Source: Siphonobacter aquaeclarae (GTDB lineage: Bacteria > Bacteroidota > Bacteroidia > Cytophagales > Spirosomataceae). From it: 64,000 bases of DNA. Made by a program: the position numbers and the translations under genes. This document shows, piece after piece, positions 1 through 64,000 of this stretch. The stretch is from the NCBI RefSeq assembly GCF_900103285.1, contig NZ_FNGS01000004.1, forward strand, positions 601,960 through 665,959, written 5' to 3'. The notes beneath the pieces were generated by a model. The model was not told where the DNA came from. It saw only the letters and a list, made by a program, of their open reading frames with translations, and searched no databases. How positions within the stretch are numbered: position 1 is the stretch's first letter; each line of letters starts with the position of its first letter.

Positions 1-285
1 GCCGTCTTCGCACTCAAAAACGACTTCGAGCTCGTCCGGTTTGGTGGAGGCATACAGCGGGATCCGCTCCAGGACGTCTTCCACGGGTACAGCCTCAAAC
101 CGCTTGCGCATGTGGAAAACGGGGTCTTTGCGGACGGTTACCTTCTCCGTCTTCGGCAAGCCGGCCGCTTTCCAGGCCTCCAGGTCTACGGATACCGAGT
201 CACCGACGACGCGGTTCTCGCCCGTACCGGCAGAGTGGCAGGCAACGACGACGAGGGACAACAACAGAAGCAGAACCCGGAACAT
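1..285 (-). CDS. Partial lipoprotein, function unknown (3' end outside window)
   Basis: Reading the minus strand from the ATG at 285 gives 95 residues that run off the left edge. The first 16 residues are a hydrophobic signal peptide ending in a lipobox (LVVVAC, Cys16), so the product is probably a lipoprotein exported across the inner membrane. The rest (DPVFHMRKRFEAVPVEDVLERI, then VFECEDG) is a soluble domain. It faintly recalls the accessory fold of periplasmic molybdopterin oxidoreductases, but I do not recognise it firmly. It is divergent from the sigma factor gene at 532, with about 245 bases between them in which I see no clear promoter or repeat. Confidence 0.6.
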   Translation of the reverse strand, partial: MFRVLLLLLSLVVVACHSAGTGENRVVGDSVSVDLEAWKAAGLPKTEKVTVRKDPVFHMRKRFEAVPVEDVLERIPLYASTKPDELEVVFECEDG

Positions 286-531
286 GGGAAACGTTTTCGG
301 TTTTGGGTTTTCGGTTGGAGGGAGGAAGCCGCCGCTCGTTCAATCGCTATCCTGCTGGAAATTCTGACCTTTTCGGTAGCGGCAGTTCCCGGGATTCCTT
401 CGTAAATTACTGACAGTTAGGACATTTAAGATCAACTACCCTGTCTGATACTCAAAAATGCAGGTTTATTTTGACAGAGAGGCAACCTTTTCCCGGGATT
501 TCCCGAGTATGCAATTGAAAACACCCTGAAT

Positions 532-1119
532 GTGATTAAGACAACTTCCGCCGAGCTACTGCCCTTGTTGGAGGGCTGCGCCCGCAGCGACCGGAAGAGC
601 CAGGAGAATTTATACCGGCTTTTCTATTCGTTTGCGATGGGAGTTTGTCTGCGATACTGCCGGAACCGGGAGGAGGCACTTGAGGCGCTGAACGACGGCT
701 TTCTGAAGGTGTTTAACAACATTTCTCACTTTCAACCTGAAAAACATGAACCGGTACCCTCGTTTGTCGGGTACCTCAAGAAGATACTGATACACACGGC
801 AATAGACCAGTACCGGAGTACGATCCGTACCAGTCAGACCGTGGAACTGGAAGAACACCTTGTGCCTGCACAAGACCACACCGAAAGTCCGCTCGACGGA
901 CTGGCTTATGAAGACCTGATCGGACTGATCCGGCAGCTGAGTCCCGCTTACCGGGCGGTATTCAACCTGTATGCGATCGACGGGTATTCCCACGAGGAAA
1001 TTGCCCGGCAACTGGATATTTCCGTCGGAACGTCCAAGTCCAATCTGGCAAAAGCCCGTCTGAATCTGCGGGAACTGTTAAAACGTAGTCATGAAGAAAG
1101 ATACTCCAAATACGCCTGA
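532..1119 (+). CDS. RNA polymerase sigma-70 factor, ECF subfamily
   Basis: This 195-residue protein has the two-domain plan of extracytoplasmic-function sigma factors. Sigma region 2, around residues 25-95, includes NREEALEALNDGFLKVFNNI, which should bind the -10 element and core polymerase. Region 4, around residues 135-185, includes YSHEEIARQLDISVGTSKS, a helix-turn-helix for the -35 element. The only start in frame near the domain is the GTG at 532; an ATG two bases upstream is in another frame and stops at once. The next gene begins inside its last codons (29-base overlap), so the two are translationally coupled. That gene encodes a membrane-anchored barrel protein, which may take the place of a classical anti-sigma factor. 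Confidence 0.92.
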   Translation: MIKTTSAELLPLLEGCARSDRKSQENLYRLFYSFAMGVCLRYCRNREEALEALNDGFLKVFNNISHFQPEKHEPVPSFVGYLKKILIHTAIDQYRSTIRTSQTVELEEHLVPAQDHTESPLDGLAYEDLIGLIRQLSPAYRAVFNLYAIDGYSHEEIARQLDISVGTSKSNLAKARLNLRELLKRSHEERYSKYA

Positions 1120-2530
1120 CGAACAGCTCGACAGCCTGTTCCGACAAGCTGCTGCGGGGTACGAGCCGGCCTTCGACCCCGAAGCCTGGAAAGCTATGGA
1201 GCGCAAGCTCGACGGCCCCTCGGACCAACCCGGAAGTATTTGGAAAAACCGGTTGCTGGAAGGCCTTGTGGTAGTAGGGTTGTTGGGCGGTCTGGCCTGG
1301 CTGGGTGCGGGTTCGTTGTCTGATGCCGGGAAGAAGCAAGGCGATCTTGCCGCAACCCGAGCGGCTGTTGAAGCAGGAGTAAGTATACCGGCTGGCCGCA
1401 AGGGCGTGCCTGAAAGCAGGCAGACCCGACATACTGACACCGACAAAGCATCCCGGGCGGATGTATCCGGAAAAGAAATAGCCGGCAGGGAAGTATCTGC
1501 GCCCGGAAAAGAGACGGCCCGCAGGGAGCCTGAAGCATCCGGAAAAGAGAAAACCATCCGGGAAACCGCTGTACCGGAAACGGCCGGTATACCGGCGAAA
1601 CCAATCCATGCAGCCGGGGAGCGTACCCAGGCGAAAAAGCAGACAATCCGGGCGCTCCGGCAGAAAAAAGAACCGGCCGTCTCCAATGATACTCAACTGG
1701 TTTCACGTTCCTATTCCACAAAAGAAGAAAAACCGGGCAGCACATCCGGGGCGCGGAGGCCGGCAGAAAAGGCAGCGGTACCTACTGTTGTACCGGTTAT
1801 TTCGGCAGACACAAACCAACGGATTCAACAGGCCGTATATCTGCTGAAAACGAAACCCTGGCAGCCTCTTCCGGTTACACTTCGGTTGTCCGACCCCAGT
1901 GTGGAATCTGCTCCTGAAATCAGCAAACCAATACCACCGTCACCCGAACGCTGGGCGTTGCAGCTCATGCTTTCGCCGGACTTTACCCATGTTCAGGGCC
2001 GGGCCGCCTCTACGGGGCTGAATACCGGCCTGCAGGTTGATTACCGATTTGCTCCGCGCTGGCGTGCCTCTGCCGGAGTCATCTATTCACTGAAAAACTA
2101 TGGAGCCAGCAGCTACGATTACCGACCGTATGACGGCTACTGGCAACTGTATCACCGCCCGGACAACATCGATGCGACGTGCAAAATGCTGGATATACCC
2201 ATAGCCGTCACCTTCGATGCCTGGAAGGTCAGAAAGAATACCTTCTTCGTAAGCGTAGGAAGTACGTCCTATGTCCTGCTGAAAGAAGATTACCGGTACG
2301 AGTACAAAACCTACGATTACACGATCGAGAAGTACAACGGAGGCAACAGCTGGCTGTCAACGGCCAACCTGTCCCTCGGCCTGGAGCGGCCTATTGGCCC
2401 CCGGCTGACCTTGCGGGCGGAACCCTTTGTCAAGCTGCCGCTGGGTACCCTCGGATTCGGTAACGTGAAACTGCGGACGGAAGGCGTCTTTTTCTCCCTC
2501 CGCTACCGCTTGAAAAGTGCAGGACGATAA
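1091..2530 (+). CDS. Membrane-anchored protein with C-terminal outer-membrane-barrel-like domain
   Basis: This 479-residue protein has three parts. Residues 1-50 are a polar, presumably cytoplasmic segment. Residues 55-75 form one transmembrane helix. A long charged low-complexity linker (about 80-280, rich in Lys, Glu, Arg and Thr) leads to a C-terminal domain (about 285-479) with alternating aromatic and polar residues typical of PorT/OmpA-like beta-barrels of Bacteroidota, ending LRYRLKSAGR. It overlaps the ECF sigma gene by 29 bases. Genes of this architecture are commonly co-encoded with ECF sigma factors in Cytophagales. A role as sigma-factor partner or envelope sensor is inferred; no known anti-sigma motif is seen. 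An inner-membrane helix combined with a barrel-like domain is hard to place topologically. Confidence 0.8.
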   Translation: MKKDTPNTPDEQLDSLFRQAAAGYEPAFDPEAWKAMERKLDGPSDQPGSIWKNRLLEGLVVVGLLGGLAWLGAGSLSDAGKKQGDLAATRAAVEAGVSIPAGRKGVPESRQTRHTDTDKASRADVSGKEIAGREVSAPGKETARREPEASGKEKTIRETAVPETAGIPAKPIHAAGERTQAKKQTIRALRQKKEPAVSNDTQLVSRSYSTKEEKPGSTSGARRPAEKAAVPTVVPVISADTNQRIQQAVYLLKTKPWQPLPVTLRLSDPSVESAPEISKPIPPSPERWALQLMLSPDFTHVQGRAASTGLNTGLQVDYRFAPRWRASAGVIYSLKNYGASSYDYRPYDGYWQLYHRPDNIDATCKMLDIPIAVTFDAWKVRKNTFFVSVGSTSYVLLKEDYRYEYKTYDYTIEKYNGGNSWLSTANLSLGLERPIGPRLTLRAEPFVKLPLGTLGFGNVKLRTEGVFFSLRYRLKSAGR

Positions 2531-2705
2531 CCCGTAAACCGAACTTTTAAACAGGCACCTGCAACGTCCTTCCGCTTTCGGAAGTATAGGTGCGTAACCA
2601 GGCAATTCTTTCTTTTCTGGTCTTTCTTCCCGACAAACGCCGTCGCCGGAGCAGGATTCCCTTTGCCCAAACTTTTCACAACTGACAACTAAACCCAAAA
2701 CGAGT

Positions 2706-3140
2706 ATGAACACGATGGATCGCAAGCAGTTCATGGCCCTGGTCGGTACCAGCATCGGAGCAATCGTCCTGCAGCAATGTCTCTCCGGCTGCAAGAACGA
2801 AAAAGACTCCGTTACGCCGACTACGCCGGGATCGGGCACCAAGGTCGACTTTTCTCTCAACCTGACCACGACGACACAGCTGGCGACAAACGGCGGCTAC
2901 CTCTACAGCAACGGCATCATCGTTGCCCGTACCAAAAGCGGCAGCTACATCGCGGTTTCCCAGACGTGTACCCATGAGGGAACGAGCGTGCAGTACCGCC
3001 TCGCAACCGACGACATCTATTGCCCCAACCACGGGTCGACATTCACTACCAGCGGGACGGTTACGAACGGACCGGCCGTCACCGCCCTGAAACAGTATAA
3101 AACGGAACTCAGCGGTAACACGCTTCGGGTGTTTGAATAG
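2706..3140 (+). CDS. Rieske [2Fe-2S] domain lipoprotein
   Basis: This is a 144-residue exported Rieske protein. Both cluster-binding boxes are visible: CTH (Cys88, His90) and CPNHG (Cys106, His109). The N-terminus (MDRKQF, then a hydrophobic stretch to LSGC, Cys29) looks like a lipoprotein signal, so the cluster should lie outside the cytoplasm. It is about the size of stand-alone Rieske ferredoxin-like proteins, with no oxygenase catalytic domain. It lies 71 bases upstream of a DUF5777 barrel gene and a YceI gene on the same strand, and may carry electrons for that envelope module. The partner enzyme is not identified. Confidence 0.9.
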   Translation: MNTMDRKQFMALVGTSIGAIVLQQCLSGCKNEKDSVTPTTPGSGTKVDFSLNLTTTTQLATNGGYLYSNGIIVARTKSGSYIAVSQTCTHEGTSVQYRLATDDIYCPNHGSTFTTSGTVTNGPAVTALKQYKTELSGNTLRVFE

Positions 3141-3211
3141 TACGGGCGTTGGAGTGGGTTCTGCCTGCTCCAACCCTTTTTCCGATCTCCCTTTCTCAGC
3201 ACCCAGCTCCC

Positions 3212-4126
3212 ATGAAACAGACCCTCATTTTCCTCCTGGCCGGAGGCTTTTTCGCTACTCCGGCCCTGGCGCAGGACGACCTGCTTAATAACCTCGATCC
3301 GGCCAAACCGAAGACCACCACAACGGCGACATTCAAAGGCACGCGCCTGATCAACGGGCATACCGTCGAGACGGTACGCGGCAAGACGCTCGACTTCCTG
3401 ATTTCCCACCGGTTCGGACGGCTCAATTCGGGTGTGGATAACTTTTACGGAATGGATGAGGCGACGATCCGGCTGGGCCTCGAATACGGGATCAACGACC
3501 GGCTGACGGTCGGGATCGGCCGGAGTTCGGTACAGAAGACGGTCGACCTCTACCTCAAATACCGGTTGCTGCGGCAGGCCGGCCAGGGATCTCCGGTGAG
3601 TATCACCCTCTTCGGTTCGGACGCCATCGTCACAGAGCCGACCCGTCAAAACGCTGCCGCTGTGCTGTACTACAACAACGGCGAACGCCAGAACTGGACT
3701 GGCCAGGTACTCATCGCCCGGAAGTTCAGCGAGAAATTCTCCCTTCAGGTGACGCCCGGAATCGTGGTACTCGGCAAGCCGGAAGCGGCGCCCAAGACGG
3801 TTGCTTCTGTGGGTATCGGGGGAAGGTATAAAGTGAGCAAGCGGGTATCGGTCAACGCCGAATACTTTGCGCGGTTCCTGAGCGAGGCCGACCGGTTTAC
3901 CGCTCCCGGCGGCGCCAAAACCTACAATGTATTTGCAGTAGGAGTGGATATCGAAACCGGCGGACACGTTTTCCAGCTTCACTTCACCAACTCCCAGGGC
4001 ATGATCGAGAAGCAGTTCCTCACGCAGGCTACGGGAGACTTTTTCAAGGGTGATATCAACTACGGATTCAACATTTCCCGGACTTTCAGTTTCGACCGGA
4101 AAACCAAAAAAGCTGCCGCCTGGTAG
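3212..4126 (+). CDS. DUF5777-type outer membrane beta-barrel protein
   Basis: The 304-residue product starts with a clear Sec signal peptide (MKQTLIFLLAGGFFATPALA) that fixes the ATG at 3212 rather than the longer open frame from 3149. The mature protein begins with the family hallmarks LLNNLD and FKGTRLINGHTVE, then strands such as GLEYGINDRLTVGIG and YLKYRLL, and ends in Trp, as expected of an outer-membrane barrel. DUF5777 proteins are typical of Bacteroidota and have no assigned activity. It is followed after one base by the YceI gene, so the two are surely co-transcribed, probably with the Rieske gene upstream. Confidence 0.85.
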   Translation: MKQTLIFLLAGGFFATPALAQDDLLNNLDPAKPKTTTTATFKGTRLINGHTVETVRGKTLDFLISHRFGRLNSGVDNFYGMDEATIRLGLEYGINDRLTVGIGRSSVQKTVDLYLKYRLLRQAGQGSPVSITLFGSDAIVTEPTRQNAAAVLYYNNGERQNWTGQVLIARKFSEKFSLQVTPGIVVLGKPEAAPKTVASVGIGGRYKVSKRVSVNAEYFARFLSEADRFTAPGGAKTYNVFAVGVDIETGGHVFQLHFTNSQGMIEKQFLTQATGDFFKGDINYGFNISRTFSFDRKTKKAAAW

Positions 4127-4127
4127 C

Positions 4128-4670
4128 ATGCATATGAAAACGGTACTGCTTATGCTGGGCCTGGCACTGACGTTCCAGGCGCGGGCTCAGCTATTCCTTA
4201 CGCAAACGGGCGAGACCCGTTTCTTCTCCAAAGCTCCGCTGGAAGATATCTCCGCCATCAACAAGAAAACCGGCGCGGTACTCAATACCCAGAACGGCGA
4301 TGTCGTGGTACGTGTCCCTATCACCGAGTTTCAGTTTCCCAACAAACTGATGCAGGAGCACTTCAACGAAAACTACCTGGAATCAGACAAGTTTCCGTAT
4401 GCAATGTTCCGGGGAAAGCTTCAGGACGTGCCGGATCTGAGCAAACCGGGGTCGTATGACGTCTCGGCCAAAGGCAGTTTCGACCTTCACGGCGTAAAAC
4501 TCGACCGGGTACTGAAAGGAAAGCTGGTGGTAGATGGAGAGAAGATTACCCTGACTTCAGAGTTTCAGGTAGCCCTGGTTGATCATAAAATTGATATTCC
4601 GAAGATTGTCTTCCAGAAGATAGCGGAGACGGTGGATGTGCGGAATACGTTTGTTCTGGTGAAAAAATAA
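4128..4670 (+). CDS. YceI family periplasmic protein
   Basis: This 180-residue protein has a signal peptide (MHMKTVLLMLGLALTFQARA) and the YceI lipocalin-like barrel, for example FFSKAPLEDISAINKKTGAV, then FPNKLMQEHFNENYLESDKFPYAMFRG, and FDLHGVKLDRVLKGKL. YceI-like proteins bind isoprenoid or quinone-like lipids. A second ATG at 4134 could also serve as start. It follows the DUF5777 gene with one base between and ends inside the left arm of a perfect 35-bp inverted repeat shared with the convergent cytochrome gene. The pairing with Rieske and cytochrome genes suggests lipid or quinone handling in an envelope redox chain; this is inference. Confidence 0.9.
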   Translation: MHMKTVLLMLGLALTFQARAQLFLTQTGETRFFSKAPLEDISAINKKTGAVLNTQNGDVVVRVPITEFQFPNKLMQEHFNENYLESDKFPYAMFRGKLQDVPDLSKPGSYDVSAKGSFDLHGVKLDRVLKGKLVVDGEKITLTSEFQVALVDHKIDIPKIVFQKIAETVDVRNTFVLVKK

Positions 4671-4748
4671 TTTCTGTGTAGTCTGTGTTTTCTGTGAGAA
4701 ATAAAAAATGTTGCTCACAGAAAACACAGACTACACAGAAATTATTTT
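4664..4748. terminator. 35-bp perfect inverted repeat holding the ends of two convergent genes
   Basis: The left arm is 4664-4698 and the right arm 4714-4748; they are exact reverse complements (35 bases each) around a 15-base A-rich loop. The left arm includes the TAA of the YceI gene (4668-4670). The right arm includes the TAA of the minus-strand cytochrome gene (4742-4744). Each gene is therefore followed by the same sequence, AAAATAATTTCTGTGTAG and onward. It can fold on either transcript and should act as a bidirectional terminator, though there is no long U tract. The arm is far longer than usual intrinsic terminator stems. Confidence 0.85.
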
Positions 4749-5140
4749 CGGGTTAGTTTATACCATTCTACCTTTTCCAATGGCCGGCGGCGCCCGTCAA
4801 ACGGCTGCTTCACCGGGCCATAGTATTTCACGAGGTAATCCAGGACGGTCGGTTCAGAAGGTCCCAGATCCCACAGTTTGTGGTTTTTCTGCATCCACCG
4901 GATTTTCCCGAGCCAGCCTTCCCGCGTGAACTTGTTCTGCAGGATCAGCTTGCTCGAATGGCAGGCCGTACAATGTGCCTTGATCAGCGGAAGGTTGGCA
5001 TCTACGGCCAACCCCGTCTCCGGATCCGTCTTCACCGAATCGGCGATTATCACCGGTCTCCCCTCTGCTCCATGCCCTCTGCCCCCTGCGGCGAGGGATA
5101 GCCCCCCTACCGCCAGCAACGCTGCCATGACATACTTCAT
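4742..5140 (-). CDS. Monoheme cytochrome c, probable partner of the sulfite-oxidase-like enzyme
   Basis: This is a 132-residue exported protein with a signal peptide (MKYVMAALLAVGGLSLA) and one heme c motif, CTACH (Cys57, Cys60, His61). The ATG at 5140 overlaps the stop of the molybdoenzyme gene (ATGA), so translation is coupled and the start is secure. The arrangement matches bacterial sulfite dehydrogenases, in which a Mo subunit passes electrons to a small cytochrome c; the role is inferred from that. The stretch encoding residues 20-27 (GRGHGAEG, bases 5061-5083) is a copy of a repeat word that elsewhere in the window forms an intergenic hairpin. It lies just after the likely signal-peptide cleavage site. 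Confidence 0.88.
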   Translation of the reverse strand: MKYVMAALLAVGGLSLAAGGRGHGAEGRPVIIADSVKTDPETGLAVDANLPLIKAHCTACHSSKLILQNKFTREGWLGKIRWMQKNHKLWDLGPSEPTVLDYLVKYYGPVKQPFDGRRRPLEKVEWYKLTRK

Positions 5141-6360
5141 ACAATTTTCACAGCGATACGGTGGCACGAATTGTTGATGTATCCTTCCGGATTCCATTGC
5201 GGCATGACCATCGGCTGGCTGACGCCGCCGGTGTCCGTCGCACGGGCCCATACTTCATAATAGCCTTTTTGCGGGAAGCGGATTTCAGCCGTCCAGTGCT
5301 GCCAGGCGAGCCGGTTTTTCGGCGCCTGTAAGGTTGCTTTTTGCCAGGTAGCGCCGAAGTCGATCGACACGTGTAACTCCTTCACTTCCAGGTCTCCCGC
5401 CCAGGCATGCCCGCGCAGGGCGAGGGTACGCCCGTTGTCGATCATGGCGCCGGACTTCGGATACGTAATCACCGACTTCACCGGCATGGATTCGATAATC
5501 CGGAACTGATCTTCCGGGGGATCTACGCCCGGCTCCACCGGTTCTTTCGGTACTTTATAGCTCTTTCCGGTCATTTTGGGACCGTCGTGTACCTTGTTCC
5601 GGATGGCGATGGTATGCAGCCATTTTCCGGAAACGGAGGCAGGCCATCCGCCGACGACCAGGCGCAGCGGATACCCGTGTACGACGGGAATATCCTGCCC
5701 GTTCATCGCCCAGGCAACGAGCGTTTCGTCTTCAAGCGCTTTCTTAATGGGTACTCCGCGGGAGATGACCACCTTCCCCGGCTCCCGGCTGGGGTGAATA
5801 TCCTGGCCATAGTAACCGATGTAGACCGCATCGTCTTTGATACCGGCGTCTTCGAGCAGGTCGCGGAGGCGTACCCCTGTCCATTCGGCGCAGCTGATTC
5901 CGCCCTGCGTCCACTGGTTACCGGAAGTAGCGGGATAGTAGCCGGCGCGGCCATTCCCGCCGCATTCGAGGGTCAGCTGGTAGGTATGGACCTTGAATTT
6001 GGTTTTGAGATCGGCCAGGGTATAGGTCTTAACCGTTTTGGCGGATTCGCCTTTGATTGTCAGGGTCCATTTTTTGACATCGATGCTTTCGGGGACGATG
6101 CCGTTGTTACGGATGAACATTTTGTCAGCCGGAGTAATGGCATCGTCGAGGAGGTGCGCCGGCGTTTCGACGTTCCAGGGGCGGTCGTTCAATACGACCA
6201 TATCCGGATGCTTGCCTTTCAGCGCATCGCGGTCGTTATCAAGCAGGCCCACCGGTATGTAGCCGTCGGGCATGTGGCGGGCAAAAACGATTTCAGTCCC
6301 CAGCGACGCCGCGAGTGCGCTGAGCATAGACTTTCTGATAAACTGTCTGCGGTTCTCCAT
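5137..6360 (-). CDS. Sulfite-oxidase-family molybdopterin oxidoreductase, Tat-exported
   Basis: This 407-residue protein has a twin-arginine signal (NRRQFIRKS, then a hydrophobic stretch to about residue 28), as expected for a folded Mo-cofactor enzyme. The molybdopterin domain contains TLECGGNGRAGYYP, where Cys133 is the expected Mo ligand, then the family blocks ISCAEWTGVRLRDLLEDAG and VHGYPLRLVVGGW. The C-terminal half (about 280-400, including FGATWQKA) is the Ig-like dimerisation domain (Mo-co oxidoreductase dimerisation). Sulfite is the best guess for substrate. Related enzymes act on other oxyanions or sulfoxides, so the assignment is by family and by the adjoining cytochrome c gene. 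Confidence 0.9.
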   Translation of the reverse strand: MENRRQFIRKSMLSALAASLGTEIVFARHMPDGYIPVGLLDNDRDALKGKHPDMVVLNDRPWNVETPAHLLDDAITPADKMFIRNNGIVPESIDVKKWTLTIKGESAKTVKTYTLADLKTKFKVHTYQLTLECGGNGRAGYYPATSGNQWTQGGISCAEWTGVRLRDLLEDAGIKDDAVYIGYYGQDIHPSREPGKVVISRGVPIKKALEDETLVAWAMNGQDIPVVHGYPLRLVVGGWPASVSGKWLHTIAIRNKVHDGPKMTGKSYKVPKEPVEPGVDPPEDQFRIIESMPVKSVITYPKSGAMIDNGRTLALRGHAWAGDLEVKELHVSIDFGATWQKATLQAPKNRLAWQHWTAEIRFPQKGYYEVWARATDTGGVSQPMVMPQWNPEGYINNSCHRIAVKIV

Positions 6361-6513
6361 TCCTGTTTCCTGAGGTGACGCCGGGCGGGCCGGTCTTCCG
6401 TTGGGCGGTTCAAAACAGGGTAAAAGTTATGACAGATTCAAGTTTCCCTTTCACCGAACGCATAAAAATCGCCAACTTTCGGACAGTTTACCCTTATCAC
6501 AAACGAAGCAGCC

Positions 6514-6984
6514 ATGAGAGTAGAAGTTGATCGGATCTCGACCCTGTTGACAGCCGAGTACGGCGGCGAAGCCTGGCACGGCCCGAGTACGCACGAAATC
6601 CTGGAAGAAATCACGCCGGAAGCGGCGGTTTTCCGTCCGTCTCCCCGCGTTCATAACATTGCCGAGCTGGTCGTTCACCTGACCAACTGGCGCATTTTCG
6701 TGCTTGAAAAACTGACGGGCTCCGAGTCATTTGATATTATCCTGAACTCGGAAGCCGACTGGTCGGTCATCGACGAACTCACCCCCGAACGCTGGGCCGA
6801 AATCCAGGAAAACCTGAAGGATACGCAGGATGAACTCCTCGAAACCCTGACGCGGGTGCATACAGCCCGCCTGAGCGAGCCGGTTCCCGGTCGCCGCTAT
6901 AACTATTACACCCTGCTGCACGGCCTGATGCACCACGACATCTACCACAGCGGACAGATTGCGCTTCTGAAGAAAATGCAGTAG
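6514..6984 (+). CDS. DinB family protein (putative metal-dependent hydrolase/transferase)
   Basis: This 156-residue protein is a DinB/YfiT-like four-helix bundle. The likely metal-binding histidines are visible: His47 and His55 in RVHNIAELVVHLTNWR, and the C-terminal block HHDIYHSGQIALLKK (His140-141, His145). Members are thiol-dependent transferases or hydrolases (bacillithiol transferase-like) of unknown substrate. The gene is a single unit, divergent from the sulfite-oxidase-like gene and convergent with the DUF6194 gene; its TAG stop falls in the left arm of a hairpin shared with that gene. Confidence 0.88.
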   Translation: MRVEVDRISTLLTAEYGGEAWHGPSTHEILEEITPEAAVFRPSPRVHNIAELVVHLTNWRIFVLEKLTGSESFDIILNSEADWSVIDELTPERWAEIQENLKDTQDELLETLTRVHTARLSEPVPGRRYNYYTLLHGLMHHDIYHSGQIALLKKMQ

Positions 6985-7041
6985 GGCATTGGGCAAAGGG
7001 CATGGGGTTAGAAGCCCTATACCCTCTGCCCCCCGCCCTAC
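6981..7041. terminator. Convergent-gene hairpin made of gggcatgggg words
   Basis: GTAGGGC (6981-6987) pairs with GCCCTAC (7035-7041). Inside it, the stretch 6988-7007 pairs imperfectly with 7015-7034; 21 of 27 positions match over the arm. The left arm holds the TAG of the DinB gene and the right arm the TAG of the minus-strand DUF6194 gene. The inner words (AAAGGGCATGGGG and ACCCTCTGCCCCC) belong to the same word family as the hairpin at 32482-32524. Confidence 0.65.
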
Positions 7042-7433
7042 CACCCCGGTTTCCGTACCGACTTCTCCCACGCCGAGGTCAGAAACTGCCGGAGCGGCTC
7101 ATACGCTGCGGGGTTAATGATACTGATCCAGAATAACTTGTGATACATCGGGTGCGGGAAAAGGGTATGCTGGGCCGTGAAATCGTAGGTTGCTTCTTCT
7201 TCCGGAAATAACTCCCGGAAAACTTCCCTTCCGACGCCCATATTGAGGCGGAAAAACCCTTCCCGGTTCAGGTTCGACAGGTTGTCGTAGTCGTTATCTC
7301 CGGTCACAATCGTAGCAAACGGAAATTTGTCTTCCCCCTTGATGAAAAAGAAACGGTCGCCATTGGCGATGATCTGCACATGGCTTCCGGAAAAATCGGC
7401 CAGGATGTGTTGAGTAAGAGCGTCTATTGTCAT
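7038..7433 (-). CDS. DUF6194 family protein
   Basis: This is a 131-residue cytoplasmic protein starting at the ATG at 7433 (MTIDALTQHILADF). The open frame continues upstream, but that part (MLPGDVFVPSCKSKSGRR) looks non-coding. It shows features I associate with DUF6194: a GDRFFFIKG strand, NREGFFRLNMGVG, and a C-terminal HPMYHKLFWISIINP. No activity is known for the family. It is divergent from an HxlR-type regulator gene 115 bases away, a frequent arrangement for regulator and target. Confidence 0.75.
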   Translation of the reverse strand: MTIDALTQHILADFSGSHVQIIANGDRFFFIKGEDKFPFATIVTGDNDYDNLSNLNREGFFRLNMGVGREVFRELFPEEEATYDFTAQHTLFPHPMYHKLFWISIINPAAYEPLRQFLTSAWEKSVRKPGW

Positions 7434-7548
7434 AACCGGCTGTGTTTGCTGGGATTGCGAAGCTCTTCGTCCGGATTTACTTTTACAAGAGGGCACAAAA
7501 ACGTCACCAGGTAACACGCAGTAAAGTCTTGCAGATAATCAGCGGGTC

Positions 7549-7857
7549 ATGGAAGTAAAAAAAATAGAAAATAAATGTCCGTTTACGGAGGCGATGGAGT
7601 TGCTCTCGGGAAAATGGACATTGTCCATCGTCAATACCCTCATGACGGGCACAATGCGCTTTAATGAGCTTGAGCGGGCTGTCACCGGTATCAATACCCG
7701 TATGCTGGCGCGGGAACTGAAGGCGCTGGAAGCCAACGGAGTCGTTTACAGAACAGCCTATGCCACCGTTCCTCCGACAGTCGAATATGCACTGACAGAA
7801 AAAGGCAGGTCTTTGGGGCCGGTTATTCAGGTGATACAGGGTTGGGCTGTGACCTGA
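7549..7857 (+). CDS. HxlR family winged helix-turn-helix transcriptional regulator
   Basis: This 102-residue protein is nearly all one HxlR winged-helix domain. It has the characteristic CPFTEAMELLSGKWTLSIVN opening with the conserved N-terminal Cys, then RFNELERAVTGINTRMLARE as recognition region, and VEYALTEKGRSLGPV as wing and C-terminal helix. HxlR proteins often sense electrophiles or oxidants through that cysteine and control a divergent gene. The natural target here is the DUF6194 gene, divergently transcribed; this is inference from position. Confidence 0.92.
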   Translation: MEVKKIENKCPFTEAMELLSGKWTLSIVNTLMTGTMRFNELERAVTGINTRMLARELKALEANGVVYRTAYATVPPTVEYALTEKGRSLGPVIQVIQGWAVT

Positions 7858-7890
7858 TTATTTTCTTCTTCATCGTCTGACGCGGCGGGG

Positions 7891-7938
7891 GGTAGGCACA
7901 GCCTACCAATTAAAAAGTGCGTAGCGGATGCTACGCAC
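7891..7938. terminator. Two tandem short hairpins after the HxlR gene
   Basis: The first stem is GGTAGGC (7891-7897) with GCCTACC (7901-7907) around ACA. The second is GTGCGTAGC (7917-7925) with GCTACGCAC (7930-7938) around GGAT. Both are perfect. They lie between the convergent HxlR and histidine kinase genes, so they may end transcription from either side. Neither has a strong U tract on the plus strand. Confidence 0.55.
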
Positions 7939-8002
7939 GGCGGGCAGGCGGGTGTGCTATTGCAACGAAGCGGCGAGCCAGGATACGCACCCGCCCAACC
8001 GT

Positions 8003-8040
8003 AAACTGAAAACTAGAAACCGCAAACTGAATACTCAACT
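8003..8040. repeat. gaaaactg-word repeat at the 3' end of the histidine kinase gene
   Basis: This stretch is composed of the words TAAACTGAAAACTAGAAACCG and CAAACTGAATACTCAACT and runs into the kinase stop codon (8035-8037). The same words (aaactgaaaac, aaccgcaaactg) make the hairpins at 20088-20180 and 53379-53475. Here only one arm is present, so no long stem is formed. Confidence 0.55.
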
Positions 8041-9411
8041 CCCCTCTCCCGCCAGCGGCAGCCGCATAATTACCGTCGTCCCCTGACCTACTTCCGACTG
8101 AAACTCAATACTGCCGCCATGAAGCGTCAGGATTTTCTGTACCACGGCCAGCCCGATGCCGAAGCCCGTTACATGCGATACTTCGTTGCTGCGGAAGAAC
8201 GGTTCCAGCAAATGCGGGAGATCCTGCTGGGCAATACCCTGCCCCTGATCTCGGATGGTGAGCGAAAGGCTGTGTTCCGTTTCCTGGCTGAGGACAATCT
8301 CCACCGGTCCGTCGGAGTACTTGCAGGCGTTGTCGACCACGTTCAGGATACACGTCGTCAGCAGGGTACTATTCCCCTGAATCTCAAAGAAATGATCGGA
8401 GTTTTCGGGTAGTATGCCGAATTCGTACCGGATCTGCCGGCCCGGGTACTTGTTGTACAGATGTGAGAGCGCATTGGTGATGCAGTCATCCACCGAAATC
8501 AACTCCAGCCCGACAAGCCCCTCGCCCGTTCTGGCCAGAGATAACAAGCTGTTGGTGAGTGATATAAGCTGACGGATCTCGTCCATCGCCGAACGGATGG
8601 ATTGCTTCAGTTCGCCGGTATCCTGATCGTAGTCGTGGGAAATCTGAAGGGTACCCAGCAGGTTGGTCAGCGGCGTACGCAATTCGTGTGACGCATGGGA
8701 GACGAAGCTGCGCTGGGCTTCGAACGACTTTTCCAGGCGGTTGAGCATCTGGTTGAACGTCATCGCCAGACGGGCTATTTCGTCCCGGCGGTTTCCTTCG
8801 TCCAGGCGTCGGTCCAGGTGCTGCGCCGAAATGGTATCCACCTCGTCCATCGCCTTCGAGATAGGCTTCAGCACCCTGCTGGCGAAGAAATAGCCCACGA
8901 CTACCAGCAATATCATACTTCCGAGATTTCCCCAGAGCAGCAATTGCTTGAGCATAATCAGACGGGTAAACCCGACCTGGTCATAGCCCATCGCGACGAC
9001 ATGGAAGACTTTGCTGGAATCAGCGTGGAGGATACCTACCGCCTCGTTTTCCCCGACCTGAAAATACAGGGGATGTTTTCCGGTCAGCTTGGGCAAATGC
9101 GCCTTGACAGCGGGAGAAGCATCGCCGCGCCGGTTGGTATACACGAGTACGCCCTTTTCGTCAAAGATCATGATGTGCTCGTCGACGATCGTGAGCATAT
9201 CGCTCCGCATCAGCTGATTGAAGAAGTCGTCAAACTGGTGGCGGCGGTTGATGAGCAGGCCCGCGGCGGTTTCGGCCTTTTCGGTAAGGCGCGTCCGGAA
9301 AATAACCTGACGGTAGAGGGAAAACGTCGAGTACAGGAAAGTCGACAGCAATCCCAGTACTCCCATCGTCAGAAGGGTAAAGAGAAGAATCAGTTTGTTC
9401 CGGATGAGCAT
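8035..9411 (-). CDS. Sensor histidine kinase (HAMP, HisKA, HATPase)
   Basis: The 458-residue product begins at the ATG at 9411; a TTG 30 bases upstream is less likely. Two membrane helices (about 8-30 and 158-178) enclose a periplasmic sensor of about 125 residues. A HAMP linker follows (about 178-230), then the HisKA box SHASHELRTPL with the phosphorylated His242. The ATPase core has NVVDNACKYS (N box), DQGQGI (G1) and GFGIGLAVV (G2). It lies 56 bases downstream of an OmpR-type regulator on the same strand and is its obvious partner. The stimulus is unknown; the architecture resembles metal- or envelope-stress-sensing kinases such as CusS. Confidence 0.95.
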   Translation of the reverse strand: MLIRNKLILLFTLLTMGVLGLLSTFLYSTFSLYRQVIFRTRLTEKAETAAGLLINRRHQFDDFFNQLMRSDMLTIVDEHIMIFDEKGVLVYTNRRGDASPAVKAHLPKLTGKHPLYFQVGENEAVGILHADSSKVFHVVAMGYDQVGFTRLIMLKQLLLWGNLGSMILLVVVGYFFASRVLKPISKAMDEVDTISAQHLDRRLDEGNRRDEIARLAMTFNQMLNRLEKSFEAQRSFVSHASHELRTPLTNLLGTLQISHDYDQDTGELKQSIRSAMDEIRQLISLTNSLLSLARTGEGLVGLELISVDDCITNALSHLYNKYPGRQIRYEFGILPENSDHFFEIQGNSTLLTTCILNVVDNACKYSDGPVEIVLSQETEHSLSLTIRDQGQGIAQQDLPHLLEPFFRSNEVSHVTGFGIGLAVVQKILTLHGGSIEFQSEVGQGTTVIMRLPLAGEGS

Positions 9412-9467
9412 GGGCAGAAAAATTGCAGCACAAAGACTCAAATATACGCCCCGTTCGGATGCCGGCG

Positions 9468-10148
9468 CTATCCTTCGTCACGCAGTACGTATCCCATGCC
9501 GATAACCGTATGGATCAGCTTTTTGGGAAAGTCCTTGTCGACCTTCTTCCGGAGAAAATTGATATATACTTCGATGGTGTTGGTACCGGTGTCAAAGTGA
9601 AGGTCCCACACCTTTTCGGCGATGTCCACGCGGGATACGACGCGGCCTCTGTTGCGCATCAGGTATTCCAGCAGGCTGAATTCCTTGGCGGTGAGGTCTA
9701 TCCGGCGACCGCCCCGGCGGGCTACCTTTTCCTCGAGATCGAGCTCCAGGTCGGCTACCTGCAATACCTGCTGGCTCATGGGAGCCGCCTGACTCCGGCG
9801 GTACAGCGACCGCAGCCGGGCCAGTAATTCCCTGAATTCAAAGGGCTTGACGAGGTAGTCATCCGCGCCGGAGTCCAGGCCCGTCACCTTGTCTTCGAGC
9901 TCGCCCAGGGCAGTCAGCATGAGGACAGGCGTGTTGACGCCCTCCGCCCGGAGCCGTTTCACCAGGTCGAATCCGTTGATATGCGGCAGGTTGACGTCGA
10001 GTACAATCACATCGAACGCTTCACTCAATGCCATCTTCTGACCCATCAGGCCATCAAAAGCGACGACAGCTTCAAAAGCCTCGGCCTCCAGCCCCCGCTT
10101 GACAAAGGCAGCCAGTTTGGGTTCGTCTTCGACAATTAAAACCTTCAT
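9468..10148 (-). CDS. OmpR/PhoB family response regulator
   Basis: This 226-residue regulator has an N-terminal receiver (MKVLIVEDEPKLAAFVKRG) with phosphoacceptor Asp51 in VLDVNLPHINGF and the conserved Lys101 in DDYLVKPFEF. The C-terminal winged-helix domain (about 125-225) includes LTAKEFSLLEYLMRNRGRVV and TNTIEVYINFLRKK. The ATG at 10148 is chosen because the receiver starts there; the frame stays open upstream without homology. It precedes the histidine kinase gene and should be phosphorylated by it. The targets are unknown. Confidence 0.95.
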   Translation of the reverse strand: MKVLIVEDEPKLAAFVKRGLEAEAFEAVVAFDGLMGQKMALSEAFDVIVLDVNLPHINGFDLVKRLRAEGVNTPVLMLTALGELEDKVTGLDSGADDYLVKPFEFRELLARLRSLYRRSQAAPMSQQVLQVADLELDLEEKVARRGGRRIDLTAKEFSLLEYLMRNRGRVVSRVDIAEKVWDLHFDTGTNTIEVYINFLRKKVDKDFPKKLIHTVIGMGYVLRDEG

Positions 10149-10244
10149 GGGGGTAGTCGGAACGTTTTCTTCCCGGAAAGTAGCAATATTTTGATAGAGC
10201 AACATCTCTTCACTGGGTAATTGTGTTGACGGAATCCCGGACAG

Positions 10245-10272
10245 GCAAAGCCCGGAAGACTCCGGGCTATGC
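10245..10272. terminator. Hairpin after the DUF4136 gene
   Basis: GCAAAGCCCGGA (10245-10256) pairs with TCCGGGCTATGC (10261-10272), with one mismatch and a 4-base loop. It lies 31 bases past the minus-strand stop of the DUF4136 gene. There is no U tract after it, so termination is only likely. Confidence 0.45.
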
Positions 10273-10302
10273 ACTCTCCTATCGGCCATGAAAAACCGGT
10301 TG

Positions 10303-10884
10303 CTATGCTTCTGCCACCGGATATCGTTTCATCATTTTGTGTACTCCTCTGGCGATCAGCCGGTCAAGGCCTCTTGCACCGCTCAGCGGGCTCTGGGCCA
10401 CGCCGCGCCAGACAAGGTGTCCGGTATGGGTATCGACAAAGTCTATGACCATCGTCCCCTCCGTCATCGTCTGGTTGTAGTAAGACGGCCCGCCGTAATA
10501 CATAAACGGCGCATACCGCATCCCCCATCCCCAGCCGTAGTACGGATAGCCTCCATAGGGGCCGTTGTATACCCGCTGGTTTTTCCGTTCGGTATAGGTA
10601 TGGACTACGACCTGCAGATCCGGGTTGTCGGACTGGGTCAGCCCCCGGCGGGACAGCTCATACCCGACGTTATCGCGGATACTCCGCGTAATGAGGTCAC
10701 TTTGATAGACCGGATTCGGCCCGGTCTTCACATCGGTATCGCCCCAGTTAAAGGTATGATACTGATTGAAATCCGCACTTTTATCACGGTCGGTCGTGAC
10801 TTGTGCGAAGCTGGTCAGGACTGTCGCTCCCAGCAGTCCGAAGGCCATTCCCAATATTTTGACGACAGTTTTCATCGCTTTCAC
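10303..10884 (-). CDS. DUF4136 domain-containing exported protein
   Basis: This is a 193-residue protein with a signal peptide (MKAMKTVVKILGMAFGLL to TSFA) and the DUF4136 pattern: DFNQYHTFNWGDTDV, then IRDNVGYELSRRGLTQSDNPDLQVVVH, a Tyr/Gly-rich segment (GPYGGYPYYGWGWG), and a C-terminal GTMVIDFVDTHTGHLVWRG. A second ATG at 10875 (MKTVVK) could be the true start. DUF4136 proteins are envelope proteins of unknown role. It lies 72 bases downstream of an ECF sigma factor gene on the same strand and may be co-transcribed with it. Confidence 0.85.
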   Translation of the reverse strand: MKAMKTVVKILGMAFGLLGATVLTSFAQVTTDRDKSADFNQYHTFNWGDTDVKTGPNPVYQSDLITRSIRDNVGYELSRRGLTQSDNPDLQVVVHTYTERKNQRVYNGPYGGYPYYGWGWGMRYAPFMYYGGPSYYNQTMTEGTMVIDFVDTHTGHLVWRGVAQSPLSGARGLDRLIARGVHKMMKRYPVAEA

Positions 10885-10956
10885 CTCCTGTTTGATCTGC
10901 TACGAAAAGGTAGCTCCCTCGGATAAAAACCGCTTAAAACCCGGATTAGCGTTCGC

Positions 10957-11496
10957 TTAAAAATCGTTCCGGCGGCTCAGAATGAACTTTTCCACTTTCT
11001 GAACGGCCAGGTGGTAGTTGGCTTTCAGGGCGCCGACGGAAGTACCGGTCCGGTTCGCGATTTCCTCGTAGGGAAGCTCGCTGAAATACCGCAGCCGGAA
11101 TACCATCCGCTGTTTTTCGGGCAGGGTATCGATGGCCTGACCGAGCCACAGACTGACGTCCTCCCCGTTCCATGTCGTATCCACGTCGGCAAAAGCCCCG
11201 CGGGTTTCCATCATCTCCCCGTCGGCCGGCACCAGCAGGTGGTGCTTCTGGCGGCGAAGGAAATTCAGCGCTTCGTGCGTGGCAATGCGGTACATCCAGC
11301 TGAAAAGCTGGGAATCGCCGCGAAACTGGGGCAGCCCCTGCCAGATCTTCAGCAGGGTATCCTGGGTCACATCCCGGGCATCTTCCGGATCACGGACATA
11401 CCGCCGGATGTGGTAATGAAGCTTGCGTTCATACACCTTCACGAGCGAGTTGAAGGTGCCGAACCGGTTTTCAGGCTGGAAGACGACCGCTTTCAT
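10957..11496 (-). CDS. RNA polymerase sigma-70 factor, ECF subfamily (second)
   Basis: This is a 179-residue ECF sigma factor. Region 2 spans about residues 12-80 (YVRDPEDARDVTQDTLLKIW, then FSWMYRIATHEALNFLRRQ). Region 4 spans about 115-175 (LPEKQRMVFRLRYFSELPYE, then IANRTGTSVGALKANYHLA). No anti-sigma gene is next to it: downstream is DUF4136 and upstream, across about 140 bases, is the convergent-facing end of an amidohydrolase gene. It has little similarity to the other ECF factor at 532 beyond the family core. Confidence 0.93.
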   Translation of the reverse strand: MKAVVFQPENRFGTFNSLVKVYERKLHYHIRRYVRDPEDARDVTQDTLLKIWQGLPQFRGDSQLFSWMYRIATHEALNFLRRQKHHLLVPADGEMMETRGAFADVDTTWNGEDVSLWLGQAIDTLPEKQRMVFRLRYFSELPYEEIANRTGTSVGALKANYHLAVQKVEKFILSRRNDF

Positions 11497-11573
11497 AAGG
11501 ATTGACGTTTTCGTTGATCCAAAAGTGAAAGCAATGGGTTAACCCGGTTTTAAAGCCAAATTAAATGGGTATT

Positions 11574-11613
11574 AAAAGCCGGAGGCCGGCTCCCTGACGG
11601 GGCCGGCCTCCGG
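11574..11613 (-). terminator. Intrinsic terminator of the amidohydrolase operon
   Basis: CCGGAGGCCGGC (11579-11590) pairs perfectly with GCCGGCCTCCGG (11602-11613) over 12 bp with an 11-base loop. On the minus strand it follows the stop at 11635 by about 20 bases and is followed by CTTTTAATACC, a short U-rich tail, so it ends the 12946-11635 transcript. Confidence 0.8.
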
Positions 11614-11634
11614 TGTAATCTTTTCAGGCGCTTT

Positions 11635-12921
11635 TTACCTGCCGTATTTCTCGGAGAATGTCCGGTAAAGCTTCTTCTGCTTGTCGTCCAGGTTCACGGA
11701 TTTTCCCTGGATATAGGCCTTCTCAACCTTCGCAGTACGCATGTCGAGCAGATCCCCGGCTGACACCACAATCGTGGCATGCTTGCCTTTTTCAAGCGTT
11801 CCGACGTAGGAATCGATCCCCAGAATGCGGGCATTGTTCAGCGTCACGAGCTGGAGCGCCTGTTCCGGCGTCAGGCCATGCCCGCCGACGGTTCCGGCCA
11901 GGAACGGCAGGTTCCGCGTGCGCCAGTGCAGGCCGATGTAGCCCAGGCCAACGAGTACGCCCTTCTTCTGAAGCAGATAAGGCAACTTGTACGGAAGATC
12001 CGTATCGTCATCGGTGCGGTTCGGCAGGCGGTGCGTGGTATTGACAATCACCGGTACCTGGTTTTCCTTGAGAAAATCCGCCGCCAGCAGGGATTCTTCG
12101 CCGCCGATGATGACTATTTTCTTCACACCCTTGCCTTTGGCAAACTTCACGGCTTCGATGATTTCCTTGCCGTAGTCAGCCGAAACGTAGAGATTTTTCG
12201 AACCGTCAAACAGCCCTTTCATCGCTTCCAGCTTCATGTTGACCGTCGCGGGCGTCGACTGCGCATAGGCGATCGCATCGTTGAAAAGCTGGTCCAGTTC
12301 GTGGAGTTGTTCGTCTTTCTTGTCGTTTTTAACAGTGGAAACGCCGGTGCCGTCAAACGAGCGGCGGAAATAGCCGATCCAGTTGAGGTGTACCCCGTCG
12401 TCTTTTTTCAGGACGGCGTCTTCCCAGTTCCAGCCGTCCAGCTGCATCACCGACGACATACCCGATACCACGCCGCCCACCGGCGTCGCCTGGGTAATCA
12501 GGACGCCGTTGCCGCGGACGGTCGGAATAACTTCCGAATCCGTGTTATACGCGATCAGCGCACGGACGTTGGGCGTGTAGTCGCCCACTTCCTGCTGGTC
12601 GTTTGTCGCCCGTACCGAAGCGATTTCCACCAGGCCCAGCTGGTTTGCCGGTGAAATAAGCCCGGGATATACGTGTTTGCCAACTACCGAAACAGTCTCG
12701 GTTCCCGCCGGAAACGACGTGGTAGCCGCGCCGACATAGGTAATTTTTCCCTTGTCGAAAATAAGGGTCCCGTTCTCGATCACCTGACCGGTCCCGGTGT
12801 GAATAGTCCCTCCTGTCAGCGCGATCGGCGCTTTCTGGGGCGCGGCGGCGGCGTCATTCTGCGCCTTCGCTGCCGGCGCCAGGACGGACAGGGAGATGAT
12901 TGCTGCAAATAAGCGTTTCAT
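11635..12921 (-). CDS. Amidohydrolase-family exported protein lacking the usual metal motif
   Basis: This 428-residue protein has a signal peptide (MKRLFAAIISLSVLAPAAKA) and an imidazolonepropionase-like amidohydrolase fold: APIALTGGTIHTGTGQVIENG at the start and the C-terminal composite strand LVTLNNARILGIDSYVGTLEKGKHATIVV. The expected HxH after the PG loop is absent; the sequence is VYPGLISPANQLGL, so the canonical binuclear metal site is incomplete. It lies 24 bases downstream of a two-domain amidohydrolase that keeps an HSH motif. A structural or regulatory partnership between the two is plausible; this is inference. Confidence 0.85.
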   Translation of the reverse strand: MKRLFAAIISLSVLAPAAKAQNDAAAAPQKAPIALTGGTIHTGTGQVIENGTLIFDKGKITYVGAATTSFPAGTETVSVVGKHVYPGLISPANQLGLVEIASVRATNDQQEVGDYTPNVRALIAYNTDSEVIPTVRGNGVLITQATPVGGVVSGMSSVMQLDGWNWEDAVLKKDDGVHLNWIGYFRRSFDGTGVSTVKNDKKDEQLHELDQLFNDAIAYAQSTPATVNMKLEAMKGLFDGSKNLYVSADYGKEIIEAVKFAKGKGVKKIVIIGGEESLLAADFLKENQVPVIVNTTHRLPNRTDDDTDLPYKLPYLLQKKGVLVGLGYIGLHWRTRNLPFLAGTVGGHGLTPEQALQLVTLNNARILGIDSYVGTLEKGKHATIVVSAGDLLDMRTAKVEKAYIQGKSVNLDDKQKKLYRTFSEKYGR

Positions 12922-12945
12922 ATCGCTGAATTTCGTTGATGATGA

Positions 12946-15900
12946 CTAATAACCGCAGGAGCCGTCGCACGTGAACTGACCGCCGAAATACCGGACCTGT
13001 CCTTCTTCTTCCGACAGACCACCCAGGGTATTGCAGTGGAAGTGGCGCGGGCGCTGGAATTGCGGGCGCTGGGTCGGCGTGCCGCCTGCCTTCGCCGTGA
13101 GCAGTTTCTGAATCAGCCGGTTACGCTCGGAAGCGATGGACTGGCGCAGTTCCTTGTCTTTTTCGAGGTCGAAATACACCGTTCCTTCGATGATGGTTTT
13201 CTCCGGTTTGGCGTAGACCGACAGCGGATTGGCGTTCCACAGCACTACGTCGGCATCCTTGCCGGCTTTGATGCTGCCGAGACGGCCGTCGAGGTGCATC
13301 ATCTTCGCCGGGTTCAGCGTCACCATTTTCCAGGCGTCTTCTTCCGATACGCCGCCGTAGAGGACGGTTTTCGCAGCTTCCTGGTTCAGGCGACGGGCCA
13401 TTTCGGCGTCATCTGAGTTAATGGAGGTATTCACCCCTACCTTCGACATCATTGCCGCATTGTACGGAATAGCGTCTTTTACTTCCATCTTGTAGGCCCA
13501 CCAGTCCGAAAACGTCGAACCGTTCGCGCCATGCGCCTTCATCTTATCGGCCACTTTGTACCCTTCCAGAATGTGCGTGAAGGTATTGATGGTGAAACCG
13601 AGCGAATCAGCCACCTTCATCAGCATGTTGATTTCAGACTGTACGTAGGAGTGGCAGGTGATAAACCGCTTTTTGTTGAGGATTTCCACCAGCGCTTCCA
13701 GCTCGAGGTCCTTCCGCGGAGCCGCCAGTCCGGCTTTGTTTGAAGCCGCGTTGTATTCCTTCCAGGTCTTTTCATAGGCCTTCGCACGCAGGAATGCATC
13801 CATCATGACCTGCTCCACACCCATCCGGGTCTGCGGGAACCGCACGCGGGCCGCGTCGCCCCAGTTCGCCTGCTTCACGTTTTCACCAAGGGCGAATTTG
13901 ATGAACTGGGCTTCCGGAATCAGCATGTTATCCGGCGTTTCTCCCCATTTGAACTTCACCACGGCCGATTGCCCGCCGATACAGTTGGCAGAGCCGTGCA
14001 ACAGCTGCGAGGTTGTGACGCCACCGGCCAGTTGCCGGTAGATATTGACGTCCTCCGAGTTCACGACGTCGCCCATGCGTACTTCCGAGGTGACAGACTG
14101 TGTGCCTTCGTTGACGGAATACAACGCGATATGCGAGTGCTCGTCGAAAATACCGTTGGTCAGGTGCTTGCCTGTTCCGTCGATGCTCTTCGCGCCGGAG
14201 GGAGCAGAAAGTCCTTTCCCGACTTTCGCGATTTTCCCATTCTGAAGAAGTACGTCGGTATTGGTCAGGATACCTTCTTTTTCGTTTGTCCAGACCGTCG
14301 CGTTTTTAATCAGGATTGTCTCCTGCTTCGGCTTCTCTTCCGTACCATAGCCGGTGAAGGGGAAGATGATCTTGCCGATAGCCAGGGGAGCCTTGCGGGC
14401 CGAGTCGGGACGGGCGGCGCGGGCGCCTTCCTTGTAAGACGCGAGGAAGGTCAGTTCCTTTCCGGCAGCGTCGTATCCGTCACCTTTGATGTTTTTGCCG
14501 TCGATGTACGCAGCAATGCGGTTTTCGCCTTTCGTTTTCTTCGGATCGAGGTTGAACGAGAGGGTCAGCAGGTCTCCCTGGCGGCTTACTTTCGGCGTCA
14601 CTTTCACCGAATCACTGACAACAATCTGGTACTCAGGCTTATCGGATTTACCGGTGATATTCAGCTTGAGTCCCTGGCGACCCCCTACAGCGAGGTCATA
14701 GCTGCCCCGGAGATCCGTCTGGTTCATGTCTGTCAGGACGTAGCGAACGCCCTTCACCCAGTTTTCATACCAGGTCCCCGATTCCGAGAACAGGTTGTCA
14801 GACGTAATAAGGAAGTTCGCGAGCAGGCCAGGCTTCAGGGTACCCACCAGGTCTTCGATTTTCATCTGCCGGGCCGGTACGCTGGTCAGAGCGGCGAGGG
14901 CGGCGGATTCTTCCAGGCCCGCTGCGATAGCTTTGCGGACGTTGGCGAGAAACTCCGATTTATTCCGGAGCGTCGCCGTCGTCAGGCTGAAAGGAATACC
15001 TTCTTTCGCAAGCAGCGCGGCGTTTGACGGCGCCATTTCCCAGTGTTTCATTTCCGTCAGGGAAACGATACCGGCGTCGAACGGATCTTCTACGTCGGGC
15101 GCTACCGGGAAGTTAACCGGCAGGATGAAGGACAGGCCCGTCGCCTTGATTTCCGGCAGGCGCTGGTACTCGTCCCCGCTACCGCGCAGGATGTACGTAA
15201 CGCCGAATTCCTTGCCCATTTTGGCGGTACGCAGCGCGCCGAGCTTGTCGGTTACCTCTACTACCTGCGGGAGGGACTGGTTCTGGTTAAAAGCCTCAAG
15301 CGAGAGGTTGGTTTCGGTTTTGCCCTTCACCGATTTGTACCACTGGGCATCGTAGTAGGTCTGGCGCAGCAGCGCGACGGAGCCCATCAGCGAATTGGGA
15401 TAATCCTGCGTTGACGAGCCCTTCGAGTAGGAATAATGCGCAGAAACGGGGCCTTTGATCAGGGCTTCCTGGTCTTTCGCATCGAGCAGGGCCACCAGTG
15501 CCGACGTTCCGCGGACAATACCATCCTGCGAGTGGGTAACAGCGGATCCGAATCCCAGCTTGCGCAGTTCGGCGGCTTCCTGGGGGTTACCCGTGAATAC
15601 CTCTGCCGCGCGTACTTCCGGCAATACGGCCTGATTCCAGCCGAAGGCTCCTTTTTTCTTGGAATCCATTTGCGGAGTTCCGCGGAAGCCGCGCGCTTCC
15701 CGCTTTACTTCCGGCATGCCATAGGCAGCATACGATTCGACGAAGGACGGATAAATCCGCTTGCCTTTGAGGTCGATCACCCGCGTACCGGCCGGAATTT
15801 TGACGGTTTTGCCGACCGCTTCGATGACGCCGCCGCGGATCAGAAGCGTGGCTCCTTCCAGCGAGGTAGTCGCATCGGTAAAGATGGTGGCGTTGGTGAA

Positions 15901-16017
15901 AGCGACCCGGTCGGGCCGCTCGTCCTGAACCCCGTTAACGGGGAAAGTAGGAGTCTGCGCTATTCCCCTGCCAATGATGAGCGAGAAAAATAGCCAAAGT
16001 AGAACGCTTTTCTTCAT
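12946..16017 (-). CDS. Double-domain exported amidohydrolase
   Basis: The 1023-residue product has a signal peptide (to about residue 20) and two amidohydrolase modules in tandem. The first (about 35-440) reads KRIYPSFVESYAAYG where the metal-binding HxH would be, so it looks non-catalytic. After a beta-rich linker (about 445-560), the second module (567 to about 975) keeps FDEHSHIALY (His627, His629) and later TCHSYVQSE and NTFTHILEGY, which supply further ligands. The C-terminal tail is unusual, with three cysteines (HCNTLGG, TCDGSCGY). Similar double proteins occur in Bacteroidota with no proven substrate. It is co-transcribed with the 428-residue amidohydrolase downstream. Confidence 0.88.
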   Translation of the reverse strand: MKKSVLLWLFFSLIIGRGIAQTPTFPVNGVQDERPDRVAFTNATIFTDATTSLEGATLLIRGGVIEAVGKTVKIPAGTRVIDLKGKRIYPSFVESYAAYGMPEVKREARGFRGTPQMDSKKKGAFGWNQAVLPEVRAAEVFTGNPQEAAELRKLGFGSAVTHSQDGIVRGTSALVALLDAKDQEALIKGPVSAHYSYSKGSSTQDYPNSLMGSVALLRQTYYDAQWYKSVKGKTETNLSLEAFNQNQSLPQVVEVTDKLGALRTAKMGKEFGVTYILRGSGDEYQRLPEIKATGLSFILPVNFPVAPDVEDPFDAGIVSLTEMKHWEMAPSNAALLAKEGIPFSLTTATLRNKSEFLANVRKAIAAGLEESAALAALTSVPARQMKIEDLVGTLKPGLLANFLITSDNLFSESGTWYENWVKGVRYVLTDMNQTDLRGSYDLAVGGRQGLKLNITGKSDKPEYQIVVSDSVKVTPKVSRQGDLLTLSFNLDPKKTKGENRIAAYIDGKNIKGDGYDAAGKELTFLASYKEGARAARPDSARKAPLAIGKIIFPFTGYGTEEKPKQETILIKNATVWTNEKEGILTNTDVLLQNGKIAKVGKGLSAPSGAKSIDGTGKHLTNGIFDEHSHIALYSVNEGTQSVTSEVRMGDVVNSEDVNIYRQLAGGVTTSQLLHGSANCIGGQSAVVKFKWGETPDNMLIPEAQFIKFALGENVKQANWGDAARVRFPQTRMGVEQVMMDAFLRAKAYEKTWKEYNAASNKAGLAAPRKDLELEALVEILNKKRFITCHSYVQSEINMLMKVADSLGFTINTFTHILEGYKVADKMKAHGANGSTFSDWWAYKMEVKDAIPYNAAMMSKVGVNTSINSDDAEMARRLNQEAAKTVLYGGVSEEDAWKMVTLNPAKMMHLDGRLGSIKAGKDADVVLWNANPLSVYAKPEKTIIEGTVYFDLEKDKELRQSIASERNRLIQKLLTAKAGGTPTQRPQFQRPRHFHCNTLGGLSEEEGQVRYFGGQFTCDGSCGY

Positions 16018-16213
16018 AGACGAAGATGAAGTGAGGATGAAACGAGGAAATCAACAACTTCAAAGATAGAAAGGCCGGTGCATCCGGACACACGATGCAT
16101 GCCCGGGCAACGACCATCTTCCCGAAAGTAGCGACGACCGCGGCTCTCCCAAAAAGAATCCGCGGACTTTCCCTCAAAAAACAAAAGAAAATACCGGTAA
16201 AGTAGCAATCGCC

Positions 16214-17014
16214 TTAACGGGACAGGTCCGCGATCTGCGGCATTTCCCGGCGGCAATAGTCCCGGCTGGTGGTGAAGGTAACGCCCCGCTTCTGCAGGTA
16301 GCGGATGAGGAAATCGAGACGGGCCAGGAGGCGCTCGCCGTCTACCCGTTTGACGTAAGACGGAAGCTGGTAAGCAGCCAGGGACGCAAACTCCCAGGGG
16401 TGAAAATAGAGAATGAGAAAGTCCCGCTTCCGGAGCGTCCGGTAGCAAAGCCAGGCAAAAAGCCGGACGGGCAGGTTTTTGAACGACAGCCAGAACAAGG
16501 GAAAACGCAACAACGGCGTCGTCGAACTCGGCAGCTCAATCAGCCCTTCCCGAATGTGCGGCTGCGGGTTTTCATGGAGCAGGTTATACCGCCCGGGCAG
16601 CCAGGTCGGATTGAGGGAGGCATCGTATTCAAAACCCCAGGCGGCCAGCTTGCTCAGGTCGAACGGCTTGAGCCGGGGCATGCGAAAACCGACTACCTCC
16701 TGGCCTGTCAGCGCTTCGAGGATTTCTTTGGATTCCCGGACGTCTTCTATCTGAAAATCATGAAAAGGAGAATGATACAGCGCATGAGACGCAATCTCAT
16801 GGCGGGCGGCTACCCGGGCCATCAGCGGGCGGTTTTCACGCGCGTAGTGCCCGGTCGTAAAGAACGTAGCCGGAATGCCGTACCGGTCGAGCAGGTTCAG
16901 CAGCGCGTCGGTTCCGCGCGCACTGACCTCCATCTGATCCTGTACGGAAACTTTCTGTCCGTATTCTTCCGGAATATCAAATTCTTCCAGATCAAACGAG
17001 AGTACGGCTTTCAT
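16214..17014 (-). CDS. Polysaccharide deacetylase family protein
   Basis: This 266-residue protein has the NodB-type fold: SFDLEEFDIPEEYG at the start gives the first Asp, then GIPATFFTTGHYAR, the metal-site stretch HEIASHALYHSPFHD, and LILYFHPWEF near the C-terminus with the late His. No signal peptide is present, so it probably works in the cytoplasm, on a lipid-linked or nucleotide sugar. It is the last gene of a three-gene minus-strand operon: its ATG overlaps the glycosyltransferase stop by four bases. The set suggests synthesis of a glycolipid or surface polysaccharide. About 195 bases on its far side hold no gene. Confidence 0.88.
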   Translation of the reverse strand: MKAVLSFDLEEFDIPEEYGQKVSVQDQMEVSARGTDALLNLLDRYGIPATFFTTGHYARENRPLMARVAARHEIASHALYHSPFHDFQIEDVRESKEILEALTGQEVVGFRMPRLKPFDLSKLAAWGFEYDASLNPTWLPGRYNLLHENPQPHIREGLIELPSSTTPLLRFPLFWLSFKNLPVRLFAWLCYRTLRKRDFLILYFHPWEFASLAAYQLPSYVKRVDGERLLARLDFLIRYLQKRGVTFTTSRDYCRREMPQIADLSR

Positions 17015-17832
17015 ATAACAGTAGCCGCCGGCAGAGACGACAGTTCTTCTTCCAACACGGTATCTTCGAGGATGTCTTCACCGGCAAAATACGGCTCCTC
17101 CTGGCGGGAACCAAGCAAGATCCGGGTCAGGCTGACTACTTCCCGCCAGAGTACCTTACTGCTGAAATCGCTGAAGGTAATCGACGGCTGGGCAGCTACT
17201 TCTACGGAGTGGATTTCGGCCTTGCGGCGAACCAGCTTCCGGATGAGTTCGATTTCGAAGACGAAACTATTGGTCCGCGTTTCCATGATATCTGTCAGGG
17301 AATCGCGGCGCAGTCCTTTGATACCGGCCTGTGTGTCGCGGATACGTGGCGACAGGATCAGCAGGTTGAGCATTTTCAGGCAGAACGAGATGATCCGCCG
17401 TTTGACGGGCAGTTGCCGGAAGTACTGTTTGTTGCGGGCGCCGTACACAAACTGGCACCGGGGATTGCTTTCAAACACCTGCACCATCTGGACAACAGGC
17501 TCGATTCCGAACGGAAAATCGATGTCGGTGTAGACGATGAAATCCCCGTGCGACCGGGCCGCGCCTTTCCGGATGGATGCGCCCTTGCCCTGGTTGAGCC
17601 GGTGATCCAGAAAGGTTACCTGCGGGTGAGACAACAGGCGTTCTATTTCCAGCCGGCTGATGCGGGTGGAACCGTCATTCGAAATAATAAACTCCAGCTC
17701 GTACGCCGGTAGAGCATCGTTCAGCTCTTCAATCCGTTTCAGTATGATACCGCTCCATCCTTCCGCCGGATTATAGCACGGGACCACTATACTGACTCTT
17801 GATCGCTCTGACTTTGTGTTGTTGCAAGCCAC
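17011..17832 (-). CDS. Glycosyltransferase family 2
   Basis: This 273-residue GT-A protein has the dolichyl-phosphate-mannose-synthase-like plan: VSIVVPCYNPAEGW at the start, ISNDGSTRIS, RLNQGKGASIRKG, and the metal-binding YTDIDFPF (DID). There is no membrane helix. It overlaps the preceding integral-membrane gene by 62 bases and the following deacetylase by four. It may load a polyprenyl carrier with a sugar used by the GT87-like membrane protein; this is inferred from operon structure. Confidence 0.9.
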   Translation of the reverse strand: MACNNTKSERSRVSIVVPCYNPAEGWSGIILKRIEELNDALPAYELEFIISNDGSTRISRLEIERLLSHPQVTFLDHRLNQGKGASIRKGAARSHGDFIVYTDIDFPFGIEPVVQMVQVFESNPRCQFVYGARNKQYFRQLPVKRRIISFCLKMLNLLILSPRIRDTQAGIKGLRRDSLTDIMETRTNSFVFEIELIRKLVRRKAEIHSVEVAAQPSITFSDFSSKVLWREVVSLTRILLGSRQEEPYFAGEDILEDTVLEEELSSLPAATVI

Positions 17833-18955
17833 GGATAATCAATTGAAATTGTAGGACAAACCAAATGAGGGATACAGGAATAACCTTGATCAGATAGGGT
17901 CGGAAAAAGTGCTGTCTCCAGCTTACAGGGTATACATCGGTGGGCGCGAGAATGGAAAAGAAAAATACACAAATAATCAGAATAGTCGACCAGGGACTCA
18001 GGATCTCCTTTGTCAGCAGATACCAGATGGCGGCTCCCTGAACGGCAATTATATACGTTGGCGATTCAGATGCATGGTTAAATAAAATGACCCACAGAAA
18101 CAGATAACCCAGAAGGAGGAAACGGCCTTCGACCGTCGTCTGACCGTTTTTCCAGTACAACAGCCACGTAAACAGCAGGAAGACCACGCCCGCCGCCTGA
18201 ACCGGCAGCACCGACGTGTACGACGGGAAAGCTACCTTGAGCAGACCCATCACGGAGAATCCGAAATTGACTTTGTGGTCGTCGACCAGGCAATTGCCCC
18301 AGTCCTGGTATACTTCCATCAGGCGACTCCAGCCCACAAAGGGGACCGGCAGCAGCGACAGAATCACCATCCAGAAAACAGAACTCAGGATATACCGCCA
18401 CAGCTGTGGATAAAACAGCGCCATTCCCGCAAAAACAATCCCATATCCCTTGATACAGAAAGCCAGAACGGGAAAAAGAGCCGCCCATCCCGGCCTATTG
18501 CGCTCCAGAAACACGAACGTCAGCAGGCCCAGCGCCGCGATCAGCGGGTTGGTCTGCTGATTATGCAGAGACGTATTGAGTTCGATAAACACAAACCACC
18601 AGAAAAAGACCTTCTGGTTTGCCTGAATCGGCAATTCGCGAATGGCGTAAAACACCGCCAGCGAACAAACCGTCAGCCACAGGATAATACCCATCCACAC
18701 CGGCATAACCGCAAACGGGCTGAAGAGCACGCTGAACGTCGGGTGGTACAGAAAAAGATCGTAATACTCGCTCGGGTAAGGAACATACAGGTTCGTTCCT
18801 TCCAGCAAATGGTGGAACGACTCCCGGAAGATGATGAAGTTGTTGTACTCCCTCGGGCCCTGCACGTAGTGCTGGATCCCGATAATGAGACTGAGCAGGA
18901 CATACATGCCCAGCACGACACATTCTTTCGAAAAGAATGCCTTACTTTTTTTCAT
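17771..18955 (-). CDS. Polytopic membrane glycosyltransferase-like protein (GT87/DUF2029 type)
   Basis: This 394-residue protein is almost wholly hydrophobic, with about ten membrane helices. The stretch after the first helix (GIQHYVQGPREYNNFIIFR, then GTNLYVPYPSEYYDLFLYHP) is the periplasmic loop typical of GT-C enzymes of the GT87/DUF2029 group, with the motif LYHPTFSVLFSPF. Such enzymes use polyprenyl-phosphate sugars to glycosylate lipids or polysaccharides on the outer side. It is the first gene of the operon with GT2 and the deacetylase. The AT-rich 170-base gap upstream probably holds divergent promoters. Confidence 0.82.
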   Translation of the reverse strand: MKKSKAFFSKECVVLGMYVLLSLIIGIQHYVQGPREYNNFIIFRESFHHLLEGTNLYVPYPSEYYDLFLYHPTFSVLFSPFAVMPVWMGIILWLTVCSLAVFYAIRELPIQANQKVFFWWFVFIELNTSLHNQQTNPLIAALGLLTFVFLERNRPGWAALFPVLAFCIKGYGIVFAGMALFYPQLWRYILSSVFWMVILSLLPVPFVGWSRLMEVYQDWGNCLVDDHKVNFGFSVMGLLKVAFPSYTSVLPVQAAGVVFLLFTWLLYWKNGQTTVEGRFLLLGYLFLWVILFNHASESPTYIIAVQGAAIWYLLTKEILSPWSTILIICVFFFSILAPTDVYPVSWRQHFFRPYLIKVIPVSLIWFVLQFQLIIRGLQQHKVRAIKSQYSGPVL

Positions 18956-19123
18956 GTTTGGGGTGAGACTCTACCGGTATGCCACAACGACATACTCAAC
19001 GATCGCAATGCAAATATTAGCGGATTTATAGCATATAATGTTAATTCTGATTAAAATATTCTAATATGTGACACAGAAACGGTCCATTCCTTTTGTTTCG
19101 CGCACGCTCCCGCACTCATTGAC

Positions 19124-20041
19124 TTGACTATCAACCGGAAAAATAGCACCCGACTTCTCTGGATCTTCGTCGTAGCGGCCGTTCTGACCGGCTGTTCCCC
19201 CCGATTGCGCGCGCCGGGCTACGGGTATTGCGAACCGCCGGTCCCGCTGAGCGACCGGTACCAGCCGGTACGGAATACGGACTCGCTGCTGGCCGCCTAC
19301 CCTGCCTTGCAGAAGCAGTTTTCCCGGCATGACCTGCTGGTGGCGAATGCCACCGGCACGCTCGCCCTCCTGGACGATCTCACCCGCACGGGCGATCCCC
19401 GGCAATTCAGGCAGGTACGCGCCGAGCTTATGTCCCGTCTGATACTCGCCGTCAACGAAATCGGCTCGGTATCGGCTGAGCTGGATTGTGAAGGAGAACG
19501 GGCGGATCAGCTCGCCTCCTACCTCGATCGGATCAACGACCGGCGGACCAAGCGCCTGACAGTCGCCTCGATCGTCGCCGGTGCGGTGACTACCCTCCTG
19601 ACCGTTGCCGTTTCCTCTGATCAGGGGCAGAAAATCATCGGGTTTTCGGGAGGGATTGCCAGCGCCGGGCTTGGCGCGCTGACACTGATTCCCGGAAGAA
19701 AAATCCGCCTCGATCACCCGCGTAACCCGCTACGCGATCTCTGGGAAATCCCCGAACGCTCCGCTATCTATTCCCCCTTTATCTGGTATATGCTGACGGA
19801 AGAGAGCTTTTCCAACGATCATACCGGGCTCGCCCGCTCCATCCGGAAACGCTGGGCGGCCTATGAATTTGACGGCACGGGGCAGGCAGGCAGTCTCTTT
19901 TTCGGAAACGGAGGCTGGTACGAAGCCGACGACCTGCATACCCGCGCCAATCTCCTCAACCAGTTACAATCGTCCATTCGCGCCCTGCACCAGGATTTGC
20001 AGAGCCTGATGCTCTCCGTAGCTTCTCTTGGGGAAAAATGA
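19124..20041 (+). CDS. Lipoprotein of unknown function
   Basis: This 305-residue protein has a lipoprotein signal (LLWIFVVAAVLTGC, Cys24) and so is probably an envelope lipoprotein. I do not recognise the family. A helical N-terminal half (about 50-145) is followed by a hydrophobic, glycine-rich hairpin (about 148-190) and an aromatic-rich C-terminal part. The start appears to be TTG at 19124, since no ATG or GTG lies in frame before the signal peptide. Its last six codons and stop (GCT TCT CTT GGG GAA AAA TGA) form the beginning of a perfect 32-bp inverted repeat that continues downstream. Confidence 0.72.
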   Translation: MTINRKNSTRLLWIFVVAAVLTGCSPRLRAPGYGYCEPPVPLSDRYQPVRNTDSLLAAYPALQKQFSRHDLLVANATGTLALLDDLTRTGDPRQFRQVRAELMSRLILAVNEIGSVSAELDCEGERADQLASYLDRINDRRTKRLTVASIVAGAVTTLLTVAVSSDQGQKIIGFSGGIASAGLGALTLIPGRKIRLDHPRNPLRDLWEIPERSAIYSPFIWYMLTEESFSNDHTGLARSIRKRWAAYEFDGTGQAGSLFFGNGGWYEADDLHTRANLLNQLQSSIRALHQDLQSLMLSVASLGEK

Positions 20042-20087
20042 ATGGGCGGCCCTGCGGGCCGCCCATTCATTTTTCCCCAAGAGAAGC
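20021..20087. terminator. 32-bp perfect inverted repeat including the last codons of the lipoprotein gene
   Basis: The left arm 20021-20052 and right arm 20056-20087 are exact reverse complements of 32 bases around a 3-base loop (TGC). The first 21 bases of the left arm are codons 300-305 and the stop of the lipoprotein gene, so the right arm is an inverted copy of the coding 3' end. It can act as a terminator for the plus-strand gene, but it is far longer than needed. Confidence 0.85.
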
Positions 20088-20180
20088 GTTTTCGGTTTAG
20101 TGTTTTCAGTTTCGCACTCATACCGTTTTGCCAATCCCCTTTCTCACTCAACTGAAAACTGTAAACACTAAACCGAAAAC
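20088..20180. terminator. gaaaactg-word hairpin at the 3' end of the S9 peptidase gene
   Basis: GTTTTCGGTTTAGTGTTT (20088-20105) pairs perfectly with 20163-20180 (18 bp). Inside the loop are more of the same words (TTTTCAGTTT, AACTGAAAACTG). It abuts the previous 32-bp palindrome and ends five bases before the minus-strand stop of the peptidase. It is a likely terminator for the peptidase transcript and belongs to the same word family as 8003-8040 and 53379-53475. Confidence 0.75.
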
Positions 20181-20184
20181 CGAA

Positions 20185-22653
20185 TCAATTTCTTCCTCCA
20201 ACGGCGCCTGTTTTCCCTGAGGTACCCGCAGTACCGGCGTTTTTCACATACTTATCCAGCCAGGAATTCATTTCGCTGAGCATGTGAAGGAGTGATTCCT
20301 TCGCGGTATAGCCGTGGCTTTCGTAAGGCAGAAATACCAGGCGGGCTGTTGCGCCCATTCCCTTCAGGGCGTTGTAGTACCGTTCCGACTGAATCGGGAA
20401 GGTGCCGGTGTTGTTATCCGCCTCGCCGTGAATCAGCAGCAGCGGTGTCTTCATTTTGTCGGCATTCATAAACGGAGACATGCGGTTGTATACCTCCGGC
20501 GCCTGCCAGTAGGTACGCTGCTCGTTCTGAAATCCAAAGGGCGTCAGGGTACGGTTATAAGCTCCGCTCCGGGCAATACCTCCCTTGAATAATTTACTAT
20601 GGGTCAATAAGTTAGCAGTCATAAATGCCCCATAGGAATGCCCGCCGACACCTACCCGGGAGGAGTCTACCACCCCGAGGCGTACGCCCTCGTCAATCGC
20701 TGCTTTTGCCGATGCGACCAGTTGCTCTACATAGGTATCGTTCGGCTCTTTGTCTCCCTCGCCAATAATGGGGATCGACGCATTATCCAGAATGGCATAG
20801 CCCATCGTCACAAAAGCAGCTGCACCCCAGTAGCTGATGGCGTTAAACTTATAGGGAGATCCTGATACCTGTCCGGCGGCGTCTTTGCTTTTAAACTCGG
20901 CCGGGTAGGCCCAGAGAAATGTCGGGAGGGGGCCATCTTCTTTTTTATAGCCGGCAGGCAGGTACAGCGTCGCGGTCAGATCTACGCCGTCGTTCCGCTT
21001 ATACCGGAGTACCTGTTTCTGAATACCCTTCAGCTGCGGATAGGGATCGGGGAAGAAACTCACCTGCACGGGTGCGACGGTCGCTTTTTTCTTTTTCGGG
21101 ACGATCAGACTCCGGAGAAAATAGTTCGGATTCTGATCAACGGCCTCGCGCCGTGTCAGCAGCTCGCCACCCGGCAGAGTCGTCACCGGCACCTCGAAAC
21201 ACGGCGCTTCGGAGCGCCAGACAGGTTTGAACTGTTTGGTATTCAGGTTGAGTATACTGACAAACGGCCGGTCCCCTTCCGGCGACGCACCAGTGGTATT
21301 CAGGTAGTATACCTCATTATTCGCGCTGATGTCGAGGACGGAACGGCCAAACGCATTCTTCCGCATTTCGGGCTGACCGGGATCAGAGTACTTGTCTTCA
21401 AACGACCGCTCGAACAGTACGGCAGGGTTCGCCGGATCGTTCGGGTTCAGGATTTTCGCCGTCAGCTTCCGGGTTTGCCACCAGCGCTCGTAAACGATGG
21501 CGGTCTTTTCATTGCCCCAGGCTATTCCGCCAAAGCGTAATGCCGTGGCATACAGGTCTTTCGCTTCGGTGGCAAAAGGCGCATCAAGCGTTTTGACCAC
21601 ATCCCGGATCGCTATTTTCCGCTTCGGATCGCCGCCGTCTTTCGGTTCTACCCAGTAAACTGTAGCCGGAACATCGGCCCGCCAGTTAAACCCGCGGGGA
21701 TAGGGAATCGTCGCATCGGAACCCCAGGGCGCATTTTCGACGAGCGGATTGTCGGTGAGCGTTTTCACCGGGCTGCCATCCTTTCCATACACTTCCACCC
21801 TTGTGGGGAAGTACGACAGGGGTACGATATAGGAAAACGGCCGGTGAATGCTTTCTACCAATACATAATTCCCGTCCGGTGAAGGAGATACATCGGTTAC
21901 CAGCATCGGCTGCCCGATAGCCTGTGCGGTACCGTCAAGGCCCAGGCGAATGACCTGCGTCGTGGCATAGTATTCAAACTGCTTTTCGTCGGAAGGATTT
22001 TTGAGGAGATCCTGGTAGGTCGGCGCCTGGCCTTTTTTCCCGAGGTTTTCCTGGATAGTCGGTCCGGCAGGTACCCGATTGATAGCGGGAGCGCCGCCGC
22101 GGGAAGCAGGAATCGTCGCCACGATCAATGCCTTTGAGTCAGATACCCAGGCCAATGGGCCCGTAATCGCGGCATTGACGGCCAGATCGGTCAGCTTTCG
22201 GGCGGTAGCCGTCGCCACATCGAGCACGTATACCTCGATTTTTGTATCGGTTGAATGGGTAAAGGCAATTTGCTTTTCATCGGGCGACCAGCTCACGTTG
22301 GCCAGGTGGGCGTTTGCCGGCAACCCCTTCACCTGAATCTCGTCCTTCCCGCGCAGTTTTCTCAGTTTCAAATTGATAAAAAAGCTTCCGCGGCTGGGAC
22401 CGTTATTGGCCGGATTGATCCGCAGACCGGCGAGCCGCAGCTCGGGCTGGGCCAGATCGGCAATCGACGGATGCTCTGATCGTTCCGTAATCAATACCCA
22501 ATCCCCTTTGGAATCGACGCTGAAACCGGGCGTAGCGGGTGTATTGACGAGGTCGGCAAGGGGTTTCGGAGGCGTGAGGTAGGTCGCATCCTGTGCATAA
22601 CCGCACTGGACGAGCCCTCCCAGCCACAACACGGCAAGGAAACGTCTGATCAT
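20185..22653 (-). CDS. S9 family prolyl oligopeptidase-like serine peptidase
   Basis: The 822-residue product starts at the ATG at 22653, giving a signal peptide (MIRRFLAVLWLGGLVQCGYA); the longer frame from 22692 adds no plausible signal. The N-terminal two thirds is a beta-propeller-like region (LANVSWSPDEKQIAFTHS, LAWVSDSKALIVAT). The C-terminal alpha/beta hydrolase domain holds the catalytic Ser in GVGGHSYGAFMTANLL, the Asp in LLIHGEADNNTG and the His in YESHGYTAKES. It resembles glutamyl endopeptidase / acylaminoacyl peptidases of family S9 found in the periplasm of Bacteroidota. It appears to be a single transcription unit. Confidence 0.93.
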   Translation of the reverse strand: MIRRFLAVLWLGGLVQCGYAQDATYLTPPKPLADLVNTPATPGFSVDSKGDWVLITERSEHPSIADLAQPELRLAGLRINPANNGPSRGSFFINLKLRKLRGKDEIQVKGLPANAHLANVSWSPDEKQIAFTHSTDTKIEVYVLDVATATARKLTDLAVNAAITGPLAWVSDSKALIVATIPASRGGAPAINRVPAGPTIQENLGKKGQAPTYQDLLKNPSDEKQFEYYATTQVIRLGLDGTAQAIGQPMLVTDVSPSPDGNYVLVESIHRPFSYIVPLSYFPTRVEVYGKDGSPVKTLTDNPLVENAPWGSDATIPYPRGFNWRADVPATVYWVEPKDGGDPKRKIAIRDVVKTLDAPFATEAKDLYATALRFGGIAWGNEKTAIVYERWWQTRKLTAKILNPNDPANPAVLFERSFEDKYSDPGQPEMRKNAFGRSVLDISANNEVYYLNTTGASPEGDRPFVSILNLNTKQFKPVWRSEAPCFEVPVTTLPGGELLTRREAVDQNPNYFLRSLIVPKKKKATVAPVQVSFFPDPYPQLKGIQKQVLRYKRNDGVDLTATLYLPAGYKKEDGPLPTFLWAYPAEFKSKDAAGQVSGSPYKFNAISYWGAAAFVTMGYAILDNASIPIIGEGDKEPNDTYVEQLVASAKAAIDEGVRLGVVDSSRVGVGGHSYGAFMTANLLTHSKLFKGGIARSGAYNRTLTPFGFQNEQRTYWQAPEVYNRMSPFMNADKMKTPLLLIHGEADNNTGTFPIQSERYYNALKGMGATARLVFLPYESHGYTAKESLLHMLSEMNSWLDKYVKNAGTAGTSGKTGAVGGRN

Positions 22654-22708
22654 TTCGAAATACAGTTTGAAGTGAAGAGGAAACAGCGGCAAACCGCTTG
22701 CTTCAATA

Positions 22709-23641
22709 TTAGGAAAGACTGGCCGTTTTCTCTTCCTGTTTCGACCAACGATTCAAAATCGGATACAACACCACCGCGCCGAAGATCAGCGAGGCCCCTG
22801 CGTAAAATCCGCCGGTCATTTTTTCTGCATCCCCGAAAATCACAAACGCCAGCAGAATACCGTAAATCGGCTCCATGTTGAGGCTCAGGTTGAGAACAAA
22901 AGCCGTAAAGGTCCGGAACAGCCGAACAAAGGCCGCGTATGCGTAAACCGTGCATACCAGCGCCAGGATACCTACCCAGAGCCAGTCGTCGCCGTGCGGC
23001 ACCAGATCCGGGGTTTCACCCGGAGCCAGAAACAGGTAGTATACCGGCAGAAACAAGGCTGTACTGACCCACGCGCCGGTCATTTCGTATGTCGTGATGG
23101 TCGTCGGCTCCACCCGCTTGCTGAAATGGGAGTTAAAAACAGAGAAGAGCGCCGACAGCATCGCCGATGCTACAGACATCGCCAGGCCAAGAGCGTGATT
23201 GAATTCGAAGAGAAATATCAGGTATAGTCCCAGAATCACGAGCAGGCCGAGGCATACCTCCAATGGACTTACCCGCTTCCGGCTGAACAACGGCTCCAGA
23301 AAGGCTGTCCACAACGAAGCCGTCGACAAACCCGCCAGGCATACCGATACGTTTGATACACGCGCTGAGCCGAAAAACAAGATCCAGTGCGCGGCAATAA
23401 TAGCGCCCGTACCCAGCATACGTACCTGAAGGTTTCGTTTTTCGGGAGATGACAAGTCTGAGGAAAATAAAGGTGTCTTTTTCCAGGCATACAGTCCCCA
23501 CATGCAGGCCGCCGCCAATCCGGTTCGCCACAGCACGAGCGTCAGCGCCGGAATGCTCACCAACCGGCCCAGAATCGCCGTAAAACCAAAAATCAGCACC
23601 AGAAAATGCAACTGGACGTAATCGCGCAGGGTGGGTTTCAT
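22709..23641 (-). CDS. EamA/DMT family transporter
   Basis: This is a 310-residue integral membrane protein with about ten helices arranged as two EamA repeats. Typical segments are FGFTAILGRLVSIPAL in the first helix, SVCLAGLSTASLWTAFLEPLF, and LNMEPIYGILLAFVIFGD in the last repeat. The substrate cannot be told from sequence; many relatives move amino acids or metabolites. It lies 30 bases downstream of the LptF/LptG-type gene on the same strand, so the two may be co-transcribed, and about 55 bases upstream of the S9 peptidase start. Confidence 0.9.
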   Translation of the reverse strand: MKPTLRDYVQLHFLVLIFGFTAILGRLVSIPALTLVLWRTGLAAACMWGLYAWKKTPLFSSDLSSPEKRNLQVRMLGTGAIIAAHWILFFGSARVSNVSVCLAGLSTASLWTAFLEPLFSRKRVSPLEVCLGLLVILGLYLIFLFEFNHALGLAMSVASAMLSALFSVFNSHFSKRVEPTTITTYEMTGAWVSTALFLPVYYLFLAPGETPDLVPHGDDWLWVGILALVCTVYAYAAFVRLFRTFTAFVLNLSLNMEPIYGILLAFVIFGDAEKMTGGFYAGASLIFGAVVLYPILNRWSKQEEKTASLS

Positions 23642-23671
23642 AGGGACTTCAGAAGCCGGACTCCGCGTCCG

Positions 23672-24751
23672 CTACTTCGGAACAGTACGATACAGCACGA
23701 CGCCAATAACCGAGAAAACGATGTTCGGAAGCCACACGGCCCAGAACGGATCGAAGGCTCCCTTCTTGGCGATCCCGCTGCTCATCATGAAAAACAATAT
23801 GTACAAAAACGCAAGCGCAAAGCCGAGGGCAATCTGAAACCCGACTCCTCCCCGGGACTTCCGCGCCGAGACGATCACCCCGATAGCGGTCAGGATGATG
23901 ATTGCGAAGGGATTGGCCATGCGGGAGTACCGTTCAATCTGGTACAGCTCCACCCCTTCCGCGCCGCGTAACTGCAACTTCTGAATGTGCTTGTTGAGTT
24001 CCGTCAGCGTGAAGGTTTTCTCCATATCCTGGGTACTTTCGAAGTCTTTGGGCTCCAGGGCAAGCGTGGTATCGAGGCTTTTCCCGTAGGTCATCGTCTC
24101 CCCGGTTTCGGTGATGGTGCGGATGGAATAATCCACAGCCGACCATTTCTTCAGTTCGGGTTTCCAGACGATATAGGATGCCGTCAGCTTCTGAACCAGG
24201 CGATTATTCTCGATTTTTTCGAGCGTAAACTTGTCTCCCTGCTGGGTGGAGTTATTGTAGCTCGACAGGTAGGCATACACGTTCGGGCTGACCTGAATAT
24301 GGACGTCCCGCTTGTCGTAATAGTACGTACCGCCGTGGACATATTTCTGTTCGAAAGCCAGGCGCTTGGTATCTGCAATGGGAATAACGTACGATACCAG
24401 GTAGAAAATCAGCCCTGCAATCAGCAGCGAAGCCAGTGCATAGGGCCTCGTAAACCTCAAAAAACTGACTCCGGTACTCAGAATGGCAATAATTTCCGTC
24501 TTCGCCGCCATGTTGGCCGTAAAGAATACGACCGTGATGAAGACCATCAGGGGACTGACATAGTTTGCCCAGAAGATCGCCAGGTTGAGGTAGTAGGTGA
24601 CGAACAATTCGTAGGTAGGCGGCTTGTTCCGGATGAAATCCTCGACTTTCTCGGTGTAGTCGACCACGAGAATGATCAGCGTCACCATGGAAACCACAAA
24701 GAGGTAGGTCCGGAGAAATCGCTTGAATATATACCAGTCTAATATTTTCAC
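23672..24751 (-). CDS. LptF/LptG family permease (lipopolysaccharide export)
   Basis: This 359-residue protein has the LptF/LptG layout: three N-terminal membrane helices (ILDWYIFKRFLRTYLFVVSM, then NYVSPLMVFITVVFFTANMA), a periplasmic beta-jellyroll of about 150 residues (140-270), and three C-terminal helices (IIILTAIGVIVSARKSRGG, then LAFLYILFFMMSSGIAKKG). In the Lpt machine two such subunits and the LptB ATPase drive LPS to the LptC-LptA bridge. No partner subunit is nearby. The gene is followed closely by the EamA transporter gene. Confidence 0.9.
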   Translation of the reverse strand: MKILDWYIFKRFLRTYLFVVSMVTLIILVVDYTEKVEDFIRNKPPTYELFVTYYLNLAIFWANYVSPLMVFITVVFFTANMAAKTEIIAILSTGVSFLRFTRPYALASLLIAGLIFYLVSYVIPIADTKRLAFEQKYVHGGTYYYDKRDVHIQVSPNVYAYLSSYNNSTQQGDKFTLEKIENNRLVQKLTASYIVWKPELKKWSAVDYSIRTITETGETMTYGKSLDTTLALEPKDFESTQDMEKTFTLTELNKHIQKLQLRGAEGVELYQIERYSRMANPFAIIILTAIGVIVSARKSRGGVGFQIALGFALAFLYILFFMMSSGIAKKGAFDPFWAVWLPNIVFSVIGVVLYRTVPK

Positions 24752-24832
24752 GGATGCAGGGATTCGGTCGGCAAAGCTAGGACGGATTCCGGACGCCAGC
24801 CGTTAAAAATTGCAAAGATATGCCGGCGAAAG

Positions 24833-25495
24833 TCACGATTCAGGGCTGACGAGGATGTTCCGGGCGACCTCATGGCTGATAAAAGACGGTTCCAGGCCGT
24901 TGATCCGGATCTGCATGGAGCGGTCGAATGCGTTGATTTCAACCACCTGCACCGTACTTCCCGGCACCAGCCCTGCCTTGCTCAGAAATTGCAGAAACGA
25001 CGAGGCATGCTCAGATACGCCCATGACAGTAACCTGATCGTTCAGGGACGTATCGCAAAGTTTGTGGTAATCGGCTTCCGGCATACTCCCAGAAGCAGTT
25101 GGAATCGGATCGCCGTGCGGATCTGATACGGGAAAATTCAAAAAAGCATCGAGCCGGTTGATCAATTCATCCGAAGCAATATGCTCCAGCTCCTCGGCAA
25201 TCGGATGCACTTCGTCCCAGCGGAAACCCAGTTTTTCCACCATGAATACCTCCCACAACCGGTGCCGGCGGATGACTTTCAGCGCCATGTACTCCCCCTC
25301 CTCTGTCAGCCGGACGCCCTGATACCGCTTGTAGTGAATCAGGTTTTTCTCAGCCAGCTTCTTCAGCATGTCTGTGACAGAAGCAGCTTTGGTCTGCGTC
25401 TGCTCGGCCAGGGCACTGGTACTCACCTCCTCCCGCAGCGCGCCAGACAGGTGGTAGATCAGCTTTAGATAATTCTCTTCTGTTAATGAAGCCAT
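24833..25495 (-). CDS. mntR: Manganese/iron-dependent transcriptional regulator (DtxR/MntR family)
   Basis: This 220-residue regulator starts at the ATG at 25495 (MASLTEENYLKLIYHL); the upstream extension from 25531 lacks family sequence. The N-terminal helix-turn-helix is VSTSALAEQTQTKAASVTDM. The metal-binding and dimerisation domain follows (HRLWEVFMVEKLGFRWDEVH, then EELEHIASDELINRLDAFL) and a C-terminal FeoA/SH3-like domain (about 150-220) is present. It is divergent from the mntH-like Nramp gene, and a palindrome between them (25549-25566) fits an MntR/DtxR operator. In the family, Mn-loaded regulator represses the transporter; the same logic is inferred here. Confidence 0.92.
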   Translation of the reverse strand: MASLTEENYLKLIYHLSGALREEVSTSALAEQTQTKAASVTDMLKKLAEKNLIHYKRYQGVRLTEEGEYMALKVIRRHRLWEVFMVEKLGFRWDEVHPIAEELEHIASDELINRLDAFLNFPVSDPHGDPIPTASGSMPEADYHKLCDTSLNDQVTVMGVSEHASSFLQFLSKAGLVPGSTVQVVEINAFDRSMQIRINGLEPSFISHEVARNILVSPES

Positions 25496-25546
25496 TCGGG
25501 AAATCGATGCGACCCCGCAAAGGTACTTCACTATCCCCGAAAATAA

Positions 25547-25568
25547 AATTTTAGACTACCCTAAAAAA
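25547..25568. promoter_or_regulatory. Candidate MntR/DtxR operator
   Basis: The core TTTTAGACTACCCTAAAA (25549-25566) is an 18-bp palindrome with perfect TTTTAG/CTAAAA outer arms and two mismatched inner pairs. It matches the general TTTTAGG-CCTAAAA form of DtxR/MntR-type sites. It ends seven bases before the TTTG -33 element of the mntH promoter and lies 54 bases above the mntR start, so one operator could serve both genes. Confidence 0.7.
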
Positions 25569-25572
25569 CTAT

Positions 25573-25602
25573 TTTGATTTTACAAAACTACTGGTACCTT
25601 TG
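25573..25602 (+). promoter_or_regulatory. Bacteroidota-type promoter of the mntH gene
   Basis: TTTG (25573-25576, -33 element) and TACCTTTG (25595-25602, -7 element, consensus TAnnTTTG) are separated by 18 bases. This fits the sigma-A promoter of Bacteroidota. The start of transcription would be about 25608, some 35 bases before the mntH ATG. Confidence 0.6.
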
Positions 25603-25643
25603 TTTCGTCTTTCTTCCCGTTTGACACATGACCCTGTAAGCTG

Positions 25644-26981
25644 ATGGAAGTACCGACCCTTACACCCCGCAACCGATTTTCTTCGTTGATGGACCAATCC
25701 CTGCCGGAGTCGCACGCAACGGTGCCGGTACCGGAAGGGGCGGGCGCCTGGCGGAAATTTCTGGCCTTCGCCGGACCCGGCCTCATGGTAGCCGTAGGCT
25801 ACATGGACCCGGGCAACTGGGCGACAGACATCGCCGGCGGCGCGCGCTTCGGCTATACCCTTCTGTCTGTTATCCTGATTTCCAATCTGTTTGCCATGAT
25901 TTTGCAGCACCTGGCCGTGAAGCTGGGGATTGCTACCGGCCGCGACCTGGCGCAGGCCTGCCGGGACCAGTTTTCCCGCCCCGTCGGCCTTACGCTGTGG
26001 GTTCTGGCGGAAATTGCGATTGCTGCAACAGACGTTGCCGAAGTACTCGGTTCAGCGCTGGCCCTGAACCTGCTCTTCGGCCTGCCGCTGACGCTCGGCG
26101 TGCTCGTTACGATTCTCGATGTATTTGTAATTCTGTGGTTTCAGAACCGGGGCTTCCGGGTGCTGGAGAGCATCGTCGGCGGGCTGATCGCCGTCATTCT
26201 GGTGTGTTTTGTTTACCAGATGATCGTTTCCCATCCCAGCCTGCCGGCCGTCGCGCAAAACCTCCTGCCCAAGCCGGAAATCGTCACCAATCCCTCCATG
26301 CTGTATGTAGCGATCGGGATTCTGGGGGCGACGGTCATGCCGCATAACCTGTACCTGCACAGCAGCATCGTTCAGACGCGCAGCTATTCCCGGACGTCTG
26401 CCGGCAAAAAGGAAGCCATCAAGTTCGCGACCCTGGATTCGACGCTGTCGCTCTTTCTTGCCTTTTTCATCAATTCAGCTATTCTGATCGTGGCGGCCGC
26501 CGCGTTCCATACTTCCGGCAATCACGACGTCGCGGATATTACCGATGCGCACCGTCTCCTCGACCCCATTCTCGGCGTCAAACTGGCGAGCGTTTCCTTT
26601 GCCGTGGCGCTGCTGGCGGCAGGCCAAAACTCCACGCTCACCGGTACGCTGGCCGGCCAGATCGTGATGGAAGGTTTTCTGAACCTGCGGCTCAAACCCT
26701 GGGTGCGGCGCCTCCTGACGCGGTCCATCGCCGTCATTCCCGCTTTTTTTGCTACCCTCTGGTACGGCGAAAAAGGGACATCGGAACTGCTGGTATTCAG
26801 CCAGGTGGTCTTGTCCGTGCAGTTGAGTTTCGCGGTTATTCCATTGGTGTGGTTTACCTCCCGGTCGGATATCATGGGACGGTTTGTCAATGCCGCCTGG
26901 CTCCGGTTAGCGAGCTGGGCAATCGCAGCGGTGATTCTGGTACTGAACGTTTACCTGATTTATTCGTCGGTCGACCTGTAA
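25644..26981 (+). CDS. mntH: Nramp family Mn2+/Fe2+ transporter
   Basis: This 445-residue transporter has about eleven membrane helices. The metal-binding motif of helix 1 is intact (GYMDPGNWATDIAGGARFGY, with the DPGN motif), and helix 6 carries the ATVMPHNLYLHSSIVQTR block with MPHN. Nramp proteins import Mn2+ or Fe2+ with protons. A polar N-terminal extension of about 30 residues precedes the first helix. Its divergence from an MntR-type gene and the operator between them point to manganese. The ATG at 25644 follows the promoter directly. The gene ends before a strong bidirectional terminator. Confidence 0.95.
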   Translation: MEVPTLTPRNRFSSLMDQSLPESHATVPVPEGAGAWRKFLAFAGPGLMVAVGYMDPGNWATDIAGGARFGYTLLSVILISNLFAMILQHLAVKLGIATGRDLAQACRDQFSRPVGLTLWVLAEIAIAATDVAEVLGSALALNLLFGLPLTLGVLVTILDVFVILWFQNRGFRVLESIVGGLIAVILVCFVYQMIVSHPSLPAVAQNLLPKPEIVTNPSMLYVAIGILGATVMPHNLYLHSSIVQTRSYSRTSAGKKEAIKFATLDSTLSLFLAFFINSAILIVAAAAFHTSGNHDVADITDAHRLLDPILGVKLASVSFAVALLAAGQNSTLTGTLAGQIVMEGFLNLRLKPWVRRLLTRSIAVIPAFFATLWYGEKGTSELLVFSQVVLSVQLSFAVIPLVWFTSRSDIMGRFVNAAWLRLASWAIAAVILVLNVYLIYSSVDL

Positions 26982-26997
26982 AAGCCTGAAATACAAG

Positions 26998-27029
26998 AAG
27001 GCCGGCCCGGAAATCTCCGGGCCGGCCTT
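26998..27029. terminator. Bidirectional terminator between mntH and the GH88 gene
   Basis: AAGGCCGGCCCGG (26998-27010) pairs perfectly with CCGGGCCGGCCTT (27017-27029), 13 bp with a 6-base loop, followed by TCTCTTTG on the plus strand. It lies between the convergent mntH and GH88 genes. Confidence 0.85.
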
Positions 27030-27046
27030 TCTCTTTGTATCAAACC

Positions 27047-28231
27047 TTACTTCTTCAGCTTGTCATAGCGCATCAGGCCTTCTATGTAGTAGTAATCGGC
27101 GTATACCAGGGGTACGTCGATTTCCGAGTTACCCGGCTTGTGGCCCACGCTGTGCTTGAGGACAAAGTTGCCGTTTTCCCCCAGATTGGCTTTGTATGCC
27201 GGGGTGGAGAGGCTTTGCAGCATCTTTTCGGCAGCGGCAAAGTACTCCTTGCCCTTCGCGCCTTTGGTGTATCCGCTCAGTTCGAGCAGCGCGGATGCCG
27301 TAATCGCTCCGGCGGAAGCGTCACGCTCTTCGTTCGGAATATTGGGCGCATTGAAATCCCAGTACGGAATCTTGTCGGCCGGCAGGTTCGGGTGCGACAG
27401 GTAGAAATCGGCAATTTTCTGTGCCTGGGCGAGGTATTTTTTGTCCTTCGTTTCCCGGTACATCACCGTGTATCCATACAAGCCCCAGGCCTGGCCGCGT
27501 GCCCAGGCCGACTCCTGTGCGTAGCCCTGGTGGGTTGTCCGCAGCAGTACTTCGCCGTTCGGACCGTAGCATACCACGTGGTAGCTGGATCCGTCCGGGC
27601 GGAAATGGTTTTTCAGGGTATTGTCGGCATGGGTAATGCAGATATTGTACAGGCTCTTGTCTCCCGATTCCTTCGCTGCCCAAAAGAGAAATTCCAGATT
27701 CATCATGTTATCGATGATGACAGGGTATTCGTAGCGCTTTCCGTCGCGGCTCTTGAAACCGTCCCACGACTTGATCAGGCCTACTTTGGGATCGAAGCGG
27801 GTAGCGAGCGACTTCGCACCGGTCAGCAATACCTGCTTGTATTCCGGGTTTTTCGTCAGCCGGTACCCGTTTCCGAACGAGCAGTACAGCATGAAACCCA
27901 GGTCATGGGTATGCGTATTGTACTGTTCTTTCGTGATGGGAGCCGTCCATTTCTCGGCCAGCGCCTTCATCGCGGGGTTTTTCGAGTATTCGTACAGGTA
28001 CCAGAGGTTTCCGCCGAAAAATCCGCTGCACCACCAGTCGGATTTCATGTCGCGCAGACTTCCGTCGGCGTTCAGGGAATGGGGAATTTTTTCGGTAGAC
28101 GTCCGGGCTTTATCCGCCAGCGTCAATTGATTTTCAGCGAATAGAAGTTCCGCTTTCGGAACGAGAGAGGGCGCCTTGGCAGCGATGACCAGTCCGGCCG
28201 CGACGGCCAGGGCAGCTAATGATTTGTTCAT
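27047..28231 (-). CDS. Glycoside hydrolase family 88 (unsaturated uronyl hydrolase)
   Basis: This 394-residue protein has a signal peptide (MNKSLAALAVAAGLVIAAKA), chosen by the ATG at 28231. The (alpha/alpha)6 GH88 core shows THTHDLGFMLYCSFGNGYRL, where the Asp is a catalytic candidate, and YPVIIDNMMNLEFLFWAA with the second Asp; AQESAWARGQAWGLYGYTVM is also typical. GH88 enzymes release unsaturated (4,5-unsaturated) uronic acids from the ends of oligosaccharides made by polysaccharide lyases. The next gene downstream in the pathway, kduI, lies 60 bases upstream on the same strand and is presumably co-transcribed. Pectin-, glycosaminoglycan- or ulvan-derived oligomers are possible substrates. 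Confidence 0.92.
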   Translation of the reverse strand: MNKSLAALAVAAGLVIAAKAPSLVPKAELLFAENQLTLADKARTSTEKIPHSLNADGSLRDMKSDWWCSGFFGGNLWYLYEYSKNPAMKALAEKWTAPITKEQYNTHTHDLGFMLYCSFGNGYRLTKNPEYKQVLLTGAKSLATRFDPKVGLIKSWDGFKSRDGKRYEYPVIIDNMMNLEFLFWAAKESGDKSLYNICITHADNTLKNHFRPDGSSYHVVCYGPNGEVLLRTTHQGYAQESAWARGQAWGLYGYTVMYRETKDKKYLAQAQKIADFYLSHPNLPADKIPYWDFNAPNIPNEERDASAGAITASALLELSGYTKGAKGKEYFAAAEKMLQSLSTPAYKANLGENGNFVLKHSVGHKPGNSEIDVPLVYADYYYIEGLMRYDKLKK

Positions 28232-28291
28232 CCAGGGATCGTTATAGTCGGGTAATCGGAACGGGCGGGCCGGAAATACGGTCCGCGGCAA

Positions 28292-29122
28292 TCAACGGAG
28301 GTCTTCCAGCGGAGCCGGGTCCATATCGGTATACGTGTAGTTTTCACCGGCCATCGCCCAGATAAACGAATACGCCGAAGTACCGGCGCCGGAGTGAATC
28401 GACCACGGCGGCGACAAAATCGCCTGGTAATTATCCACCAGCAGGTGGCGGGTTTGCTGCGGCTGCCCCATGAAGTGGAATACCCGCTGACCCTGAGGTA
28501 CGTCGAAGTAGAAGTAGGCTTCCATCCGGCGGTCGTGTACGTGCGACGGCATGGTATTCCACACACTACCGGTATTCAGAATCGTGAGGCCCATGACGAG
28601 CTGGCAGGATTCCAGCCCTTCCGCGTGGATATACTTGTAAATGGTGCGTTCGTTGGACGTTTCCAGCGTGCCTGCCTTGACGGGAGAGGCCCCGTCTCGG
28701 GTCAGTTTTGCCGTCGGGCATACCCGGTGCGCCGGCGTAGACGCCAGGTAAAACACGGCCGGATTCGCAGCATCCGTACTGGCAAACCGGACATCGGCTG
28801 TTCCTTTGCCTATGTAGAGGGCTTCGAGCTTCTCCAGTTCATACCGCTCTCCGCCGGCCGTCACCACGCCGGGGCCGCCAACATTGATAATGCCCAGCTC
28901 GCGGCGTTCCAGAAAATAATCGGCACGCAGCTGCTCGTAAGTCGGCAGGGATAACTCCCCGCTGACGGGTTTTACTCCGCCGACAATAAAGCGGTCGTAA
29001 TGCGAGTAAGTAAAGTGAAACTGATCGGCGGCGATGACATTCTCGATCAGAAATTGGTCCCGGAGGCGTTCGGTATCGTAGTGCCGGACGTCGTCGGGAT
29101 GATGCGCATAACGGGTCTGCAT
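28292..29122 (-). CDS. kduI: 5-dehydro-4-deoxy-D-glucuronate isomerase
   Basis: This 276-residue cupin protein starts at the ATG at 29122 (MQTRYAHHPDDVRHYDT). It has the zinc site of KduI: WNTMPSHVHDRRMEAYFYF supplies two His and a Glu, and PPWSIHSGAGTSAYSFIWAM the fourth ligand. KduI converts 5-keto-4-deoxyuronate, which arises from unsaturated uronates, to 3-deoxy-D-glycero-2,5-hexodiulosonate. It is paired with the GH88 gene downstream, and KDG kinase and KDPG aldolase lie 3.4-5 kb away. The next pathway enzyme, KduD, is not found in the window. Confidence 0.95.
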   Translation of the reverse strand: MQTRYAHHPDDVRHYDTERLRDQFLIENVIAADQFHFTYSHYDRFIVGGVKPVSGELSLPTYEQLRADYFLERRELGIINVGGPGVVTAGGERYELEKLEALYIGKGTADVRFASTDAANPAVFYLASTPAHRVCPTAKLTRDGASPVKAGTLETSNERTIYKYIHAEGLESCQLVMGLTILNTGSVWNTMPSHVHDRRMEAYFYFDVPQGQRVFHFMGQPQQTRHLLVDNYQAILSPPWSIHSGAGTSAYSFIWAMAGENYTYTDMDPAPLEDLR

Positions 29123-29203
29123 GATAAAAAATAATTGCTTTTGACAGGAAAGAGACGACGGGAGGCGGGAGTTACCCTTCAATTGAGGCGTTTATTCCAA
29201 TGT

Positions 29204-29285
29204 GCAATAGGCTTTAGGCTGTAAGCTATAAGCCATGCTTACCGGCTGTTGCCTATAGCCTAACGCCTATTGCTTAAAGCCTATC
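29204..29285. repeat. gctttaagcctatagc-word hairpin upstream of kduI
   Basis: GCAATAGGCTTTAGGCT (29204-29220) pairs with AGCCTAACGCCTATTGC (29257-29273), 16 of 17 positions, with further words (GTAAGCTATAAGCC, TTGCTTAAAGCCTAT) in the loop and tail. It lies between divergent genes, the kduI start and the ABC exporter start, so it is not an obvious terminator here. It belongs to the same word family as 35374-35456 and 48324-48437. Confidence 0.7.
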
Positions 29286-29315
29286 CTCCATAGCCACCAA
29301 CGAACCTTTCCGCAT

Positions 29316-29323
29316 TATCTTTG
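29316..29323 (+). promoter_or_regulatory. Candidate -7 promoter element of the ABC exporter gene
   Basis: TATCTTTG fits the Bacteroidota -7 consensus TAnnTTTG and lies 39 bases upstream of the exporter start codon. I see no TTTG element at the right distance upstream, so the promoter is only partly matched. Confidence 0.4.
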
Positions 29324-29362
29324 TTTGTCTGAACTACGGGCGGACTATCGACGACAACTACC

Positions 29363-31174
29363 TTGAAATCACTTGCATACCTCAACAAATACCTGTGGAA
29401 GTACAAAGGCATGCTTTTATTAGGCACCCTTTTCACAGTTATTTCGAACTTATTCGGCATTATTCCGGCGCAAATCGTCCGGCATGCCCTCGACCTCGTC
29501 AAAGAAACACTCGATCTGTATTCGCTTTTTGACGGGACGAAGGTGCAGGCTTCGATGTACGAGAGTTTCGCTTTCAATATCCTGGTATACGGGCTGCTGA
29601 TTATCGCGATGGCGCTCCTGAAGGGCGTATTTCTCTTCCTCGTCCGCCAGACGCTCATTGTGATGTCGCGGATGATCGAGTACGACCTCAAAAGCGAAAT
29701 CTACGCGCATTACCAGACTCTTCCGCTGAGCTTTTACCGCCGGCACAACACGGGCGACCTCATGGCCCGTATCTCCGAAGACGTTTCCAAAGTCCGGATG
29801 TATGTGGGTCCCAGTATCATGTACGGCCTCAACCTGATTACCCTTTTCATCATGGTGATCAGCTACATGGTTTCTGTCAGCCCGAAATTGACGATGTATG
29901 TACTGCTGCCGCTACCGGTTTTGTCGGTGAGTATCTTCTTCGTGTCAAGTATTATCAACAAGCGTTCGGAAGAAATCCAGCGGAACCTCTCCCAGCTTTC
30001 TACCAATGCGCAGGAGGCCTTTTCCGGTATCCGGGTGCTGAAAGCCTATGTCCAGGAAACGTTTTCGACGAAGCAGTTTGCGGAACAATCCGACAGCTAC
30101 CGGCATAAATCCCTGAACCTGACGAAAGTAGACGCATTATTTACCCCGCTGATTTTCCTGCTGGTCGGGCTTTCAAACGTGCTTTGCGTGTACGTCGGCG
30201 GGCAGGAAGTCATCGCCGGCCGACTGACACCCGGAAATATCGCCGAGTTTCTCATTTACGTCAACATGCTGACCTGGCCGGTGACGGCCCTCGGCTGGAC
30301 TACCTCCCAAACCCAGCGGGCAGCAGCTTCCCAGGAGCGTATCAATGAATTTCTCCGGGAAAAAACGGAAATCGTTTCGACCGAAAACCTGCAGAAAGAC
30401 ATCGCCGGTGACCTTCGTTTTGAACACGTGACCTTTATTTATCCCGACTCGGGTATCATCGCGTTGAAGAATTTCAGCCTGCATGTCAAAGCCGGGCAGA
30501 CGGTCGCCATTCTCGGCGGTACCGGTTCCGGAAAGAGTACCCTGGCCAACCTGCTGCTGCGGATGTACGACGTATCGTCCGGAACGATCCGCATCGACAA
30601 CGAGCCTATCCAGGCCTACGACCTGCACGATCTGAGACGGCAGATGGGTTATGTACCGCAGGATGTTTTTCTGTTCTCCGAAACGATTTCAAATAACGTC
30701 CGTTTCGGCCTGCCGCAGCTTTCGGAAGAAAAAGTGGTACAGGCGACCAAAGACGCCGATCTCTACGGCAATATCCAGGACTTTCCGGAAGGTTTCGGGA
30801 CGAAAATCGGCGAACGGGGTATTACCCTCTCCGGCGGACAGAAACAGCGCCTCAGCATCGCCCGGGCCATCGCGCGGGAACCGAAGGTACTCATCCTCGA
30901 CGACTGCCTTTCGGCGGTTGATACCCAGACCGAAGCGACCATCCTCGACAACCTGAAAGGCATCATGGACAACCGTACGTCGGTCATCATCAGCCACCGG
31001 GTTTCGTCGGCGCGGCTCGCCGATCAGATTGTACTGCTCGACGACGGGCAGATTGTCGAACAGGGTACGCACGAGGATCTTATGACCCGCAACGGCCTCT
31101 ACAAAGAACTGTACGACAAGCAGTTACAAAGCGAAGAAATTACTTCTGAAGAAGACGATCAGGCAAACGCCTGA
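29363..31174 (+). CDS. ABC exporter, fused membrane and ATP-binding domains
   Basis: This is a 603-residue half-transporter of the MsbA/LmrA type. Six membrane helices occupy about residues 15-310. The nucleotide-binding domain (about 345-590) has Walker A GGTGSGKST, Q-loop YVPQDVFLFS, signature LSGGQKQR, Walker B VLILDDCLSAVD and the H-loop ISHR. It should work as a homodimer exporting a lipid or drug. The start appears to be TTG at 29363, which gives the natural N-terminus; the nearest ATG would remove 16 residues. It overlaps the convergent LysE gene by 16 bases. Confidence 0.93.
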   Translation: MKSLAYLNKYLWKYKGMLLLGTLFTVISNLFGIIPAQIVRHALDLVKETLDLYSLFDGTKVQASMYESFAFNILVYGLLIIAMALLKGVFLFLVRQTLIVMSRMIEYDLKSEIYAHYQTLPLSFYRRHNTGDLMARISEDVSKVRMYVGPSIMYGLNLITLFIMVISYMVSVSPKLTMYVLLPLPVLSVSIFFVSSIINKRSEEIQRNLSQLSTNAQEAFSGIRVLKAYVQETFSTKQFAEQSDSYRHKSLNLTKVDALFTPLIFLLVGLSNVLCVYVGGQEVIAGRLTPGNIAEFLIYVNMLTWPVTALGWTTSQTQRAAASQERINEFLREKTEIVSTENLQKDIAGDLRFEHVTFIYPDSGIIALKNFSLHVKAGQTVAILGGTGSGKSTLANLLLRMYDVSSGTIRIDNEPIQAYDLHDLRRQMGYVPQDVFLFSETISNNVRFGLPQLSEEKVVQATKDADLYGNIQDFPEGFGTKIGERGITLSGGQKQRLSIARAIAREPKVLILDDCLSAVDTQTEATILDNLKGIMDNRTSVIISHRVSSARLADQIVLLDDGQIVEQGTHEDLMTRNGLYKELYDKQLQSEEITSEEDDQANA

Positions 31175-31791
31175 ACCGCCTGCCACACGCCCAGCGCGAT
31201 GAACCCCCAGCCCATGAGTAATTGAATGGTATGCGGGTTGACGCGGTCCAGGATGCGGTCGCGGTGGCGATCTGTCATCATCGCGTAGACGCCGTTCATG
31301 CAAAAGGAACCGGCCGTCGCGCCGACCACAAATGCCAGCTCATCTGAAAAGGTATTCAGGGCCAGTCCCGGTTTGCTGTTGAACCAGACGGCCGTCACGA
31401 GCCAGAACGGTATCAGCTGCGGATTGAACAGGTTGAGAAAGAGTGCGCGGGCAAAGGCCGAACCGTCGGCGGGAAGGGAGTCTTCTTCCGTTTGCTCCTG
31501 CTCCGCGGTTTTTTTCCGGAGAATCAGCCAGCCGATCAGCAGCAGCAACGGTATCGCTGACCATTGAAACCAGATCAGTATATCCGGTACATCCTGCAGC
31601 CAGCGTACGCCGTGGATCGCCAGGACACTACCGGCAATCTCCGGCAGTGATGCCCCGACCGACGCCCATACGCCCACGCGCAGGTTGCGCTGGATGACCG
31701 ACTGGACCACGCTTAACTTCACCGGTCCCGGATACATCGATCCGAAAAAACCGACGGCAAACGCCGCGGCAAACAGAAACAGCACCTTCAT
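31159..31791 (-). CDS. LysE family exporter (first of a tandem pair)
   Basis: This 210-residue protein has six membrane helices. The N-terminal block GSMYPGPVKLSVVQSVIQRN and the following VGASLPEIAGS match LysE/RhtB exporters, which move amino acids or similar small molecules out of the cell. It ends inside the ABC exporter gene on the other strand (16-base overlap). A paralog of the same length starts 43 bases upstream, and both share the PGPV-LSV-Q-V pattern, indicating tandem duplication followed by divergence. Confidence 0.88.
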   Translation of the reverse strand: MKVLFLFAAAFAVGFFGSMYPGPVKLSVVQSVIQRNLRVGVWASVGASLPEIAGSVLAIHGVRWLQDVPDILIWFQWSAIPLLLLIGWLILRKKTAEQEQTEEDSLPADGSAFARALFLNLFNPQLIPFWLVTAVWFNSKPGLALNTFSDELAFVVGATAGSFCMNGVYAMMTDRHRDRILDRVNPHTIQLLMGWGFIALGVWQAVQAFA

Positions 31792-31834
31792 TTTTCCTCC
31801 GGAATACCCTGTTCCTCAAACAGAAACGGGGTCA

Positions 31835-32467
31835 TTATTGGTTTCTGAGAAGGTACAAAATTCCCTGCCAAAGCCCTACCCCGATAAAAAGTATTCCGAT
31901 GAGACGTTCCATCCACTCCACGCGCAGGTGGCGGAGGATGCGGTGCTGATAACGCGCCGTAAGCCTGGCATACGTGTATTGCAATAGAAAAGCCCCGAGG
32001 AAAGCGCCGGCAAGAAACGCGATCTGATCATAGCGATCTCCTACCCGGAGCAGGGGATAGCCACTGTATGTCAGTAAAATCGCAAACCAATAGGCGGGTA
32101 GCTGCCCGTTAAGGGCCGAAAGGGCGACGCCCTTGAAGAAGGAAACCGATTTCTGCTCCGGTTCCGGGACATCGGTTTTCGCCTGCCGCAAAAGCGTGAC
32201 GACGCCCATGCCGATCATCACCGGAATCATGAGCAACTGGAGCCGATTGAACCAGTAGGGATAGCGTTCGATCAACCGTACTCCCTGGAGCGCCACAAAA
32301 CCATACGGTATTTCTACCAACGCCCCACCGAGACCTATCCACAGCGCAGCGTGGAAATTTTTCCTCAATACTGCCTGAATCACAGACAGATTGACCGGCC
32401 CCGGGTGAATGGACCCCAGGAAGCTGATGAGAAACGTGGTACTGAAGAGAACGACTACTTTCAACAT
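31835..32467 (-). CDS. LysE family exporter (second of a tandem pair)
   Basis: This 210-residue paralog of the preceding gene has GSIHPGPVNLSVIQAVLRKN at the N-terminus and six predicted helices. The central cytoplasmic loop is short (LLRQAKTDVPEPEQKS). The substrate is unknown. It lies downstream of the KDPG aldolase gene, separated by a 72-base spacer with a repeat-word hairpin, so it may have its own promoter. Confidence 0.88.
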   Translation of the reverse strand: MLKVVVLFSTTFLISFLGSIHPGPVNLSVIQAVLRKNFHAALWIGLGGALVEIPYGFVALQGVRLIERYPYWFNRLQLLMIPVMIGMGVVTLLRQAKTDVPEPEQKSVSFFKGVALSALNGQLPAYWFAILLTYSGYPLLRVGDRYDQIAFLAGAFLGAFLLQYTYARLTARYQHRILRHLRVEWMERLIGILFIGVGLWQGILYLLRNQ

Positions 32468-32481
32468 TTAAAAAGCTTGGG

Positions 32482-32524
32482 GCATGGAGCAGAGGGCATG
32501 GGGCGAAAGCCCTCTGCTCCATGC
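32482..32524. terminator. gggcatggagcagaggg-word hairpin after the KDPG aldolase gene
   Basis: GCATGGAGCAGAGGGC (32482-32497) pairs perfectly with GCCCTCTGCTCCATGC (32509-32524), 16 bp with an 11-base loop. More of the word (TCCATGCCCTCTGC) continues to 32538, just short of the minus-strand aldolase stop at 32540. It is a likely terminator for that gene. The same word occurs at 6981-7041 and inside the cytochrome c gene at 5061-5083. Confidence 0.75.
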
Positions 32525-32539
32525 TCCATGCCCTCTGCA

Positions 32540-33205
32540 CTATTGCACTGACTTCGCCACCCGGACCGCTTCGGCTATCCGTTCGGCTACCGCCGTCCAT
32601 TCGTTGGCTTCGACGAGTTTTTTCGGGAAAAGCTGTGAACCCATCCCTACGCCGCGTACGCCGGCATCGAACCAGCTTTTCAGACTGGCTTCGGTAGGTT
32701 CAACGCCACCCGTCACGACAATATCGGTCCACGGCATCGGGCCCTTGATTGCCTTGACAAACTCGGGGGAGGTCGCCTGACCCGGGAAAAGCTTCACGAT
32801 TTCAGCGCCCCATTCTTCTGCCTGGGAAATCTCGGAAAGCGTAAAACAGCCCGGCATCCAACCGATTTTCCGGCGGTTGCAGGTAATCGCGACTTCCTGC
32901 TGGAGGACCGGCGCGACGACAAAGTCGGCGCCCAGCTGAATAAACAGTGTCGCAGAAGCGGCGTCCATGATGGTACCCGCACCGATCACCATATCCGGGA
33001 AATTCTTCTTCCCGAATTTCCGGAGTTCGGAGTAGGTCTCATGTGCGAAATCCCCGCGGTTGGTGAATTCGCAGATCCGGATGCCGCCTTCGTAGCAGGC
33101 GGTCAGAATTTTTTTACAGACTTCAAGGTCAGCGTGGTGGAAAATCGGCATAATCGGATTTTCCAGCAGCGTCTGGTATACCTGAAGCCGGGTGAAACTT
33201 GCCAT
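32540..33205 (-). CDS. eda: 2-dehydro-3-deoxyphosphogluconate (KDPG) aldolase
   Basis: This is a 221-residue class I aldolase with a TIM barrel. The Schiff-base lysine is in VKLFPGQATSPEFV, and the conserved acid is in RICEFTNRGDFAHE; VIGAGTIMDAASATLFIQLG and GCFTLSEI are also family blocks. It splits KDPG into pyruvate and glyceraldehyde 3-phosphate, the last step of uronate and Entner-Doudoroff catabolism. It lies 25 bases downstream of the KDG kinase gene, so the two form an operon and encode consecutive reactions. Confidence 0.94.
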   Translation of the reverse strand: MASFTRLQVYQTLLENPIMPIFHHADLEVCKKILTACYEGGIRICEFTNRGDFAHETYSELRKFGKKNFPDMVIGAGTIMDAASATLFIQLGADFVVAPVLQQEVAITCNRRKIGWMPGCFTLSEISQAEEWGAEIVKLFPGQATSPEFVKAIKGPMPWTDIVVTGGVEPTEASLKSWFDAGVRGVGMGSQLFPKKLVEANEWTAVAERIAEAVRVAKSVQ

Positions 33206-33230
33206 ATTGATTAATTCTGTTGTCGAAAAA

Positions 33231-34238
33231 TTATCGGCTGAGGCGGCCGCTGCCGTCTCCGCTCATGACGGTTTCGATTTCGGCGACCGTCACCAGGTTG
33301 AAATCGCCCTCGACGCTGTGCTTGAGCGCACCCGCGGCGGTAGCGAAGTCTATGGATTTCTGGTCGGTGAAACCGTTGACCTGTCCGTAGATAAAGCCCG
33401 CCATGAAGGCGTCTCCGCCACCGATGCGGTCGACCATCGGAAACATTTCATGAACAGGTGTCTGGAACAGGCGTTCACCGTTCCAAATCCGGCCGGAAAG
33501 GGTATTGTTCGTAGCAGAAACCGATCCGCGCTTCGTATTGATGACCTTCTTCACCCGTGGAAACCGCTTCTGAATCTGTTTGCAGACCGACACAAACCCT
33601 GGTTCATTGTTAACCGGAACGATACCGAAAAGTTCTTCGGCATCGCCTTTTCCGCAAACAATGATATCACAACCTTCCGTGAGTTCGGTCATGACATCCG
33701 CGGCTTCGCGCCCCCATTTCCAGAGGTTCTTGCGGGAATTGACGTCGGCCGAAACTGTGATACCCAGCCGGTTGGCCGTCGCGACAGCCTGCTTGCATGC
33801 CAGGTATGCCCCTTCGGAAATCGCCGGGGAAATCCCGGTAAAGTGGAACCACCGGGCATCGGCGAGGATTTCTTCCCAGTTAAACGCCGCCGGGTCCAGC
33901 TGGGCAAAAGCCGAGTTGGTCCGGTCGTAGATAATCCGGCTTGCGCGCATCATAGCGCCTGTTTCGAGAAAGTAGGTACCGATGCGATCGCCCTGAAAGA
34001 GAATATCCCGGGTATCCACGCCGTAGCGCCGGTAGGCCGCTGCCGCTGCGTAGCCCCAGTCGTTATCCGGAAACTGCGTGACGTGGCTGGCCGGAACACC
34101 AAGGTAAGCCAGTGCTGCCGACACGTTGGCTTCCCCTCCGCCAAAATTAACATTCAGGCTGGTGGACTGTACAAAACGGGCGAAGCCGGGCGTGCTGAGC
34201 CGGAGCATGACCTCGCCGAAGGTGACAACTTTTTTCAT
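33231..34238 (-). CDS. kdgK: 2-dehydro-3-deoxygluconokinase (PfkB family)
   Basis: This is a 335-residue ribokinase-fold sugar kinase. The substrate loop NFGGGEANVSAALAYLG near the N-terminus and the signature DRIGGGDAFMAGFIYG, with the catalytic Asp, are clear. KDG kinase is the best call because of position: the aldolase that uses its product follows immediately, and KduI is 5 kb away. It phosphorylates 2-keto-3-deoxygluconate with ATP. Other PfkB substrates cannot be excluded by sequence alone. Confidence 0.9.
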   Translation of the reverse strand: MKKVVTFGEVMLRLSTPGFARFVQSTSLNVNFGGGEANVSAALAYLGVPASHVTQFPDNDWGYAAAAAYRRYGVDTRDILFQGDRIGTYFLETGAMMRASRIIYDRTNSAFAQLDPAAFNWEEILADARWFHFTGISPAISEGAYLACKQAVATANRLGITVSADVNSRKNLWKWGREAADVMTELTEGCDIIVCGKGDAEELFGIVPVNNEPGFVSVCKQIQKRFPRVKKVINTKRGSVSATNNTLSGRIWNGERLFQTPVHEMFPMVDRIGGGDAFMAGFIYGQVNGFTDQKSIDFATAAGALKHSVEGDFNLVTVAEIETVMSGDGSGRLSR

Positions 34239-34312
34239 GAAAGGTAGCGGCCGGTGCGGCCGCGTTTAACTATGAGACGCTGTTCTGCCTCGCCTACCCC
34301 GACACGGGCAGG

Positions 34313-35284
34313 CTACTGGCTCCATTTGGTCGGTTTGCGGTCCCAGCGGTGCTGACGGAGCTGTTCGAGCAGTCCGGCAGACAGGCCCTGACCATCCGAC
34401 GCGGCCATGTTGGCGTCGACATTCCGGAGCCGGCGCATACCCGGGATAATGGTTCCCACATCCGGGTTGCTGAGGATGAACCGGAGAGCCATTTCCGGCA
34501 TGGTCATACCTGCCGGAATCAGCGGCCGCAAGGCTTCGGCCTTGTCGACGCTCGCGTTGAGGTTTTCGGGGACGAAATAGGTGGAGCGCCAGTCGTCCGC
34601 CGGAAACGTCGTTTCCTTTGTCAAAGTACCGGTCAGTGTTCCTTCATCGAACGGAACTCGGGCGATAACCGCCACGTCGAGTTCCTTGCAAAGCGGGAAC
34701 AGGTTGTCTACCGGAGCCTGATCAAAGATGTTGTAGATAACCTGCACAGACGAGATAAGCCCCGTCCGGAGGGTGTTGAGGACATTGTCCGGCTCCCAGC
34801 GGTTGACGGAGATGCCCCAGTGGGCAACTTTTCCTTCTTTGGTGAGCTGCTGAATGGCTTCCTTCCATTCATCCTGATCGGCCCAGCTGTCTTCCCAGAC
34901 GTGAAACTGCTGGAGATCTATCTGCTCTACGTTGAGATTTTTGAGGCTTTTTTCGGTGTATTCAACGATGTGGGAGGCAGGAAAGCAGTCTGCCAGGCTG
35001 TACTCCGGCCGGGAAGGCCACTTGAAGTTTTTCGGGGGAATCTTGGTGGCTGCGTACAGGCGTTTTTCAGGGTGGCGCTTGATAAGCCCGCCGAGAATTT
35101 CCTCGCTCTTGCCGGCGCCGTAGCCCCAGGCGGTGTCGAAGAAATTACAACCGTGTGACACGGCCCGGTCGAGCGACTCGTTTACTTCTTCAATATCAGA
35201 ACCGGTCCAGCCGGCAAGGCCCCACATGCCATAACCCATCTCGGAAACGGGCCAGTCGGTACGGCCAAATCTGCGGTAAATCAT
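34313..35284 (-). CDS. Aldo/keto reductase
   Basis: This is a 323-residue NAD(P)H-dependent reductase with a TIM barrel. The catalytic tetrad is in place: Asp and Tyr in NFFDTAWGYGAGKSEEILG, Lys in YAATKIPPKN, His in LQQFHVWED. The NADP-binding C-terminus has MALRFILSNPDVGTIIPGMR. It is 74 bases upstream of kdgK on the same strand, in a uronate region that lacks KduD, so it may reduce the diketo-uronate or a related aldehyde. That role is inference from neighbours. Confidence 0.9.
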   Translation of the reverse strand: MIYRRFGRTDWPVSEMGYGMWGLAGWTGSDIEEVNESLDRAVSHGCNFFDTAWGYGAGKSEEILGGLIKRHPEKRLYAATKIPPKNFKWPSRPEYSLADCFPASHIVEYTEKSLKNLNVEQIDLQQFHVWEDSWADQDEWKEAIQQLTKEGKVAHWGISVNRWEPDNVLNTLRTGLISSVQVIYNIFDQAPVDNLFPLCKELDVAVIARVPFDEGTLTGTLTKETTFPADDWRSTYFVPENLNASVDKAEALRPLIPAGMTMPEMALRFILSNPDVGTIIPGMRRLRNVDANMAASDGQGLSAGLLEQLRQHRWDRKPTKWSQ

Positions 35285-35373
35285 ACGAGTAAGAAGGGGA
35301 CGTTTCCCCCCGGTTTAACGGTGATAATATCCGTAGTTATTAAACGAATTGCAAGGGAAAAAGCGTAGAAAAG

Positions 35374-35456
35374 GCTGTAAGCTTTAAGCCATAGGCTTTA
35401 AGCAGCGGCCCGTATTCATGCTTTTTGCTTAAAGCCTATGGCTTAAAGCTTACAGC
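35374..35456. repeat. 31-bp perfect inverted repeat of gctttaagcctatagc words
   Basis: The left arm 35374-35404 and right arm 35426-35456 are exact reverse complements (31 bases) around a 21-base loop. The arms are made of GCTGTAAGCTTTAAGCC and ATAGGCTTTAAGCA. It lies downstream of the TIM-barrel gene and upstream of the aldo/keto reductase start, next to another perfect palindrome, and belongs to the family seen at 29204 and 48324. Confidence 0.85.
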
Positions 35457-35459
35457 TCT

Positions 35460-35531
35460 CCGTCTGATGATTGGAAAAGCAAAAAGAAGTACCGGAGGGT
35501 ACTTCTTTTTGCTTTTCCAATCATCAGACGG
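35460..35531. terminator. 34-bp perfect inverted repeat including the end of the TIM-barrel gene
   Basis: The left arm 35460-35493 and right arm 35498-35531 are exact reverse complements of 34 bases around a GGAG loop. The right arm contains the stop (35524-35526) and last codons of the minus-strand TIM-barrel gene, and the left arm is its inverted copy. It probably terminates that gene. Confidence 0.85.
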
Positions 35532-36447
35532 TAAAATTATCTGCCCATTTATACGCTTCAATGAGCTTTTTCTCGCCTTCGGCGCCGCTGCCGGAAATAC
35601 CGTGCTCCATGCCGAAGATGAAGTCTTTCTTGGTTTCCTGCATCTTTTTGTAGCAGTGCTTGAAGACGTTCTGGTAGTTGATCTCTCCGGATCCGGGTTC
35701 GCGGCGGCCAGGGTTATCTCCCTGCTGGAAGTAGCCGATTTCACTCCACACCCAATCGATGTGCGGAATGATATGGCCTTCGTTCTTCTGCATGTGGTAG
35801 ATGTCGAACAGGATCTTGCAGGAAGGGCTGTTGACCGCCCGGCAGATTTCGTACGTCTGATCGGACGTGCGGAGGAACAGATTCGGCGAATCGCTCAGCG
35901 GTTCGAGCACCATTACCAGACCCTGAGGCTCGAAAAGCTCGGCGCCGCGGCGGAGCGCGTCGATGACGTGGCCGGTCTGTACGCCGATGGGCAGGTTTCG
36001 CTCGAAATCCCCGGGTACGACCGTGATGAACTTGGCATTGCAGCGTTTGGCGACTTCAATCGCATTCTTCACGCCTTTCAGGAAAATATCGACGTGTTCC
36101 TGCTTGCCCGCAGCAAGGGTATTGGCAGAGTTGCCGCCTTTGTCGAGGACAAACACGCCCATCTGCATACCCAGTTTGGCCATGGTATCGCCGATTTTCT
36201 TCTGTTCTTCGACCGGGCGCCCCGTCATCCCGTTGTCTTCCAGCGCTACAAACCCCTGATCGTGCATGAATTTAAGCTGGTCGACCAGGTCTTTACCCCC
36301 CAGGTTCTGGAACATACCGAAGTGCGGGGCATACTTGAGTTTGAAGGTTTGTTTCGGAGCGGCGGCAGACGAGACTTCTGACAGTCCGCCTATCGTAGAG
36401 GCACCGGCGGTAGCCGCCAGGTTTTTCACAAAGGTTCGACGTTGCAT
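35524..36447 (-). CDS. Exported sugar isomerase/epimerase-like TIM-barrel protein
   Basis: This 307-residue protein has a twin-arginine-like signal (MQRRTFVKNLAATAGAS, then to about residue 29), indicating a folded exported protein. The mature part is a xylose-isomerase-like TIM barrel of the hydroxypyruvate isomerase type: LKYAPHFGMF, GLVMVLEPLSDSPNLFLR (metal-ligand Glu), CKILFDIYHMQKNEGH (Asp and His), and FGMEHGISGSG (late Glu). Such enzymes use a divalent metal. The substrate is unknown; its location next to the uronate genes suggests a keto- or uronic sugar. Confidence 0.88.
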   Translation of the reverse strand: MQRRTFVKNLAATAGASTIGGLSEVSSAAAPKQTFKLKYAPHFGMFQNLGGKDLVDQLKFMHDQGFVALEDNGMTGRPVEEQKKIGDTMAKLGMQMGVFVLDKGGNSANTLAAGKQEHVDIFLKGVKNAIEVAKRCNAKFITVVPGDFERNLPIGVQTGHVIDALRRGAELFEPQGLVMVLEPLSDSPNLFLRTSDQTYEICRAVNSPSCKILFDIYHMQKNEGHIIPHIDWVWSEIGYFQQGDNPGRREPGSGEINYQNVFKHCYKKMQETKKDFIFGMEHGISGSGAEGEKKLIEAYKWADNFTV

Positions 36448-36480
36448 GAGCTTAGTTTAGAGGATTTTCTCCTACCCGCA

Positions 36481-36528
36481 AAAAAACAAAAGCCCTGCCG
36501 TATCGTGAAATAGCGGCAGGACTTTTTG
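36481..36528 (-). terminator. Terminator after the lipocalin-like lipoprotein gene
   Basis: CCTGCCG (36494-36500) pairs with CGGCAGG (36514-36520), and flanking ACAAAAG/CTTTTTGT extends the stem. On the minus strand it follows the stop at 36544 and ends in CTTTTGTTTTTTT, a good U tract. Confidence 0.8.
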
Positions 36529-36543
36529 TACGAAACAAAGACT

Positions 36544-36924
36544 TTATTTCTGACGAAGGTAGCGTTGCCCGGCGGCGAACCCCTGCGCCAGAAACGTCAG
36601 GGTATCGCCGGAAAACGCGTAGCTGACCGACAACAGGTTCGACATACCTTCGTTCGCCGGACGGAAAACCACCCGCGAAGCATCCGCCATGTTGTAGCGC
36701 TGATACGCCGTACCGATGCCGAGGCTATCCCGGGCGCCGGTATTCGCAGCGGTACCTTCCGTTGTCAGCGTCAGGATATGATTAGCTGCGTAGGGTTTCC
36801 AGGCCGAAGCGACCTGCACCTGAACGAGTTTCCACGAACCGGCTACAGCCGGCGGGTCTTCTTTTTTTCCTTTACAGGCGGCCAGTCCGGCTGCGGCGAG
36901 CAATACGAGGGAAAAGTATTTCAT
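36544..36924 (-). CDS. Small lipocalin-like lipoprotein (copy 1)
   Basis: This 126-residue protein has a lipoprotein signal (MKYFSLVLLAAAGLAAC, Cys17). The mature part starts with VAGSWKLVQVQV, the GxW opening typical of lipocalin-like and copper-resistance-like small barrels of Bacteroidota, and then ILTLTTEGTAA, VVFRPANEGM and SGDTLTFLAQG. It is clearly paralogous to the next gene, sharing the GxWKLVQ, W-pattern, RDSL-IG and DTLTF blocks. Ligand and role are unknown. Confidence 0.75.
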   Translation of the reverse strand: MKYFSLVLLAAAGLAACKGKKEDPPAVAGSWKLVQVQVASAWKPYAANHILTLTTEGTAANTGARDSLGIGTAYQRYNMADASRVVFRPANEGMSNLLSVSYAFSGDTLTFLAQGFAAGQRYLRQK

Positions 36925-36947
36925 GATTGTGAGGTTTAGCAGGCAGA

Positions 36948-37334
36948 TTATCGCTGGCGAACGTAACGCTGTGCCCGGTCTTTGGCACCGTTCAGCTGAA
37001 ACGTAAGCGTATCCCGTGAGAGGGTATATTGAACGGAAAGAGCGGTGGACATGAATTCGTTTGACGGACGAAACCAGATACTCCGGTTCTCCTGCATCGT
37101 ATACCGGTCATACAGCGAACCGATCCGGAGGCTGTCACGTACGCCGGCGTAGCTGGCAACACCGGTCGACGAAAGCGTCAGCACGTGGCTCGAACCGAAG
37201 GTTTTCCACGCCGAATCCGCCTGTATCTGAACGAGTTTCCAATTCCCGATCAGGGGATTATCGATTTTGTCATCGCTCTTTTTACACGCCAGCAGCGCGA
37301 AAAAGAGCAGAAAAAAGGAGCAGAGGTATTTCAT
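36948..37334 (-). CDS. Small lipocalin-like lipoprotein (copy 2)
   Basis: This is a 128-residue paralog of the preceding gene. The ATG at 37334 gives the lipoprotein signal MKYLCSFFLLFFALLAC; the upstream 26 codons in frame are not plausible coding sequence. The mature part reads LIGNWKLVQIQADSAWK, then VRDSLRIGSLYDRY, WFRPSNEFM and SRDTLTFQLNG. Copy 1 starts 23 bases downstream, so the two form an operon and arose by tandem duplication. No function is known. Confidence 0.75.
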   Translation of the reverse strand: MKYLCSFFLLFFALLACKKSDDKIDNPLIGNWKLVQIQADSAWKTFGSSHVLTLSSTGVASYAGVRDSLRIGSLYDRYTMQENRSIWFRPSNEFMSTALSVQYTLSRDTLTFQLNGAKDRAQRYVRQR

Positions 37335-37524
37335 CGTGAGGAGGTTTGTGAAAAGACCCCTGAACCCTTCCCCACGTTGGAAACCATACCGGTTTCCATG
37401 AAAATCACCCATTTCAGGGGAAGACCGCTGTCTGCCCGGAAACTTTTTCCGTCCGTAAGCAATTACCCTTGATAACGAACCGTTTATCTAACCGATTTAC
37501 TTTCACTACCGGTATCCGCCGCCT

Positions 37525-38187
37525 ATGTTAAAGTCCATCGTTTTGTCTCTTCTGCTGTTCTTCACGGCAGAAGTCCCGAAAGAAACGGCCCGCACCTGGG
37601 AGGCCGAGTATGATTCCTTCGGGCTTTCCGGCTCCGGGCTCTCCAAAGAAGCCTTTTTTTATGCCTGGCAGGGTTTCGGGAAGATTTCGCTGAAGCATTC
37701 GGTCGTCGCCATCGCGGACTTCAGCCAGTCTTCTACCCGCAAACGTTTTTACATCCTGGATATGGTCCGGCATAAGCTGCTCTATCAGACCTATGTTGCG
37801 CATGGGATCAATTCCGGGTCGGAATTTGCCACGCGTTTTTCCAACCGGGAATCTTCCAACCAGTCCAGCCTGGGTTTTTACCGGACGCTCGGCACGTATC
37901 AGGGCAAGCATGGCCTGTCGCTCAAGTTGGAGGGACTGGAAAAAGGTGTAAACGACCTGGCTTACCAACGCGCAATCGTCTTGCACGGCGCCGATTATGT
38001 CAGCGAGTCGTTTATCCGGCAGACCGGCCGCCTGGGCCGCAGCTTCGGTTGTCCGGCGGTATCCATGGCTGAACACAAAAAGCTGATCGGGCTGCTGAAG
38101 GGCGGCGCGGGGCTGTTTTTATACGCACCGTCAGCCGATTACCTGTCTCACTCGCCCTTTTTGTCCCACCCGTATACATCGGGATAA
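37525..38187 (+). CDS. Murein L,D-transpeptidase catalytic domain family protein
   Basis: This is a 220-residue exported protein with a short signal peptide (MLKSIVLSLLLFFTAEVP). The catalytic block is visible: AIVLHGADYVSES followed by LGRSFGCPAVSM, where the Cys is the expected nucleophile and the His lies in HGADY. Earlier blocks (VVAIADFSQSSTRKRFYILD, AHGINSGSEFATRFSN) match the YkuD-like catalytic-domain family of Bacteroidota. It should act on peptidoglycan peptides in the periplasm. Its 3' end overlaps the convergent gene, another L,D-transpeptidase, by 40 bases. Confidence 0.87.
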   Translation: MLKSIVLSLLLFFTAEVPKETARTWEAEYDSFGLSGSGLSKEAFFYAWQGFGKISLKHSVVAIADFSQSSTRKRFYILDMVRHKLLYQTYVAHGINSGSEFATRFSNRESSNQSSLGFYRTLGTYQGKHGLSLKLEGLEKGVNDLAYQRAIVLHGADYVSESFIRQTGRLGRSFGCPAVSMAEHKKLIGLLKGGAGLFLYAPSADYLSHSPFLSHPYTSG

Positions 38188-39308
38188 AAGACGAGCTTTC
38201 CGTTTTCGTCGATATCCGCGCCGAGGTACAGCAGGAATACCGGAATCCGCTCGGGAAGCCGGTGGGCCTTCGGCGGCTCTTTATCGCTTGGTTCTGTAAA
38301 CATTTCGGAATCGAGCAATGGCTTGCCAGCCAGAAAATTCGCCAGATCGGCCGGGTGCTGTACCCGTACGCAGCCGTGGCTTCGCCAGCGCTTCTGGCGG
38401 GCAAACAGGTAGCGGGCGTTGGTGTCGTGGAGGTAAATAGCCAGCGGATTTTTCAGCTCTACCTTGAGCAGACCGAGTGAATTATCTCCGCCCGTATCCT
38501 GCCTCAGGCGGTAGGGGAATTTCGCAACGGACAGTTTTCCCCACCGAACCGACTCCGGGTCGACCAGGTTTCCCTTTGCGTCAATAACTTCTATATTATT
38601 CCGTTCGAGAAAACGGGCATCCCGCTGTATTTTGGGTAACATCTCTTCCACCGCGATACTCCGCGGGACGTTCCAGTACGGGTGCGTGATCAGCTGTGTG
38701 GCATAGGTATCCATGGCCGGCGTCGGCTTGTCGGGCTTGCCGACAACCACCCGCATCCGAAGCACATTATTTCCGGCAGAATCCCGGCCCACCAGGTATG
38801 CACCGCGGGTATTGACGTATACCGATCGGGGAGCCTTTTGCGTCTGGCGGTGCATCCAGCGCCGGGCGTTCAGGGTTTGCGCGACAACAGCGGCGCTATC
38901 TTTCTCCCCGGTCGTATTCAGGCGTTTCCAGGCTTCTTTCAGCAGAAGATAGGTACTGTCGGAAGGTTCCAGGCCGGCCATCCAGTCCTTCTTCTCCTCC
39001 GAATAGGCCTGCAACGCCTTTGCCACTACTGCCGAATCGGGCGATAGTTTCCGGGCAGTATACTTCAACGGAACCGGCGCATGGCCATAACCGAGCTCGA
39101 CGAGCGTTTTTTGCGGATCGGTGGAATCGGCTCTAAGTCCTGCTTCCCTGGCATAGGAAAACAGCGCATCATAGGATACTTTTTTTTCAGGTTCGGGGGA
39201 AGGCGCTTCCGCAGCGGGAGCCGTCTTTTCCGACGTATCTGTTTTTGTGCCTCCGCAGGAAAGCAGCGTACCGGCGGCGAGCAGCAACAGGATCAGGCGT
39301 CGTATCAT
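38148..39308 (-). CDS. L,D-transpeptidase (YcbB/LdtD-like) lipoprotein
   Basis: This 386-residue protein starts at the ATG at 39308 and has a lipobox (LLLLLAAGTLLSC, Cys18). An N-terminal scaffold region (about 45-165) precedes the YkuD catalytic domain (about 160-330), which ends in RWRSHGCVRVQHPADLANF with the conserved His-Gly-Cys-x-Arg catalytic motif. The layout resembles LdtD/YcbB, without a recognisable PG-binding domain. It can form 3-3 cross-links in peptidoglycan. The convergent neighbour at 37525 has a related activity, and their 3' ends overlap by 40 bases. Confidence 0.9.
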   Translation of the reverse strand: MIRRLILLLLAAGTLLSCGGTKTDTSEKTAPAAEAPSPEPEKKVSYDALFSYAREAGLRADSTDPQKTLVELGYGHAPVPLKYTARKLSPDSAVVAKALQAYSEEKKDWMAGLEPSDSTYLLLKEAWKRLNTTGEKDSAAVVAQTLNARRWMHRQTQKAPRSVYVNTRGAYLVGRDSAGNNVLRMRVVVGKPDKPTPAMDTYATQLITHPYWNVPRSIAVEEMLPKIQRDARFLERNNIEVIDAKGNLVDPESVRWGKLSVAKFPYRLRQDTGGDNSLGLLKVELKNPLAIYLHDTNARYLFARQKRWRSHGCVRVQHPADLANFLAGKPLLDSEMFTEPSDKEPPKAHRLPERIPVFLLYLGADIDENGKLVFYPDVYGWDKKGE

Positions 39309-39413
39309 AGTATTCAGTTTGTTCTGCCGATGAAACCGCAAATAGTTGTGCTATTCTTCTTTGCCTTTATTTACGTAGAAAAATATCCACACATTCTCTT
39401 TGCAGGAAGTATG

Positions 39414-39421
39414 TACATTTG
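39414..39421 (+). promoter_or_regulatory. Candidate -7 promoter element of the esterase gene
   Basis: TACATTTG matches the Bacteroidota -7 consensus and lies 23 bases before the esterase ATG. The nearest TTTG upstream is only 11 bases away, too close for a standard -33 element, so the assignment is weak. Confidence 0.35.
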
Positions 39422-39444
39422 GCTGACCTCTGATTTCCTCTTTC

Positions 39445-40317
39445 ATGAAAAAACTTCTCGCTTCTGCACTTTTCATCCTTTCAATGCAGGTATCTGCTCA
39501 GGAAAAAGTCATCCGCCTGTACGACGGCCCGGCTCCGGGTTCTGAACACTGGAAACAGAAAGAAAAAGAAAACAATAAGAATTTATGGAATACCCGGATC
39601 GTCTATAACGTCGCCGATCCTACCCTGACCGTCTTCCGGCCGACTGACCCCAACGGCACGGCAGTGGTGATCTGCCCCGGCGGCGGGTTTCAGGCGCTGT
39701 CGATCGACAGCGAAGGTTTCGACGTAGCCAAATGGCTGAATCAGAAGGGAGTAACCTGTTTTGTCCTGAAATACCGTCTCGTCGAAAGCAAAACCGACGA
39801 CCCCACCCGCGAGCTCGCCAGTCGACGCGAAAATCCGAAACAGCGGGAAGCGGAAACCCTGCCGGTAATCCGCCTGGCGATGGCCGATGGCCTGAAGGCG
39901 CTGGAATATGTCCGGAAGCATGCCTCTGAATACAGTATCCGGCCCGATCGCATCGGAATCATTGGCTTTTCAGCCGGGGGAACCGTCACGGCGTCCGTTG
40001 CCTACAACTACACGCCCGAAACCCGGCCCGATTTTGCGGCGCCGGTGTACCTGCAATACGACTGGGTAATCCGCAACGGCGTACCGGCCGACGCGCCGCC
40101 GATGTTTCTCCTTGCGGCGTCCGACGATCAGCTCGGGCTCGGGCCGCATTCCGTGCGGTTGTACAACGACTGGATCGCCGCGAAAAAACCGGCGGAACTG
40201 CACCTGTACTCCAAAGGCGGGCATGGCTTCGGCATGCGGGTTCAGCACCTGCCGTCCGACCGCTGGATTGAGCGTTTCGCCGACTGGCTGGATGTGCAGG
40301 GGCTTCTCAAAAAATAA
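39445..40317 (+). CDS. Exported alpha/beta hydrolase (acetyl-esterase-like)
   Basis: This 290-residue protein has a signal peptide (MKKLLASALFILSMQVSA) and the alpha/beta hydrolase fold of BD-FAE / acetyl xylan esterase-like proteins. The oxyanion region is TAVVICPGGGFQALSIDSEG, the nucleophile elbow GIIGFSAGGTVTASVAY, the Asp lies in FLLAASDDQLGLG, and the His in SKGGHGFGMRV. It may deacetylate plant or algal polysaccharides, consistent with the nearby uronate genes, but this is inference. Confidence 0.9.
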   Translation: MKKLLASALFILSMQVSAQEKVIRLYDGPAPGSEHWKQKEKENNKNLWNTRIVYNVADPTLTVFRPTDPNGTAVVICPGGGFQALSIDSEGFDVAKWLNQKGVTCFVLKYRLVESKTDDPTRELASRRENPKQREAETLPVIRLAMADGLKALEYVRKHASEYSIRPDRIGIIGFSAGGTVTASVAYNYTPETRPDFAAPVYLQYDWVIRNGVPADAPPMFLLAASDDQLGLGPHSVRLYNDWIAAKKPAELHLYSKGGHGFGMRVQHLPSDRWIERFADWLDVQGLLKK

Positions 40318-40318
40318 A

Positions 40319-40344
40319 AAAACGCGGGTTTCGGCCCGCGTTTT
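40319..40344. terminator. Bidirectional terminator after the esterase gene
   Basis: AAAACGCGGG (40319-40328) pairs perfectly with CCCGCGTTTT (40335-40344), with a 6-base loop, followed by CGTTTTG. It lies between the convergent esterase and GyrI/SRPBCC genes and has U-rich tails on both strands. Confidence 0.8.
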
Positions 40345-40368
40345 CGTTTTGATGGCTTTCAGGGAAGA

Positions 40369-41394
40369 CTATTTTTCAAGAAAAGATTTCAGGCCGTTCA
40401 GTACCTGCTCCCAGTGACCGGCGGATTCTTCCGCCGCAGCCCGGTCTTTCTTTCCGTCCTGGGCGACGGAGAGGCGGGTACCGTTGTTCTCTTTCGTGAG
40501 TGAATATTCGATGTTGACGTAGTTTTCGGGCCGGTCTTCCGTTCCGAAATACACCGTCCAGTAGGTGTAGGCAAGGTATTTTTCGGGATCGACCTGCTTG
40601 ACGACGCCCTTGTCTTCATAGGCCTGCCCGTCCCACTCCCCGGTGAAGCGCAGGGGGCTGCCCGGCTCCCAGGTTGCTTCAAGCGTCGTGCCAAAGAAGT
40701 ACTCTTTTACCTTGGCAGGGTTAACGAGGGCGTCCCAGACCACTTCCGGCGAAGCATCCAGCCAGATCGAAGCCCGGCTGACCCGGCGCACCGGATGCCG
40801 GATAATGGTGCGCAGCCGCCGCTCTTCGGTTTTGGCCGGATCGGACAGGTAGATTTCATGGTGCTCGCCGGCTGATTCGAGCCATTCGTCTTTCATAAAC
40901 CGGATGATTTTTTCCAGCGCCGGTTCTTCGGCGGTATACGGGCCGATGTGCAGTACCTGAACGACTTCTCCTTCGTCGACCGCCACCCATTTAACCTCAC
41001 CGGCCGAAGGCGTTTTCTGAAGCACGGTAGCCCGCGCTTTTTCAATATTTTCTTCCGTGATGTACTCGGGCACCTGCAGGAGGATCTGCCAGTGCCAGTC
41101 GCTCCGGGGTACTTTGTCCATCGTCTCACCCGGCGGAAGTACGCCGTATTTGTCTGTATCATACCACCAGAGACCTTCCATCTTCGGCACTACAAAATCG
41201 GCACCCGCTGCTTTTGCCGCGAATTTTACCTTGTAGATCAGCGCGTACAGTCCGCCTACTTTTTCACGAAATGCGGCAGACGACGGGTCGCCGATACCGG
41301 TGACAGACAGGTACCGCCGCGGGCCGAAACGGTGCAGCGAAGGAGCCGCAGAGGCCTTATAGTAAGGTGTTTTGGTGAGATCCAGTTTTTCCAT
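40369..41394 (-). CDS. GyrI-like domain fused to an AHSA1/SRPBCC domain
   Basis: This 341-residue protein joins two ligand-binding folds. Residues 1-205 are a GyrI-like (SOUL/BmrR-type effector-binding) domain, with LYALIYKVKFAAKAAGADF, KMEGLWWYD and RRLRTIIRHPVRRV. Residues 210-341 are an AHSA1-type SRPBCC domain, with ASIWLDASPEVVWDALVNPAK, GTRLSVAQDG and WEQVLNGLKSFLEK. Both are normally separate proteins. It is divergent from a TetR regulator with a palindromic operator in the gap, so it may be part of that regulon. The natural ligand is unknown; a stress- or drug-sequestering role is inferred. Confidence 0.85.
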   Translation of the reverse strand: MEKLDLTKTPYYKASAAPSLHRFGPRRYLSVTGIGDPSSAAFREKVGGLYALIYKVKFAAKAAGADFVVPKMEGLWWYDTDKYGVLPPGETMDKVPRSDWHWQILLQVPEYITEENIEKARATVLQKTPSAGEVKWVAVDEGEVVQVLHIGPYTAEEPALEKIIRFMKDEWLESAGEHHEIYLSDPAKTEERRLRTIIRHPVRRVSRASIWLDASPEVVWDALVNPAKVKEYFFGTTLEATWEPGSPLRFTGEWDGQAYEDKGVVKQVDPEKYLAYTYWTVYFGTEDRPENYVNIEYSLTKENNGTRLSVAQDGKKDRAAAEESAGHWEQVLNGLKSFLEK

Positions 41395-41480
41395 AGCCGT
41401 GTTTTTTGTTCAAAAGAACTCCCGGGTACTGACAGCCCTGTGTCAGCAGGTTCTGAAATATTCCGGATATTTTTTTAGAA

Positions 41481-41494
41481 ACCGTCCAGACGGT
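41481..41494. promoter_or_regulatory. Candidate TetR operator
   Basis: ACCGTCCAGACGGT is a palindrome with 6-base perfect arms (ACCGTC/GACGGT) and a 2-base centre, 11 bases before the TetR ATG. It overlaps a -7-like TATCTTTA element at 41494-41501. It lies between the divergent TetR-SMR operon and the GyrI/SRPBCC gene, as expected for an autoregulated TetR site. Confidence 0.65.
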
Positions 41495-41505
41495 ATCTTT
41501 ACTGA

Positions 41506-42051
41506 ATGAAGAATCGCTATCAGCGGAAGAAGGAGCCGGCGGAGAACCGGCGGCTCTTGCTGGAAGTCGCTTTCGGGATGGTCAGCGAGCTGGGAATCGA
41601 CGCGCTGACGCTGGAGGCGGTAGCAGCCCGCGCCGGCCTGAGCAAAGGCGGGTTACTCCACCATTTTCCGAGCAAAAGTGCCTTGCAGGAAGCCTTATTC
41701 CGGGAAAGCCTCGATCAGTTTTCGGCTTCAATCCGGCAGGAGCGGGAGCAATCGCCGGAAATCTCGCCGGCGATGGCCTATTTCCGGGCAGCGCTGACCG
41801 ACCTGGCATCCGAAAACCGGCGGCGTGCGCTGTTGTTTCTGTTTCAGGCCGCCATGAAAGAAGAATATTACCGTACCCACCTGACCGAATGGTACCGGGA
41901 GCATCTCCCGGAAGGAAATGGTATCGCCTCCCTGCTGACAGTACTGGTAGCCGACGGGCTCTGGAATGCCGGCGTATTCGGCTTTTATACGGTTACGGAG
42001 GAACAGCAATCGCAGATCATCACCCTACTTGAACAACTGAATACCCCATGA
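41506..42051 (+). CDS. TetR/AcrR family transcriptional regulator
   Basis: This 181-residue regulator has an N-terminal TetR helix-turn-helix (RRLLLEVAFGMVSELGIDAL, then TLEAVAARAGLSKGGLLHHF) and a divergent C-terminal effector domain (about 65-181). It overlaps the next gene, an SMR efflux pump, by four bases (ATGA), so the two are translated together. It probably represses the pump until a toxic compound binds. A matching palindrome lies just upstream of its start. Confidence 0.92.
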   Translation: MKNRYQRKKEPAENRRLLLEVAFGMVSELGIDALTLEAVAARAGLSKGGLLHHFPSKSALQEALFRESLDQFSASIRQEREQSPEISPAMAYFRAALTDLASENRRRALLFLFQAAMKEEYYRTHLTEWYREHLPEGNGIASLLTVLVADGLWNAGVFGFYTVTEEQQSQIITLLEQLNTP

Positions 42052-42377
42052 AATACGTTTTTATGGCCGCCGCCATTCTTTCCGAAGTAATGGCCACTAC
42101 TGCGCTGAGCGCGTCCAACCAGTTTACCCGGCTATGGCCGAGCGTGCTGACGCTGGTGGGGTATGCGCTGGCTTTCTACTTTCTGAGTCATGCGCTGCGG
42201 TACCTGCCGGTCAGTGTGGCCTATGCGATCTGGTCGGGCGTAGGCGTGGTACTGGTGGCGGTCATCGGGGCGGTGGTACTCAAGCAGGTACCGGATCTGG
42301 CCGCCTGCGTCGGGATGGCGCTGATCGTGGCCGGCGTACTGGTGATGAACCTGCTCTCGAAAACGACCGGGCACTGA
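42048..42377 (+). CDS. Small multidrug resistance (SMR) family efflux protein
   Basis: This 109-residue protein has four membrane helices. The key acidic residue of helix 1 is present (FMAAAILSEVMATTALSAS, Glu13), as is the helix 2-3 region YALAFYFLSHALRYLPVSVA, then YAIWSGVGVVLVAVIGAV. SMR pumps act as dual-topology dimers exchanging protons for quaternary cations or guanidinium-like compounds. The sequence is nearer the EmrE type than Gdx, but this cannot be settled by eye. It is coupled to the TetR gene. Confidence 0.93.
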   Translation: MKYVFMAAAILSEVMATTALSASNQFTRLWPSVLTLVGYALAFYFLSHALRYLPVSVAYAIWSGVGVVLVAVIGAVVLKQVPDLAACVGMALIVAGVLVMNLLSKTTGH

Positions 42378-42446
42378 GCCAATATCTTTCGGTAATACGG
42401 GCAAATCCGCGCCGAAGGTGTATCTTCCGGTAATCCTTCACCCCGT

Positions 42447-43832
42447 ATGAACTTTCGGCCGATCGGCATCCTTCCGTTTTTGATCCCGGTGCTATGGCTG
42501 GGATACAAATGGATACTTTTCAGGGACGGAGTATATGCCGTTGACGTGCATGCTCATACCCAGCTTTGTATCTCCTGGCTCGACGGGCGACCGTTTCTGA
42601 CTGACACTGTTTACGGGAATCATTTTCTGCTTCATAATTATTTCCTGAATCCGCTGCTGGCGCCGTTTGTATATGGCGCGGGTTCGCTCGGTCTGTTCGG
42701 ATTGCATACGGTCCTGTGTCTGGTTGCGCTGTTTCTCTGGCGGCAGGATCTGGCCGGAAGAGGGGGCAGGACCTGGCTGGCGGTCTCTGCGCTGCTGGTG
42801 GGTCCGCTCGGCTACTGGGTTTTCTGCGATCTGACGCAGGGCTGGCATGTCGAACTCCTCTATCTCCCGCTGGCGGCGTGTTGGGCCAGTGCCTGGCACA
42901 GGCGCTCGTCGGCAGGCCTGTTTGCGGCCACGCTGGCTATTGCACTGGTGAAGGAAAATGCGCCGGTTCTGCTTTGCGCGCTGTTTCTTTTCGCTTCTTT
43001 TCCGGACAAAGACCGGTCGTCGCTGATCCGAAATCTCGCTACCCGATCCAATGGGTGGATCCTTCTGGCTTTCACGCTGTTGTTTGCCGCCGGTCTGATC
43101 TGGCTTTCCGCCCTGAATGGCTGGGGGCACAGCCGGCTGGGTCTTGCGATACAGGCCGTGAGACGGCACCCGGAGGCGCTCGGGTCTTACCTGATCCGGA
43201 GCCTGACCGGTAATCTGGCCATTCTGGCGGGCGGGCTGGTTCCTTTTCTGTTGCTGGCGATTTCAACGACCCGAAAAAAGCAGTACCTGCTGCTGGTCAC
43301 GCTGCTGGCGTTGCCGCTGATCCTCTCCAATATCGTTGAAGGTCTCGCTTACTACCCCTACAGCCGGAATGCGTTCGGTTTTCCGCCGAGAACGGCCTTT
43401 TTGTGGGGTTTTCTGGCTCCGGCGCATTTTCTGGCGGCGGCGAGGTATGGTTATGACCTGAAATTCCGGTTTCCGTTTCCTGCGACAACCGTGGTCCAGC
43501 TGGCCGCGCTCGCTGTCATTGCCGAGCCGCGTATCTGGCCGGTTCTGACGGGTTTGTATCCCCGGTATGCCTTATCAAAGGAGCAGGAATCGGCATTGGA
43601 AGCGGCCAGCCGGTCGTTGCCCTCCCATTCGGAAGTGATCTGTGACCTGCGTGTTCTGCCTTTTTTTCACCAACACTATGTCAGCGCGCTGACGGATACG
43701 CTCCAAACCGACCGGCAGCCGGATTTATGGGTCTATTCAGAAAAATCCACCGGAAACCCCTGCAAGAACCAGCAAAAATACCAGCAGATTCAGGCGAATG
43801 GTCTGGTATTTCTCTGGAAAAAGCGGAAATGA
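42447..43832 (+). CDS. Polytopic membrane protein, DUF2079-like
   Basis: This 461-residue integral membrane protein has about nine to ten helices. A periplasmic loop after helix 1 (DVHAHTQLCISWLDGRPFLT, then YGNHFLLHNYFLNPLLAPF) and the motif TQGWHVELLYLPLAACWA resemble DUF2079 and other GT-C-fold membrane proteins. There is an Arg/Asp-poor loop region near the C-terminus. It has no adjacent partner, starts 69 bases after the SMR gene and is followed by a NamZ-like gene 40 bases later. The upstream gap holds a short direct repeat, TATCTTTCGGTAATAC and TATCTTCCGGTAATCC. Substrate unknown. Confidence 0.72.
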   Translation: MNFRPIGILPFLIPVLWLGYKWILFRDGVYAVDVHAHTQLCISWLDGRPFLTDTVYGNHFLLHNYFLNPLLAPFVYGAGSLGLFGLHTVLCLVALFLWRQDLAGRGGRTWLAVSALLVGPLGYWVFCDLTQGWHVELLYLPLAACWASAWHRRSSAGLFAATLAIALVKENAPVLLCALFLFASFPDKDRSSLIRNLATRSNGWILLAFTLLFAAGLIWLSALNGWGHSRLGLAIQAVRRHPEALGSYLIRSLTGNLAILAGGLVPFLLLAISTTRKKQYLLLVTLLALPLILSNIVEGLAYYPYSRNAFGFPPRTAFLWGFLAPAHFLAAARYGYDLKFRFPFPATTVVQLAALAVIAEPRIWPVLTGLYPRYALSKEQESALEAASRSLPSHSEVICDLRVLPFFHQHYVSALTDTLQTDRQPDLWVYSEKSTGNPCKNQQKYQQIQANGLVFLWKKRK

Positions 43833-43872
43833 CTGCCTATTTTTGTCGCTTCATGCACGCAATCTATTTTCT

Positions 43873-45060
43873 ATGAAATTCCTCGTTCTATCCCTCCTGA
43901 TTTCGCTGCAGGCGATTGCCGGCCCTCCCGCGCGGAAGGTCGTCACCGGTGCAGACCAGACCAACCTGTATCTCCCCTACCTGAAAGGCAAGCGCGTCGG
44001 GATGGTTGTCAACCAGACGTCCATCATTGGAAAAAAGTCAAGCGTCGACAGCCTCTTCAGTCTCGGCGTCAATATCGTGCGGGTTTTCGGCCCCGAGCAT
44101 GGTTTTCGGGGAAACGCCAGCAACGGAGCCCATGTAAGCGATGAGGTCGACGCCAAAACCGGCATTCCTGTCACCTCTTTGTATGGCAAACTGAGAAAGC
44201 CGACCAAGGAAATGATGGCTGGTATCGACCTGATGATCTTCGATATTCAGGACGTCGGCGTTCGTTTTTACACCTATATCAATACCCTGGACCACATCAT
44301 GGAAGCCTGCGCCGAAAACGGTAAAGAGCTTCTCATTCTGGACCGTCCGAACCCTAACGGGTACCTCGTCGACGGACCTATTCTCGAAGATCACCTGCAT
44401 TCCGGCATTGGAATGCATAAAATCCCCATCGCACATGGCATGACCATCGGGGAGTTTGCGCAGATGCTCAACGGCGAAAAATGGCTGCCGGGTAAGCTTC
44501 AGTGTAAGATCAAAGTCATTCCGGTGAAAAACTACACCCATGACACGCCGTATGAACTTCCCGTATGGCCTTCGCCCAACCTGAATACCCAGCAGGCTAT
44601 CCTGCTGTATCCGAGTACCTGCCCGTTTGAGGGTACCTTCCTCAGCCACGGCCGGGGTACGTACATGCCGTTTACCGTGCTGGGCGCGCCGCTGCTGAAA
44701 GGTAAGTATGCCTTCTCTTTCAAGCCCGTCAGTATTCCGGGCATGAGCGAAACGCCTCAGTATCAGGATCAGGAGTGCTACGGCCTGGATCTCCGCAAGT
44801 ACGACACGGAGAAGCTCCGTCGCAGCAAACAGTTGAACCTGTCCTGGCTGATCGAGCTGTACAATGCCTATCCGGACAAGGATCACTTTTTCAACCTGAC
44901 GCAGACGCGGGTGGTCGGCGTCTTCGACCGGCTGTCCGGAACCGAGAAACTCAGGGAGCAGATCCGGGCCGGAATACCCGAAGCCGAGATCCGGAAAAGC
45001 TGGGATCCGGGTCTGTCCGATTATAAAAAGATGCGAAAGAAGTATCTGATCTATAAGTAA
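43873..45060 (+). CDS. namZ: DUF1343 protein (exo-beta-N-acetylmuramidase NamZ-like)
   Basis: This 395-residue protein starts at the ATG at 43873, where a signal peptide begins (MKFLVLSLLISLQAIAGPP); the longer frame from 43798 overlaps the previous gene. Family blocks are KGKRVGMVVNQTSIIGKKSS, RVFGPEHGFRGNASNGAH, LMIFDIQDVGVRFYTYI and ILDRPNPNGYLVDGP. In the NamZ family the enzyme removes N-acetylmuramic acid from the ends of muropeptides, and the EHGFRG and DRPNP blocks surround the active site. It probably recycles murein sugars in the periplasm. Two L,D-transpeptidases lie 5-6 kb upstream. Confidence 0.92.
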   Translation: MKFLVLSLLISLQAIAGPPARKVVTGADQTNLYLPYLKGKRVGMVVNQTSIIGKKSSVDSLFSLGVNIVRVFGPEHGFRGNASNGAHVSDEVDAKTGIPVTSLYGKLRKPTKEMMAGIDLMIFDIQDVGVRFYTYINTLDHIMEACAENGKELLILDRPNPNGYLVDGPILEDHLHSGIGMHKIPIAHGMTIGEFAQMLNGEKWLPGKLQCKIKVIPVKNYTHDTPYELPVWPSPNLNTQQAILLYPSTCPFEGTFLSHGRGTYMPFTVLGAPLLKGKYAFSFKPVSIPGMSETPQYQDQECYGLDLRKYDTEKLRRSKQLNLSWLIELYNAYPDKDHFFNLTQTRVVGVFDRLSGTEKLREQIRAGIPEAEIRKSWDPGLSDYKKMRKKYLIYK

Positions 45061-45069
45061 GTTATTTTG

Positions 45070-45097
45070 GGAAGGCATCCGGAACCGGGTGCCTTCC
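45070..45097 (+). terminator. Terminator after the namZ-like gene
   Basis: GGAAGGCATCCGG (45070-45082) pairs with CCGGGTGCCTTCC (45085-45097) with one G-U pair and a tight loop, followed by TTTCGTT. It lies 10 bases past the stop of the namZ-like gene and just upstream of the MFS gene start. Confidence 0.7.
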
Positions 45098-45111
45098 TTT
45101 CGTTCAGACGC

Positions 45112-46401
45112 ATGGCATCTTCTCGCATCTCCCGCCGCCGGGTCAAAGCAATTTTCGGAGGTTCCGTCGGGAATCTTGTCGAGTGGTACGACTGGTACAC
45201 CTACTCGGCCTTTTCGCTGTATTTCTCGGCGGCTTTTTTTCCGAAGGGAGACGCGACGGCCCAGTTGCTCAATACCGCCGGGATTTTCGCGATCGGATTT
45301 CTGATGCGGCCTATTGGCGGGTGGCTGTTCGGGTCGATCGCCGACCGGGTCGGCCGGAAGCAGTCCATGACCCTGTCGGTACTGCTGATGTCGTTCGGCT
45401 CTTTGCTCATTGCGTTTACGCCCTCCTATGCGAGTATCGGGCTATTCGCGCCGGCTATTCTTTTGGTAGCCAGGCTATTGCAGGGCCTGAGCGTCGGTGG
45501 CGAGTACGGTGTTTCGGCTACGTATCTGAGTGAAATGGCCACGCCTGACCGACGGGGCTTCTACTCCAGCTTTCAGTATGTAACGCTGATCGGCGGGCAG
45601 TTGGTAGCGCTGGGTATCCAGCTTTTATTACAAAAGCTGATTCTGACGGAAGAGCAACTGCATGAATGGGGCTGGCGTATTCCGTTTGTGATCGGGGCGA
45701 TCCTGTCGGTTGTCGCGCTTTATCTCCGCCGCCACCTGGACGAAACCAAAGCTTTCGAAGCTGCCCGGGCGCCGAAGAAAGGTACTGTTGCAGGGTTATT
45801 GAAACACCCGAAAGCGGTCCTCACAGTCGTAGGGTTGACGATGGGCGGTACCCTGGCGTTTTATACCTACACCACCTACATGCAGAAGTTTCTGGTTAAT
45901 ACCGTTCACCTGACGAAAGGCCAGTCAACACTTCTGTCCTTCCTCTCGCTGCTGATTTTTGCGCTGATGCAGCCGCTGTTCGGCTTGTTGTCGGACCGGA
46001 TCGGGCGGCGGCCGCTGTTGCTTGGTTTCGGTGTATTGGGGACGCTTGGTACGGTGCCTTTGCTGACGGCGCTGAGCCGGGCTTCTTCCGAGGGAGAAGC
46101 ATTTATCCTCCTGCTCATTGCCCTGATCATCGTCAGCGGCTATACGAGCATCAATGCAGTCGTCAAAGCCGAGCTGTTTCCGGCGGAAGTACGTGCACTG
46201 GGTGTTGGCCTCCCCTATGCGCTCACGGTGGCGCTTTTCGGGGGCACGGCAGAGTATATTGCACTGCTTTTTAAAGACTTAGGCCATGAACCTTATTTTT
46301 ACTGGTACATCACTGCTGCTGTCTTTTGTTCGTTATTGGTGTATGTTTTCATGGACGAAACACGCGATACCTCCCGGCTGGCGGCGGAGCAGGACGGTTA
46401 A
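45112..46401 (+). CDS. MFS transporter, metabolite:H+ symporter type
   Basis: This 429-residue protein has twelve membrane helices. The motifs of the MHS subfamily are clear: GNLVEWYDWYTYSAFSLYFS in helix 1, the loop 2-3 motif GSIADRVGRKQSM, LLQGLSVGGEYGVSATYLSE in helix 4, and GLLSDRIGRRPLL in loop 8-9. Relatives move dicarboxylates such as alpha-ketoglutarate, proline or shikimate with protons. The ATG at 45112 fits the family start; the frame is open further upstream but over the terminator hairpin. Its 3' end overlaps the next gene by about 59 bases. Confidence 0.92.
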   Translation: MASSRISRRRVKAIFGGSVGNLVEWYDWYTYSAFSLYFSAAFFPKGDATAQLLNTAGIFAIGFLMRPIGGWLFGSIADRVGRKQSMTLSVLLMSFGSLLIAFTPSYASIGLFAPAILLVARLLQGLSVGGEYGVSATYLSEMATPDRRGFYSSFQYVTLIGGQLVALGIQLLLQKLILTEEQLHEWGWRIPFVIGAILSVVALYLRRHLDETKAFEAARAPKKGTVAGLLKHPKAVLTVVGLTMGGTLAFYTYTTYMQKFLVNTVHLTKGQSTLLSFLSLLIFALMQPLFGLLSDRIGRRPLLLGFGVLGTLGTVPLLTALSRASSEGEAFILLLIALIIVSGYTSINAVVKAELFPAEVRALGVGLPYALTVALFGGTAEYIALLFKDLGHEPYFYWYITAAVFCSLLVYVFMDETRDTSRLAAEQDG

Positions 46402-47299
46402 AATACTGGCGCTGCTGGCAGTCCTGCATCCGGCTGCCCGGGCGGAGGACCGCCTTTCGGGCACGGTCGACAGCCTGCTTGCCGACCGGCAGTTTGAGCG
46501 GGCGTTGGCCGTCTATCAGAAAGCGGCGGAAAAAAGTCATCTCTCTTTTTCGCGGGATTACCGGGTAGCGGCGCAACTGGCTGCGTATTTGCGGAAGGAC
46601 GAAACCGCTTTTCTTTTTCTGAAACAGGCCGTTTCCCGTGGCTGGGAATGGAAGAAATTCCGGAAACTCAGCGCTTTTCAGCCGCTGCGGCAACTGCCGC
46701 AGTGGAAATCGCTTCAGCAACAATATCCGGCACTCCGAAAAACATATCTGGAAAGCCTTCAGCCCGAAGTTTCCCGGCTGGTAGGTAACATGTTCCGGAA
46801 AGATCAGCGAAAAGCGTTCCGGGCCATGCTCTGTTTCACATCACGGGGGCAGGATCGCTACGCGGAACGGGCCTTTGCTCCGCACAGCGAGCGACAGATG
46901 GCGCGATTTCAGCAGATACTCAATACCTGGGGCTACCCGGGTGAAGCACTGGTGGCGGACTCCTGGCGATCGTCTGTGATTCTGACTCACCATAATTCCA
47001 TTTCCGCGAAATATGCGCAGAGAGATACTTTGTACCCCTCGATCCGGCCCGGGCTGCTCCGGGCGGTACAGGCAGGACAACTCGCTCCCGTCACTTTTGC
47101 ACAGATTGACGACTGGTATCTGGTCGTCAAAAGTGAATGGAAAGACAAAGGCTACGGCTACCTCTCGGCACCGGAAACGGACGCGGAACGGCAGCGTGCC
47201 AATGCCCTGCGCGCCAGCCTTGGCCTGAGCTCTGTGACAACGCTCCAACGATTGAGAGAAGTCGAAACCGAAACAGGCATCCGTTTTTTCCTCCCCTGA
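46343..47299 (+). CDS. Exported protein with DUF6624-like C-terminal domain
   Basis: This protein of about 318 residues has a long basic N-terminus followed by a hydrophobic core (VKILALLAVLHPAARA), consistent with a signal peptide. The N-terminal half looks like helical repeats (about 45-150). The C-terminal half has WGYPGEALVADSWRSSVILTHH and QIDDWYLVVKSEWKDKGYGYL, resembling DUF6624. The start is uncertain: ATGs at 46286 and 46343 are both in frame, and both overlap the MFS gene (by 116 or 59 bases). No function is known. The product is rich in Arg and Gln. Confidence 0.65.
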   Translation: MFSWTKHAIPPGWRRSRTVKILALLAVLHPAARAEDRLSGTVDSLLADRQFERALAVYQKAAEKSHLSFSRDYRVAAQLAAYLRKDETAFLFLKQAVSRGWEWKKFRKLSAFQPLRQLPQWKSLQQQYPALRKTYLESLQPEVSRLVGNMFRKDQRKAFRAMLCFTSRGQDRYAERAFAPHSERQMARFQQILNTWGYPGEALVADSWRSSVILTHHNSISAKYAQRDTLYPSIRPGLLRAVQAGQLAPVTFAQIDDWYLVVKSEWKDKGYGYLSAPETDAERQRANALRASLGLSSVTTLQRLREVETETGIRFFLP

Positions 47300-47445
47300 C
47301 ATCCTCCCCTTTTAGTAACCCGCCCGGTAGATAAAACCGCACCGCCGGGAGCGACAAGTCGTCCCAACGTCTACACGCCTGCATAAGGCGCAGCTTCTCT
47401 GCGTTCTCCGGTCTCAAACAGATGTTCTAGTCAAACCTCCTTTTT

Positions 47446-48321
47446 ATGAGACCCCTAACCGGATTGCTACTCCTGACCGGCCTTGCCCTTACTTCCTGCT
47501 CCAAGTCCGGCGACGACGTCTCCGCCGTTGTCAAATTCTCCGAACTGGCCAAGTCTGTCAAGGAAAGCGACGGGCAGGTATCCCTCGGCGTATCGCTCGG
47601 ATCGGTGACGACGGAGGACGTTGTCCTGCAGTTTTCCGTCACCGGAACTGCCGTCCTGAACGGCGATTATATCATGCAAACCACGACGGATTCCACCCTG
47701 ACGATTCCCAAAGGCTCCTCTTCTTCGAATATTGTCCTGAAACTGATCAACGACAAGGCCATCGAAAGTACCAAAACCATTGAAATAACCCTGAAAGCCA
47801 TCAGCTCCGGCCATACCCTGAGTACCAACGCGCTGGACCTGACGGGTACTATTTCGGTGGAAGACGACGATACCGCGCCGACCGACGGTATTCAGGTAGA
47901 CCTTACCTGGGACAAAGGTTCAAAGGCAGAAATGGACCTGTACCTCCTCACGGGTGTGGAATTCGACGCCGACGGCAATATCCTCAATGCCGACCAGACC
48001 AATTCACTATCGAGTGTAAACGAGGAAGGCTTCCAGACGGTCAGCCTGCCGTCGTCGGCCCCGGACGGCTCTTACTATGTCGTGGTTGAGTATTACCAGG
48101 GTAACCGGGACATCAACTACGTCGTCAATATCAATGGTGCTTCCTATACCAATGTAAGCGGCGGCGGCAGCTTCACCAGCTCGCAGGTCGGCTACTATAC
48201 CTACCGGAACAGCGCGATTGTGAAGAGCGGATCGGCCTACACGCTCGATGCGGGCGGTACCTCCCGCGTACTCGGCAAACGGGTACGGCAGTTGTTGAAG
48301 GTAACGAGGAAGGAGCTGTAA
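47446..48321 (+). CDS. Lipoprotein with Calx-beta-like domain
   Basis: This 291-residue lipoprotein has the signal MRPLTGLLLLTGLALTSC (Cys18). Residues 25-140 form a Calx-beta-like unit: VKFSELAKSVKESDGQVSLG, LQFSVTGTAVLNGDYIM, and TLTIPKGSSSSNIVLKLIND ending in SVEDDD. These bind calcium in relatives. The rest is a beta-rich domain (IQVDLTWDKGSKAEMDLYLL, SAPDGSYYVVVEYYQGN) like those in surface proteins with GEVED-type repeats. It may be a surface lipoprotein; the ligand is unknown. It ends before a strong terminator and repeat-word hairpin. Confidence 0.8.
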   Translation: MRPLTGLLLLTGLALTSCSKSGDDVSAVVKFSELAKSVKESDGQVSLGVSLGSVTTEDVVLQFSVTGTAVLNGDYIMQTTTDSTLTIPKGSSSSNIVLKLINDKAIESTKTIEITLKAISSGHTLSTNALDLTGTISVEDDDTAPTDGIQVDLTWDKGSKAEMDLYLLTGVEFDADGNILNADQTNSLSSVNEEGFQTVSLPSSAPDGSYYVVVEYYQGNRDINYVVNINGASYTNVSGGGSFTSSQVGYYTYRNSAIVKSGSAYTLDAGGTSRVLGKRVRQLLKVTRKEL

Positions 48322-48323
48322 GG

Positions 48324-48437
48324 GCTTTAAGCAGTAAGCTATAGGCTTTAGGCTTTAGGCTCAGGGCCGCGAGCCATAAGCTTACTGCCTATAGCTTACT
48401 GCCTATAGCTTACTGCTTATAGCTTACTGCTTAAAGC
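48324..48437. repeat. gctttaagcctatagc-word hairpin with 14-base tandem repeats
   Basis: GCTTTAAGCAGTAAGCTATA (48324-48343) is an exact reverse complement of 48418-48437. Between them, 48376-48432 is a tandem array of one 15-base and three 14-base units (ATAGCTTACTGCCT and ATAGCTTACTGCTT). It begins two bases after the stop of the Calx-beta lipoprotein gene. It belongs to the word family seen at 29204 and 35374. Confidence 0.85.
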
Positions 48438-48449
48438 TCCCGTGACTTA

Positions 48450-48500
48450 AAAAAGCCAAAAGCCCGGCAGGCATAGTGCCTGCCGGGCTTTTGGCTTTTT
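48450..48500 (+). terminator. Strong intrinsic terminator before the cbb3 operon
   Basis: The 24-base arm 48450-48473 pairs perfectly with 48477-48500 around a TAG loop. The stem base is AAAAAGCC/GGCTTTTT, giving a U tract of five, and imperfect GTGAC/GTCAC flanks extend it. It separates the lipoprotein transcript from ccoS. Confidence 0.9.
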
Positions 48501-48544
48501 ACGTCACAGGAGAGTGCTTTCCGGTTCAAAATCACCCCCGCGAG

Positions 48545-48556
48545 TGACTTATGTCA
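48545..48556. promoter_or_regulatory. Possible CRP/FNR-type site upstream of ccoS
   Basis: TGACTTATGTCA has perfect TGAC/GTCA arms and a 4-base centre, the spacing of CRP/FNR-family operators. It lies 52 bases before the ccoS ATG, in front of a cbb3 operon that is oxygen-controlled in many bacteria. The match is short and could be chance. Confidence 0.35.
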
Positions 48557-48607
48557 TTTATTCAGGAGACCTCCGGAGCGACCTTTGAGGCTGAAAATCA
48601 ATGAATT

Positions 48608-48751
48608 ATGAACATCATCTTTCTGCTCATCGGAATTAGTCTGCTGCTGGCGTGCGGATTTCTGGCTGCGTTTTTCTGGGCGATGAAATCCGGGCAGAAC
48701 GACGATCTGCACACACCCGGCATGCGGATCCTGTGTGATGACGAACCCTGA
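48608..48751 (+). CDS. ccoS: cbb3-type oxidase assembly protein CcoS
   Basis: This 47-residue protein consists of one membrane helix (MNIIFLLIGISLLLACGFLA) and a short acidic cytoplasmic tail (GQNDDLHTPGMRILCDDEP). The length, the F-W-A-(M/I)-KSGQ(Y/N)DD junction after the helix and the position right before the fused ccoNO gene identify it as CcoS, needed to mature the cbb3 heme-copper oxidase. An ATG at 48601 is in a different frame and stops after 12 codons. CcoI, the copper ATPase that usually precedes ccoS, is not adjacent. Confidence 0.9.
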   Translation: MNIIFLLIGISLLLACGFLAAFFWAMKSGQNDDLHTPGMRILCDDEP

Positions 48752-48777
48752 ATTTCCCAACTATCCTACAAGCGCGA

Positions 48778-50928
48778 ATGAATCCCCTTCCGATTACCGA
48801 GCACGCTCCAACGTCCCTGGAGCATTTTGAGTACGACAACCGGGTGGTCAAAGCCTTCTCCATCGCCACCATTGTCTGGGGGCTGATCGGGATGCTGGTA
48901 GGCGTCATTGCCGCCACGCAGTTGTTTCAGCCGGCCATGAACCTTCACAACCAGTACACGACCTTCGGCCGGATCCGCCCGCTGCACACCAATGCGGTGA
49001 TCTTTGCCTTCGTCGGCAACGCCATTTTCATGGGCGTGTACTATTCGCTCCAGCGCCTGCTCAAGGCCCGGATGTTTTCGGACCGATTGAGCTGGATTCA
49101 CTTCTGGGGCTGGCAGCTCATCATTGTATCCGCGGTGGCGACGCTGCCGCTGGGTTTTACTTCCTCGAAAGAATACGCTGAGCTCGAATGGCCGATTGAT
49201 ATCGCCATTACGCTGATCTGGGTTGTGTTCGGGGTGAATATGTTCGGTACAATTGCCCGCCGGCGGGAGCGCCACCTCTACGTCGGTATCTGGTTTTACA
49301 TCGCGACGTTCGTGACGGTCGCCGTACTCCACATCATCAACTCCCTCTCCCTCCCCGTTAGTTTTCTGAAAAGCTACTCGGCCTATGCAGGGGTACAGGA
49401 TGCGCTGGTACAATGGTGGTACGGGCACAATGCGGTCGCATTCTTCCTGACGACGCCCTTCCTCGGCCTCATGTATTACTACCTGCCGAAGCTGGCCAAC
49501 CGCCCGGTTTACAGCTACAAACTTTCGATCCTGCACTTCTGGTCACTGATCTTTATCTATATCTGGGCCGGTCCTCACCACCTGCTCTATACTTCATTGC
49601 CCGACTGGGCGCAGTCACTCGGGACGGTCTTCTCCATCATGCTGATCGCGCCCTCCTGGGGCGGGATGCTCAACGGCCTGCTTACTCTCCGCGGCGCGTG
49701 GGACAAAGTCCGGGAAGATGACCGGCTGAAGTTCATGGTCGTCGGAATCACCGCCTACGGGATGGCAACGCTCGAAGGCCCGCTGCTTTCACTCCGGAAC
49801 GTAAACGCCATCGCGCACTTTACCGACTGGATTGTGGCGCACGTACACGTCGGCGCGCTGGGCTGGAACGGCTTTCTGACCTTTGCGATGCTGTATTACC
49901 TCATCCCGAAAATGTGGCGGACCGAGCTGTACTCAAAACGCCTCCTTAAAATCCACTTCTGGCTGGGCACGCTCGGTATTCTGTTCTACGCCGTGCCGAT
50001 GTATATCTCCGGCTTTACACAGGGGATGATGTGGAAAGAATTTACGCCGGAAGGCACACTGCAATACCCCGCTTTCCTCGAAACTACGCTGCAACTGCTG
50101 CCAATGCACATGATGCGGGCCATCGGGGGAACCATCTACCTCCTCGGCGCCATCCTGATGAGCTACAACCTCTTCAAGACCATGGCCCAGGGCAGCTTCC
50201 AGGCGAATGAAGCCGCCGAAGCCCCCGCGCTGACGAAGGATTTTGTGCCGACCGGAAGCGATACCTACTGGCACCGGATCTTCGAACGCCGTCCGATGCA
50301 GCTGCTCGCCGGCTCCCTGATCATGATCCTGATCGGAACGGTGCTGGAGCTGGTGCCGACGTTTACCGTCGAATCAAACGTACAGACCATCGCATCCGTC
50401 CAGCCCTATACGCCGCTGGAATTACAGGGCCGCGACCTCTACATCCGCGAAGGCTGCAACAACTGCCACAGCCAGATGGTACGGCCCTTCCGCTCCGAAA
50501 CCGAACGCTACGGCGAATACTCGAAAGCTGGGGAGTTTGTGTACGACCGCCCCTTCCTCTGGGGATCGAAACGTACCGGTCCGGACCTCCACCGCGAAGG
50601 CGGCAAGTATCCGGATTCCTGGCACTACCACCACATGAACGACCCGACCACGATGTCTCCGGGGTCCATCATGCCGGCCTACCCCTGGCTGCTGGAGCAG
50701 ACGCTGGACAACAGCCAGCTCGAAGCCAAGCTGAAGACGATGCAATCCCTTGGTGTACCGTATGAAGACTACGCCATCTCGGAAGCGCAGGAAAACGTCC
50801 GGCAGCAGGCCGGAGAAATCACCGCCCGTCTGAAAAAAGAAGGCATCAAAGTAGCGGCCGACAAAGAAATCATTGCCCTCATTGCCTATCTCCAGCGCCT
50901 GGGGACTGACATCAAGAAGGAAGAATAA
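48778..50928 (+). CDS. ccoN: Fused cbb3 cytochrome oxidase subunits I and II (CcoN-CcoO)
   Basis: The 716-residue protein joins CcoN (about residues 1-480, about twelve helices) to CcoO (about 500-716). The oxidase domain has histidine-rich blocks at the right places: IRPLHTNAVIFAFVGNAIFM, QWWYGHNAVAFFLTTPFLG, YIWAGPHHLLYTSLPDWAQS and IVAHVHVGALGWNGF, for the low-spin heme, CuB and high-spin heme. The CcoO part has a heme c motif GCNNCHSQMVRPFRSETERYG (Cys560, Cys563, His564) and YPWLLEQ. It is the catalytic core, reducing O2 to water and pumping protons. Fused CcoNO is typical of Bacteroidota. Confidence 0.96.
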   Translation: MNPLPITEHAPTSLEHFEYDNRVVKAFSIATIVWGLIGMLVGVIAATQLFQPAMNLHNQYTTFGRIRPLHTNAVIFAFVGNAIFMGVYYSLQRLLKARMFSDRLSWIHFWGWQLIIVSAVATLPLGFTSSKEYAELEWPIDIAITLIWVVFGVNMFGTIARRRERHLYVGIWFYIATFVTVAVLHIINSLSLPVSFLKSYSAYAGVQDALVQWWYGHNAVAFFLTTPFLGLMYYYLPKLANRPVYSYKLSILHFWSLIFIYIWAGPHHLLYTSLPDWAQSLGTVFSIMLIAPSWGGMLNGLLTLRGAWDKVREDDRLKFMVVGITAYGMATLEGPLLSLRNVNAIAHFTDWIVAHVHVGALGWNGFLTFAMLYYLIPKMWRTELYSKRLLKIHFWLGTLGILFYAVPMYISGFTQGMMWKEFTPEGTLQYPAFLETTLQLLPMHMMRAIGGTIYLLGAILMSYNLFKTMAQGSFQANEAAEAPALTKDFVPTGSDTYWHRIFERRPMQLLAGSLIMILIGTVLELVPTFTVESNVQTIASVQPYTPLELQGRDLYIREGCNNCHSQMVRPFRSETERYGEYSKAGEFVYDRPFLWGSKRTGPDLHREGGKYPDSWHYHHMNDPTTMSPGSIMPAYPWLLEQTLDNSQLEAKLKTMQSLGVPYEDYAISEAQENVRQQAGEITARLKKEGIKVAADKEIIALIAYLQRLGTDIKKEE

Positions 50929-50933
50929 CCCGC

Positions 50934-50959
50934 CCGGGGGCGGCTTATCCCGCCCCCGG
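50934..50959 (+). other. GC-rich hairpin between ccoNO and ccoQ
   Basis: CCGGGGGCGG (50934-50943) pairs perfectly with CCGCCCCCGG (50950-50959), 10 bp with a 6-base loop. It starts five bases after the ccoNO stop and has no U tract, so it probably stabilises or processes the message, or reduces read-through, rather than ending it fully. Confidence 0.65.
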
Positions 50960-50976
50960 ACTAAACCCTACGCGCT

Positions 50977-51135
50977 ATGTTCCGCAACCTCATTACTCAG
51001 CTCCAGGGCGCTGATCTATACATGATTTCATCCCTGCTGATTTTCGTTCTGTTTTTCGCGGCAATGGGTCTGTACGTCCTTCTCGCCGACAAAAAACACC
51101 TCAACCGGATGAGCGCGATGCCGCTCGACAACTAA
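50977..51135 (+). CDS. ccoQ: CcoQ-like small membrane subunit
   Basis: This 52-residue protein has a single membrane helix (MISSLLIFVLFFAAMGLYVLL) followed by the short basic tail ADKKHLNRMSAMPLDN. It lies between ccoNO and ccoP, the usual place for CcoQ, and has the family size and one-helix topology with a charged tail. CcoQ stabilises the oxidase complex. Sequence identity to known CcoQ is low, so the call rests on position and topology. Confidence 0.75.
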   Translation: MFRNLITQLQGADLYMISSLLIFVLFFAAMGLYVLLADKKHLNRMSAMPLDN

Positions 51136-51164
51136 TACCCAGGGTCCCCTAACTGTTTCTTACC

Positions 51165-51938
51165 ATGAATTTTCAGATCAATACCGGCGAAGAGCTCTTT
51201 CTGGTGGTCATCCTGGCCTTCCTCGTTTTCGGGGCGCTGGGTATCTGCGTCGCGGTGATCCACCTGTACCTGTCGGTCAAGCAACTCGCCCTGCCGGCCG
51301 AAAAATCCCCGAAAGAAGATCTCTATGCCGGCGGCACCTTCTGGAACCGGCTGTTTCGGGTACCACCTTCCTCGGCCAATGATTCCCTGCTGATGGAGCA
51401 CGCTCCCGACGGTATCCAGGAGCTCGACAACCCGACACCCCCGTGGTTTATGTTTCTTTTCTATGGAACGATCGTTTTCGCCGCGGTTTACCTGGTCATC
51501 TACCACGTAGCCGGTGACGGAGACATCATGAACCGGGAATACACCACCGAGATCGCCGCAGCCGATAAAGCCCGGGAAGCCTATCTCAAGAAATTCGCCA
51601 ACTCCGTCAACGAAAACAACGTCACGGTACTCAAAGACGCCAAGGCCGTCACCGAAGGGAAGAAACTCTTTGACCAGTACTGCGTAGCGTGCCACGGCTC
51701 TGCCGGCGAAGGGAAAGTAGGTCCCAACCTGACCGATGAATACTGGCTCCACGGCGGCACCGTCAAGGCGGTCTTCCATACCATCACCGAAGGCGTACCC
51801 GACAAAGGCATGCTTTCCTGGAAAAAACAGCTGAATCCCATTCAGATTCAGCAAGTTACCAGCTATATCTTTTCCCTGAAAGGCTCAAACCCTGCCGGGG
51901 CGAAAGAGCCGCAGGGAGAAAAACTCGCTGCTGAATAG
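51165..51938 (+). CDS. ccoP: cbb3 oxidase subunit III (CcoP), monoheme form
   Basis: This 257-residue protein has two membrane helices (about 12-38 and 95-116), the second preceded by GIQELDNPTPPWFMFLFYGT, which is typical of CcoP. The cytochrome domain has one heme motif QYCVACHGSAGEGKVGPNL (Cys173, Cys176, His177). Proteobacterial CcoP usually carries two hemes; only one is seen here, as in many Bacteroidota. It passes electrons to CcoO. The gene starts 29 bases after ccoQ in the same operon. Confidence 0.93.
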   Translation: MNFQINTGEELFLVVILAFLVFGALGICVAVIHLYLSVKQLALPAEKSPKEDLYAGGTFWNRLFRVPPSSANDSLLMEHAPDGIQELDNPTPPWFMFLFYGTIVFAAVYLVIYHVAGDGDIMNREYTTEIAAADKAREAYLKKFANSVNENNVTVLKDAKAVTEGKKLFDQYCVACHGSAGEGKVGPNLTDEYWLHGGTVKAVFHTITEGVPDKGMLSWKKQLNPIQIQQVTSYIFSLKGSNPAGAKEPQGEKLAAE

Positions 51939-51980
51939 TCTCACTTACCGGCAGGGACGCACGTCCCTGCCCCTACAGCC

Positions 51981-53378
51981 ATGATACAAGCACAAGAGGA
52001 GTTCCGGGACCACGTCAGTAATCAGGAGACTGACGGCCGGCGAAAATGGATCTACCCGCGCCTGCCGAAAGGCGGCGTGTATTACCGGTGGAGAATCGTC
52101 GTGGCTCTGGGGCTCCTTCTTATCTTATTCGGGTTGCCCTGGCTGGAATTTCAGGGCCACCCGTTGTTTCTTTTCAACGTGCTCGACCGGAAGTTTATCT
52201 TCTTCGGCGTGCCGTTCTGGCCCCAGGATTTTTACCTCGTCGCGCTGGGTTTACTGGCCTTCATGGTCTTTATTATCGCGTTTACGGTCGCCTTCGGGCG
52301 GGTGTGGTGCGGCTGGGCCTGCCCGCAGACCATTTTCATGGAAGTCGTTTTCCGGACGATCGAAAACTGGATAGAAGGCGACTACAAAGCCCAGAAAAAA
52401 CTCGATGCCGGCCCCTGGAATTCGGACAAAATCCGGAAGAAAACACTCAAACACCTCGTTTTCTTCCTGATTTCCTTTGCCATTGCCAATACGTTCCTGG
52501 CCTATCTGATCGGGAAAGACGAACTCCTGGCGATCCAGACGGATAATCCGATGAACCACCTCGGCGGACTCGCTTCTCTCCTGGTATTCACCGTGGTCTT
52601 TTACCTCGTGTTTGCCAAGCTTCGGGAAATTGTCTGCATTGTCATCTGCCCTTACGGACGGTTGCAGGGCGTTTTGCTGGATAAGAAGTCGATCGTCGTG
52701 GCCTACGACTACGTCCGCGGCGAGCCCCGCGGAAAACTCAGCAAGAAAGAAAATGAAACGCCGAAGGGTGATTGCGTGGACTGCTCCCTCTGCGTTCAGG
52801 TATGCCCGACGGGCATTGATATCCGCCACGGCACCCAGCTGGAGTGTATCAACTGCACAGCCTGCATCGACGCCTGTGACCAGGTAATGGACAAAATTCA
52901 CAAACCGAAAGGCCTGATCCGGTATGCCTCTCTCGAAGGCATCGAGCAGAAAAAGAAGCTCCGTTTCGACGGGCGTCTCCGCGCCTATTCGGCCGTATTG
53001 CTCATCCTGACGGCTGTGATCGGCTACCTGCTCGTGGTCCGGAAAGATGTGGATACGACCATTCTCCGCGCTTCGGGCCTGACGTTCCAGAAGCAGCCGG
53101 ACGGCCGGATTTCCAATTTGTACAACCTTGAAATCGTCAACAAAACCTTCCGTCCTGTTCACGTGACGGTCCGGGTGAAGCAGCCCGATTTCGCCCTGCA
53201 ATTCGTCGGGCAGCCCCTGACGACTGTCGAGCCGGGTGAGCTCACCAAAGGCTCCTTCTTCCTGTCGGTACCTGCCCGCCGCATCCGCGAAAACAAGACA
53301 CCCCTCGTTCTCGAAATCCTCGCCGACGGGAAAATGGTGGAAGAAGTGGGGACGAATTTTATGGGGCCGGTGGAGTGA
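51981..53378 (+). CDS. ccoG: Cytochrome oxidase accessory protein CcoG (RdxA/FixG)
   Basis: This 465-residue protein has about five membrane helices. The central region holds two 4Fe-4S motifs, CVDCSLCVQVCPTGIDIRHG and CINCTACIDACDQVMDKIHK, and FGRVWCGWACPQTIFMEVVF is the conserved CGWxCPQ block near helix 2-3. A C-terminal Ig-like domain (about 355-465) follows. CcoG reduces copper for cbb3 assembly. It ends at the edge of a gaaaactg-word repeat and lies 42 bases after ccoP. Confidence 0.94.
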   Translation: MIQAQEEFRDHVSNQETDGRRKWIYPRLPKGGVYYRWRIVVALGLLLILFGLPWLEFQGHPLFLFNVLDRKFIFFGVPFWPQDFYLVALGLLAFMVFIIAFTVAFGRVWCGWACPQTIFMEVVFRTIENWIEGDYKAQKKLDAGPWNSDKIRKKTLKHLVFFLISFAIANTFLAYLIGKDELLAIQTDNPMNHLGGLASLLVFTVVFYLVFAKLREIVCIVICPYGRLQGVLLDKKSIVVAYDYVRGEPRGKLSKKENETPKGDCVDCSLCVQVCPTGIDIRHGTQLECINCTACIDACDQVMDKIHKPKGLIRYASLEGIEQKKKLRFDGRLRAYSAVLLILTAVIGYLLVVRKDVDTTILRASGLTFQKQPDGRISNLYNLEIVNKTFRPVHVTVRVKQPDFALQFVGQPLTTVEPGELTKGSFFLSVPARRIRENKTPLVLEILADGKMVEEVGTNFMGPVE

Positions 53379-53475
53379 GCGGTTTTCGGTTTACTGTTTT
53401 CCGTTTTCAGTTAAAGCGTCCGAAAACTGAAAACCGCAAACTGAAAACTGATTTTCCTAACCTGAAAACTGATTT
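53379..53475. repeat. gaaaactg-word repeat between ccoG and ccoH
   Basis: The spacer is made of GCGGTTTTCGGTTTACTG, then CCGTTTTCAG, and the inverse words CGAAAACTGAAAACCGC, then two copies of CTGAAAACTGATTTTCC separated by TAAC. The two halves are imperfect inverse copies. It begins directly after the ccoG stop and ends three bases before the ccoH start, so it is inside an operon. It belongs to the word family found at 8003 and 20088. Confidence 0.75.
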
Positions 53476-53478
53476 TCC

Positions 53479-53898
53479 ATGAACTGGGGAAAAGCCATCA
53501 TCACCGCGTTTATCGCCTTCGGGTCGTTTATCGGGTTTCTGGTATACCGGATGACGACCGCCAAAGTGGACCTTGTCCGGTCCGACTACTATCAGACTGA
53601 AATCGGCTATCAGAAGCAGATCGAGCGCATCCGGCACAGCCGCAGGGCCAGCGACCCGCTGAAGGTCCGGTTTGAGCCCGCGCAGCAGCAGGTATCCTTT
53701 GCCGTACCGGCTTCGGCGCGGGGCGGAGAAGTGCGTTTCTTCCGTCCGTCTGATGCCCGGCTGGATTTCACTGTGCCCGTCACGCCCGGGATGGCGCCCG
53801 TCCCGACGGCCCGCCTCCGCAAAGGCTACTGGAAGGTACAGGTAACCTGGACCGACGGTCAGCAGGAATACTATTCCGAGGAGCATCTCACCCTTTAA
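53479..53898 (+). CDS. ccoH: FixH family protein (CcoH)
   Basis: This 139-residue protein has one N-terminal membrane helix (WGKAIITAFIAFGSFIGFLVYRM, about residues 2-24) and a periplasmic beta-rich domain. The pattern (KVDLVRSDYYQTEIGYQKQI, then GEVRFFRPSDARLDFTVPV, and LRKGYWKVQVTWTDGQQEYY) matches FixH, a cbb3 oxidase assembly factor. It lies between ccoG and the TauE-like gene. The ATG at 53479 fits the helix. Confidence 0.87.
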   Translation: MNWGKAIITAFIAFGSFIGFLVYRMTTAKVDLVRSDYYQTEIGYQKQIERIRHSRRASDPLKVRFEPAQQQVSFAVPASARGGEVRFFRPSDARLDFTVPVTPGMAPVPTARLRKGYWKVQVTWTDGQQEYYSEEHLTL

Positions 53899-53902
53899 TA
53901 CG

Positions 53903-54601
53903 ATGTCCATGATTCAGCTTGCTTTCCTGACCGGCCTGGTTGCCAGCCTGCACTGTGTGGGGATGTGCGGTCCGATCGCACTCGCCCTGCCTGTTGGCGG
54001 CCTGCCGGAAGGGAAAGCCTGGATCGCCCGGCTGATTTACAATGGGTTCAGGACGCTGAGCTACGGAATACTCGGCCTTGGCGTCGGGCTCTTCGGCGAG
54101 CGGCTTTCCCTCTTCGGCTGGCAGCAGCAGGTATCGGTCGCCGCCGGTTTGCTGATGATTTTTTTGGTGACGGGAAAACGCTTCATCCGCTTTCCGATAA
54201 CCGCCACCCTTTCCTTCCGCAAACTCCTGCAAACCAAAAAGTTCTGGGCTTTTGCCGGCGCCGGGCTACTCAATGGCCTGCTTCCCTGCGGCCTGGTGTA
54301 TGTAGCGCTGGCCGGCGCGCTGACAGCGGGCTCACCCGCCGACGGCTTCCTGTACATGATTGCCTACGGCTTCGGGACTTTACCTGCCATGCTCTCTGTC
54401 AGCTGGTTATGGAAGCGGGTAAGTATGCCGGTGCGGCAGCGGCTGAACCGCTTCATCCCGATGTACACGATCGTGGTGGCGCTGCTGTTTATCTGGCGGG
54501 GTTTGGGCTTCGGGCTTCCGTTCAGCCCGCGGACGCCGGCTCCCGGCGAACCGCCGGTGTGCGTTACGGGGGGTAGTCATCTTACCGGCGCCAATCGCTG
54601 A
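53903..54601 (+). CDS. TauE/SafE-like (UreH domain) membrane protein of the cbb3 operon
   Basis: This 232-residue protein has six membrane helices. FLTGLVASLHCVGMCGPIAL and GLLNGLLPCGLVYVALAGAL are the diagnostic Cys-containing blocks of the UreH/TauE-like family. In Bacteroidota and other phyla, members next to ccoH are linked to cbb3 assembly, probably copper handling; the family name sulfite exporter comes from distant relatives. It starts four bases after ccoH and ends the operon. A composition change toward AT begins about 170 bases after its stop. Confidence 0.88.
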   Translation: MSMIQLAFLTGLVASLHCVGMCGPIALALPVGGLPEGKAWIARLIYNGFRTLSYGILGLGVGLFGERLSLFGWQQQVSVAAGLLMIFLVTGKRFIRFPITATLSFRKLLQTKKFWAFAGAGLLNGLLPCGLVYVALAGALTAGSPADGFLYMIAYGFGTLPAMLSVSWLWKRVSMPVRQRLNRFIPMYTIVVALLFIWRGLGFGLPFSPRTPAPGEPPVCVTGGSHLTGANR

Positions 54602-54931
54602 AACCGGAGGCTTCGTCTTCGTTCGATACAGCTGGCTATAGTCGATCCCGTCACCTTCATTTCTCCCTGCGTACCCCGTCCTTTCCTACAGAAGACCATG
54701 TCAGCAATACCTGACCATGGAACAAGGCCTCCGTTGCTGGCATGCAACAGGTCAATAAATAGGCATTTTATGTCAAAAATACTTATATAAATTAATCAAG
54801 ATATTATATAAAAACAACACCGTCTGCGCGGTATTTTTCAAAGGACGTAGGTTACATTCTGTCGTCCCGATTGATATATGGCATGAAAATCCGCCATGTC
54901 AAGACATACTAACCTAACAATCTATCCTCAA
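54602..54931. other. Intergenic spacer with a base-composition shift
   Basis: The first 165 bases are GC-balanced, with a small hairpin (CCATGTCAG around 54706 and CTGACCATGG around 54721) that may end the cbb3 transcript. From about 54770 it becomes AT-rich (CTTATATAAATTAATC). No coding sequence, insertion sequence or direct repeat is recognised. The plausible promoter of the next gene lies in the AT-rich part. Confidence 0.5.
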
Positions 54932-56170
54932 ATGGATCGTTCCGATTTTGTTAAGAGTATGCTTGCCTTAACCGGCACAGCATTTGACTATGGTTGCAAA
55001 AGTACCGTTGAAGACCTGACCAACCTCTATTCTTCACCCATCTCCAAAGACGCACAAGACTGGTTTTCAAACCAATACGTAAAAGTATATGAAGGAGCCA
55101 GAACAAAAGACGTCTCCATAACCCGAACGCTTGATTGGGCCAGGCAGCAGATTGCGAAATCCAACAAACATGATTTTATTTGGGTACCCATTGAGTATTC
55201 AGGAGACGAAAAGGGAACAGCTATTTTGATGTGGAAAGAAGGGGAAGAATATGTTCAACAACTCGCCCAATACTTAAGTTGGTCAATAGCTGAAGGGTTT
55301 CTTATCTACCGAAAGCCAAATGGAGACTATGATGGTTTTCTTGCTCAGCTTGCCTTCGATCCACAAAAAAGTAAACCCGGATCTGTAGTTGATCCTTCAA
55401 GTTTCACAGGACTTGTTGTTAATGCTGACTGGAACGAGAATATTTTACGGTCATGGCGGTTCTTGGATGGCAAGCTCGTAAACTACTACAATCCGAATGT
55501 AAAAAATAAAGGAGGCAGAACTAAAGAGTGCATTACATATTACACTCAATATTCAACCATGTCAGGTGTGTCATGCGGCCCTAGCTGTATTGACGTCACT
55601 TATACCCTTCATAACGTTGCTCAGACTTACTGCTATGGCGACTACAACAGCAGCGACCAAGGGGGATATACGGGTAGCGGAGGATATTCGCCGAGTAACA
55701 CGGGAGGTGGATATACTCCCCCAACAACGCCAACGATAAGCCCGATTGTTGATTACGATCTTTACAAACTAACCTCCGACCGCTATAGCTGGGAAAGAGC
55801 ACAGTTTGAAAAACGTCTTAATGAAAGTATTAATGCAGTTGGGTTAGGCATTTCAACCTTAGATCTTTCTCTGTCGAAAGCAACAGCAATTGTCAGTACA
55901 CTGGGTTTCAACGCAAATAAGATCCGAGTCGCAAGTGTGACAGGACTAACTGCGGGAGCCAAAGCCGTTAGTTTCATTGGAGTCGGAATAGGCGTTTACC
56001 AAGTGTACGTTGGGTTTTCTGATCATGATTATAGCAAAAATGATTGGCTAACATTAGGCGCTACTGCATTGGGGGTGGCAGCTGCGTTTACTCCAATTGG
56101 TTGGTTTACAGTGCTGGTCGCAGGCGTATCTGTTGGAGTTTCAGTTTATACAACGGCAAATCCCGAATAA
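54932..56170 (+). CDS. Exported toxin-like protein with hydrophobic C-terminus, unknown family
   Basis: This is a 412-residue protein if it starts at the ATG at 54932 (MDRSDFVKSMLALTGTAFDYGC), which gives a signal like that of the Rieske lipoprotein at 2706; an ATG at 54896 adds 12 residues. Mature regions: a soluble domain (about 25-220), a Cys-containing segment (TKECITYY, SCGPSCIDV, TYCYGDYN), a Gly/Ser/Thr/Pro-rich linker (about 245-275) and a C-terminal hydrophobic domain (about 310-412) with GxxxG-like repeats ending GWFTVLVAGVSVGVSVYTTA. Hydrophobic C-termini after a linker are common in Bacteroidota polymorphic toxins. The small membrane protein downstream could be its immunity factor. 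AT-rich codon use is unlike its neighbours. Confidence 0.6.
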   Translation: MDRSDFVKSMLALTGTAFDYGCKSTVEDLTNLYSSPISKDAQDWFSNQYVKVYEGARTKDVSITRTLDWARQQIAKSNKHDFIWVPIEYSGDEKGTAILMWKEGEEYVQQLAQYLSWSIAEGFLIYRKPNGDYDGFLAQLAFDPQKSKPGSVVDPSSFTGLVVNADWNENILRSWRFLDGKLVNYYNPNVKNKGGRTKECITYYTQYSTMSGVSCGPSCIDVTYTLHNVAQTYCYGDYNSSDQGGYTGSGGYSPSNTGGGYTPPTTPTISPIVDYDLYKLTSDRYSWERAQFEKRLNESINAVGLGISTLDLSLSKATAIVSTLGFNANKIRVASVTGLTAGAKAVSFIGVGIGVYQVYVGFSDHDYSKNDWLTLGATALGVAAAFTPIGWFTVLVAGVSVGVSVYTTANPE

Positions 56171-56228
56171 TTCACACTCTTAACAGAGATGGGTAACGCT
56201 CGTCTCTGTTAACTTATAAATCTGTGTT

Positions 56229-56621
56229 ATGATAGATTTTCTAAATGACGTCAGAGAAGGCAATTATATTTTCTTAAGAAAATATAATTCAATATCTATT
56301 TCTAAAATACAAAATAGAGGTGTTTTGTGTATTTTACTATTGGTTTACTATTTATCACTGAATTTATTCATTTTAGGGCTTTGGTATAAATTAACAGGAA
56401 TAGTTTATTATAATAAGCATATAAAAGGAATATTATTTTTCTCATCGTATGCTCTTATATATTATTTAATAAATAGAAAAATATCAACAAACTATAATAT
56501 GAATATATATTCACAAGACGAAAGGAATAGAAAAATGAAGTCATTTATATATTTTTCAACTGGTGCTTTTGTTTTTTTAATTTTTGTTATTTTAATAAAT
56601 ATTTTTGTTTTCGGCTTTTAA
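56229..56621 (+). CDS. Small AT-rich membrane protein (putative immunity protein)
   Basis: This 130-residue protein has three or four hydrophobic helices (GVLCILLLVYYLSLNLFILG, GILFFSSYALIYYLI, and a C-terminal IYFSTGAFVFLIFVILIN). It is the most AT-rich gene in the window. No family is recognised. It lies 58 bases downstream of the toxin-like gene and its stop abuts the next start (TAA ATG), so all three island genes are probably one operon. Being small, membrane-bound and directly downstream, it fits the position of an immunity protein; this is inference. Confidence 0.55.
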   Translation: MIDFLNDVREGNYIFLRKYNSISISKIQNRGVLCILLLVYYLSLNLFILGLWYKLTGIVYYNKHIKGILFFSSYALIYYLINRKISTNYNMNIYSQDERNRKMKSFIYFSTGAFVFLIFVILINIFVFGF

Positions 56622-57416
56622 ATGGTTAATAAGAATAGTTCTGTGATATACTTGAAAGATACGACATTCGTTATCCCCATTCGAATTGATTCATTTGAAC
56701 GATTCGAAAATATCAATATACTGGTTCGTTATTTAACAGACTTTTTCGATACTAATATTTTAATTCTTGAAGCTGACTATACCAATACAGGGTTAGTAGA
56801 AGATGCTGTAAAGGGTATTTTAGAGTATTCCTTCACAAAAGATGACAATCCCGTTTTCCATCGGACAAAATACCTTAACCATCTGTCCCGAATTGTCAAC
56901 ACCGAATACATAGCCGTTTGGGATAGTGATGTAATTGTCCATCCTAATCAAATTGATTTGGCAATCTCCAGGTTAAGGCAAAATACACATGACTTCGTCT
57001 TTCCATACGATGGTCACTTTTTTGATACCGGTGCAGTTAATCGAATCGAGTTTCTAAAATCCGGCAACCTCGATTATCTATTGTCGAATACAGCGACTAT
57101 GTCGCTGCCTTACACGAGTACCGCTTGCGGAGGAGGTTTTTTTGCCAGGCTCTCGGATTACCTCGAATGCGGAGGTGAAAACGAGAACTTTTATGGTTGG
57201 GGGCAAGAAGACGGGGAAAGAGTGAAACGATGGCAGATACTAGGCAAACGACTGATTCGTGTGAAAGGCCCCATGTTTCACCTCTATCATCCCAGAGGAA
57301 AAAATAGCGGTTATCTTTCCGATGCCCACCGAAATGCACAGATCGCTGAATTTCATCGCATTAGCTCTTTAAACAAGGACGCGCTTCTAAGAGAAATACA
57401 AACCTGGAAACGTTGA
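56622..57416 (+). CDS. Galactosyltransferase-like glycosyltransferase
   Basis: This 264-residue protein has a GT-A layout: TTFVIPIRIDSFERFENINI at the start, the DxD motif in AVWDSDVIVHPNQI, and the C-terminal NENFYGWGQEDGERVKR block of the galactosyltransferase-related (GT7 C-terminal) family. It also has FHLYHPRGKNSG near the end. It has no signal or membrane helix. The start abuts the preceding stop. It is AT-rich like the other island genes, and at its stop (57414-57416) the base composition returns to normal. Its sugar acceptor is unknown; it could modify the exported protein of the island. Confidence 0.75.
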   Translation: MVNKNSSVIYLKDTTFVIPIRIDSFERFENINILVRYLTDFFDTNILILEADYTNTGLVEDAVKGILEYSFTKDDNPVFHRTKYLNHLSRIVNTEYIAVWDSDVIVHPNQIDLAISRLRQNTHDFVFPYDGHFFDTGAVNRIEFLKSGNLDYLLSNTATMSLPYTSTACGGGFFARLSDYLECGGENENFYGWGQEDGERVKRWQILGKRLIRVKGPMFHLYHPRGKNSGYLSDAHRNAQIAEFHRISSLNKDALLREIQTWKR

Positions 57417-57417
57417 T

Positions 57418-57507
57418 AACCGTTACCTGCTGCCTGCCGGCCTCTACCTCGTCAAAGTGACGCAGAAAGACGGCGGCGTCAGTACGCACGAGGTGCCCGT
57501 CAACCGG
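57418..57507 (+). pseudogene. Remnant of a T9SS C-terminal sorting domain
   Basis: The plus strand reads DNRYLLPAGLYLVKVTQK, then DGGVSTHEVPVNR, in one frame right after the galactosyltransferase stop. This matches the last strands of type IX secretion sorting domains (LPAGLYLVKV...VPV). No start, no upstream part and no proper stop are present, and the frame runs on over the 3' end of the NFACT gene. It is probably the tail of a secreted protein whose main part was lost when the AT-rich island entered. Confidence 0.6.
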
Positions 57508-57510
57508 CAT

Positions 57511-59076
57511 TCACGGCGCCGGCTCTACCAGCACAACTTCTTCCTTGTCTACAATCACCTGACCTTCCAGCAAATCCCGGGTTTTGCGGACGTATTTTTT
57601 CGGGGTGACGATCACCGGACACAGGCTGTCGTTCCGACGTTTCGAATAGTAGGCAGCGAGCTTGGCTGCTTTTTCAATGACAGGGTTCGGAAATTTCTTA
57701 CCCGGCTGGTGGCGGATGATGACGTGGGAGCCCGTCACGTCGCGGGCATGCAGCCACAGGTCTTCCTTCCGGGTATACCGCTGGGTAAGGAGGTCGTTGT
57801 TTTTCGCATTTTTTCCAACAAAAATTTCAAACCCCTGATACTCATAGCGCTTGAAAAGCGTAGCAGCCGAAACATCCGGCTTCTCCATTTTATCGAGACC
57901 GCTGGTTTTGAGGTACTTGCGTAATTCCTTCAGGGTTTCGAGGGCCTCCACCTTTTCGATCTGCTCGTCGTACCCGGTCAGCTCCTTTTCCCGGGCGGTC
58001 AGGTTTTCCATCAGGTGTTCGACTTCGATCTTCTCGTTTTTCGCCTTTCGGTAGTAGCTCTCCGCATTTCTCTGGGGCGACAGATCGGGTTTCAGCTTGA
58101 TTTTCAGGGGAACATCCCGGTAAAAATCGTATAACTCCACCGACTCCGCCCGCTCCGGTATCTGGTGCAGGTTCGCCATCAGAATATGCCCGATTTCTTC
58201 GTGTTTGACGGCTTTTTCCATTTCGTCCAGCTTCTCATACACCGCGTCGACGTACTGCTGGGTTTTCTGCTTCCGCTTCTGCAACAGCCGGACAATCTGG
58301 CCCTTCTCCCGGTCAAATACATTGATGCGGGAATAGGCATAGTAAAACCCGTTGGCCGCTTCGACAGGGTCCGTGAAAGATTTTTCGGCATCATCGGGTA
58401 TCAGGGTCAGGACCGGCTGATAATCAACCGTCTTGATGTAATACACCGGGTTATCCACAAAACCCAGTACCTGCTGCACGAGTGCCCAGCGCTCATCCAG
58501 AGACGCGGTACGGTACCCTTTGCGATCGAGCCAGGCGGAAATATCCTTGCCAAACGTCGGAAAGAGCTTGCGCCAGTCGCCCGACACCGCCTCAAATGCC
58601 TCCCGGCTTTGATTCAGCGGGCGGTCGAGGGTCCGGATATCCAGCTGTTCATCCGTGACCAGCTTATTGTGGAAAAGGTCCGTCACCTCCGTTCCCTGCA
58701 CCAATACCAGGTTGGAGCGATTTCCAAACAGCTTGAAAACCAGGTGCAGATCTTCGTCAAAATCAATGGAAAAGGCCCGTTCATTGAGAAACTGGCGGAC
58801 GCCGGTGACGGGCTTGTCGACCAGCTCCGAAAACAGATCTACGGTATTCTTTCCAGCCCGGCGGAAGTCATCCGGAAAGCTAAGCGCCACAAAATCAGGT
58901 CGGATCGTCGCCCGGACATACACATCCCGGCGCTTCCGCCACTGCTTTCCGTCTTCGCAAAAACCGATGACCAGCTCGTCTTTCTCCTGGGAAAAACACT
59001 CCGCCAATACCATGCCGGTCAGGCGTTTTCCGAGTTCGGCTGACAGCTGCCGGAGGAAGTAATAATTGCTCTGCAT
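57511..59076 (-). CDS. NFACT RNA-binding protein (RqcH/FbpA/DUF814 family)
   Basis: This 521-residue protein has the NFACT layout: an N-terminal NFACT-N domain (YYFLRQLSAELGKRLTGMVL, later FLNERAFSIDFDEDLHLVFK, LFGNRSNLVLVQG), a long coiled-coil middle (about 270-400, LENLTAREKELTGYDEQIEK region), and a C-terminal NFACT-R/DUF814 domain (FEIFVGKNAKNNDLLTQRYT, then DLWLHARDVTGSHVIIRHQP). In bacteria RqcH-type proteins bind tRNA on stalled large ribosomal subunits and add alanine tails. It is a single unit, divergent from the ABC transporter genes. Confidence 0.93.
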   Translation of the reverse strand: MQSNYYFLRQLSAELGKRLTGMVLAECFSQEKDELVIGFCEDGKQWRKRRDVYVRATIRPDFVALSFPDDFRRAGKNTVDLFSELVDKPVTGVRQFLNERAFSIDFDEDLHLVFKLFGNRSNLVLVQGTEVTDLFHNKLVTDEQLDIRTLDRPLNQSREAFEAVSGDWRKLFPTFGKDISAWLDRKGYRTASLDERWALVQQVLGFVDNPVYYIKTVDYQPVLTLIPDDAEKSFTDPVEAANGFYYAYSRINVFDREKGQIVRLLQKRKQKTQQYVDAVYEKLDEMEKAVKHEEIGHILMANLHQIPERAESVELYDFYRDVPLKIKLKPDLSPQRNAESYYRKAKNEKIEVEHLMENLTAREKELTGYDEQIEKVEALETLKELRKYLKTSGLDKMEKPDVSAATLFKRYEYQGFEIFVGKNAKNNDLLTQRYTRKEDLWLHARDVTGSHVIIRHQPGKKFPNPVIEKAAKLAAYYSKRRNDSLCPVIVTPKKYVRKTRDLLEGQVIVDKEEVVLVEPAP

Positions 59077-59153
59077 GGCGCAAAAGTACGAACGGCGGCC
59101 GCTGAATGCTGGTCGGTTTGGCTTCCGGAAGGAAGAATCCTTTTTTTGCAGCC

Positions 59154-59789
59154 ATGTTAGAAATCCGAAACTTCCGGAAAGCGTACCACGGCCAGCTTGT
59201 ACTGGAGATTCCGCAACTCACTTTCGGCGACGGCGTCCACTGGCTCCGCGGTATCAATGGCTCGGGGAAAAGTACCTTTTTCCGGTCAGTTGCCGGGATG
59301 CTGCCCTTCGAAGGCGAAATCCGCCTGGAGGAGCGGTGGGAAGTCAACCAAAATCCGGTCGACTACCGCCTGCGCGTCAACTACGCCGAAGCAGAGCCGC
59401 TGTACCCCGCATACCTGTCTGCCTTTGACCTGATTTCGTTTGTGGCGAAGGCGAAAAAAGCGCCGAAAGAGCAGGTGGCGGAGCTGGTCGACCGGCTGGA
59501 GATCGGAGATTTCTGGAAGCAGCCCGTCGGCACATATTCTTCCGGTATGCTGAAAAAAACATCCCTGGTCATGGGTTTTCTCGGTCAGCCGCGCCTGATT
59601 ATGCTCGACGAGCCGTTGATTACGATCGATGACCGGGCGGTTTCAAACGTCTGCAAACTCATCGCCGACGAGTACAAAAAGGGAATACACTTTTTGCTCT
59701 CTTCGCATCAGGATTTCAGGCTGACAGACCTCGTCCTCGACGCCGCCTATGTCATTCAGGACAAGACTATCCGCCAAGCCGTAAACTGA
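59154..59789 (+). CDS. ABC transporter ATP-binding protein
   Basis: The 211-residue protein starts at the ATG at 59154 (MLEIRNFRKAYHGQLVLEIP); the frame upstream is not coding. It has Walker A (GINGSGKST), signature (YSSGMLKKTSL), Walker B (LIMLDEPLITID) and the H-loop SSHQ. The substrate cannot be told. The next gene, a hydrophobic protein, starts one base after its stop, so the two are an ATPase-permease pair. The final His-loop reads SSHQ instead of the common SH. Confidence 0.9.
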   Translation: MLEIRNFRKAYHGQLVLEIPQLTFGDGVHWLRGINGSGKSTFFRSVAGMLPFEGEIRLEERWEVNQNPVDYRLRVNYAEAEPLYPAYLSAFDLISFVAKAKKAPKEQVAELVDRLEIGDFWKQPVGTYSSGMLKKTSLVMGFLGQPRLIMLDEPLITIDDRAVSNVCKLIADEYKKGIHFLLSSHQDFRLTDLVLDAAYVIQDKTIRQAVN

Positions 59790-59790
59790 C

Positions 59791-60864
59791 GTGAAAAACG
59801 CTGTCTTCCGCACACTCGTCACCGAATTCTACCGGCAGAACTCCGGCTTTTTCCTGATTCTGCTGCTGCTGGGCTTTGGTATTATCCGCTCCGACGACCA
59901 CATCGCGCTTTTCCGGTATGCGCTGGCGGCGCCGGCGGCGTTGCCTTACTATTTCGCATTGTGGGCGCTGTATGCCCTGAAAACCAGTGCATTTGTCCGG
60001 CAGCAATTCCGCGAACCTTCCTGCCAGTTTCTGTACCACCTGCGCCTGTATCCTTCTATGCAGCGGTATCTCACCTGGTGGACGGTTCAGCTGGGCCTGC
60101 TCGCCCCGCTCTGGGCCTATGGGCTGTGGATGTGCAGCTATGCCGACGGGCAGTGGCTGTCCGTTGCGCTGGTACTTAGCTGCCTGGTCGCGCTGACCGT
60201 ACTTCCGGCCCGCTGGTATGAGTACCTCGTCCGGAATCCGGTACGGGAAGCCCGGAACCGGAAAGTAGCCCGGAACCGCCCGCTGCCGGTGTGGCTTTTC
60301 TTTTTTGCGCACCTGTTCCGGCAGCAGCCGTTGCTGCTGGTTTTGACGAAGCTGTTTTCCGGCGCGGTGCTGATCGGCGTTTGCCTGTTGTATCCGACAG
60401 ATGATTACGACGAGCGACTACTTGCCATCGGCGCGCTCATTGGCGGGCTGGCTCACCTCGGGCTGGCGCAGGAGCAGTATGTCTTCGAACATCGGTATCT
60501 GTTGTTTCTCCGGAACCTGCCACGGCCGTTCGCGGTGCGCTTCGGTACGCTGGCACTGGAGGGCTTGCTGTTATTCCTTCCTGAAACCCTGCTGCTGGCG
60601 CGCTACCTGCCGGAGGGGGTATCTGCTGTTCTTGTTCTGAAAGTAGTGGTGTTTTATACCGGTATCCGGCTGGCGGCGCTGCACCGGTTTTATGTGCGGG
60701 AACGATACCTCGAACAGGTCGGAGCCTACGGTCTCTGGGGTTTTATCTTCGGGTTAGTGGCTATCATGTTCCGGCTGGATATCGCCATCGCCGGGCTGGC
60801 GCTCTGGGGATATGCGGCGTGGGTGAGCCGGTTCCGGTATTTCGCGTCGGAATCGGCGGGATAG
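59791..60864 (+). CDS. ABC transporter membrane subunit (putative)
   Basis: This 357-residue protein has about eight to nine hydrophobic helices (FFLILLLLGFGIIRSDDHIA, LGLLAPLWAYGLWMC, VVFYTGIRLAALHRFYVR, ending IAIAGLALWGYAAWVSRFRY) and no other recognised domain. The start is GTG at 59791, one base after the ATPase stop. The family is not recognised, but the gene order identifies it as the membrane partner. It is rich in Arg and Leu, with several Arg-rich cytoplasmic loops. Confidence 0.72.
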   Translation: MKNAVFRTLVTEFYRQNSGFFLILLLLGFGIIRSDDHIALFRYALAAPAALPYYFALWALYALKTSAFVRQQFREPSCQFLYHLRLYPSMQRYLTWWTVQLGLLAPLWAYGLWMCSYADGQWLSVALVLSCLVALTVLPARWYEYLVRNPVREARNRKVARNRPLPVWLFFFAHLFRQQPLLLVLTKLFSGAVLIGVCLLYPTDDYDERLLAIGALIGGLAHLGLAQEQYVFEHRYLLFLRNLPRPFAVRFGTLALEGLLLFLPETLLLARYLPEGVSAVLVLKVVVFYTGIRLAALHRFYVRERYLEQVGAYGLWGFIFGLVAIMFRLDIAIAGLALWGYAAWVSRFRYFASESAG

Positions 60865-60951
60865 TAAGTCGTCGTTTTTTCGGTTGATTTCGGGGGAAAA
60901 GCTTTTCGGAAGCAGGCTATGGTTGTATTTTCAGGGACGACGATTTCTTCT

Positions 60952-62058
60952 ATGATGAAAAAAATCCTTCTCCTGCTTTTCCTGCCCGCTATGCTTCACG
61001 CCCAGACCCGTTTTCGCGAAGATACCGGCGAAGCCATCGGTATTCTGAAAACCGGCGCCTTCAATGCCATTACCGATGTTCCGCGGGTGAAAGTCGGCCA
61101 GGTGACGCTATTTTCCAGCAGCGATATACGGACGGGCGTCACGGCTATCCTGCCGCACGACGGGAATATCTTCCAGCAAAAAGTACCCGCAGCCGTATTT
61201 GTCGCAAATGGTTTCGGGAAAATGGCGGGCATCAGTCAGGTCAACGAACTGGGTAATCTGGAAACGCCTGTTGTCCTGACCAATACCCTCTCCGTCGCGG
61301 CAGGTATGGAAGGGCTTATCACATATACCCTCGCGCAGCCCGGGAATGAAAAGGTCCGGTCGGTCAACGCCGTCGTCGGAGAAACGAACGACGGTTTTCT
61401 GAACGACATCACCGGGCGGCACGTCCGGCCCGAGCACGTGTTACAGGCGCTGAAAGACGCCAAAACGGGAAAAGTGGACGAAGGTAACGTCGGCGCCGGC
61501 ACCGGCACCATCTGTTTCGGCTGGAAAGGCGGCATTGGCACCAGCTCCCGCGTACTTCCCTCGAAATCAGGCAAATATACCGTAGGCGTATTGGTGCAAA
61601 CCAATTTTGGCGGCGTACTGGAAATCAAAGGTATACCCGTCGGCAAAAACCTCGGCAAGTACTTTCTGAGCGATCAGCTGAACGATCCGGCGGATGGCTC
61701 CTGCCTGATTGTCGTCGCTACCGATGCTCCTTTATCCCACCGGAACCTGGAGCGCCTCGCCAAACGTGCCTGGTCGGCGCTGGCGCGCGTCGGCGGTATC
61801 GCGTCCAACGGTTCCGGCGAATATGTTCTGGCATTTTCCACGAATGAAAAAGTACGCATTCCGCATAACCAGCCCGGCCCGACGCAAACGCTGGAAGAAG
61901 TCCACAACGATGCTATGTCTCCTCTTTTTCTGGGGGCAATTGAAGCGACGGAAGAGGCGATATTGAATTCCCTCTGGGCGGCGCGGACGGTAAGCGGAAA
62001 AAACGGTGTCAGTGAGGAGTTGCCGAGGGAGCAGGTGAAAAAGATGCTGAAGCGGTAG
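60952..62058 (+). CDS. P1 (DmpA-like) family aminopeptidase, exported
   Basis: The 368-residue protein starts at an ATG at 60952 or 60955, giving a signal peptide (MKKILLLLFLPAMLHA). It has the DmpA/P1 fold: ITDVPRVKVGQVTL near the start, NVGAGTGTICFGWKGGIGTS, and IASNGSGEYVLAFST, where the Ser of NGSG is the expected nucleophile created by autocleavage before it. P1 peptidases cleave N-terminal amino acids, including D- and beta-amino acids. It is a single gene, convergent with miaA. Confidence 0.92.
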   Translation: MMKKILLLLFLPAMLHAQTRFREDTGEAIGILKTGAFNAITDVPRVKVGQVTLFSSSDIRTGVTAILPHDGNIFQQKVPAAVFVANGFGKMAGISQVNELGNLETPVVLTNTLSVAAGMEGLITYTLAQPGNEKVRSVNAVVGETNDGFLNDITGRHVRPEHVLQALKDAKTGKVDEGNVGAGTGTICFGWKGGIGTSSRVLPSKSGKYTVGVLVQTNFGGVLEIKGIPVGKNLGKYFLSDQLNDPADGSCLIVVATDAPLSHRNLERLAKRAWSALARVGGIASNGSGEYVLAFSTNEKVRIPHNQPGPTQTLEEVHNDAMSPLFLGAIEATEEAILNSLWAARTVSGKNGVSEELPREQVKKMLKR

Positions 62059-62064
62059 TTCGGC

Positions 62065-62970
62065 CTACGGCTTGAACGACCGGACGTATTCCAATACACC
62101 GTTGAAGTCTGCCGCATCAAACCACACATACCCTCCCTGGTGCCGGAACCACGTCAGCTGCCGCTTGGCATAGCGGCGGGTATTTTGCTGGATGCGGGCG
62201 ATCATTTCGGCTTCGGTCAGCTCTCCGTCGAAATACGCAAAGACCTCCTGATACCCGACCGTCCGGAGGGCATAGTGGTCGCGGTAGGCTGCTACCGACC
62301 GTACTTCGGCTACCAAACTGGCCGCGATCATCTGCTCCACCCGCAGGTTGATGCGGTTGTAGAGTACTTCGCGGTCACGTGTGAGGGCGATTTTCACGAC
62401 ATCAAAAGGCCGCTCGGCCTTCTGCCCGCTCCGGAAGGAAGAATACGGTTTGCCCGACGACAGGCATACCTCCAGCGCACGGATGACCCGCTGGGTATTG
62501 TGGCGGTCTACCTGTTCAAAATACGCAGGATCAAGGCGTTGCAGCTCGGCCGTCAGCGGAAGCATGCCTTCGGCCCGGAAGCGCTCCATGAGGGTTTCGC
62601 GGATTTCGAGGTTGACTTCGGGCATGTCGTCCAGCCCATCCGTAACCACTTTCAGGAATAAACCGGACCCGCCCGTCAGGATAGCTACCGGTTTCCGGGA
62701 GAAAATTTCGGCGAGGGTCGACAGGGCCTCTTTCTCAAAATCCCCGACGCTGAAGTAGTCGGCAATGGAATGCGAATCGACAAAATGGTGGGGAATACCC
62801 TGTTGCTCTTCCGGCGTCGGCTTGGCCGTACCGATGCTCAGCTCCCGGTAAAACTGCCGCGAGTCGGCGGAAACGATTTCCGTATCCAGTTCACGGGCCA
62901 GGCGGACGCACAATTCGGTCTTTCCCACGGCGGTAGGCCCGGCCAGCACGATCAGCAAGGGTTTACTCAT
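62065..62970 (-). CDS. miaA: tRNA dimethylallyltransferase
   Basis: This 301-residue protein starts at the ATG at 62970 (MSKPLLIVLAGPTAVGKTEL), which overlaps the stop of the upstream glycosylase gene (ATGA). It has the P-loop GPTAVGKT, the DSRQFYRELSIGTAKP block that binds dimethylallyl diphosphate and A37, and HNTQRVIRALEVCLSSGKP. The C-terminus has NTRRYAKRQLTWFR. MiaA adds an isopentenyl group to adenosine 37 of tRNAs reading UNN codons. The length is as usual. Confidence 0.96.
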   Translation of the reverse strand: MSKPLLIVLAGPTAVGKTELCVRLARELDTEIVSADSRQFYRELSIGTAKPTPEEQQGIPHHFVDSHSIADYFSVGDFEKEALSTLAEIFSRKPVAILTGGSGLFLKVVTDGLDDMPEVNLEIRETLMERFRAEGMLPLTAELQRLDPAYFEQVDRHNTQRVIRALEVCLSSGKPYSSFRSGQKAERPFDVVKIALTRDREVLYNRINLRVEQMIAASLVAEVRSVAAYRDHYALRTVGYQEVFAYFDGELTEAEMIARIQQNTRRYAKRQLTWFRHQGGYVWFDAADFNGVLEYVRSFKP

Positions 62971-63575
62971 GCGGTTTTCTGCTGACCTTTCCATCGCCAG
63001 ATAACCCGGCTGGCGGTACTCCGGTACGGACGCCAGGCTTCGGCGATTTCGGTCATTTTCTTTTTCAGGTTTTTATCTTTTTCGAGACCGTAGAGCAGCA
63101 TCATGCCCTGTTGCACGCCCAGGTCGTCGGTCGGAAAAATATCCGGTCGCTGGAGGGTAAAAATCAGGATCATCTCCACCGTCCACCGCCCTACTCCCTT
63201 GATCTGGCTGAGGTACTGAACGAGTTCGTCATCCCCGAAATCCTCCCATTTTTTGGTTTCGAGTTCTTCCCTGACCCAGAAATCCGCGACGTTCTGCATG
63301 TACTGGGATTTGCCTTTCGACAGCCCTACCGAGCGCAGCGTATCCAGGTCCATCGCCATCAGCTGATTCGGGTGCGGGTATTCTCCGGGAAACAATTTCA
63401 GAAAACGCCGGAAAATGACGTCCGCGACTTTGGTGGATAACTGCTGGGAAACGATGGATTCCAGCAGGTCATAGTACACATCGCCCGACGATTGCGGCTC
63501 GCTGATCGAAACTTCGGAAATAGCCCGGGCCAGTCTGGCATCACGGTGCACGAGTTCAATTAATATTTTTTCCAT
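62967..63575 (-). CDS. DNA-3-methyladenine glycosylase (AlkA-like HhH-GPD)
   Basis: This 202-residue protein has the helix-hairpin-helix and Gly/Pro/Asp loop LSQIKGVGRWTVEMILIFTL followed by FPTDDLGVQQG, with the catalytic Asp. The N-terminal part (YYDLLESIVSQQLSTKVADV) is the HhH-GPD core helix pair. No Fe-S cluster cysteines are present, as in AlkA. It removes alkylated purines from DNA. The stop overlaps the miaA start by four bases. Confidence 0.92.
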   Translation of the reverse strand: MEKILIELVHRDARLARAISEVSISEPQSSGDVYYDLLESIVSQQLSTKVADVIFRRFLKLFPGEYPHPNQLMAMDLDTLRSVGLSKGKSQYMQNVADFWVREELETKKWEDFGDDELVQYLSQIKGVGRWTVEMILIFTLQRPDIFPTDDLGVQQGMMLLYGLEKDKNLKKKMTEIAEAWRPYRSTASRVIWRWKGQQKTA

Positions 63576-63576
63576 A

Positions 63577-64000
63577 TCAGGCCTGCTTCTTGTCCATGCC
63601 GGTTAAATGCAACAGCCAGCCGATCCCTACCAGCGCCACACAGCCGATGAGGTTGAGCCAGAGAAAAGCCGTCAGGTCCAGCCACCAGCAAACTACCACG
63701 ATCGCTTCGGCCAGTATAGCTGCCCAGAACGTGGCGTTGGCGCCGATTTTCCGGAAGTAAAAAGCGACGATGAAGACGCCGAGAATCGTTCCGTAAAACA
63801 ACGACCCGAGAATATTTACTGCCTCGATCAGGCTGCCTACCCGGCTGGCATACATCGCTACGGAGATACTCAGCAATCCCCAGCCGGCAGTACTGATCCG
63901 GGAGACGTTGACGTAATGGCGTTCGGACGCATCCCGTACCCACATTCTCCGGTAAATATCCACCACAAAACTCGACGTCAGCGAATTGATAGCCGCTGCG
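63577..64000 (-). CDS. Sodium:solute symporter (SSF) family, C-terminal part
   Basis: This open reading frame enters from the right edge, so the N-terminus is outside. The 140 visible residues contain AAINSLTSSFVVDIYRRMWV, the typical SSF block at the end of a helix, then four hydrophobic segments (TAGWGLLSISVAMYAS, GTILGVFIVAFYF, and others) and a short basic tail. SSF proteins bring in sugars, sialic acid, amino acids or vitamins with Na+. It ends just before the glycosylase gene. The substrate is unknown. Confidence 0.88.
   Translation of the reverse strand, partial: AAAINSLTSSFVVDIYRRMWVRDASERHYVNVSRISTAGWGLLSISVAMYASRVGSLIEAVNILGSLFYGTILGVFIVAFYFRKIGANATFWAAILAEAIVVVCWWLDLTAFLWLNLIGCVALVGIGWLLHLTGMDKKQA

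Follow-up and report, generated by a model that had tools for sequence, protein, structure and literature searches.

A species-restricted, high-copy palindromic repeat with arm-matched spacers at gene 3' ends in Siphonobacter aquaeclarae

Among the palindromic elements of bacterial genomes, the REP hairpins are one of the closest described counterparts of the sequence analysed here. They carry tags of the GTAG and CGTC classes at the foot of the hairpin (PMC3733652), and the genes of the REP-associated tyrosine transposases (RAYTs) are said to have a REP on either side in every case (PMC2817692). A related group of proteins, the IS200-like subclass 1.2 with the signature Y---Q--HH, has been described for Cyanobacteria and Bacteroidetes (PMC6006769). 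Perfect hairpin arms can also be produced by template-switch (quasipalindrome) mutation, a process that is documented in general (Monttinen and Loytynoja 2022, PMC8794818). We compared with these systems a long palindrome from a 64,000-nucleotide stretch of the S. aquaeclarae genome (contig NZ_FNGS01000004.1, positions 601,960 to 665,959), hereafter the window.

The palindrome and its repeat family

The palindrome lies between a YceI-like gene on its left (positions 4125-4670 of the window, plus strand; PF04264, 35.5 bits against a cut-off of 23.7) and a small cytochrome-c-like gene with a CxxCH motif that converges from the right (4742-5146, minus strand). A distance of 71 bp separates the two stop codons, all of it palindrome. 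A reading of this DNA from its sequence only (the sequence-only reading) had reported two perfect 35-nt arms that include the stop codons of both neighbouring genes. Both points were confirmed from the sequence: the left arm (4664-4698) and the right arm (4714-4748), given on the plus strand, are perfect reverse complements separated by the 15-nt loop AAATAAAAAATGTTG (4699-4713), and the arms contain the TAA of YceI (4668-4670, plus strand) and that of cytochrome c (4742-4744, minus strand). The repeat finder lengthened the arms to 38 nt at 97% identity. Folded as RNA, the hairpin has a predicted energy of -56.2 kcal/mol (z = -12.1), and since none of 200 shuffles was equally stable, the palindrome is far beyond chance.

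Most of this palindrome belongs to a dispersed repeat of about 70 bp, of which the genome (6.19 Mb in 19 contigs) holds at least about 86 copies. Each arm is built from three 9-bp CTGTG-NNN-T units, the innermost reading CTGTG-AG, and the arms enclose a loop that starts with an A-tract. In the window copy (4671-4741), TTT is followed by CTGTG-TAG-T, CTGTG-TTT-T and CTGTG-AG, the A-tract loop, the mirror of the arm and AAA. A BLAST search of the genome with this region gave 74 matches, nearly all within the limits of the palindrome, a count in which one palindromic copy can score on both strands. This repetition rules out a private inverted duplication at a single locus. A strict pattern matched the genome 79 times, at least two of the matches overlapping within one copy, and its reversed control did not match at all; 9 further copies outside the pattern were present among the 72 copies taken from sampled stretches, and the family total given above follows from these two numbers. 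The inner hairpin alone occurs 88 times, and 1.2 Mb of own DNA picked regardless of the repeat contained 7 matches to a looser pattern. Alignment of the 72 copies placed the family boundary at TTT/AAA and showed the A-tract start of the loop to be conserved.

Among known RNA families, matches were limited to models of microRNAs and snoRNAs and stayed under the gathering scores; the plasmid and phage search returned no match to the repeat; and a literature search by sequence text returned only a Bacteroides fragilis primer with the motif (PMC3090145). The family is a high-copy, species-restricted palindromic repeat with variable but arm-matched spacers that is located at gene 3' ends. Clustered copies were also observed, as at L072:5640-5990 (G000:C18:570738-571093), where three copies about 141 bp apart have near-identical loops and shuffled, mismatched arm spacers.

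The position of the copies was compared with a background of 431 intergenic regions at least 80 bp long. Convergent genes border 35 of the 63 classified copies, against 85 of the 431 background regions (p = 1.5e-8), and divergent genes border 2 of the 63. Genes were called with a simple script of our own, so that single assignments may be off; it called 8 copies 'inside' genes, the window copy among them, although this copy is plainly intergenic. A stop codon lies at most 6 nt away in 21 of the 72 copies, and the flanks are TTT before and AAA after the repeat. No target-site duplication was detected in the 72 copies, direct flank repeats being no commoner than in shuffled pairs. We infer that the insertions went into T/A-rich DNA immediately downstream of stop codons or terminators and left no duplicated target site, and that the family behaves in a REP-like manner, its copies being selfish hairpins that are tolerated at the 3' ends of genes.

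The same placement at 3' ends and between convergent genes, together with the very stable hairpin and the co-variation of the arms described below, would also suit a bidirectional transcription terminator whose perfect arms result from selection for pairing, that is, from ordinary compensatory evolution. The interval in congeneric genomes is longer and has other hairpin-like sequence, so the repeat may have taken over this function here. However, the flanks run T..stem..A and not A..stem..T, so most copies have no U-tract after the stem; in the window copy the repeat stem is followed by AAATTATTTT and the full stem by CGGG. Strong terminator-like hairpins adjoin 26 flanks of sampled copies, no more often than they occur at ordinary positions some 60 nt downstream of stops, and the repeat is missing from all congeners. 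The symmetric block changes of spacers at constant loop, presented in the next section, are not predicted by stepwise compensation either, and we consider the terminator explanation unlikely. For the selfish repeat that we favour, the window copy would probably still be the de facto transcript end of both YceI and cytochrome c, because it is the only hairpin between these two convergent genes. Elsewhere in the window (11578-11614) we observed a strong canonical terminator-like hairpin of 16 pairs with a T-rich tail, in contrast to the palindrome.

Identity of the arms and the seven-base extension

The CTGTG cores are almost invariant in the family and the spacers vary, with 26 spacer haplotypes in the 72 copies. 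The haplotype is the same in both arms of 53 copies, against 7.2 expected under random pairing and a maximum of 18 in 2,000 shuffles; therefore, the arms change together, although this is not by itself proof of copying, because shared descent from symmetric masters contributes. Stronger indications came from copies that share a loop. As short A-rich loops were judged uninformative for pairing copies, loops of 19-23 nt were used, and the window copy was grouped in this way with the copies at C15:131738 and C7:359995 (loci L058 and L027), with 0-1 differences in 19 nt. The loop AAATAAAAAATGTTG is identical in the first of these and one base off in the second, and the outer spacers of the three copies are TAG (window), CAT (C15:131738) and AAT (C7:359995), each mirrored in both arms. 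The family also includes copies with chimeric or one-unit-shifted arms (L040, L041, L072).

An element of the same design in a Parachlamydiaceae genome (G488, contig C92; L149:2690-2800) keeps its symmetry over 25 nt of flanking sequence. That genome contains exact matches to the 20-nt flank at two places only, one on either side of the element and in inverted orientation, which is what fold-back copying from a hairpin may be expected to leave. Taken together, the co-varying spacer blocks suggest that the identical arms within each copy are kept by template switching or conversion between the arms.

Another explanation is that already perfect masters transposed recently, in which case the identity of the arms requires no ongoing copying and the additional seven bases of the window palindrome are due to chance. 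Some spacer subfamilies do contain many perfect copies (TAT-CTT 13, AAG-TAG 10, AAG-TCG 10), and the mismatched copies mostly differ by single changes. However, copies of one subfamily carry very different loops, where a common loop would be expected of a young clone, and neither the chimeric and shifted arms nor the unique flank inverted around the Parachlamydiaceae element fits such a history. We regard this explanation as doubtful, and copying between the arms as the preferred reading.

The sequence-only reading had attributed the perfection of the window palindrome to recent copying of one arm onto the other. At the level of the family this proposal agrees with the co-variation, with the three copies of the same loop and with the Parachlamydiaceae flank. 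At the locus itself it holds for a small part at most, since the repeat is symmetric in most copies (50 of the 72 are perfect over 24-nt arms) and most of the window symmetry arrived with the repeat and needs no local event; a short extension at the ends fits local copying. Only about 7 bp per end lie outside the genome-wide repeat. They read AAAATAA and take the symmetry beyond the family boundary into both gene ends, with the last codons and TAA of YceI on one side (4664-4670, plus strand) and those of cytochrome c on the other (4742-4748, minus strand).

This is the longest outward match among the 72 copies. Shuffled flanks equal it in about 0.04% of pairings, a figure that gene-end composition raises; AAAATAA ends 8 of the 912 gene ends sampled in the genome, and shared gene-end composition gives such a match a probability of roughly 1%. 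The YceI protein ends in Lys-Lys-stop in five of five congeneric genomes. The cytochrome c protein ends in KL or KLR followed by TAG or TGA in the congeners and in TRK-TAA in the window genome, where its end is derived relative to the congeners. Copying from YceI, the possible donor, to cytochrome c is favoured because the YceI end is conserved in the genus and the AAA-TAA of cytochrome c is not. In the simplest reading, copying from YceI to cytochrome c probably extended about 7 bp past the repeat, replaced the cytochrome c stop and gave this gene a new Lys-stop.

Distribution and candidate partner genes

The strict pattern had no match in 98 relatives, five of them congeneric; the looser two-unit pattern was found in 1 of 394 other Bacteroidota genomes and the inner hairpin in 2 of 290 other Cytophagales genomes. 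In four congeners (L080, L082, L083, L084) the convergent arrangement of YceI and cytochrome c persists, with several hundred bp and no palindrome between the two genes. The gene pair is kept there and the same long arms, which the sequence-only reading had named as the observation that would speak against it, are missing from these relatives. In two of the congeners the interval was seen to contain short tandem repeats, (TTTTCAG)n and (GAGTTTT)n (L080:1300-1500, L083:1880-2000).

A scan of a genome collection for the same design with a different spacer class gave matches that are patchy over many phyla. Labels among the matches listed include Acidobacteria, Chlamydiae, Planctomycetes, Saprospiraceae, Aequorivita, Chryseobacterium, Desulfobacteraceae, Gammaproteobacteria, Burkholderiales, Anaerolineae, Treponema and others, with 1 to 117 matches per genome, counts that are inflated by overlapping matches. 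A Chitinophaga-labelled genome (G491) has the CTGTGAG / A-tract / CTCACAG centre of the window species. No gene family common to the repeat neighbourhoods was evident beside 80 foreign loci.

The high copy number, the extragenic palindromic form, the clustering of some copies and the lack of target-site duplications would be expected of a known-type REP element mobilised by a RAYT, and of 29 other genomes with the element that were checked, 26 have Y1_Tnp genes. In contrast, the only Y1_Tnp gene found in the own genome reaches 19.7 bits where the RAYT cut-off is 80, its protein has the signature of the IS200-like subclass 1.2, and no copy of the repeat lies in the 20-kb stretch around it. The palindrome flanks none of 30 Y1 loci, with one single-arm match about 1.5 kb away, no GTAG or CGTC tag was seen, and the RAYT genes described have REPs on both sides. 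At the foot of the hairpin the 72 copies have no conserved tetranucleotide, their flanks being TTT/AAA or GT/AC. A RAYT partner is ruled out for the window genome by the sub-cut-off Y1_Tnp gene without nearby copies, and the REP/RAYT explanation as such appears very improbable. A single-copy IS200-like protein with the Y---Q--HH signature was observed at L024:1408-1854.

The likeliest trans-acting partner would be a protein of the GxxExxY family, of the PD-(D/E)XK type, which may mobilise the repeat. The lead came in part from such genes beside such repeats, and the counts given here are its test; no description of an association of GxxExxY genes with 9-bp periodic repeats was found in the literature searched. 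The proposal is based on a small sample in which GxxExxY genes adjoin 9-bp repeats of this kind or sit between inverted copies of them. The own genome has one GxxExxY / PDDEXK_3 gene in the approximately 2 Mb examined (L051:5465-5842; G000:C13:139865-140242), and only 3 nt separate its stop from a repeat copy, which the gene has on one side only. Its protein is 57% identical to the GxxExxY protein of G093, the single further Cytophagales genome in which several of these inner hairpins recur; there they flank the gene on both sides. The G093 protein clears both curated cut-offs (TIGR04256 and PF13366, PDDEXK_3) by a wide margin. In G093 (contig C1, L278:5420-6800), tandem units of 101-156 bp with CTGTG hairpins and CCTGCCCGTATCAGGCGGGTGTCACGGAT were observed on either side of the GxxExxY gene. 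An alignment of eight GxxExxY proteins has D67, E77 and K79 invariant; all eight keep the D and E-x-K residues that a PD-(D/E)XK nuclease should have.

Inverted repeats of 9-bp units bracket GxxExxY genes in B. finegoldii, Sphingomonas, Bernardetia and the viral contig L288 (plasmid and viral-contig records). Terminal inverted repeats of this type (CACAGAGNN, CGCGAAGNN, CACAAAGNN) were observed around the genes at L280:1900-2420, L281:1960-2410, L282:1960-2420 and L288:1880-2440. On viral contigs, a single GxxExxY protein query found no such gene and an alignment scan found two. An 11-bp inverted pair brackets the gene in Treponema, direct repeats bracket it in Fusobacteria and Prevotella records, and at two loci of Gemmatirosa the gene is followed by a palindrome of such units. 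Similar periodic repeats flank most of the GxxExxY genes examined elsewhere (13 loci, partly judged by eye). The periodicity of these flanks peaks at lag 9, with a mean of 0.70 against 0.53 in the control, and reaches at least 0.75 in 5 of the 13 loci against 1.8% of control intervals, although the sample is small. The unit sequences beside the genes vary widely (CACAGAG, CGCGAAG, CACGGAT, ACAAATC). The gene is absent from the short stretches around the 80 foreign repeat loci, and any action there would therefore be in trans.

Comparison with known systems

The patchy occurrence of this design across phyla, often beside a small nuclease-like gene, suggests a selfish repeat that has not been described. 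On balance we consider it somewhat more probable than not that the family is a non-coding, REP-like selfish hairpin repeat with homogenised arms, YceI-side copying at the window locus and a GxxExxY partner. Its copies would be mobile with the help of the putative nuclease, arm copying would account for the perfection of the hairpins, and transcripts would end in the window copy. More tentatively, the palindromes may be non-autonomous members of a mobile DNA that spans phyla and has not been described, with a GxxExxY nuclease gene in inverted 9-bp arrays as its autonomous form. This would be a nuclease counterpart of REP/RAYT, with insertion behind stops and hairpin-templated renewal of the arms. 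If the account is true, unexplained CACAGA-type palindromes of many phyla gain a structure, a rule of variation (free but arm-matched spacers) and a candidate enzyme, and the GxxExxY proteins, an annotated family for which almost no literature was found, acquire a role that can be tested. With most of them mirrored, the 26 spacer haplotypes are a natural data set on the persistence of perfect hairpins and address the long-standing question of whether hairpin perfection arises by stepwise compensation or by template switching.

With REP/BIME elements and their IS200/IS605-related RAYTs the family shares short extragenic palindromes in tens to hundreds per genome, location at gene 3' ends, occasional clustering, the lack of target-site duplications and a patchy distribution over species. 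Unlike them, it has 9-bp CTGTG-NNN-T units, variable arm-matched spacers and an A-tract loop, it has no RAYT flanked by copies, and the gene linked to it encodes a GxxExxY PD-(D/E)XK protein. An intrinsic terminator has the same stable stem-loop at a gene 3' end, but the family mostly has no U-tract directly after the stem and is A-rich there. MITEs are likewise dispersed, with inverted arms and a non-coding centre, and the terminal inverted repeats around some GxxExxY genes resemble a candidate parent element; unlike MITEs, the family shows no detected target-site duplication and is a palindrome over nearly its full length. Template-switch mutation likewise creates perfect hairpin arms or repairs them, and a single event can carry symmetry into the flank. 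It is a mechanism and not an element, and here it would act on one repeat family genome-wide. In the family, arms change together; in the Parachlamydiaceae element of the same design the symmetry reaches unique flank, and in the window copy it reaches 7 bp beyond the repeat.

Follow-up and report, generated by a model that had tools for sequence, protein, structure and literature searches.

G-rich heptamer repeats with the units GGGAATC or GGGGA(C/T)T have been described in Xanthomonas and Nostoc, where they are mostly intergenic (Rehm et al. 2015, PMC4692102). Heptamer repeats of the unit TAACTGA occur in Beggiatoaceae, cyanobacteria and some Bacteroidetes, with rare coding cases located at the protein periphery (MacGregor 2015, PMC4679880). 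Rickettsia palindromic elements (RPE) are found both between genes and in frame within conserved proteins (review PMC2229807), and coding palindromes are known from nematomorph mitochondria, in which the identity of the arms has been attributed to template switching (PMC6649704). For Spirosomataceae we found nothing specific on these repeats in open-licence papers, a weak form of absence, and the open-licence literature likewise yielded no description of heptad hairpins that differ in sequence between related species while sharing one protein loop.

The window analysed here is a stretch of 64,000 bp from the 6.19 Mb genome of Siphonobacter aquaeclarae (G000). It contains a c-type cytochrome gene that carries an array of one of several heptad repeat families, which we call F1. 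The following features of the window are referred to below.

4673..4741, no strand: inverted repeat of the 9-base unit CACAGAAAACACAGACTA, in the spacer separating the cytochrome gene from its convergent neighbour
4742..5140, minus strand: host gene, c-type cytochrome precursor of 132 aa with one CTACH haem motif
5061..5089, minus strand: F1 array of four in-phase heptads plus one G (GCAGGGG GCAGAGG GCATGGA GCAGAGG), coding for residues 18-27, AGGRGHGAEG
5137..6360, minus strand: upstream gene of the same operon, putatively sulfite-oxidase-like by inspection
6993..7029, no strand: short F1 units (GCAAAGGGCATGGG, CCTCTGC), in the spacer of a convergent gene pair
32480..32538, no strand: intergenic F1 hairpin with a 15-base core on both arms

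The initial annotation had noted that a 20-base word, AGAGGGCATGGAGCAGAGGG, at 5061-5080 on the minus strand encodes part of G20-G27 (GRGHGAEG) in the 132-residue open reading frame 5140..4742, and this proved correct, the heptad run proper (5062-5089, minus strand) being slightly larger than the feature first marked. The 15-base core was confirmed as an exact match at 32482-32496 on the plus strand, as had been stated, and also occurs at 32510-32524 on the minus strand; the second arm of that hairpin is indeed the same word with a 7-base duplication, consisting of one extra GCATGGA heptad. The cytochrome gene shares an ATGA overlap with the upstream gene. By inspection, signal peptidase is likely to cut at SLA17|A18, which would place the start of the array at the first mature residue. 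Since it consists of a single G-rich arm whose partner is absent, the cytochrome copy is unable to form a hairpin. A special mRNA fold at the start of the cytochrome gene was also considered and rejected, the local RNA fold being ordinary (z -0.26). No relative of this cytochrome with a solved structure was found.

That the word recurs elsewhere in the genome was borne out by 65 sites at no more than one mismatch, compared with a single site for the reversed-pattern control. A pattern of three in-phase heptads gave 99 genome matches against 0 in its control, and the window held four matches against 0.12 expected. With the cytochrome gene as a BLAST query, other genome sites were recovered at 90-93% identity over 29-31 bp, one of them inside another gene. 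Spacers were analysed in a 1.23 Mb sample of the genome drawn around F1 sites, in which densities are not genome averages, and with gene calls from a simple hexamer model, which makes the fractions approximate. Self-matches in these spacers numbered 28, 54, 22 and 13 at lags 7, 14, 21 and 28, respectively, and 10 at lag 9, with nearly all other lags at 0-2; the period-7 excess in genes was almost nil. We recognised the F1 family (units GCATGGG/GCAGAGG, also GCATGGA and GCAGGGG), F2 (AAAACTG/AAAACCG), F3 (AAGCCTA-like units), F4 (AAACCCT/AAACTCT) and, separate from the heptad families, a family with a 9-base unit. These families mostly form hairpins, the arms of which pair although the order of units varies between copies, and slippage makes heptad arrays grow and contract in this genome and its relatives. 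The main F1 unit pair is free of stop codons in all six frames, and arrays with GCATAGG contain them on one strand. In F2 one strand has stops, in F3 and F4 both strands do. In the window, F2-type arrays (GTTTTCG, GAAAACT) are also present at 293-316 and 53380-53451, and F3-type arrays (AGCTTAC/TGCCTAT/GGCTTTA) at 48323-48438, 29251-29284 and 35427-35457, those tested being intergenic.

At the position of the 32482 hairpin, five congeners carry a different, non-heptad hairpin of the form AAAAAGATCGC..GCGATCTT, and in the slot after the cytochrome gene, held in the window by the 9-base inverted repeat, three of the five carry (TTTTCAG)n or (TTTTGAG)n as a long array. The repeat slots thus look conserved while the sequences in them are not. 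We found no link to REP elements mobilised by a RAYT transposase, as the 3.3-kb locus of the only Y1_Tnp gene in the genome is free of F1 arrays. This sole Y1 transposase gene (L383, G000:C18:329412-329756) adjoins a perfect GCCCGGCAT hairpin that is unrelated to F1.

F1 resembles the heptamers of Xanthomonas and Nostoc in having a 7-base G-rich unit that is over-represented in tandem in non-coding DNA, in having few arrays beyond four units, and in its orientation, the G-rich strand being sense after stops and antisense before starts, with divergent spacers avoided (PMC4692102). In S. aquaeclarae the G-rich F1 strand was sense after stop codons in 59 cases versus 19 and antisense upstream of starts at 14:1, and heptad repeats, often no more than 15 bases from a stop codon, were present in 26% of convergent versus 7% of divergent spacers (Fisher p 0.0002). 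Unlike those heptamers, F1 is built of GCATGGG, GCAGAGG, GCATGGA and GCAGGGG rather than GGGAATC or GGGGA(C/T)T, mixes units within an array, is mostly hairpin-paired, and occurs also inside conserved protein loops. With the TAACTGA repeats it shares the 7-base unit, a patchy distribution across lineages and rare coding cases (PMC4679880), but forward TAACTGA arrays have stop codons in every frame and precede starts, whereas the main F1 units are stop-free and lie after stops. RPE are similar as palindromic repeats that are both intergenic and in frame in conserved proteins; they differ in being homologous families of 105-146 bp, and no homologous element of that size with terminal inverted repeats was found here, the F1 arms being variable strings of reshuffled heptads, with unrelated inverted repeats occupying the same protein loop in different species. 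An in-frame palindrome absent from orthologs, as in RPE, is seen in two proteins of a related genome (G071, below) and not in the window cytochrome, which has a single arm and no net gain. The nematomorph palindromes also lie within coding sequence, but there both arms code for conserved residues, whereas here the loops are variable and the window copy is one-armed.

We compared the cytochrome across 30 orthologs, including five from the same genus. These nearest orthologs are 66-69% identical and all five lack the word; in the DNA alignment, the signal peptide before the array and the mature domain after it are homologous. Strong 7-base periodicity was confined to the window linker among the 30 ortholog linkers (14/21 matches, shuffle p about 0.01; next best 11/21). 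The initial annotation had proposed that a repeat element was inserted in frame behind the signal peptide, and predicted a gap at residues 20-27 in relatives. This gap was not seen: between the start Met and the conserved D(S/T)VK block the window gene has 33 residues and the congeners have 33, 33, 35, 35 and 35, with a range of 33 to 47 over the 30 orthologs, the window value being the minimum. A dispersed repeat, in frame in the post-signal linker and missing from congeners, thus stands, plain insertion into this gene does not, no length having been gained, and the proposal is partly supported, right in kind and wrong in the predicted gap. Because the N-terminus is no longer than in orthologs, the array appears to have replaced linker sequence without lengthening it. 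Given that the nearest orthologs are 66-69% identical and none displays the linker as it was before the change, we infer the replacement from length and repeat content.

The genome holds a second coding case, in a di-haem cytochrome c peroxidase (L219, G000:C18). Its array, GCAGGGGGCAGAGGGCAGGGGGCGGAGGGGA, is identical to the cytochrome array at 28 of 31 bases and has the same frame (AGGRGQGAEG) and the same ends, with unrelated flanks. The corresponding loop is longer in relatives, which suggests that here too the array replaced existing sequence. With context checked for all three-unit F1 sites of the genome, the cytochrome and the peroxidase are the only ones inside genes, and a few others overlap C-terminal codons. 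Two length-neutral or shortening cases in one genome require either a compensating deletion or overwriting. At L129, convergent genes at 9013-9534 (plus strand) and 9596-10783 (minus strand) both end in F1 heptads, with the C-termini RMGQGG and RGMGHRA, respectively.

The 15-base pattern was found in 19 of 150 genomes of the family, while an 18-base pattern, too strict for spread to be judged from it, was present in none of 395 other genomes across the phylum. In other genera, conserved proteins contain whole F1 hairpins in frame, and several orthologs show clear gaps. In G071, a CrtI-like protein has about 25 extra residues compared with short loops in congeners, and an ASPIC/VCBS protein likewise has an F1 hairpin insertion opposite gaps in congeners; in the ASPIC/VCBS ortholog of G091, the loop that holds the F1 hairpin of G071 is occupied by a different, purine-rich inverted repeat. 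Further in-frame F1 hairpins were found as follows.

UvrA, in G071 and G120
FAD-oxidase/iron-sulfur fusion protein, in G071
MurF-Alr and a PD-(D/E)XK protein, in G120
RND transporter, in G142
LeuRS, in G064

The inserted stretch is absent from solved UvrA and LeuRS structures. F1 sites inside genes made up 4 of 12 in G071, 3 of 15 in G120, 1 of 5 in G142 and 1 of 2 in G064, and 0 of 27 in G135, G101 and G027. Coding matches in TsaB and, in three genomes, in GltB (motif RMEHRGA) were set aside on inspection as ordinary conserved sequence; one further apparent coding match came from G024. The suggestion that an insertion would be tolerated only in the cytochrome linker was too narrow, as the family also occupies an internal loop of the peroxidase in the same genome and, in relatives, loops of cytosolic enzymes, among them UvrA, LeuRS and CrtI. 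Since F1 enters an internal peroxidase loop and loops of cytosolic enzymes, disposable loops rather than export are the key.

The loop that follows QGT in UvrA was compared in 31 sequences of the family (L353-L382, L330). With a length cut set once the data had been seen, an inverted repeat of a kind rarely or never reached by codon shuffles was present in 9 of the 12 loops with at least 27 residues and in 0 of 19 shorter loops. Within one genus, this loop contains F1 units in G071, AGTTATG/AGTTAAG units in G043 and no repeat in G016, and the inverted repeats found in it in different genera also differ in sequence; the units in G038 and G002 are AGGAGCG/AGGAGTG. Among the nine inverted repeats, that of G008 has period 8, and those of G006, G028 and G039 have no clear period 7.

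The reading that we regard as probable is that the cytochrome array is a one-arm copy of F1 that overwrote about ten linker codons and was kept as harmless. Its source would be the dispersed G-rich heptad repeat whose usual form is a hairpin in the spacer directly behind a stop codon, and the copying event was probably a template switch or a short ectopic conversion between G-rich stretches, processes that would explain identical arms as well as overwriting with no need for an enzyme. A plain in-frame insertion into the linker, with its gain hidden by a later deletion, seems unlikely, despite the true in-frame gains in relatives: the window gene has also lost two signal-peptide codons and the upstream spacer, so deletions did happen near the array, but there is no net gain in a linker already at the minimum of the 30 orthologs, and the peroxidase loop with the array is shorter than in relatives. 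We give still less weight to local slippage, by which a G-rich stretch of the linker would have expanded in place into heptads with nothing copied in; heptad arrays plainly grow and shrink in this way, but it would not reproduce the exact set of units used by the family: 15 bases occur exactly at other loci, and 28 of 31 are shared with the peroxidase array.

Gly-rich coding sequence arisen by chance or convergence can for practical purposes be dismissed, even though the linker can vary freely and many linkers are Gly-rich. Ten rounds of codon-shuffling over every gene called in the 1.23 Mb sample, of which about 1.08 Mb is coding, gave no run of more than two units and only four two-unit runs, and AGA, which accounts for 2% of Arg codons here, is used twice, in the array and just after it; the absence of longer runs in shuffled genes and the rarity of AGA exclude chance, and the single reversed-control site against 65 also counts against it. 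In the overwriting model, the F1 copy would have taken the place of about ten codons of the hypervariable linker behind the signal peptide. It would have been retained because none of the six frames of the main F1 heptads contains a stop, the frame was kept, the product is a flexible Gly-rich peptide, and the sequence of the linker hardly matters. The effect of the array on the cytochrome is most likely neutral. In related genera, the family occupies further dispensable loops as whole hairpins and so lengthens the protein.

These observations join two literatures, on intergenic heptamer repeats and on in-frame palindromic elements, and for annotation they mean that such repeat-derived loops should not be read as functional domains. 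The UvrA loop, with its 31 sequences compared, offers a natural test bed for the origin, spread and turnover of palindromes in coding DNA. More tentatively, the heptad hairpins of Spirosomataceae may make up a class of DNA that renews itself and settles again and again both at gene ends and in dispensable protein loops; template switching would restore arm identity, so that one loop, as in UvrA, could hold unrelated hairpins even within a genus, and stop-free units such as F1 could persist in coding sequence. In these free-living bacteria, a non-coding tandem repeat supplies protein sequence to conserved enzymes and to an exported cytochrome.

Follow-up and report, generated by a model that had tools for sequence, protein, structure and literature searches.

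A perfect terminator-like hairpin that includes the end of a lipoprotein-like gene in a Siphonobacter-like genome, and its probable extension by template switching

The analysed window, a stretch of 64,000 nucleotides, corresponds to C12:601960-665959 of a Siphonobacter-like genome, which belongs to the same genus as the five congeners G001-G005. A lipoprotein-like gene on its plus strand (19124..20041, from the list of open reading frames) encodes 305 amino acids with an LTGC lipobox-like motif near the N-terminus and has orthologs across Bacteroidota. The gene product did not match any Pfam family; the family is widespread in Bacteroidota and shares a conserved ELDCEGERADQ motif and a C-terminal RANLLNQLQ stretch. 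The 3' end of this gene lies in a palindrome at 20021-20087, which on the plus strand consists of a gene-side left arm (20021..20052, 32 nt), the loop TGC (20053..20055) and a distal right arm (20056..20087, 32 nt) that is a perfect inverted copy of the left one. All 32 of 32 arm positions pair (100% complementarity), and the identity ends abruptly. The left arm opens with the codons GCT TCT CTT GGG GAA AAA TGA (20021..20041), which in the frame of ORF 19124-20041 read Ala-Ser-Leu-Gly-Glu-Lys and stop; 21 nt of coding sequence including the stop codon are located inside the 32-bp stem. Sequence and reading frame thus bear out the preliminary description of two exactly inverse 32-base arms, a 3-base loop and six final codons with their stop. 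The innermost part is a GC-only 9-bp core stem (GGGCGGCCC/GGGCCGCCC, 20044..20064), visible in sequence and fold; the core and the hairpin elements described below are given without a strand. The predicted folding energy of the RNA 20005-20120 is -73.3 kcal/mol, compared to a mean of -31.6 for shuffled sequences (z -12.1).

Directly adjacent to the right arm, which ends at 20087, with 0 nt in between, a second hairpin of the heptamer-repeat type (H element, 20088..20180) was found. Its arms (20088-20112 and 20156-20180) are 96% complementary, enclose a 43-nt loop and contain heptamer-like units (GTTTTCG GTTTAGT GTTTTCA GTTT); many relatives of this element exist elsewhere in the genome. Only 4 nt separate it from the stop, at 20185, of a convergent gene for an S9 (prolyl oligopeptidase family) peptidase (20185..22692, minus strand, assigned by Pfam), and the spacer between the two genes is hairpin almost throughout. 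In all five congeners (5/5) the S9 gene has its own terminator with arms of 13-18 bp, starting +13 to +19 after the stop codon, whereas here it is followed by the H hairpin at +5 to +97 and the 32-bp palindrome at +97 to +164. The abutting H hairpin, the convergent S9 gene and a second palindrome of the window (35460-35531) had been missed in the preliminary description.

The 9-bp GC-only core with its 3-nt loop starts 2 nt past the stop codon and has the GC-rich stem of an intrinsic (Rho-independent) terminator. It is flanked by AAAAATGAAT on the left and ATTCATTTTT on the right, and the latter is a candidate U-tract directly 3' of the core, yet paired within the longer stem. With an A-rich stretch on the left and a T-rich stretch on the right, both inside the stem, the hairpin reads as a bidirectional intrinsic-terminator-like element with two convergent genes on its sides, and it probably terminates transcription. 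The site was not listed by a simple consensus terminator scan. The 13 outermost stem pairs (GCTTCTCTTGGGG) are coding sequence upstream of the A-tract and are presumably a by-product without a selected role. In Escherichia coli a terminator located a few bases from a stop codon is strongly repressed by the ribosome, and full terminator efficiency requires a distance of more than about 27 nt from the stop codon (PMC4824070). With the core starting 2 nt downstream of the stop codon and the full stem already upstream of it, termination of the lipoprotein gene may by analogy be weak while this gene is translated. The hairpin may serve the S9 gene better, lying 97 nt past the S9 stop.

Long perfect stems were also found at other gene ends of this genome. 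A scan of C12 (714 kb; loops of up to 12) revealed 34 perfect inverted repeats with arms of at least 16 bp, nearly all of them at gene 3' ends. In a third-order Markov copy of the 714 kb, perfect inverted repeats did not exceed 12 bp, which rules out a chance origin. A second copy of the palindrome 20021-20087 was not found in the 1.83 Mb of the genome searched; being single-copy there, it is not a dispersed repeat, a MITE, a REP-like or a mobile element. Among the 86 non-heptamer hairpins of the same 1.83 Mb, 42 lie between convergent genes, although convergent pairs make up just 208 of the 1388 gene pairs (15%). Stems with arms of at least 18 bp are perfect in 29 of 36 cases, a proportion to be read with the hairpin score in mind, which penalises mismatches and so somewhat favours perfection (for stems of 14-17 bp perfection follows almost automatically). 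On C12 the five longest perfect stems of the terminator type measure 36, 34, 32, 31 and 29 bp; counted from the end of a stop codon, they reach outwards to -4, -8, -21, -1 and +3 nt, respectively. Palindrome 20021-20087 reaches deepest into coding sequence (21 nt) among these five. Perfect stems of 20-26 bp are present in G001 and other Bacteroidota as well, indicating that the class is general and that the upper tail is what stands out here.

Perfect non-heptamer hairpins with arms of at least 24 bp were found on C12 (7/7; 0.71 Mb) and not in the further 1.1 Mb sampled, and four of the seven lie within 52 kb (C12 621980-673103). A hotspot at the replication terminus was rejected as the reason for this cluster, as the cumulative GC skew of C12 falls almost steadily and shows no turning point.

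Hairpins of heptamer or nonamer repeats occur in the window also at 4664-4748, 29204-29284, 32475-32543, 35374-35456, 48324-48437 and 53382-53469. At least four sequence families of such repeat hairpins can be distinguished (GTTTTCA-, GCTTTAA-, GCATGGG- and TCTGTGAAG-like). Their arms are often exact mirror images of imperfect repeats and often start 0-7 nt past stop codons. In two cases (window 4664-4748 and C12:144980-145049) the mirrored arms extend beyond the repeats into both convergent stop codons, with the ends AAAATAA.. / ..TTATTTT and GATAG.. / ..CTATC. Arrays of GTTTAGGGTTTAGAG, which resembles the plant telomere heptamer TTTAGGG, were seen at gene ends at C12:205155-205203 and 427580-427669 and in the G001 sample.

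About 100 orthologs of the lipoprotein gene, from the five congeners to Flavobacterium and Hymenobacter, were read. A helix (..QDLQSLxL..) is conserved, and the last residues are variable. None of the approximately 100 orthologs carries an inverted copy of its own gene end, nor does any arm reach the end of the coding sequence. In the five congeners the C-terminus is near-invariant (A/S-VNRLP before the stop) and without a matching arm; other genes follow the lipoprotein gene there, and none of the congener terminators could be matched to 20021-20087. As the inverted copy is absent from the orthologs, the long hairpin is not tied to the gene and is an innovation of this lineage. According to the preliminary description, the C-terminus should vary among orthologs and the inverted arm should match it strain by strain. 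The variation was found, the matching was not, and the congeners with a conserved end and no inverted copy contradict such a coupling. This result speaks against an obligatory coupling of C-terminus and hairpin, but leaves untouched the idea that copying occurred once in this lineage.

The direction of copying can be read at the sibling palindrome 35460..35531 (arms of 34 bp, loop of 4), which extends 8 nt into a minus-strand gene (35524-36447) and lies 3 nt from a heptamer-type H element (35374..35456). The gene is 77-80% identical in the five congeners, and its end ADNFTV-stop is the same in the two nearest ones, G001 and G004 (80% identity). In both of these an 11-bp terminator follows at +18 to +48; in G003 and G005 13-bp terminators follow related ends at +22 to +52. 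Thus, four of five congeners have only a short terminator (11-13 bp) at this site, whereas here a 34-bp arm extends from -8 to +64. Because the DNFTV end is conserved in congeners that have short terminators only, the downstream arm (..TCATCAGACGG) must, judged from this comparison, be an inverted copy for which the conserved gene end was the source. Likewise, at the sites of three more long hairpins and of a 19-bp hairpin the congeners have short or medium terminators, with arms mostly of 10-28 bp. For the other long hairpins, arms of 10-28 bp in the congeners compare to 29-36 bp here, and the outer ends are shifted toward the gene. A shorter hairpin at the same place in relatives is therefore seen for the sibling hairpins.

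Further evidence comes from the sister species G001 and G004, which share 94-95% identity in the first stretch compared and 84-92% in two more. At L304:17253, compared with G001 275690, the core is identical and the outer arms are wholly different, yet perfect in both species (26 bp in G001, 29 bp in G004). Block changes at L310:6388 are mirrored in both arms. Between L254 and L255 the distal arm is extended from ATTGATTGATAG to ATTGGACTAGTAG, and the GACTA is the reverse complement of the gene-side TAGTC. The outer arms at L274:10556 are matched in G004 and unmatched in G001, and L310:11249 shows plain one-sided decay. An automatic count of about 218 scored pairs gave 186 unchanged, 23 one-sided, 6 two-sided complementary and 3 two-sided unpaired changes; block replacements are under-counted in these figures owing to poor alignment. 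From the per-site divergence seen, we estimate that independent mutation would yield less than one two-sided complementary change, compared to the 6 observed. Fold-back template switching would predict just such a joint change of both arms. Nevertheless, compensatory steps under selection can explain part of this pattern.

An orthologous hairpin upstream of a small gene (MNLILHLL..) was found in three Siphonobacter genomes (L049:4787-4831, L050:5208-5260, L116:5175-5227). A TAAAAAA(A)TGAGTA stretch is common to the three, while the arms differ and are nearly perfect in each.

From these data we consider it likely that palindrome 20021-20087 is a terminator-like hairpin that was lengthened outwards by a template-switch (fold-back) error of replication. 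The nascent strand, having just copied the GC-rich core, would fold back on itself and prime on the gene-side arm, using this arm as template. An inverted copy of the surroundings of the stop codon and of the last six codons would thereby be written onto the downstream side, before the strand returns to its normal template. The copied stretch would include the stop and the last codons, so that the gene end is drawn into the stem and the protein stays unchanged. For quasipalindromes of E. coli, intramolecular template switching is an established process (PMC7202029), and the creation of hairpins by template switching has been proposed for RNA hairpins (Monttinen and Loytynoja 2022, PMC8794818). 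The palindrome has the form of such a product, a 32-bp exact inverted block that is absent from about 100 orthologs; this is clearer for 35460-35531. The site was compared with congeners and more distant orthologs, and event and direction are inferred rather than observed directly; the event and its polarity are presumably the same as in the sibling. The proposal of the preliminary description that the 3' end was copied inverted is hence the best explanation, with its direct polarity evidence coming from the sibling and from the rewritten arms of the sister species, not from this locus. Some of the covariation between the sister species could be ordinary compensatory substitution under selection, and arms also decay on one side (23 single versus 6 double changes); both points count against this explanation.

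A different, though unlikely, origin would be that the acquisition of an H element also lengthened the terminator arms, so that palindrome and H element form one composite insertion. Arrays with a lag of 7 are intergenic and frequent here (104 segments in 1.83 Mb; at most one each for lags 5, 6, 8, 10 and 11, and 13 for lag 9), and rare in G001 (5 in 0.4 Mb). By unit-pattern matching an H array is located within 35 nt of four of the five palindromes of at least 29 bp, compared to 6 of the 70 shorter palindromes (post hoc Fisher test, p 8e-4). By eye, a degenerate H array also borders the fifth (GCAGAGGGCATGG..), and the gaps are mostly 0-3 nt. The H elements may have arrived at terminators, or fold-back events may have given rise to both. 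Nevertheless, the association had been noticed before it was tested, and with strict lag-7/9 scoring of the flanks, which is too blunt for degenerate H elements, it was not significant (Fisher p 0.28 and 0.18). Most H elements are without a long palindrome alongside, and the concerted arm rewriting in G001 and G004 took place without H elements.

Rather improbable is an origin by selection alone, in which bidirectional termination and protection of both mRNA 3' ends favoured stepwise compensatory point mutations, with the gene-end overlap as a side effect. The strong enrichment of hairpins between convergent genes, the maintenance of terminators at the same sites in congeners and the few compensatory pair changes between the sister species are consistent with it. 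Termination does not need the 13 additional perfect pairs that coding sequence contributes upstream of the A-tract, however, and perfect stems of 29-36 bp go far beyond the 10-18 bp usual in congeners. Block-wise rewriting of outer arms, as seen between the sister species, is hard to achieve by single steps, and G-U pairs would be enough for an RNA. Template-switch copying of the gene-side arm might also have run in the opposite direction, the downstream sequence serving as template and the last codons being overwritten to give the C-terminus ASLGEK. At 20021-20087 the sequence is ambiguous in this respect: a gene end rewritten to match the hairpin, the second proposal of the preliminary description, is compatible with it because the last residues vary across the protein family. 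The conserved part of the protein stops where the arm starts (LSV-ASLGEK here, LAV-NRLP in the five congeners), so that these residues would also fit a rewritten end and speak against copying from the gene; C-terminal residues are dispensable in the family, and rewriting would be tolerable. We regard this reverse polarity as very doubtful all the same, as the one sibling whose direction can be read was copied from the gene end, and the similar tail of the Spirosoma terrae ortholog (...LSLGDK before the stop) suggests that the tail was inherited.

A highly speculative extension is that fold-back copying, coupled to incoming H elements, keeps rewriting the terminator stems of this lineage. Where it reaches coding sequence, the stop codon would be buried in a duplex, and an RNase III-like cut in the stem could then give a non-stop mRNA and post-transcriptional control. 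The arfA gene of E. coli is a comparison case. If this were true, a mutational process would create the post-transcriptional control of a gene. Chimeric amplification can produce perfect inverted repeats, but an assembly or library artefact (inverted chimera) has a negligible probability, as the site is internal to a 714-kb contig and the class is confined to gene 3' ends, is built like terminators and is found again at orthologous sites of congeners that were sequenced independently.

Intrinsic terminators show a fast turnover, and there is as yet no agreed account of how their perfect stems originate and are kept. The locus and its siblings point to template switching, with gene ends as templates, as the process that writes and repairs stems, and they offer sites for testing it strain by strain. 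Coding sequence could enter a terminator in this way without a change of the protein, with repression by the ribosome, as in E. coli (PMC4824070), as the likely side effect. The mutational mechanism is already known; its action at terminators with a coding template is new, as far as the literature searched shows. What is new is that coding sequence is recruited and that heptamer-repeat hairpins lie alongside.

Known bidirectional intrinsic terminators consist of a GC core with an A-tract and a T-tract on opposite sides and lie between convergent genes. Hairpin 20021-20087 shares the GC core, the convergent genes and, inside its stem, A- and T-rich stretches on opposite sides, but its arms are about twice as long as those in the congeners, are perfect throughout and cover the stop and six codons. 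In template switching at quasipalindromes (E. coli lacZ reporters, PMC7202029; yeast, PMC3820800) a short inverted repeat likewise primes fold-back synthesis, which makes the arms identical and can extend the identity between them. Those are reporters or hotspots, whereas here the process would act at natural terminators, lengthening the stem to about 30 bp and pulling codons into it. In the model for RNA hairpins (PMC8794818), perfect stems similarly arise in one step, and copying of the opposite arm produces compensatory changes of several bases; the cases shown there are rRNA and microRNA genes rather than gene ends or terminators of bacterial transcription. In yeast, template switching within protein-coding genes (PMC8604942) also homogenises the arms of inverted repeats and involves coding sequence. 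There the coding sequence was changed, whereas in the polarised sibling described here it is the unchanged template, and the noncoding side was rewritten.
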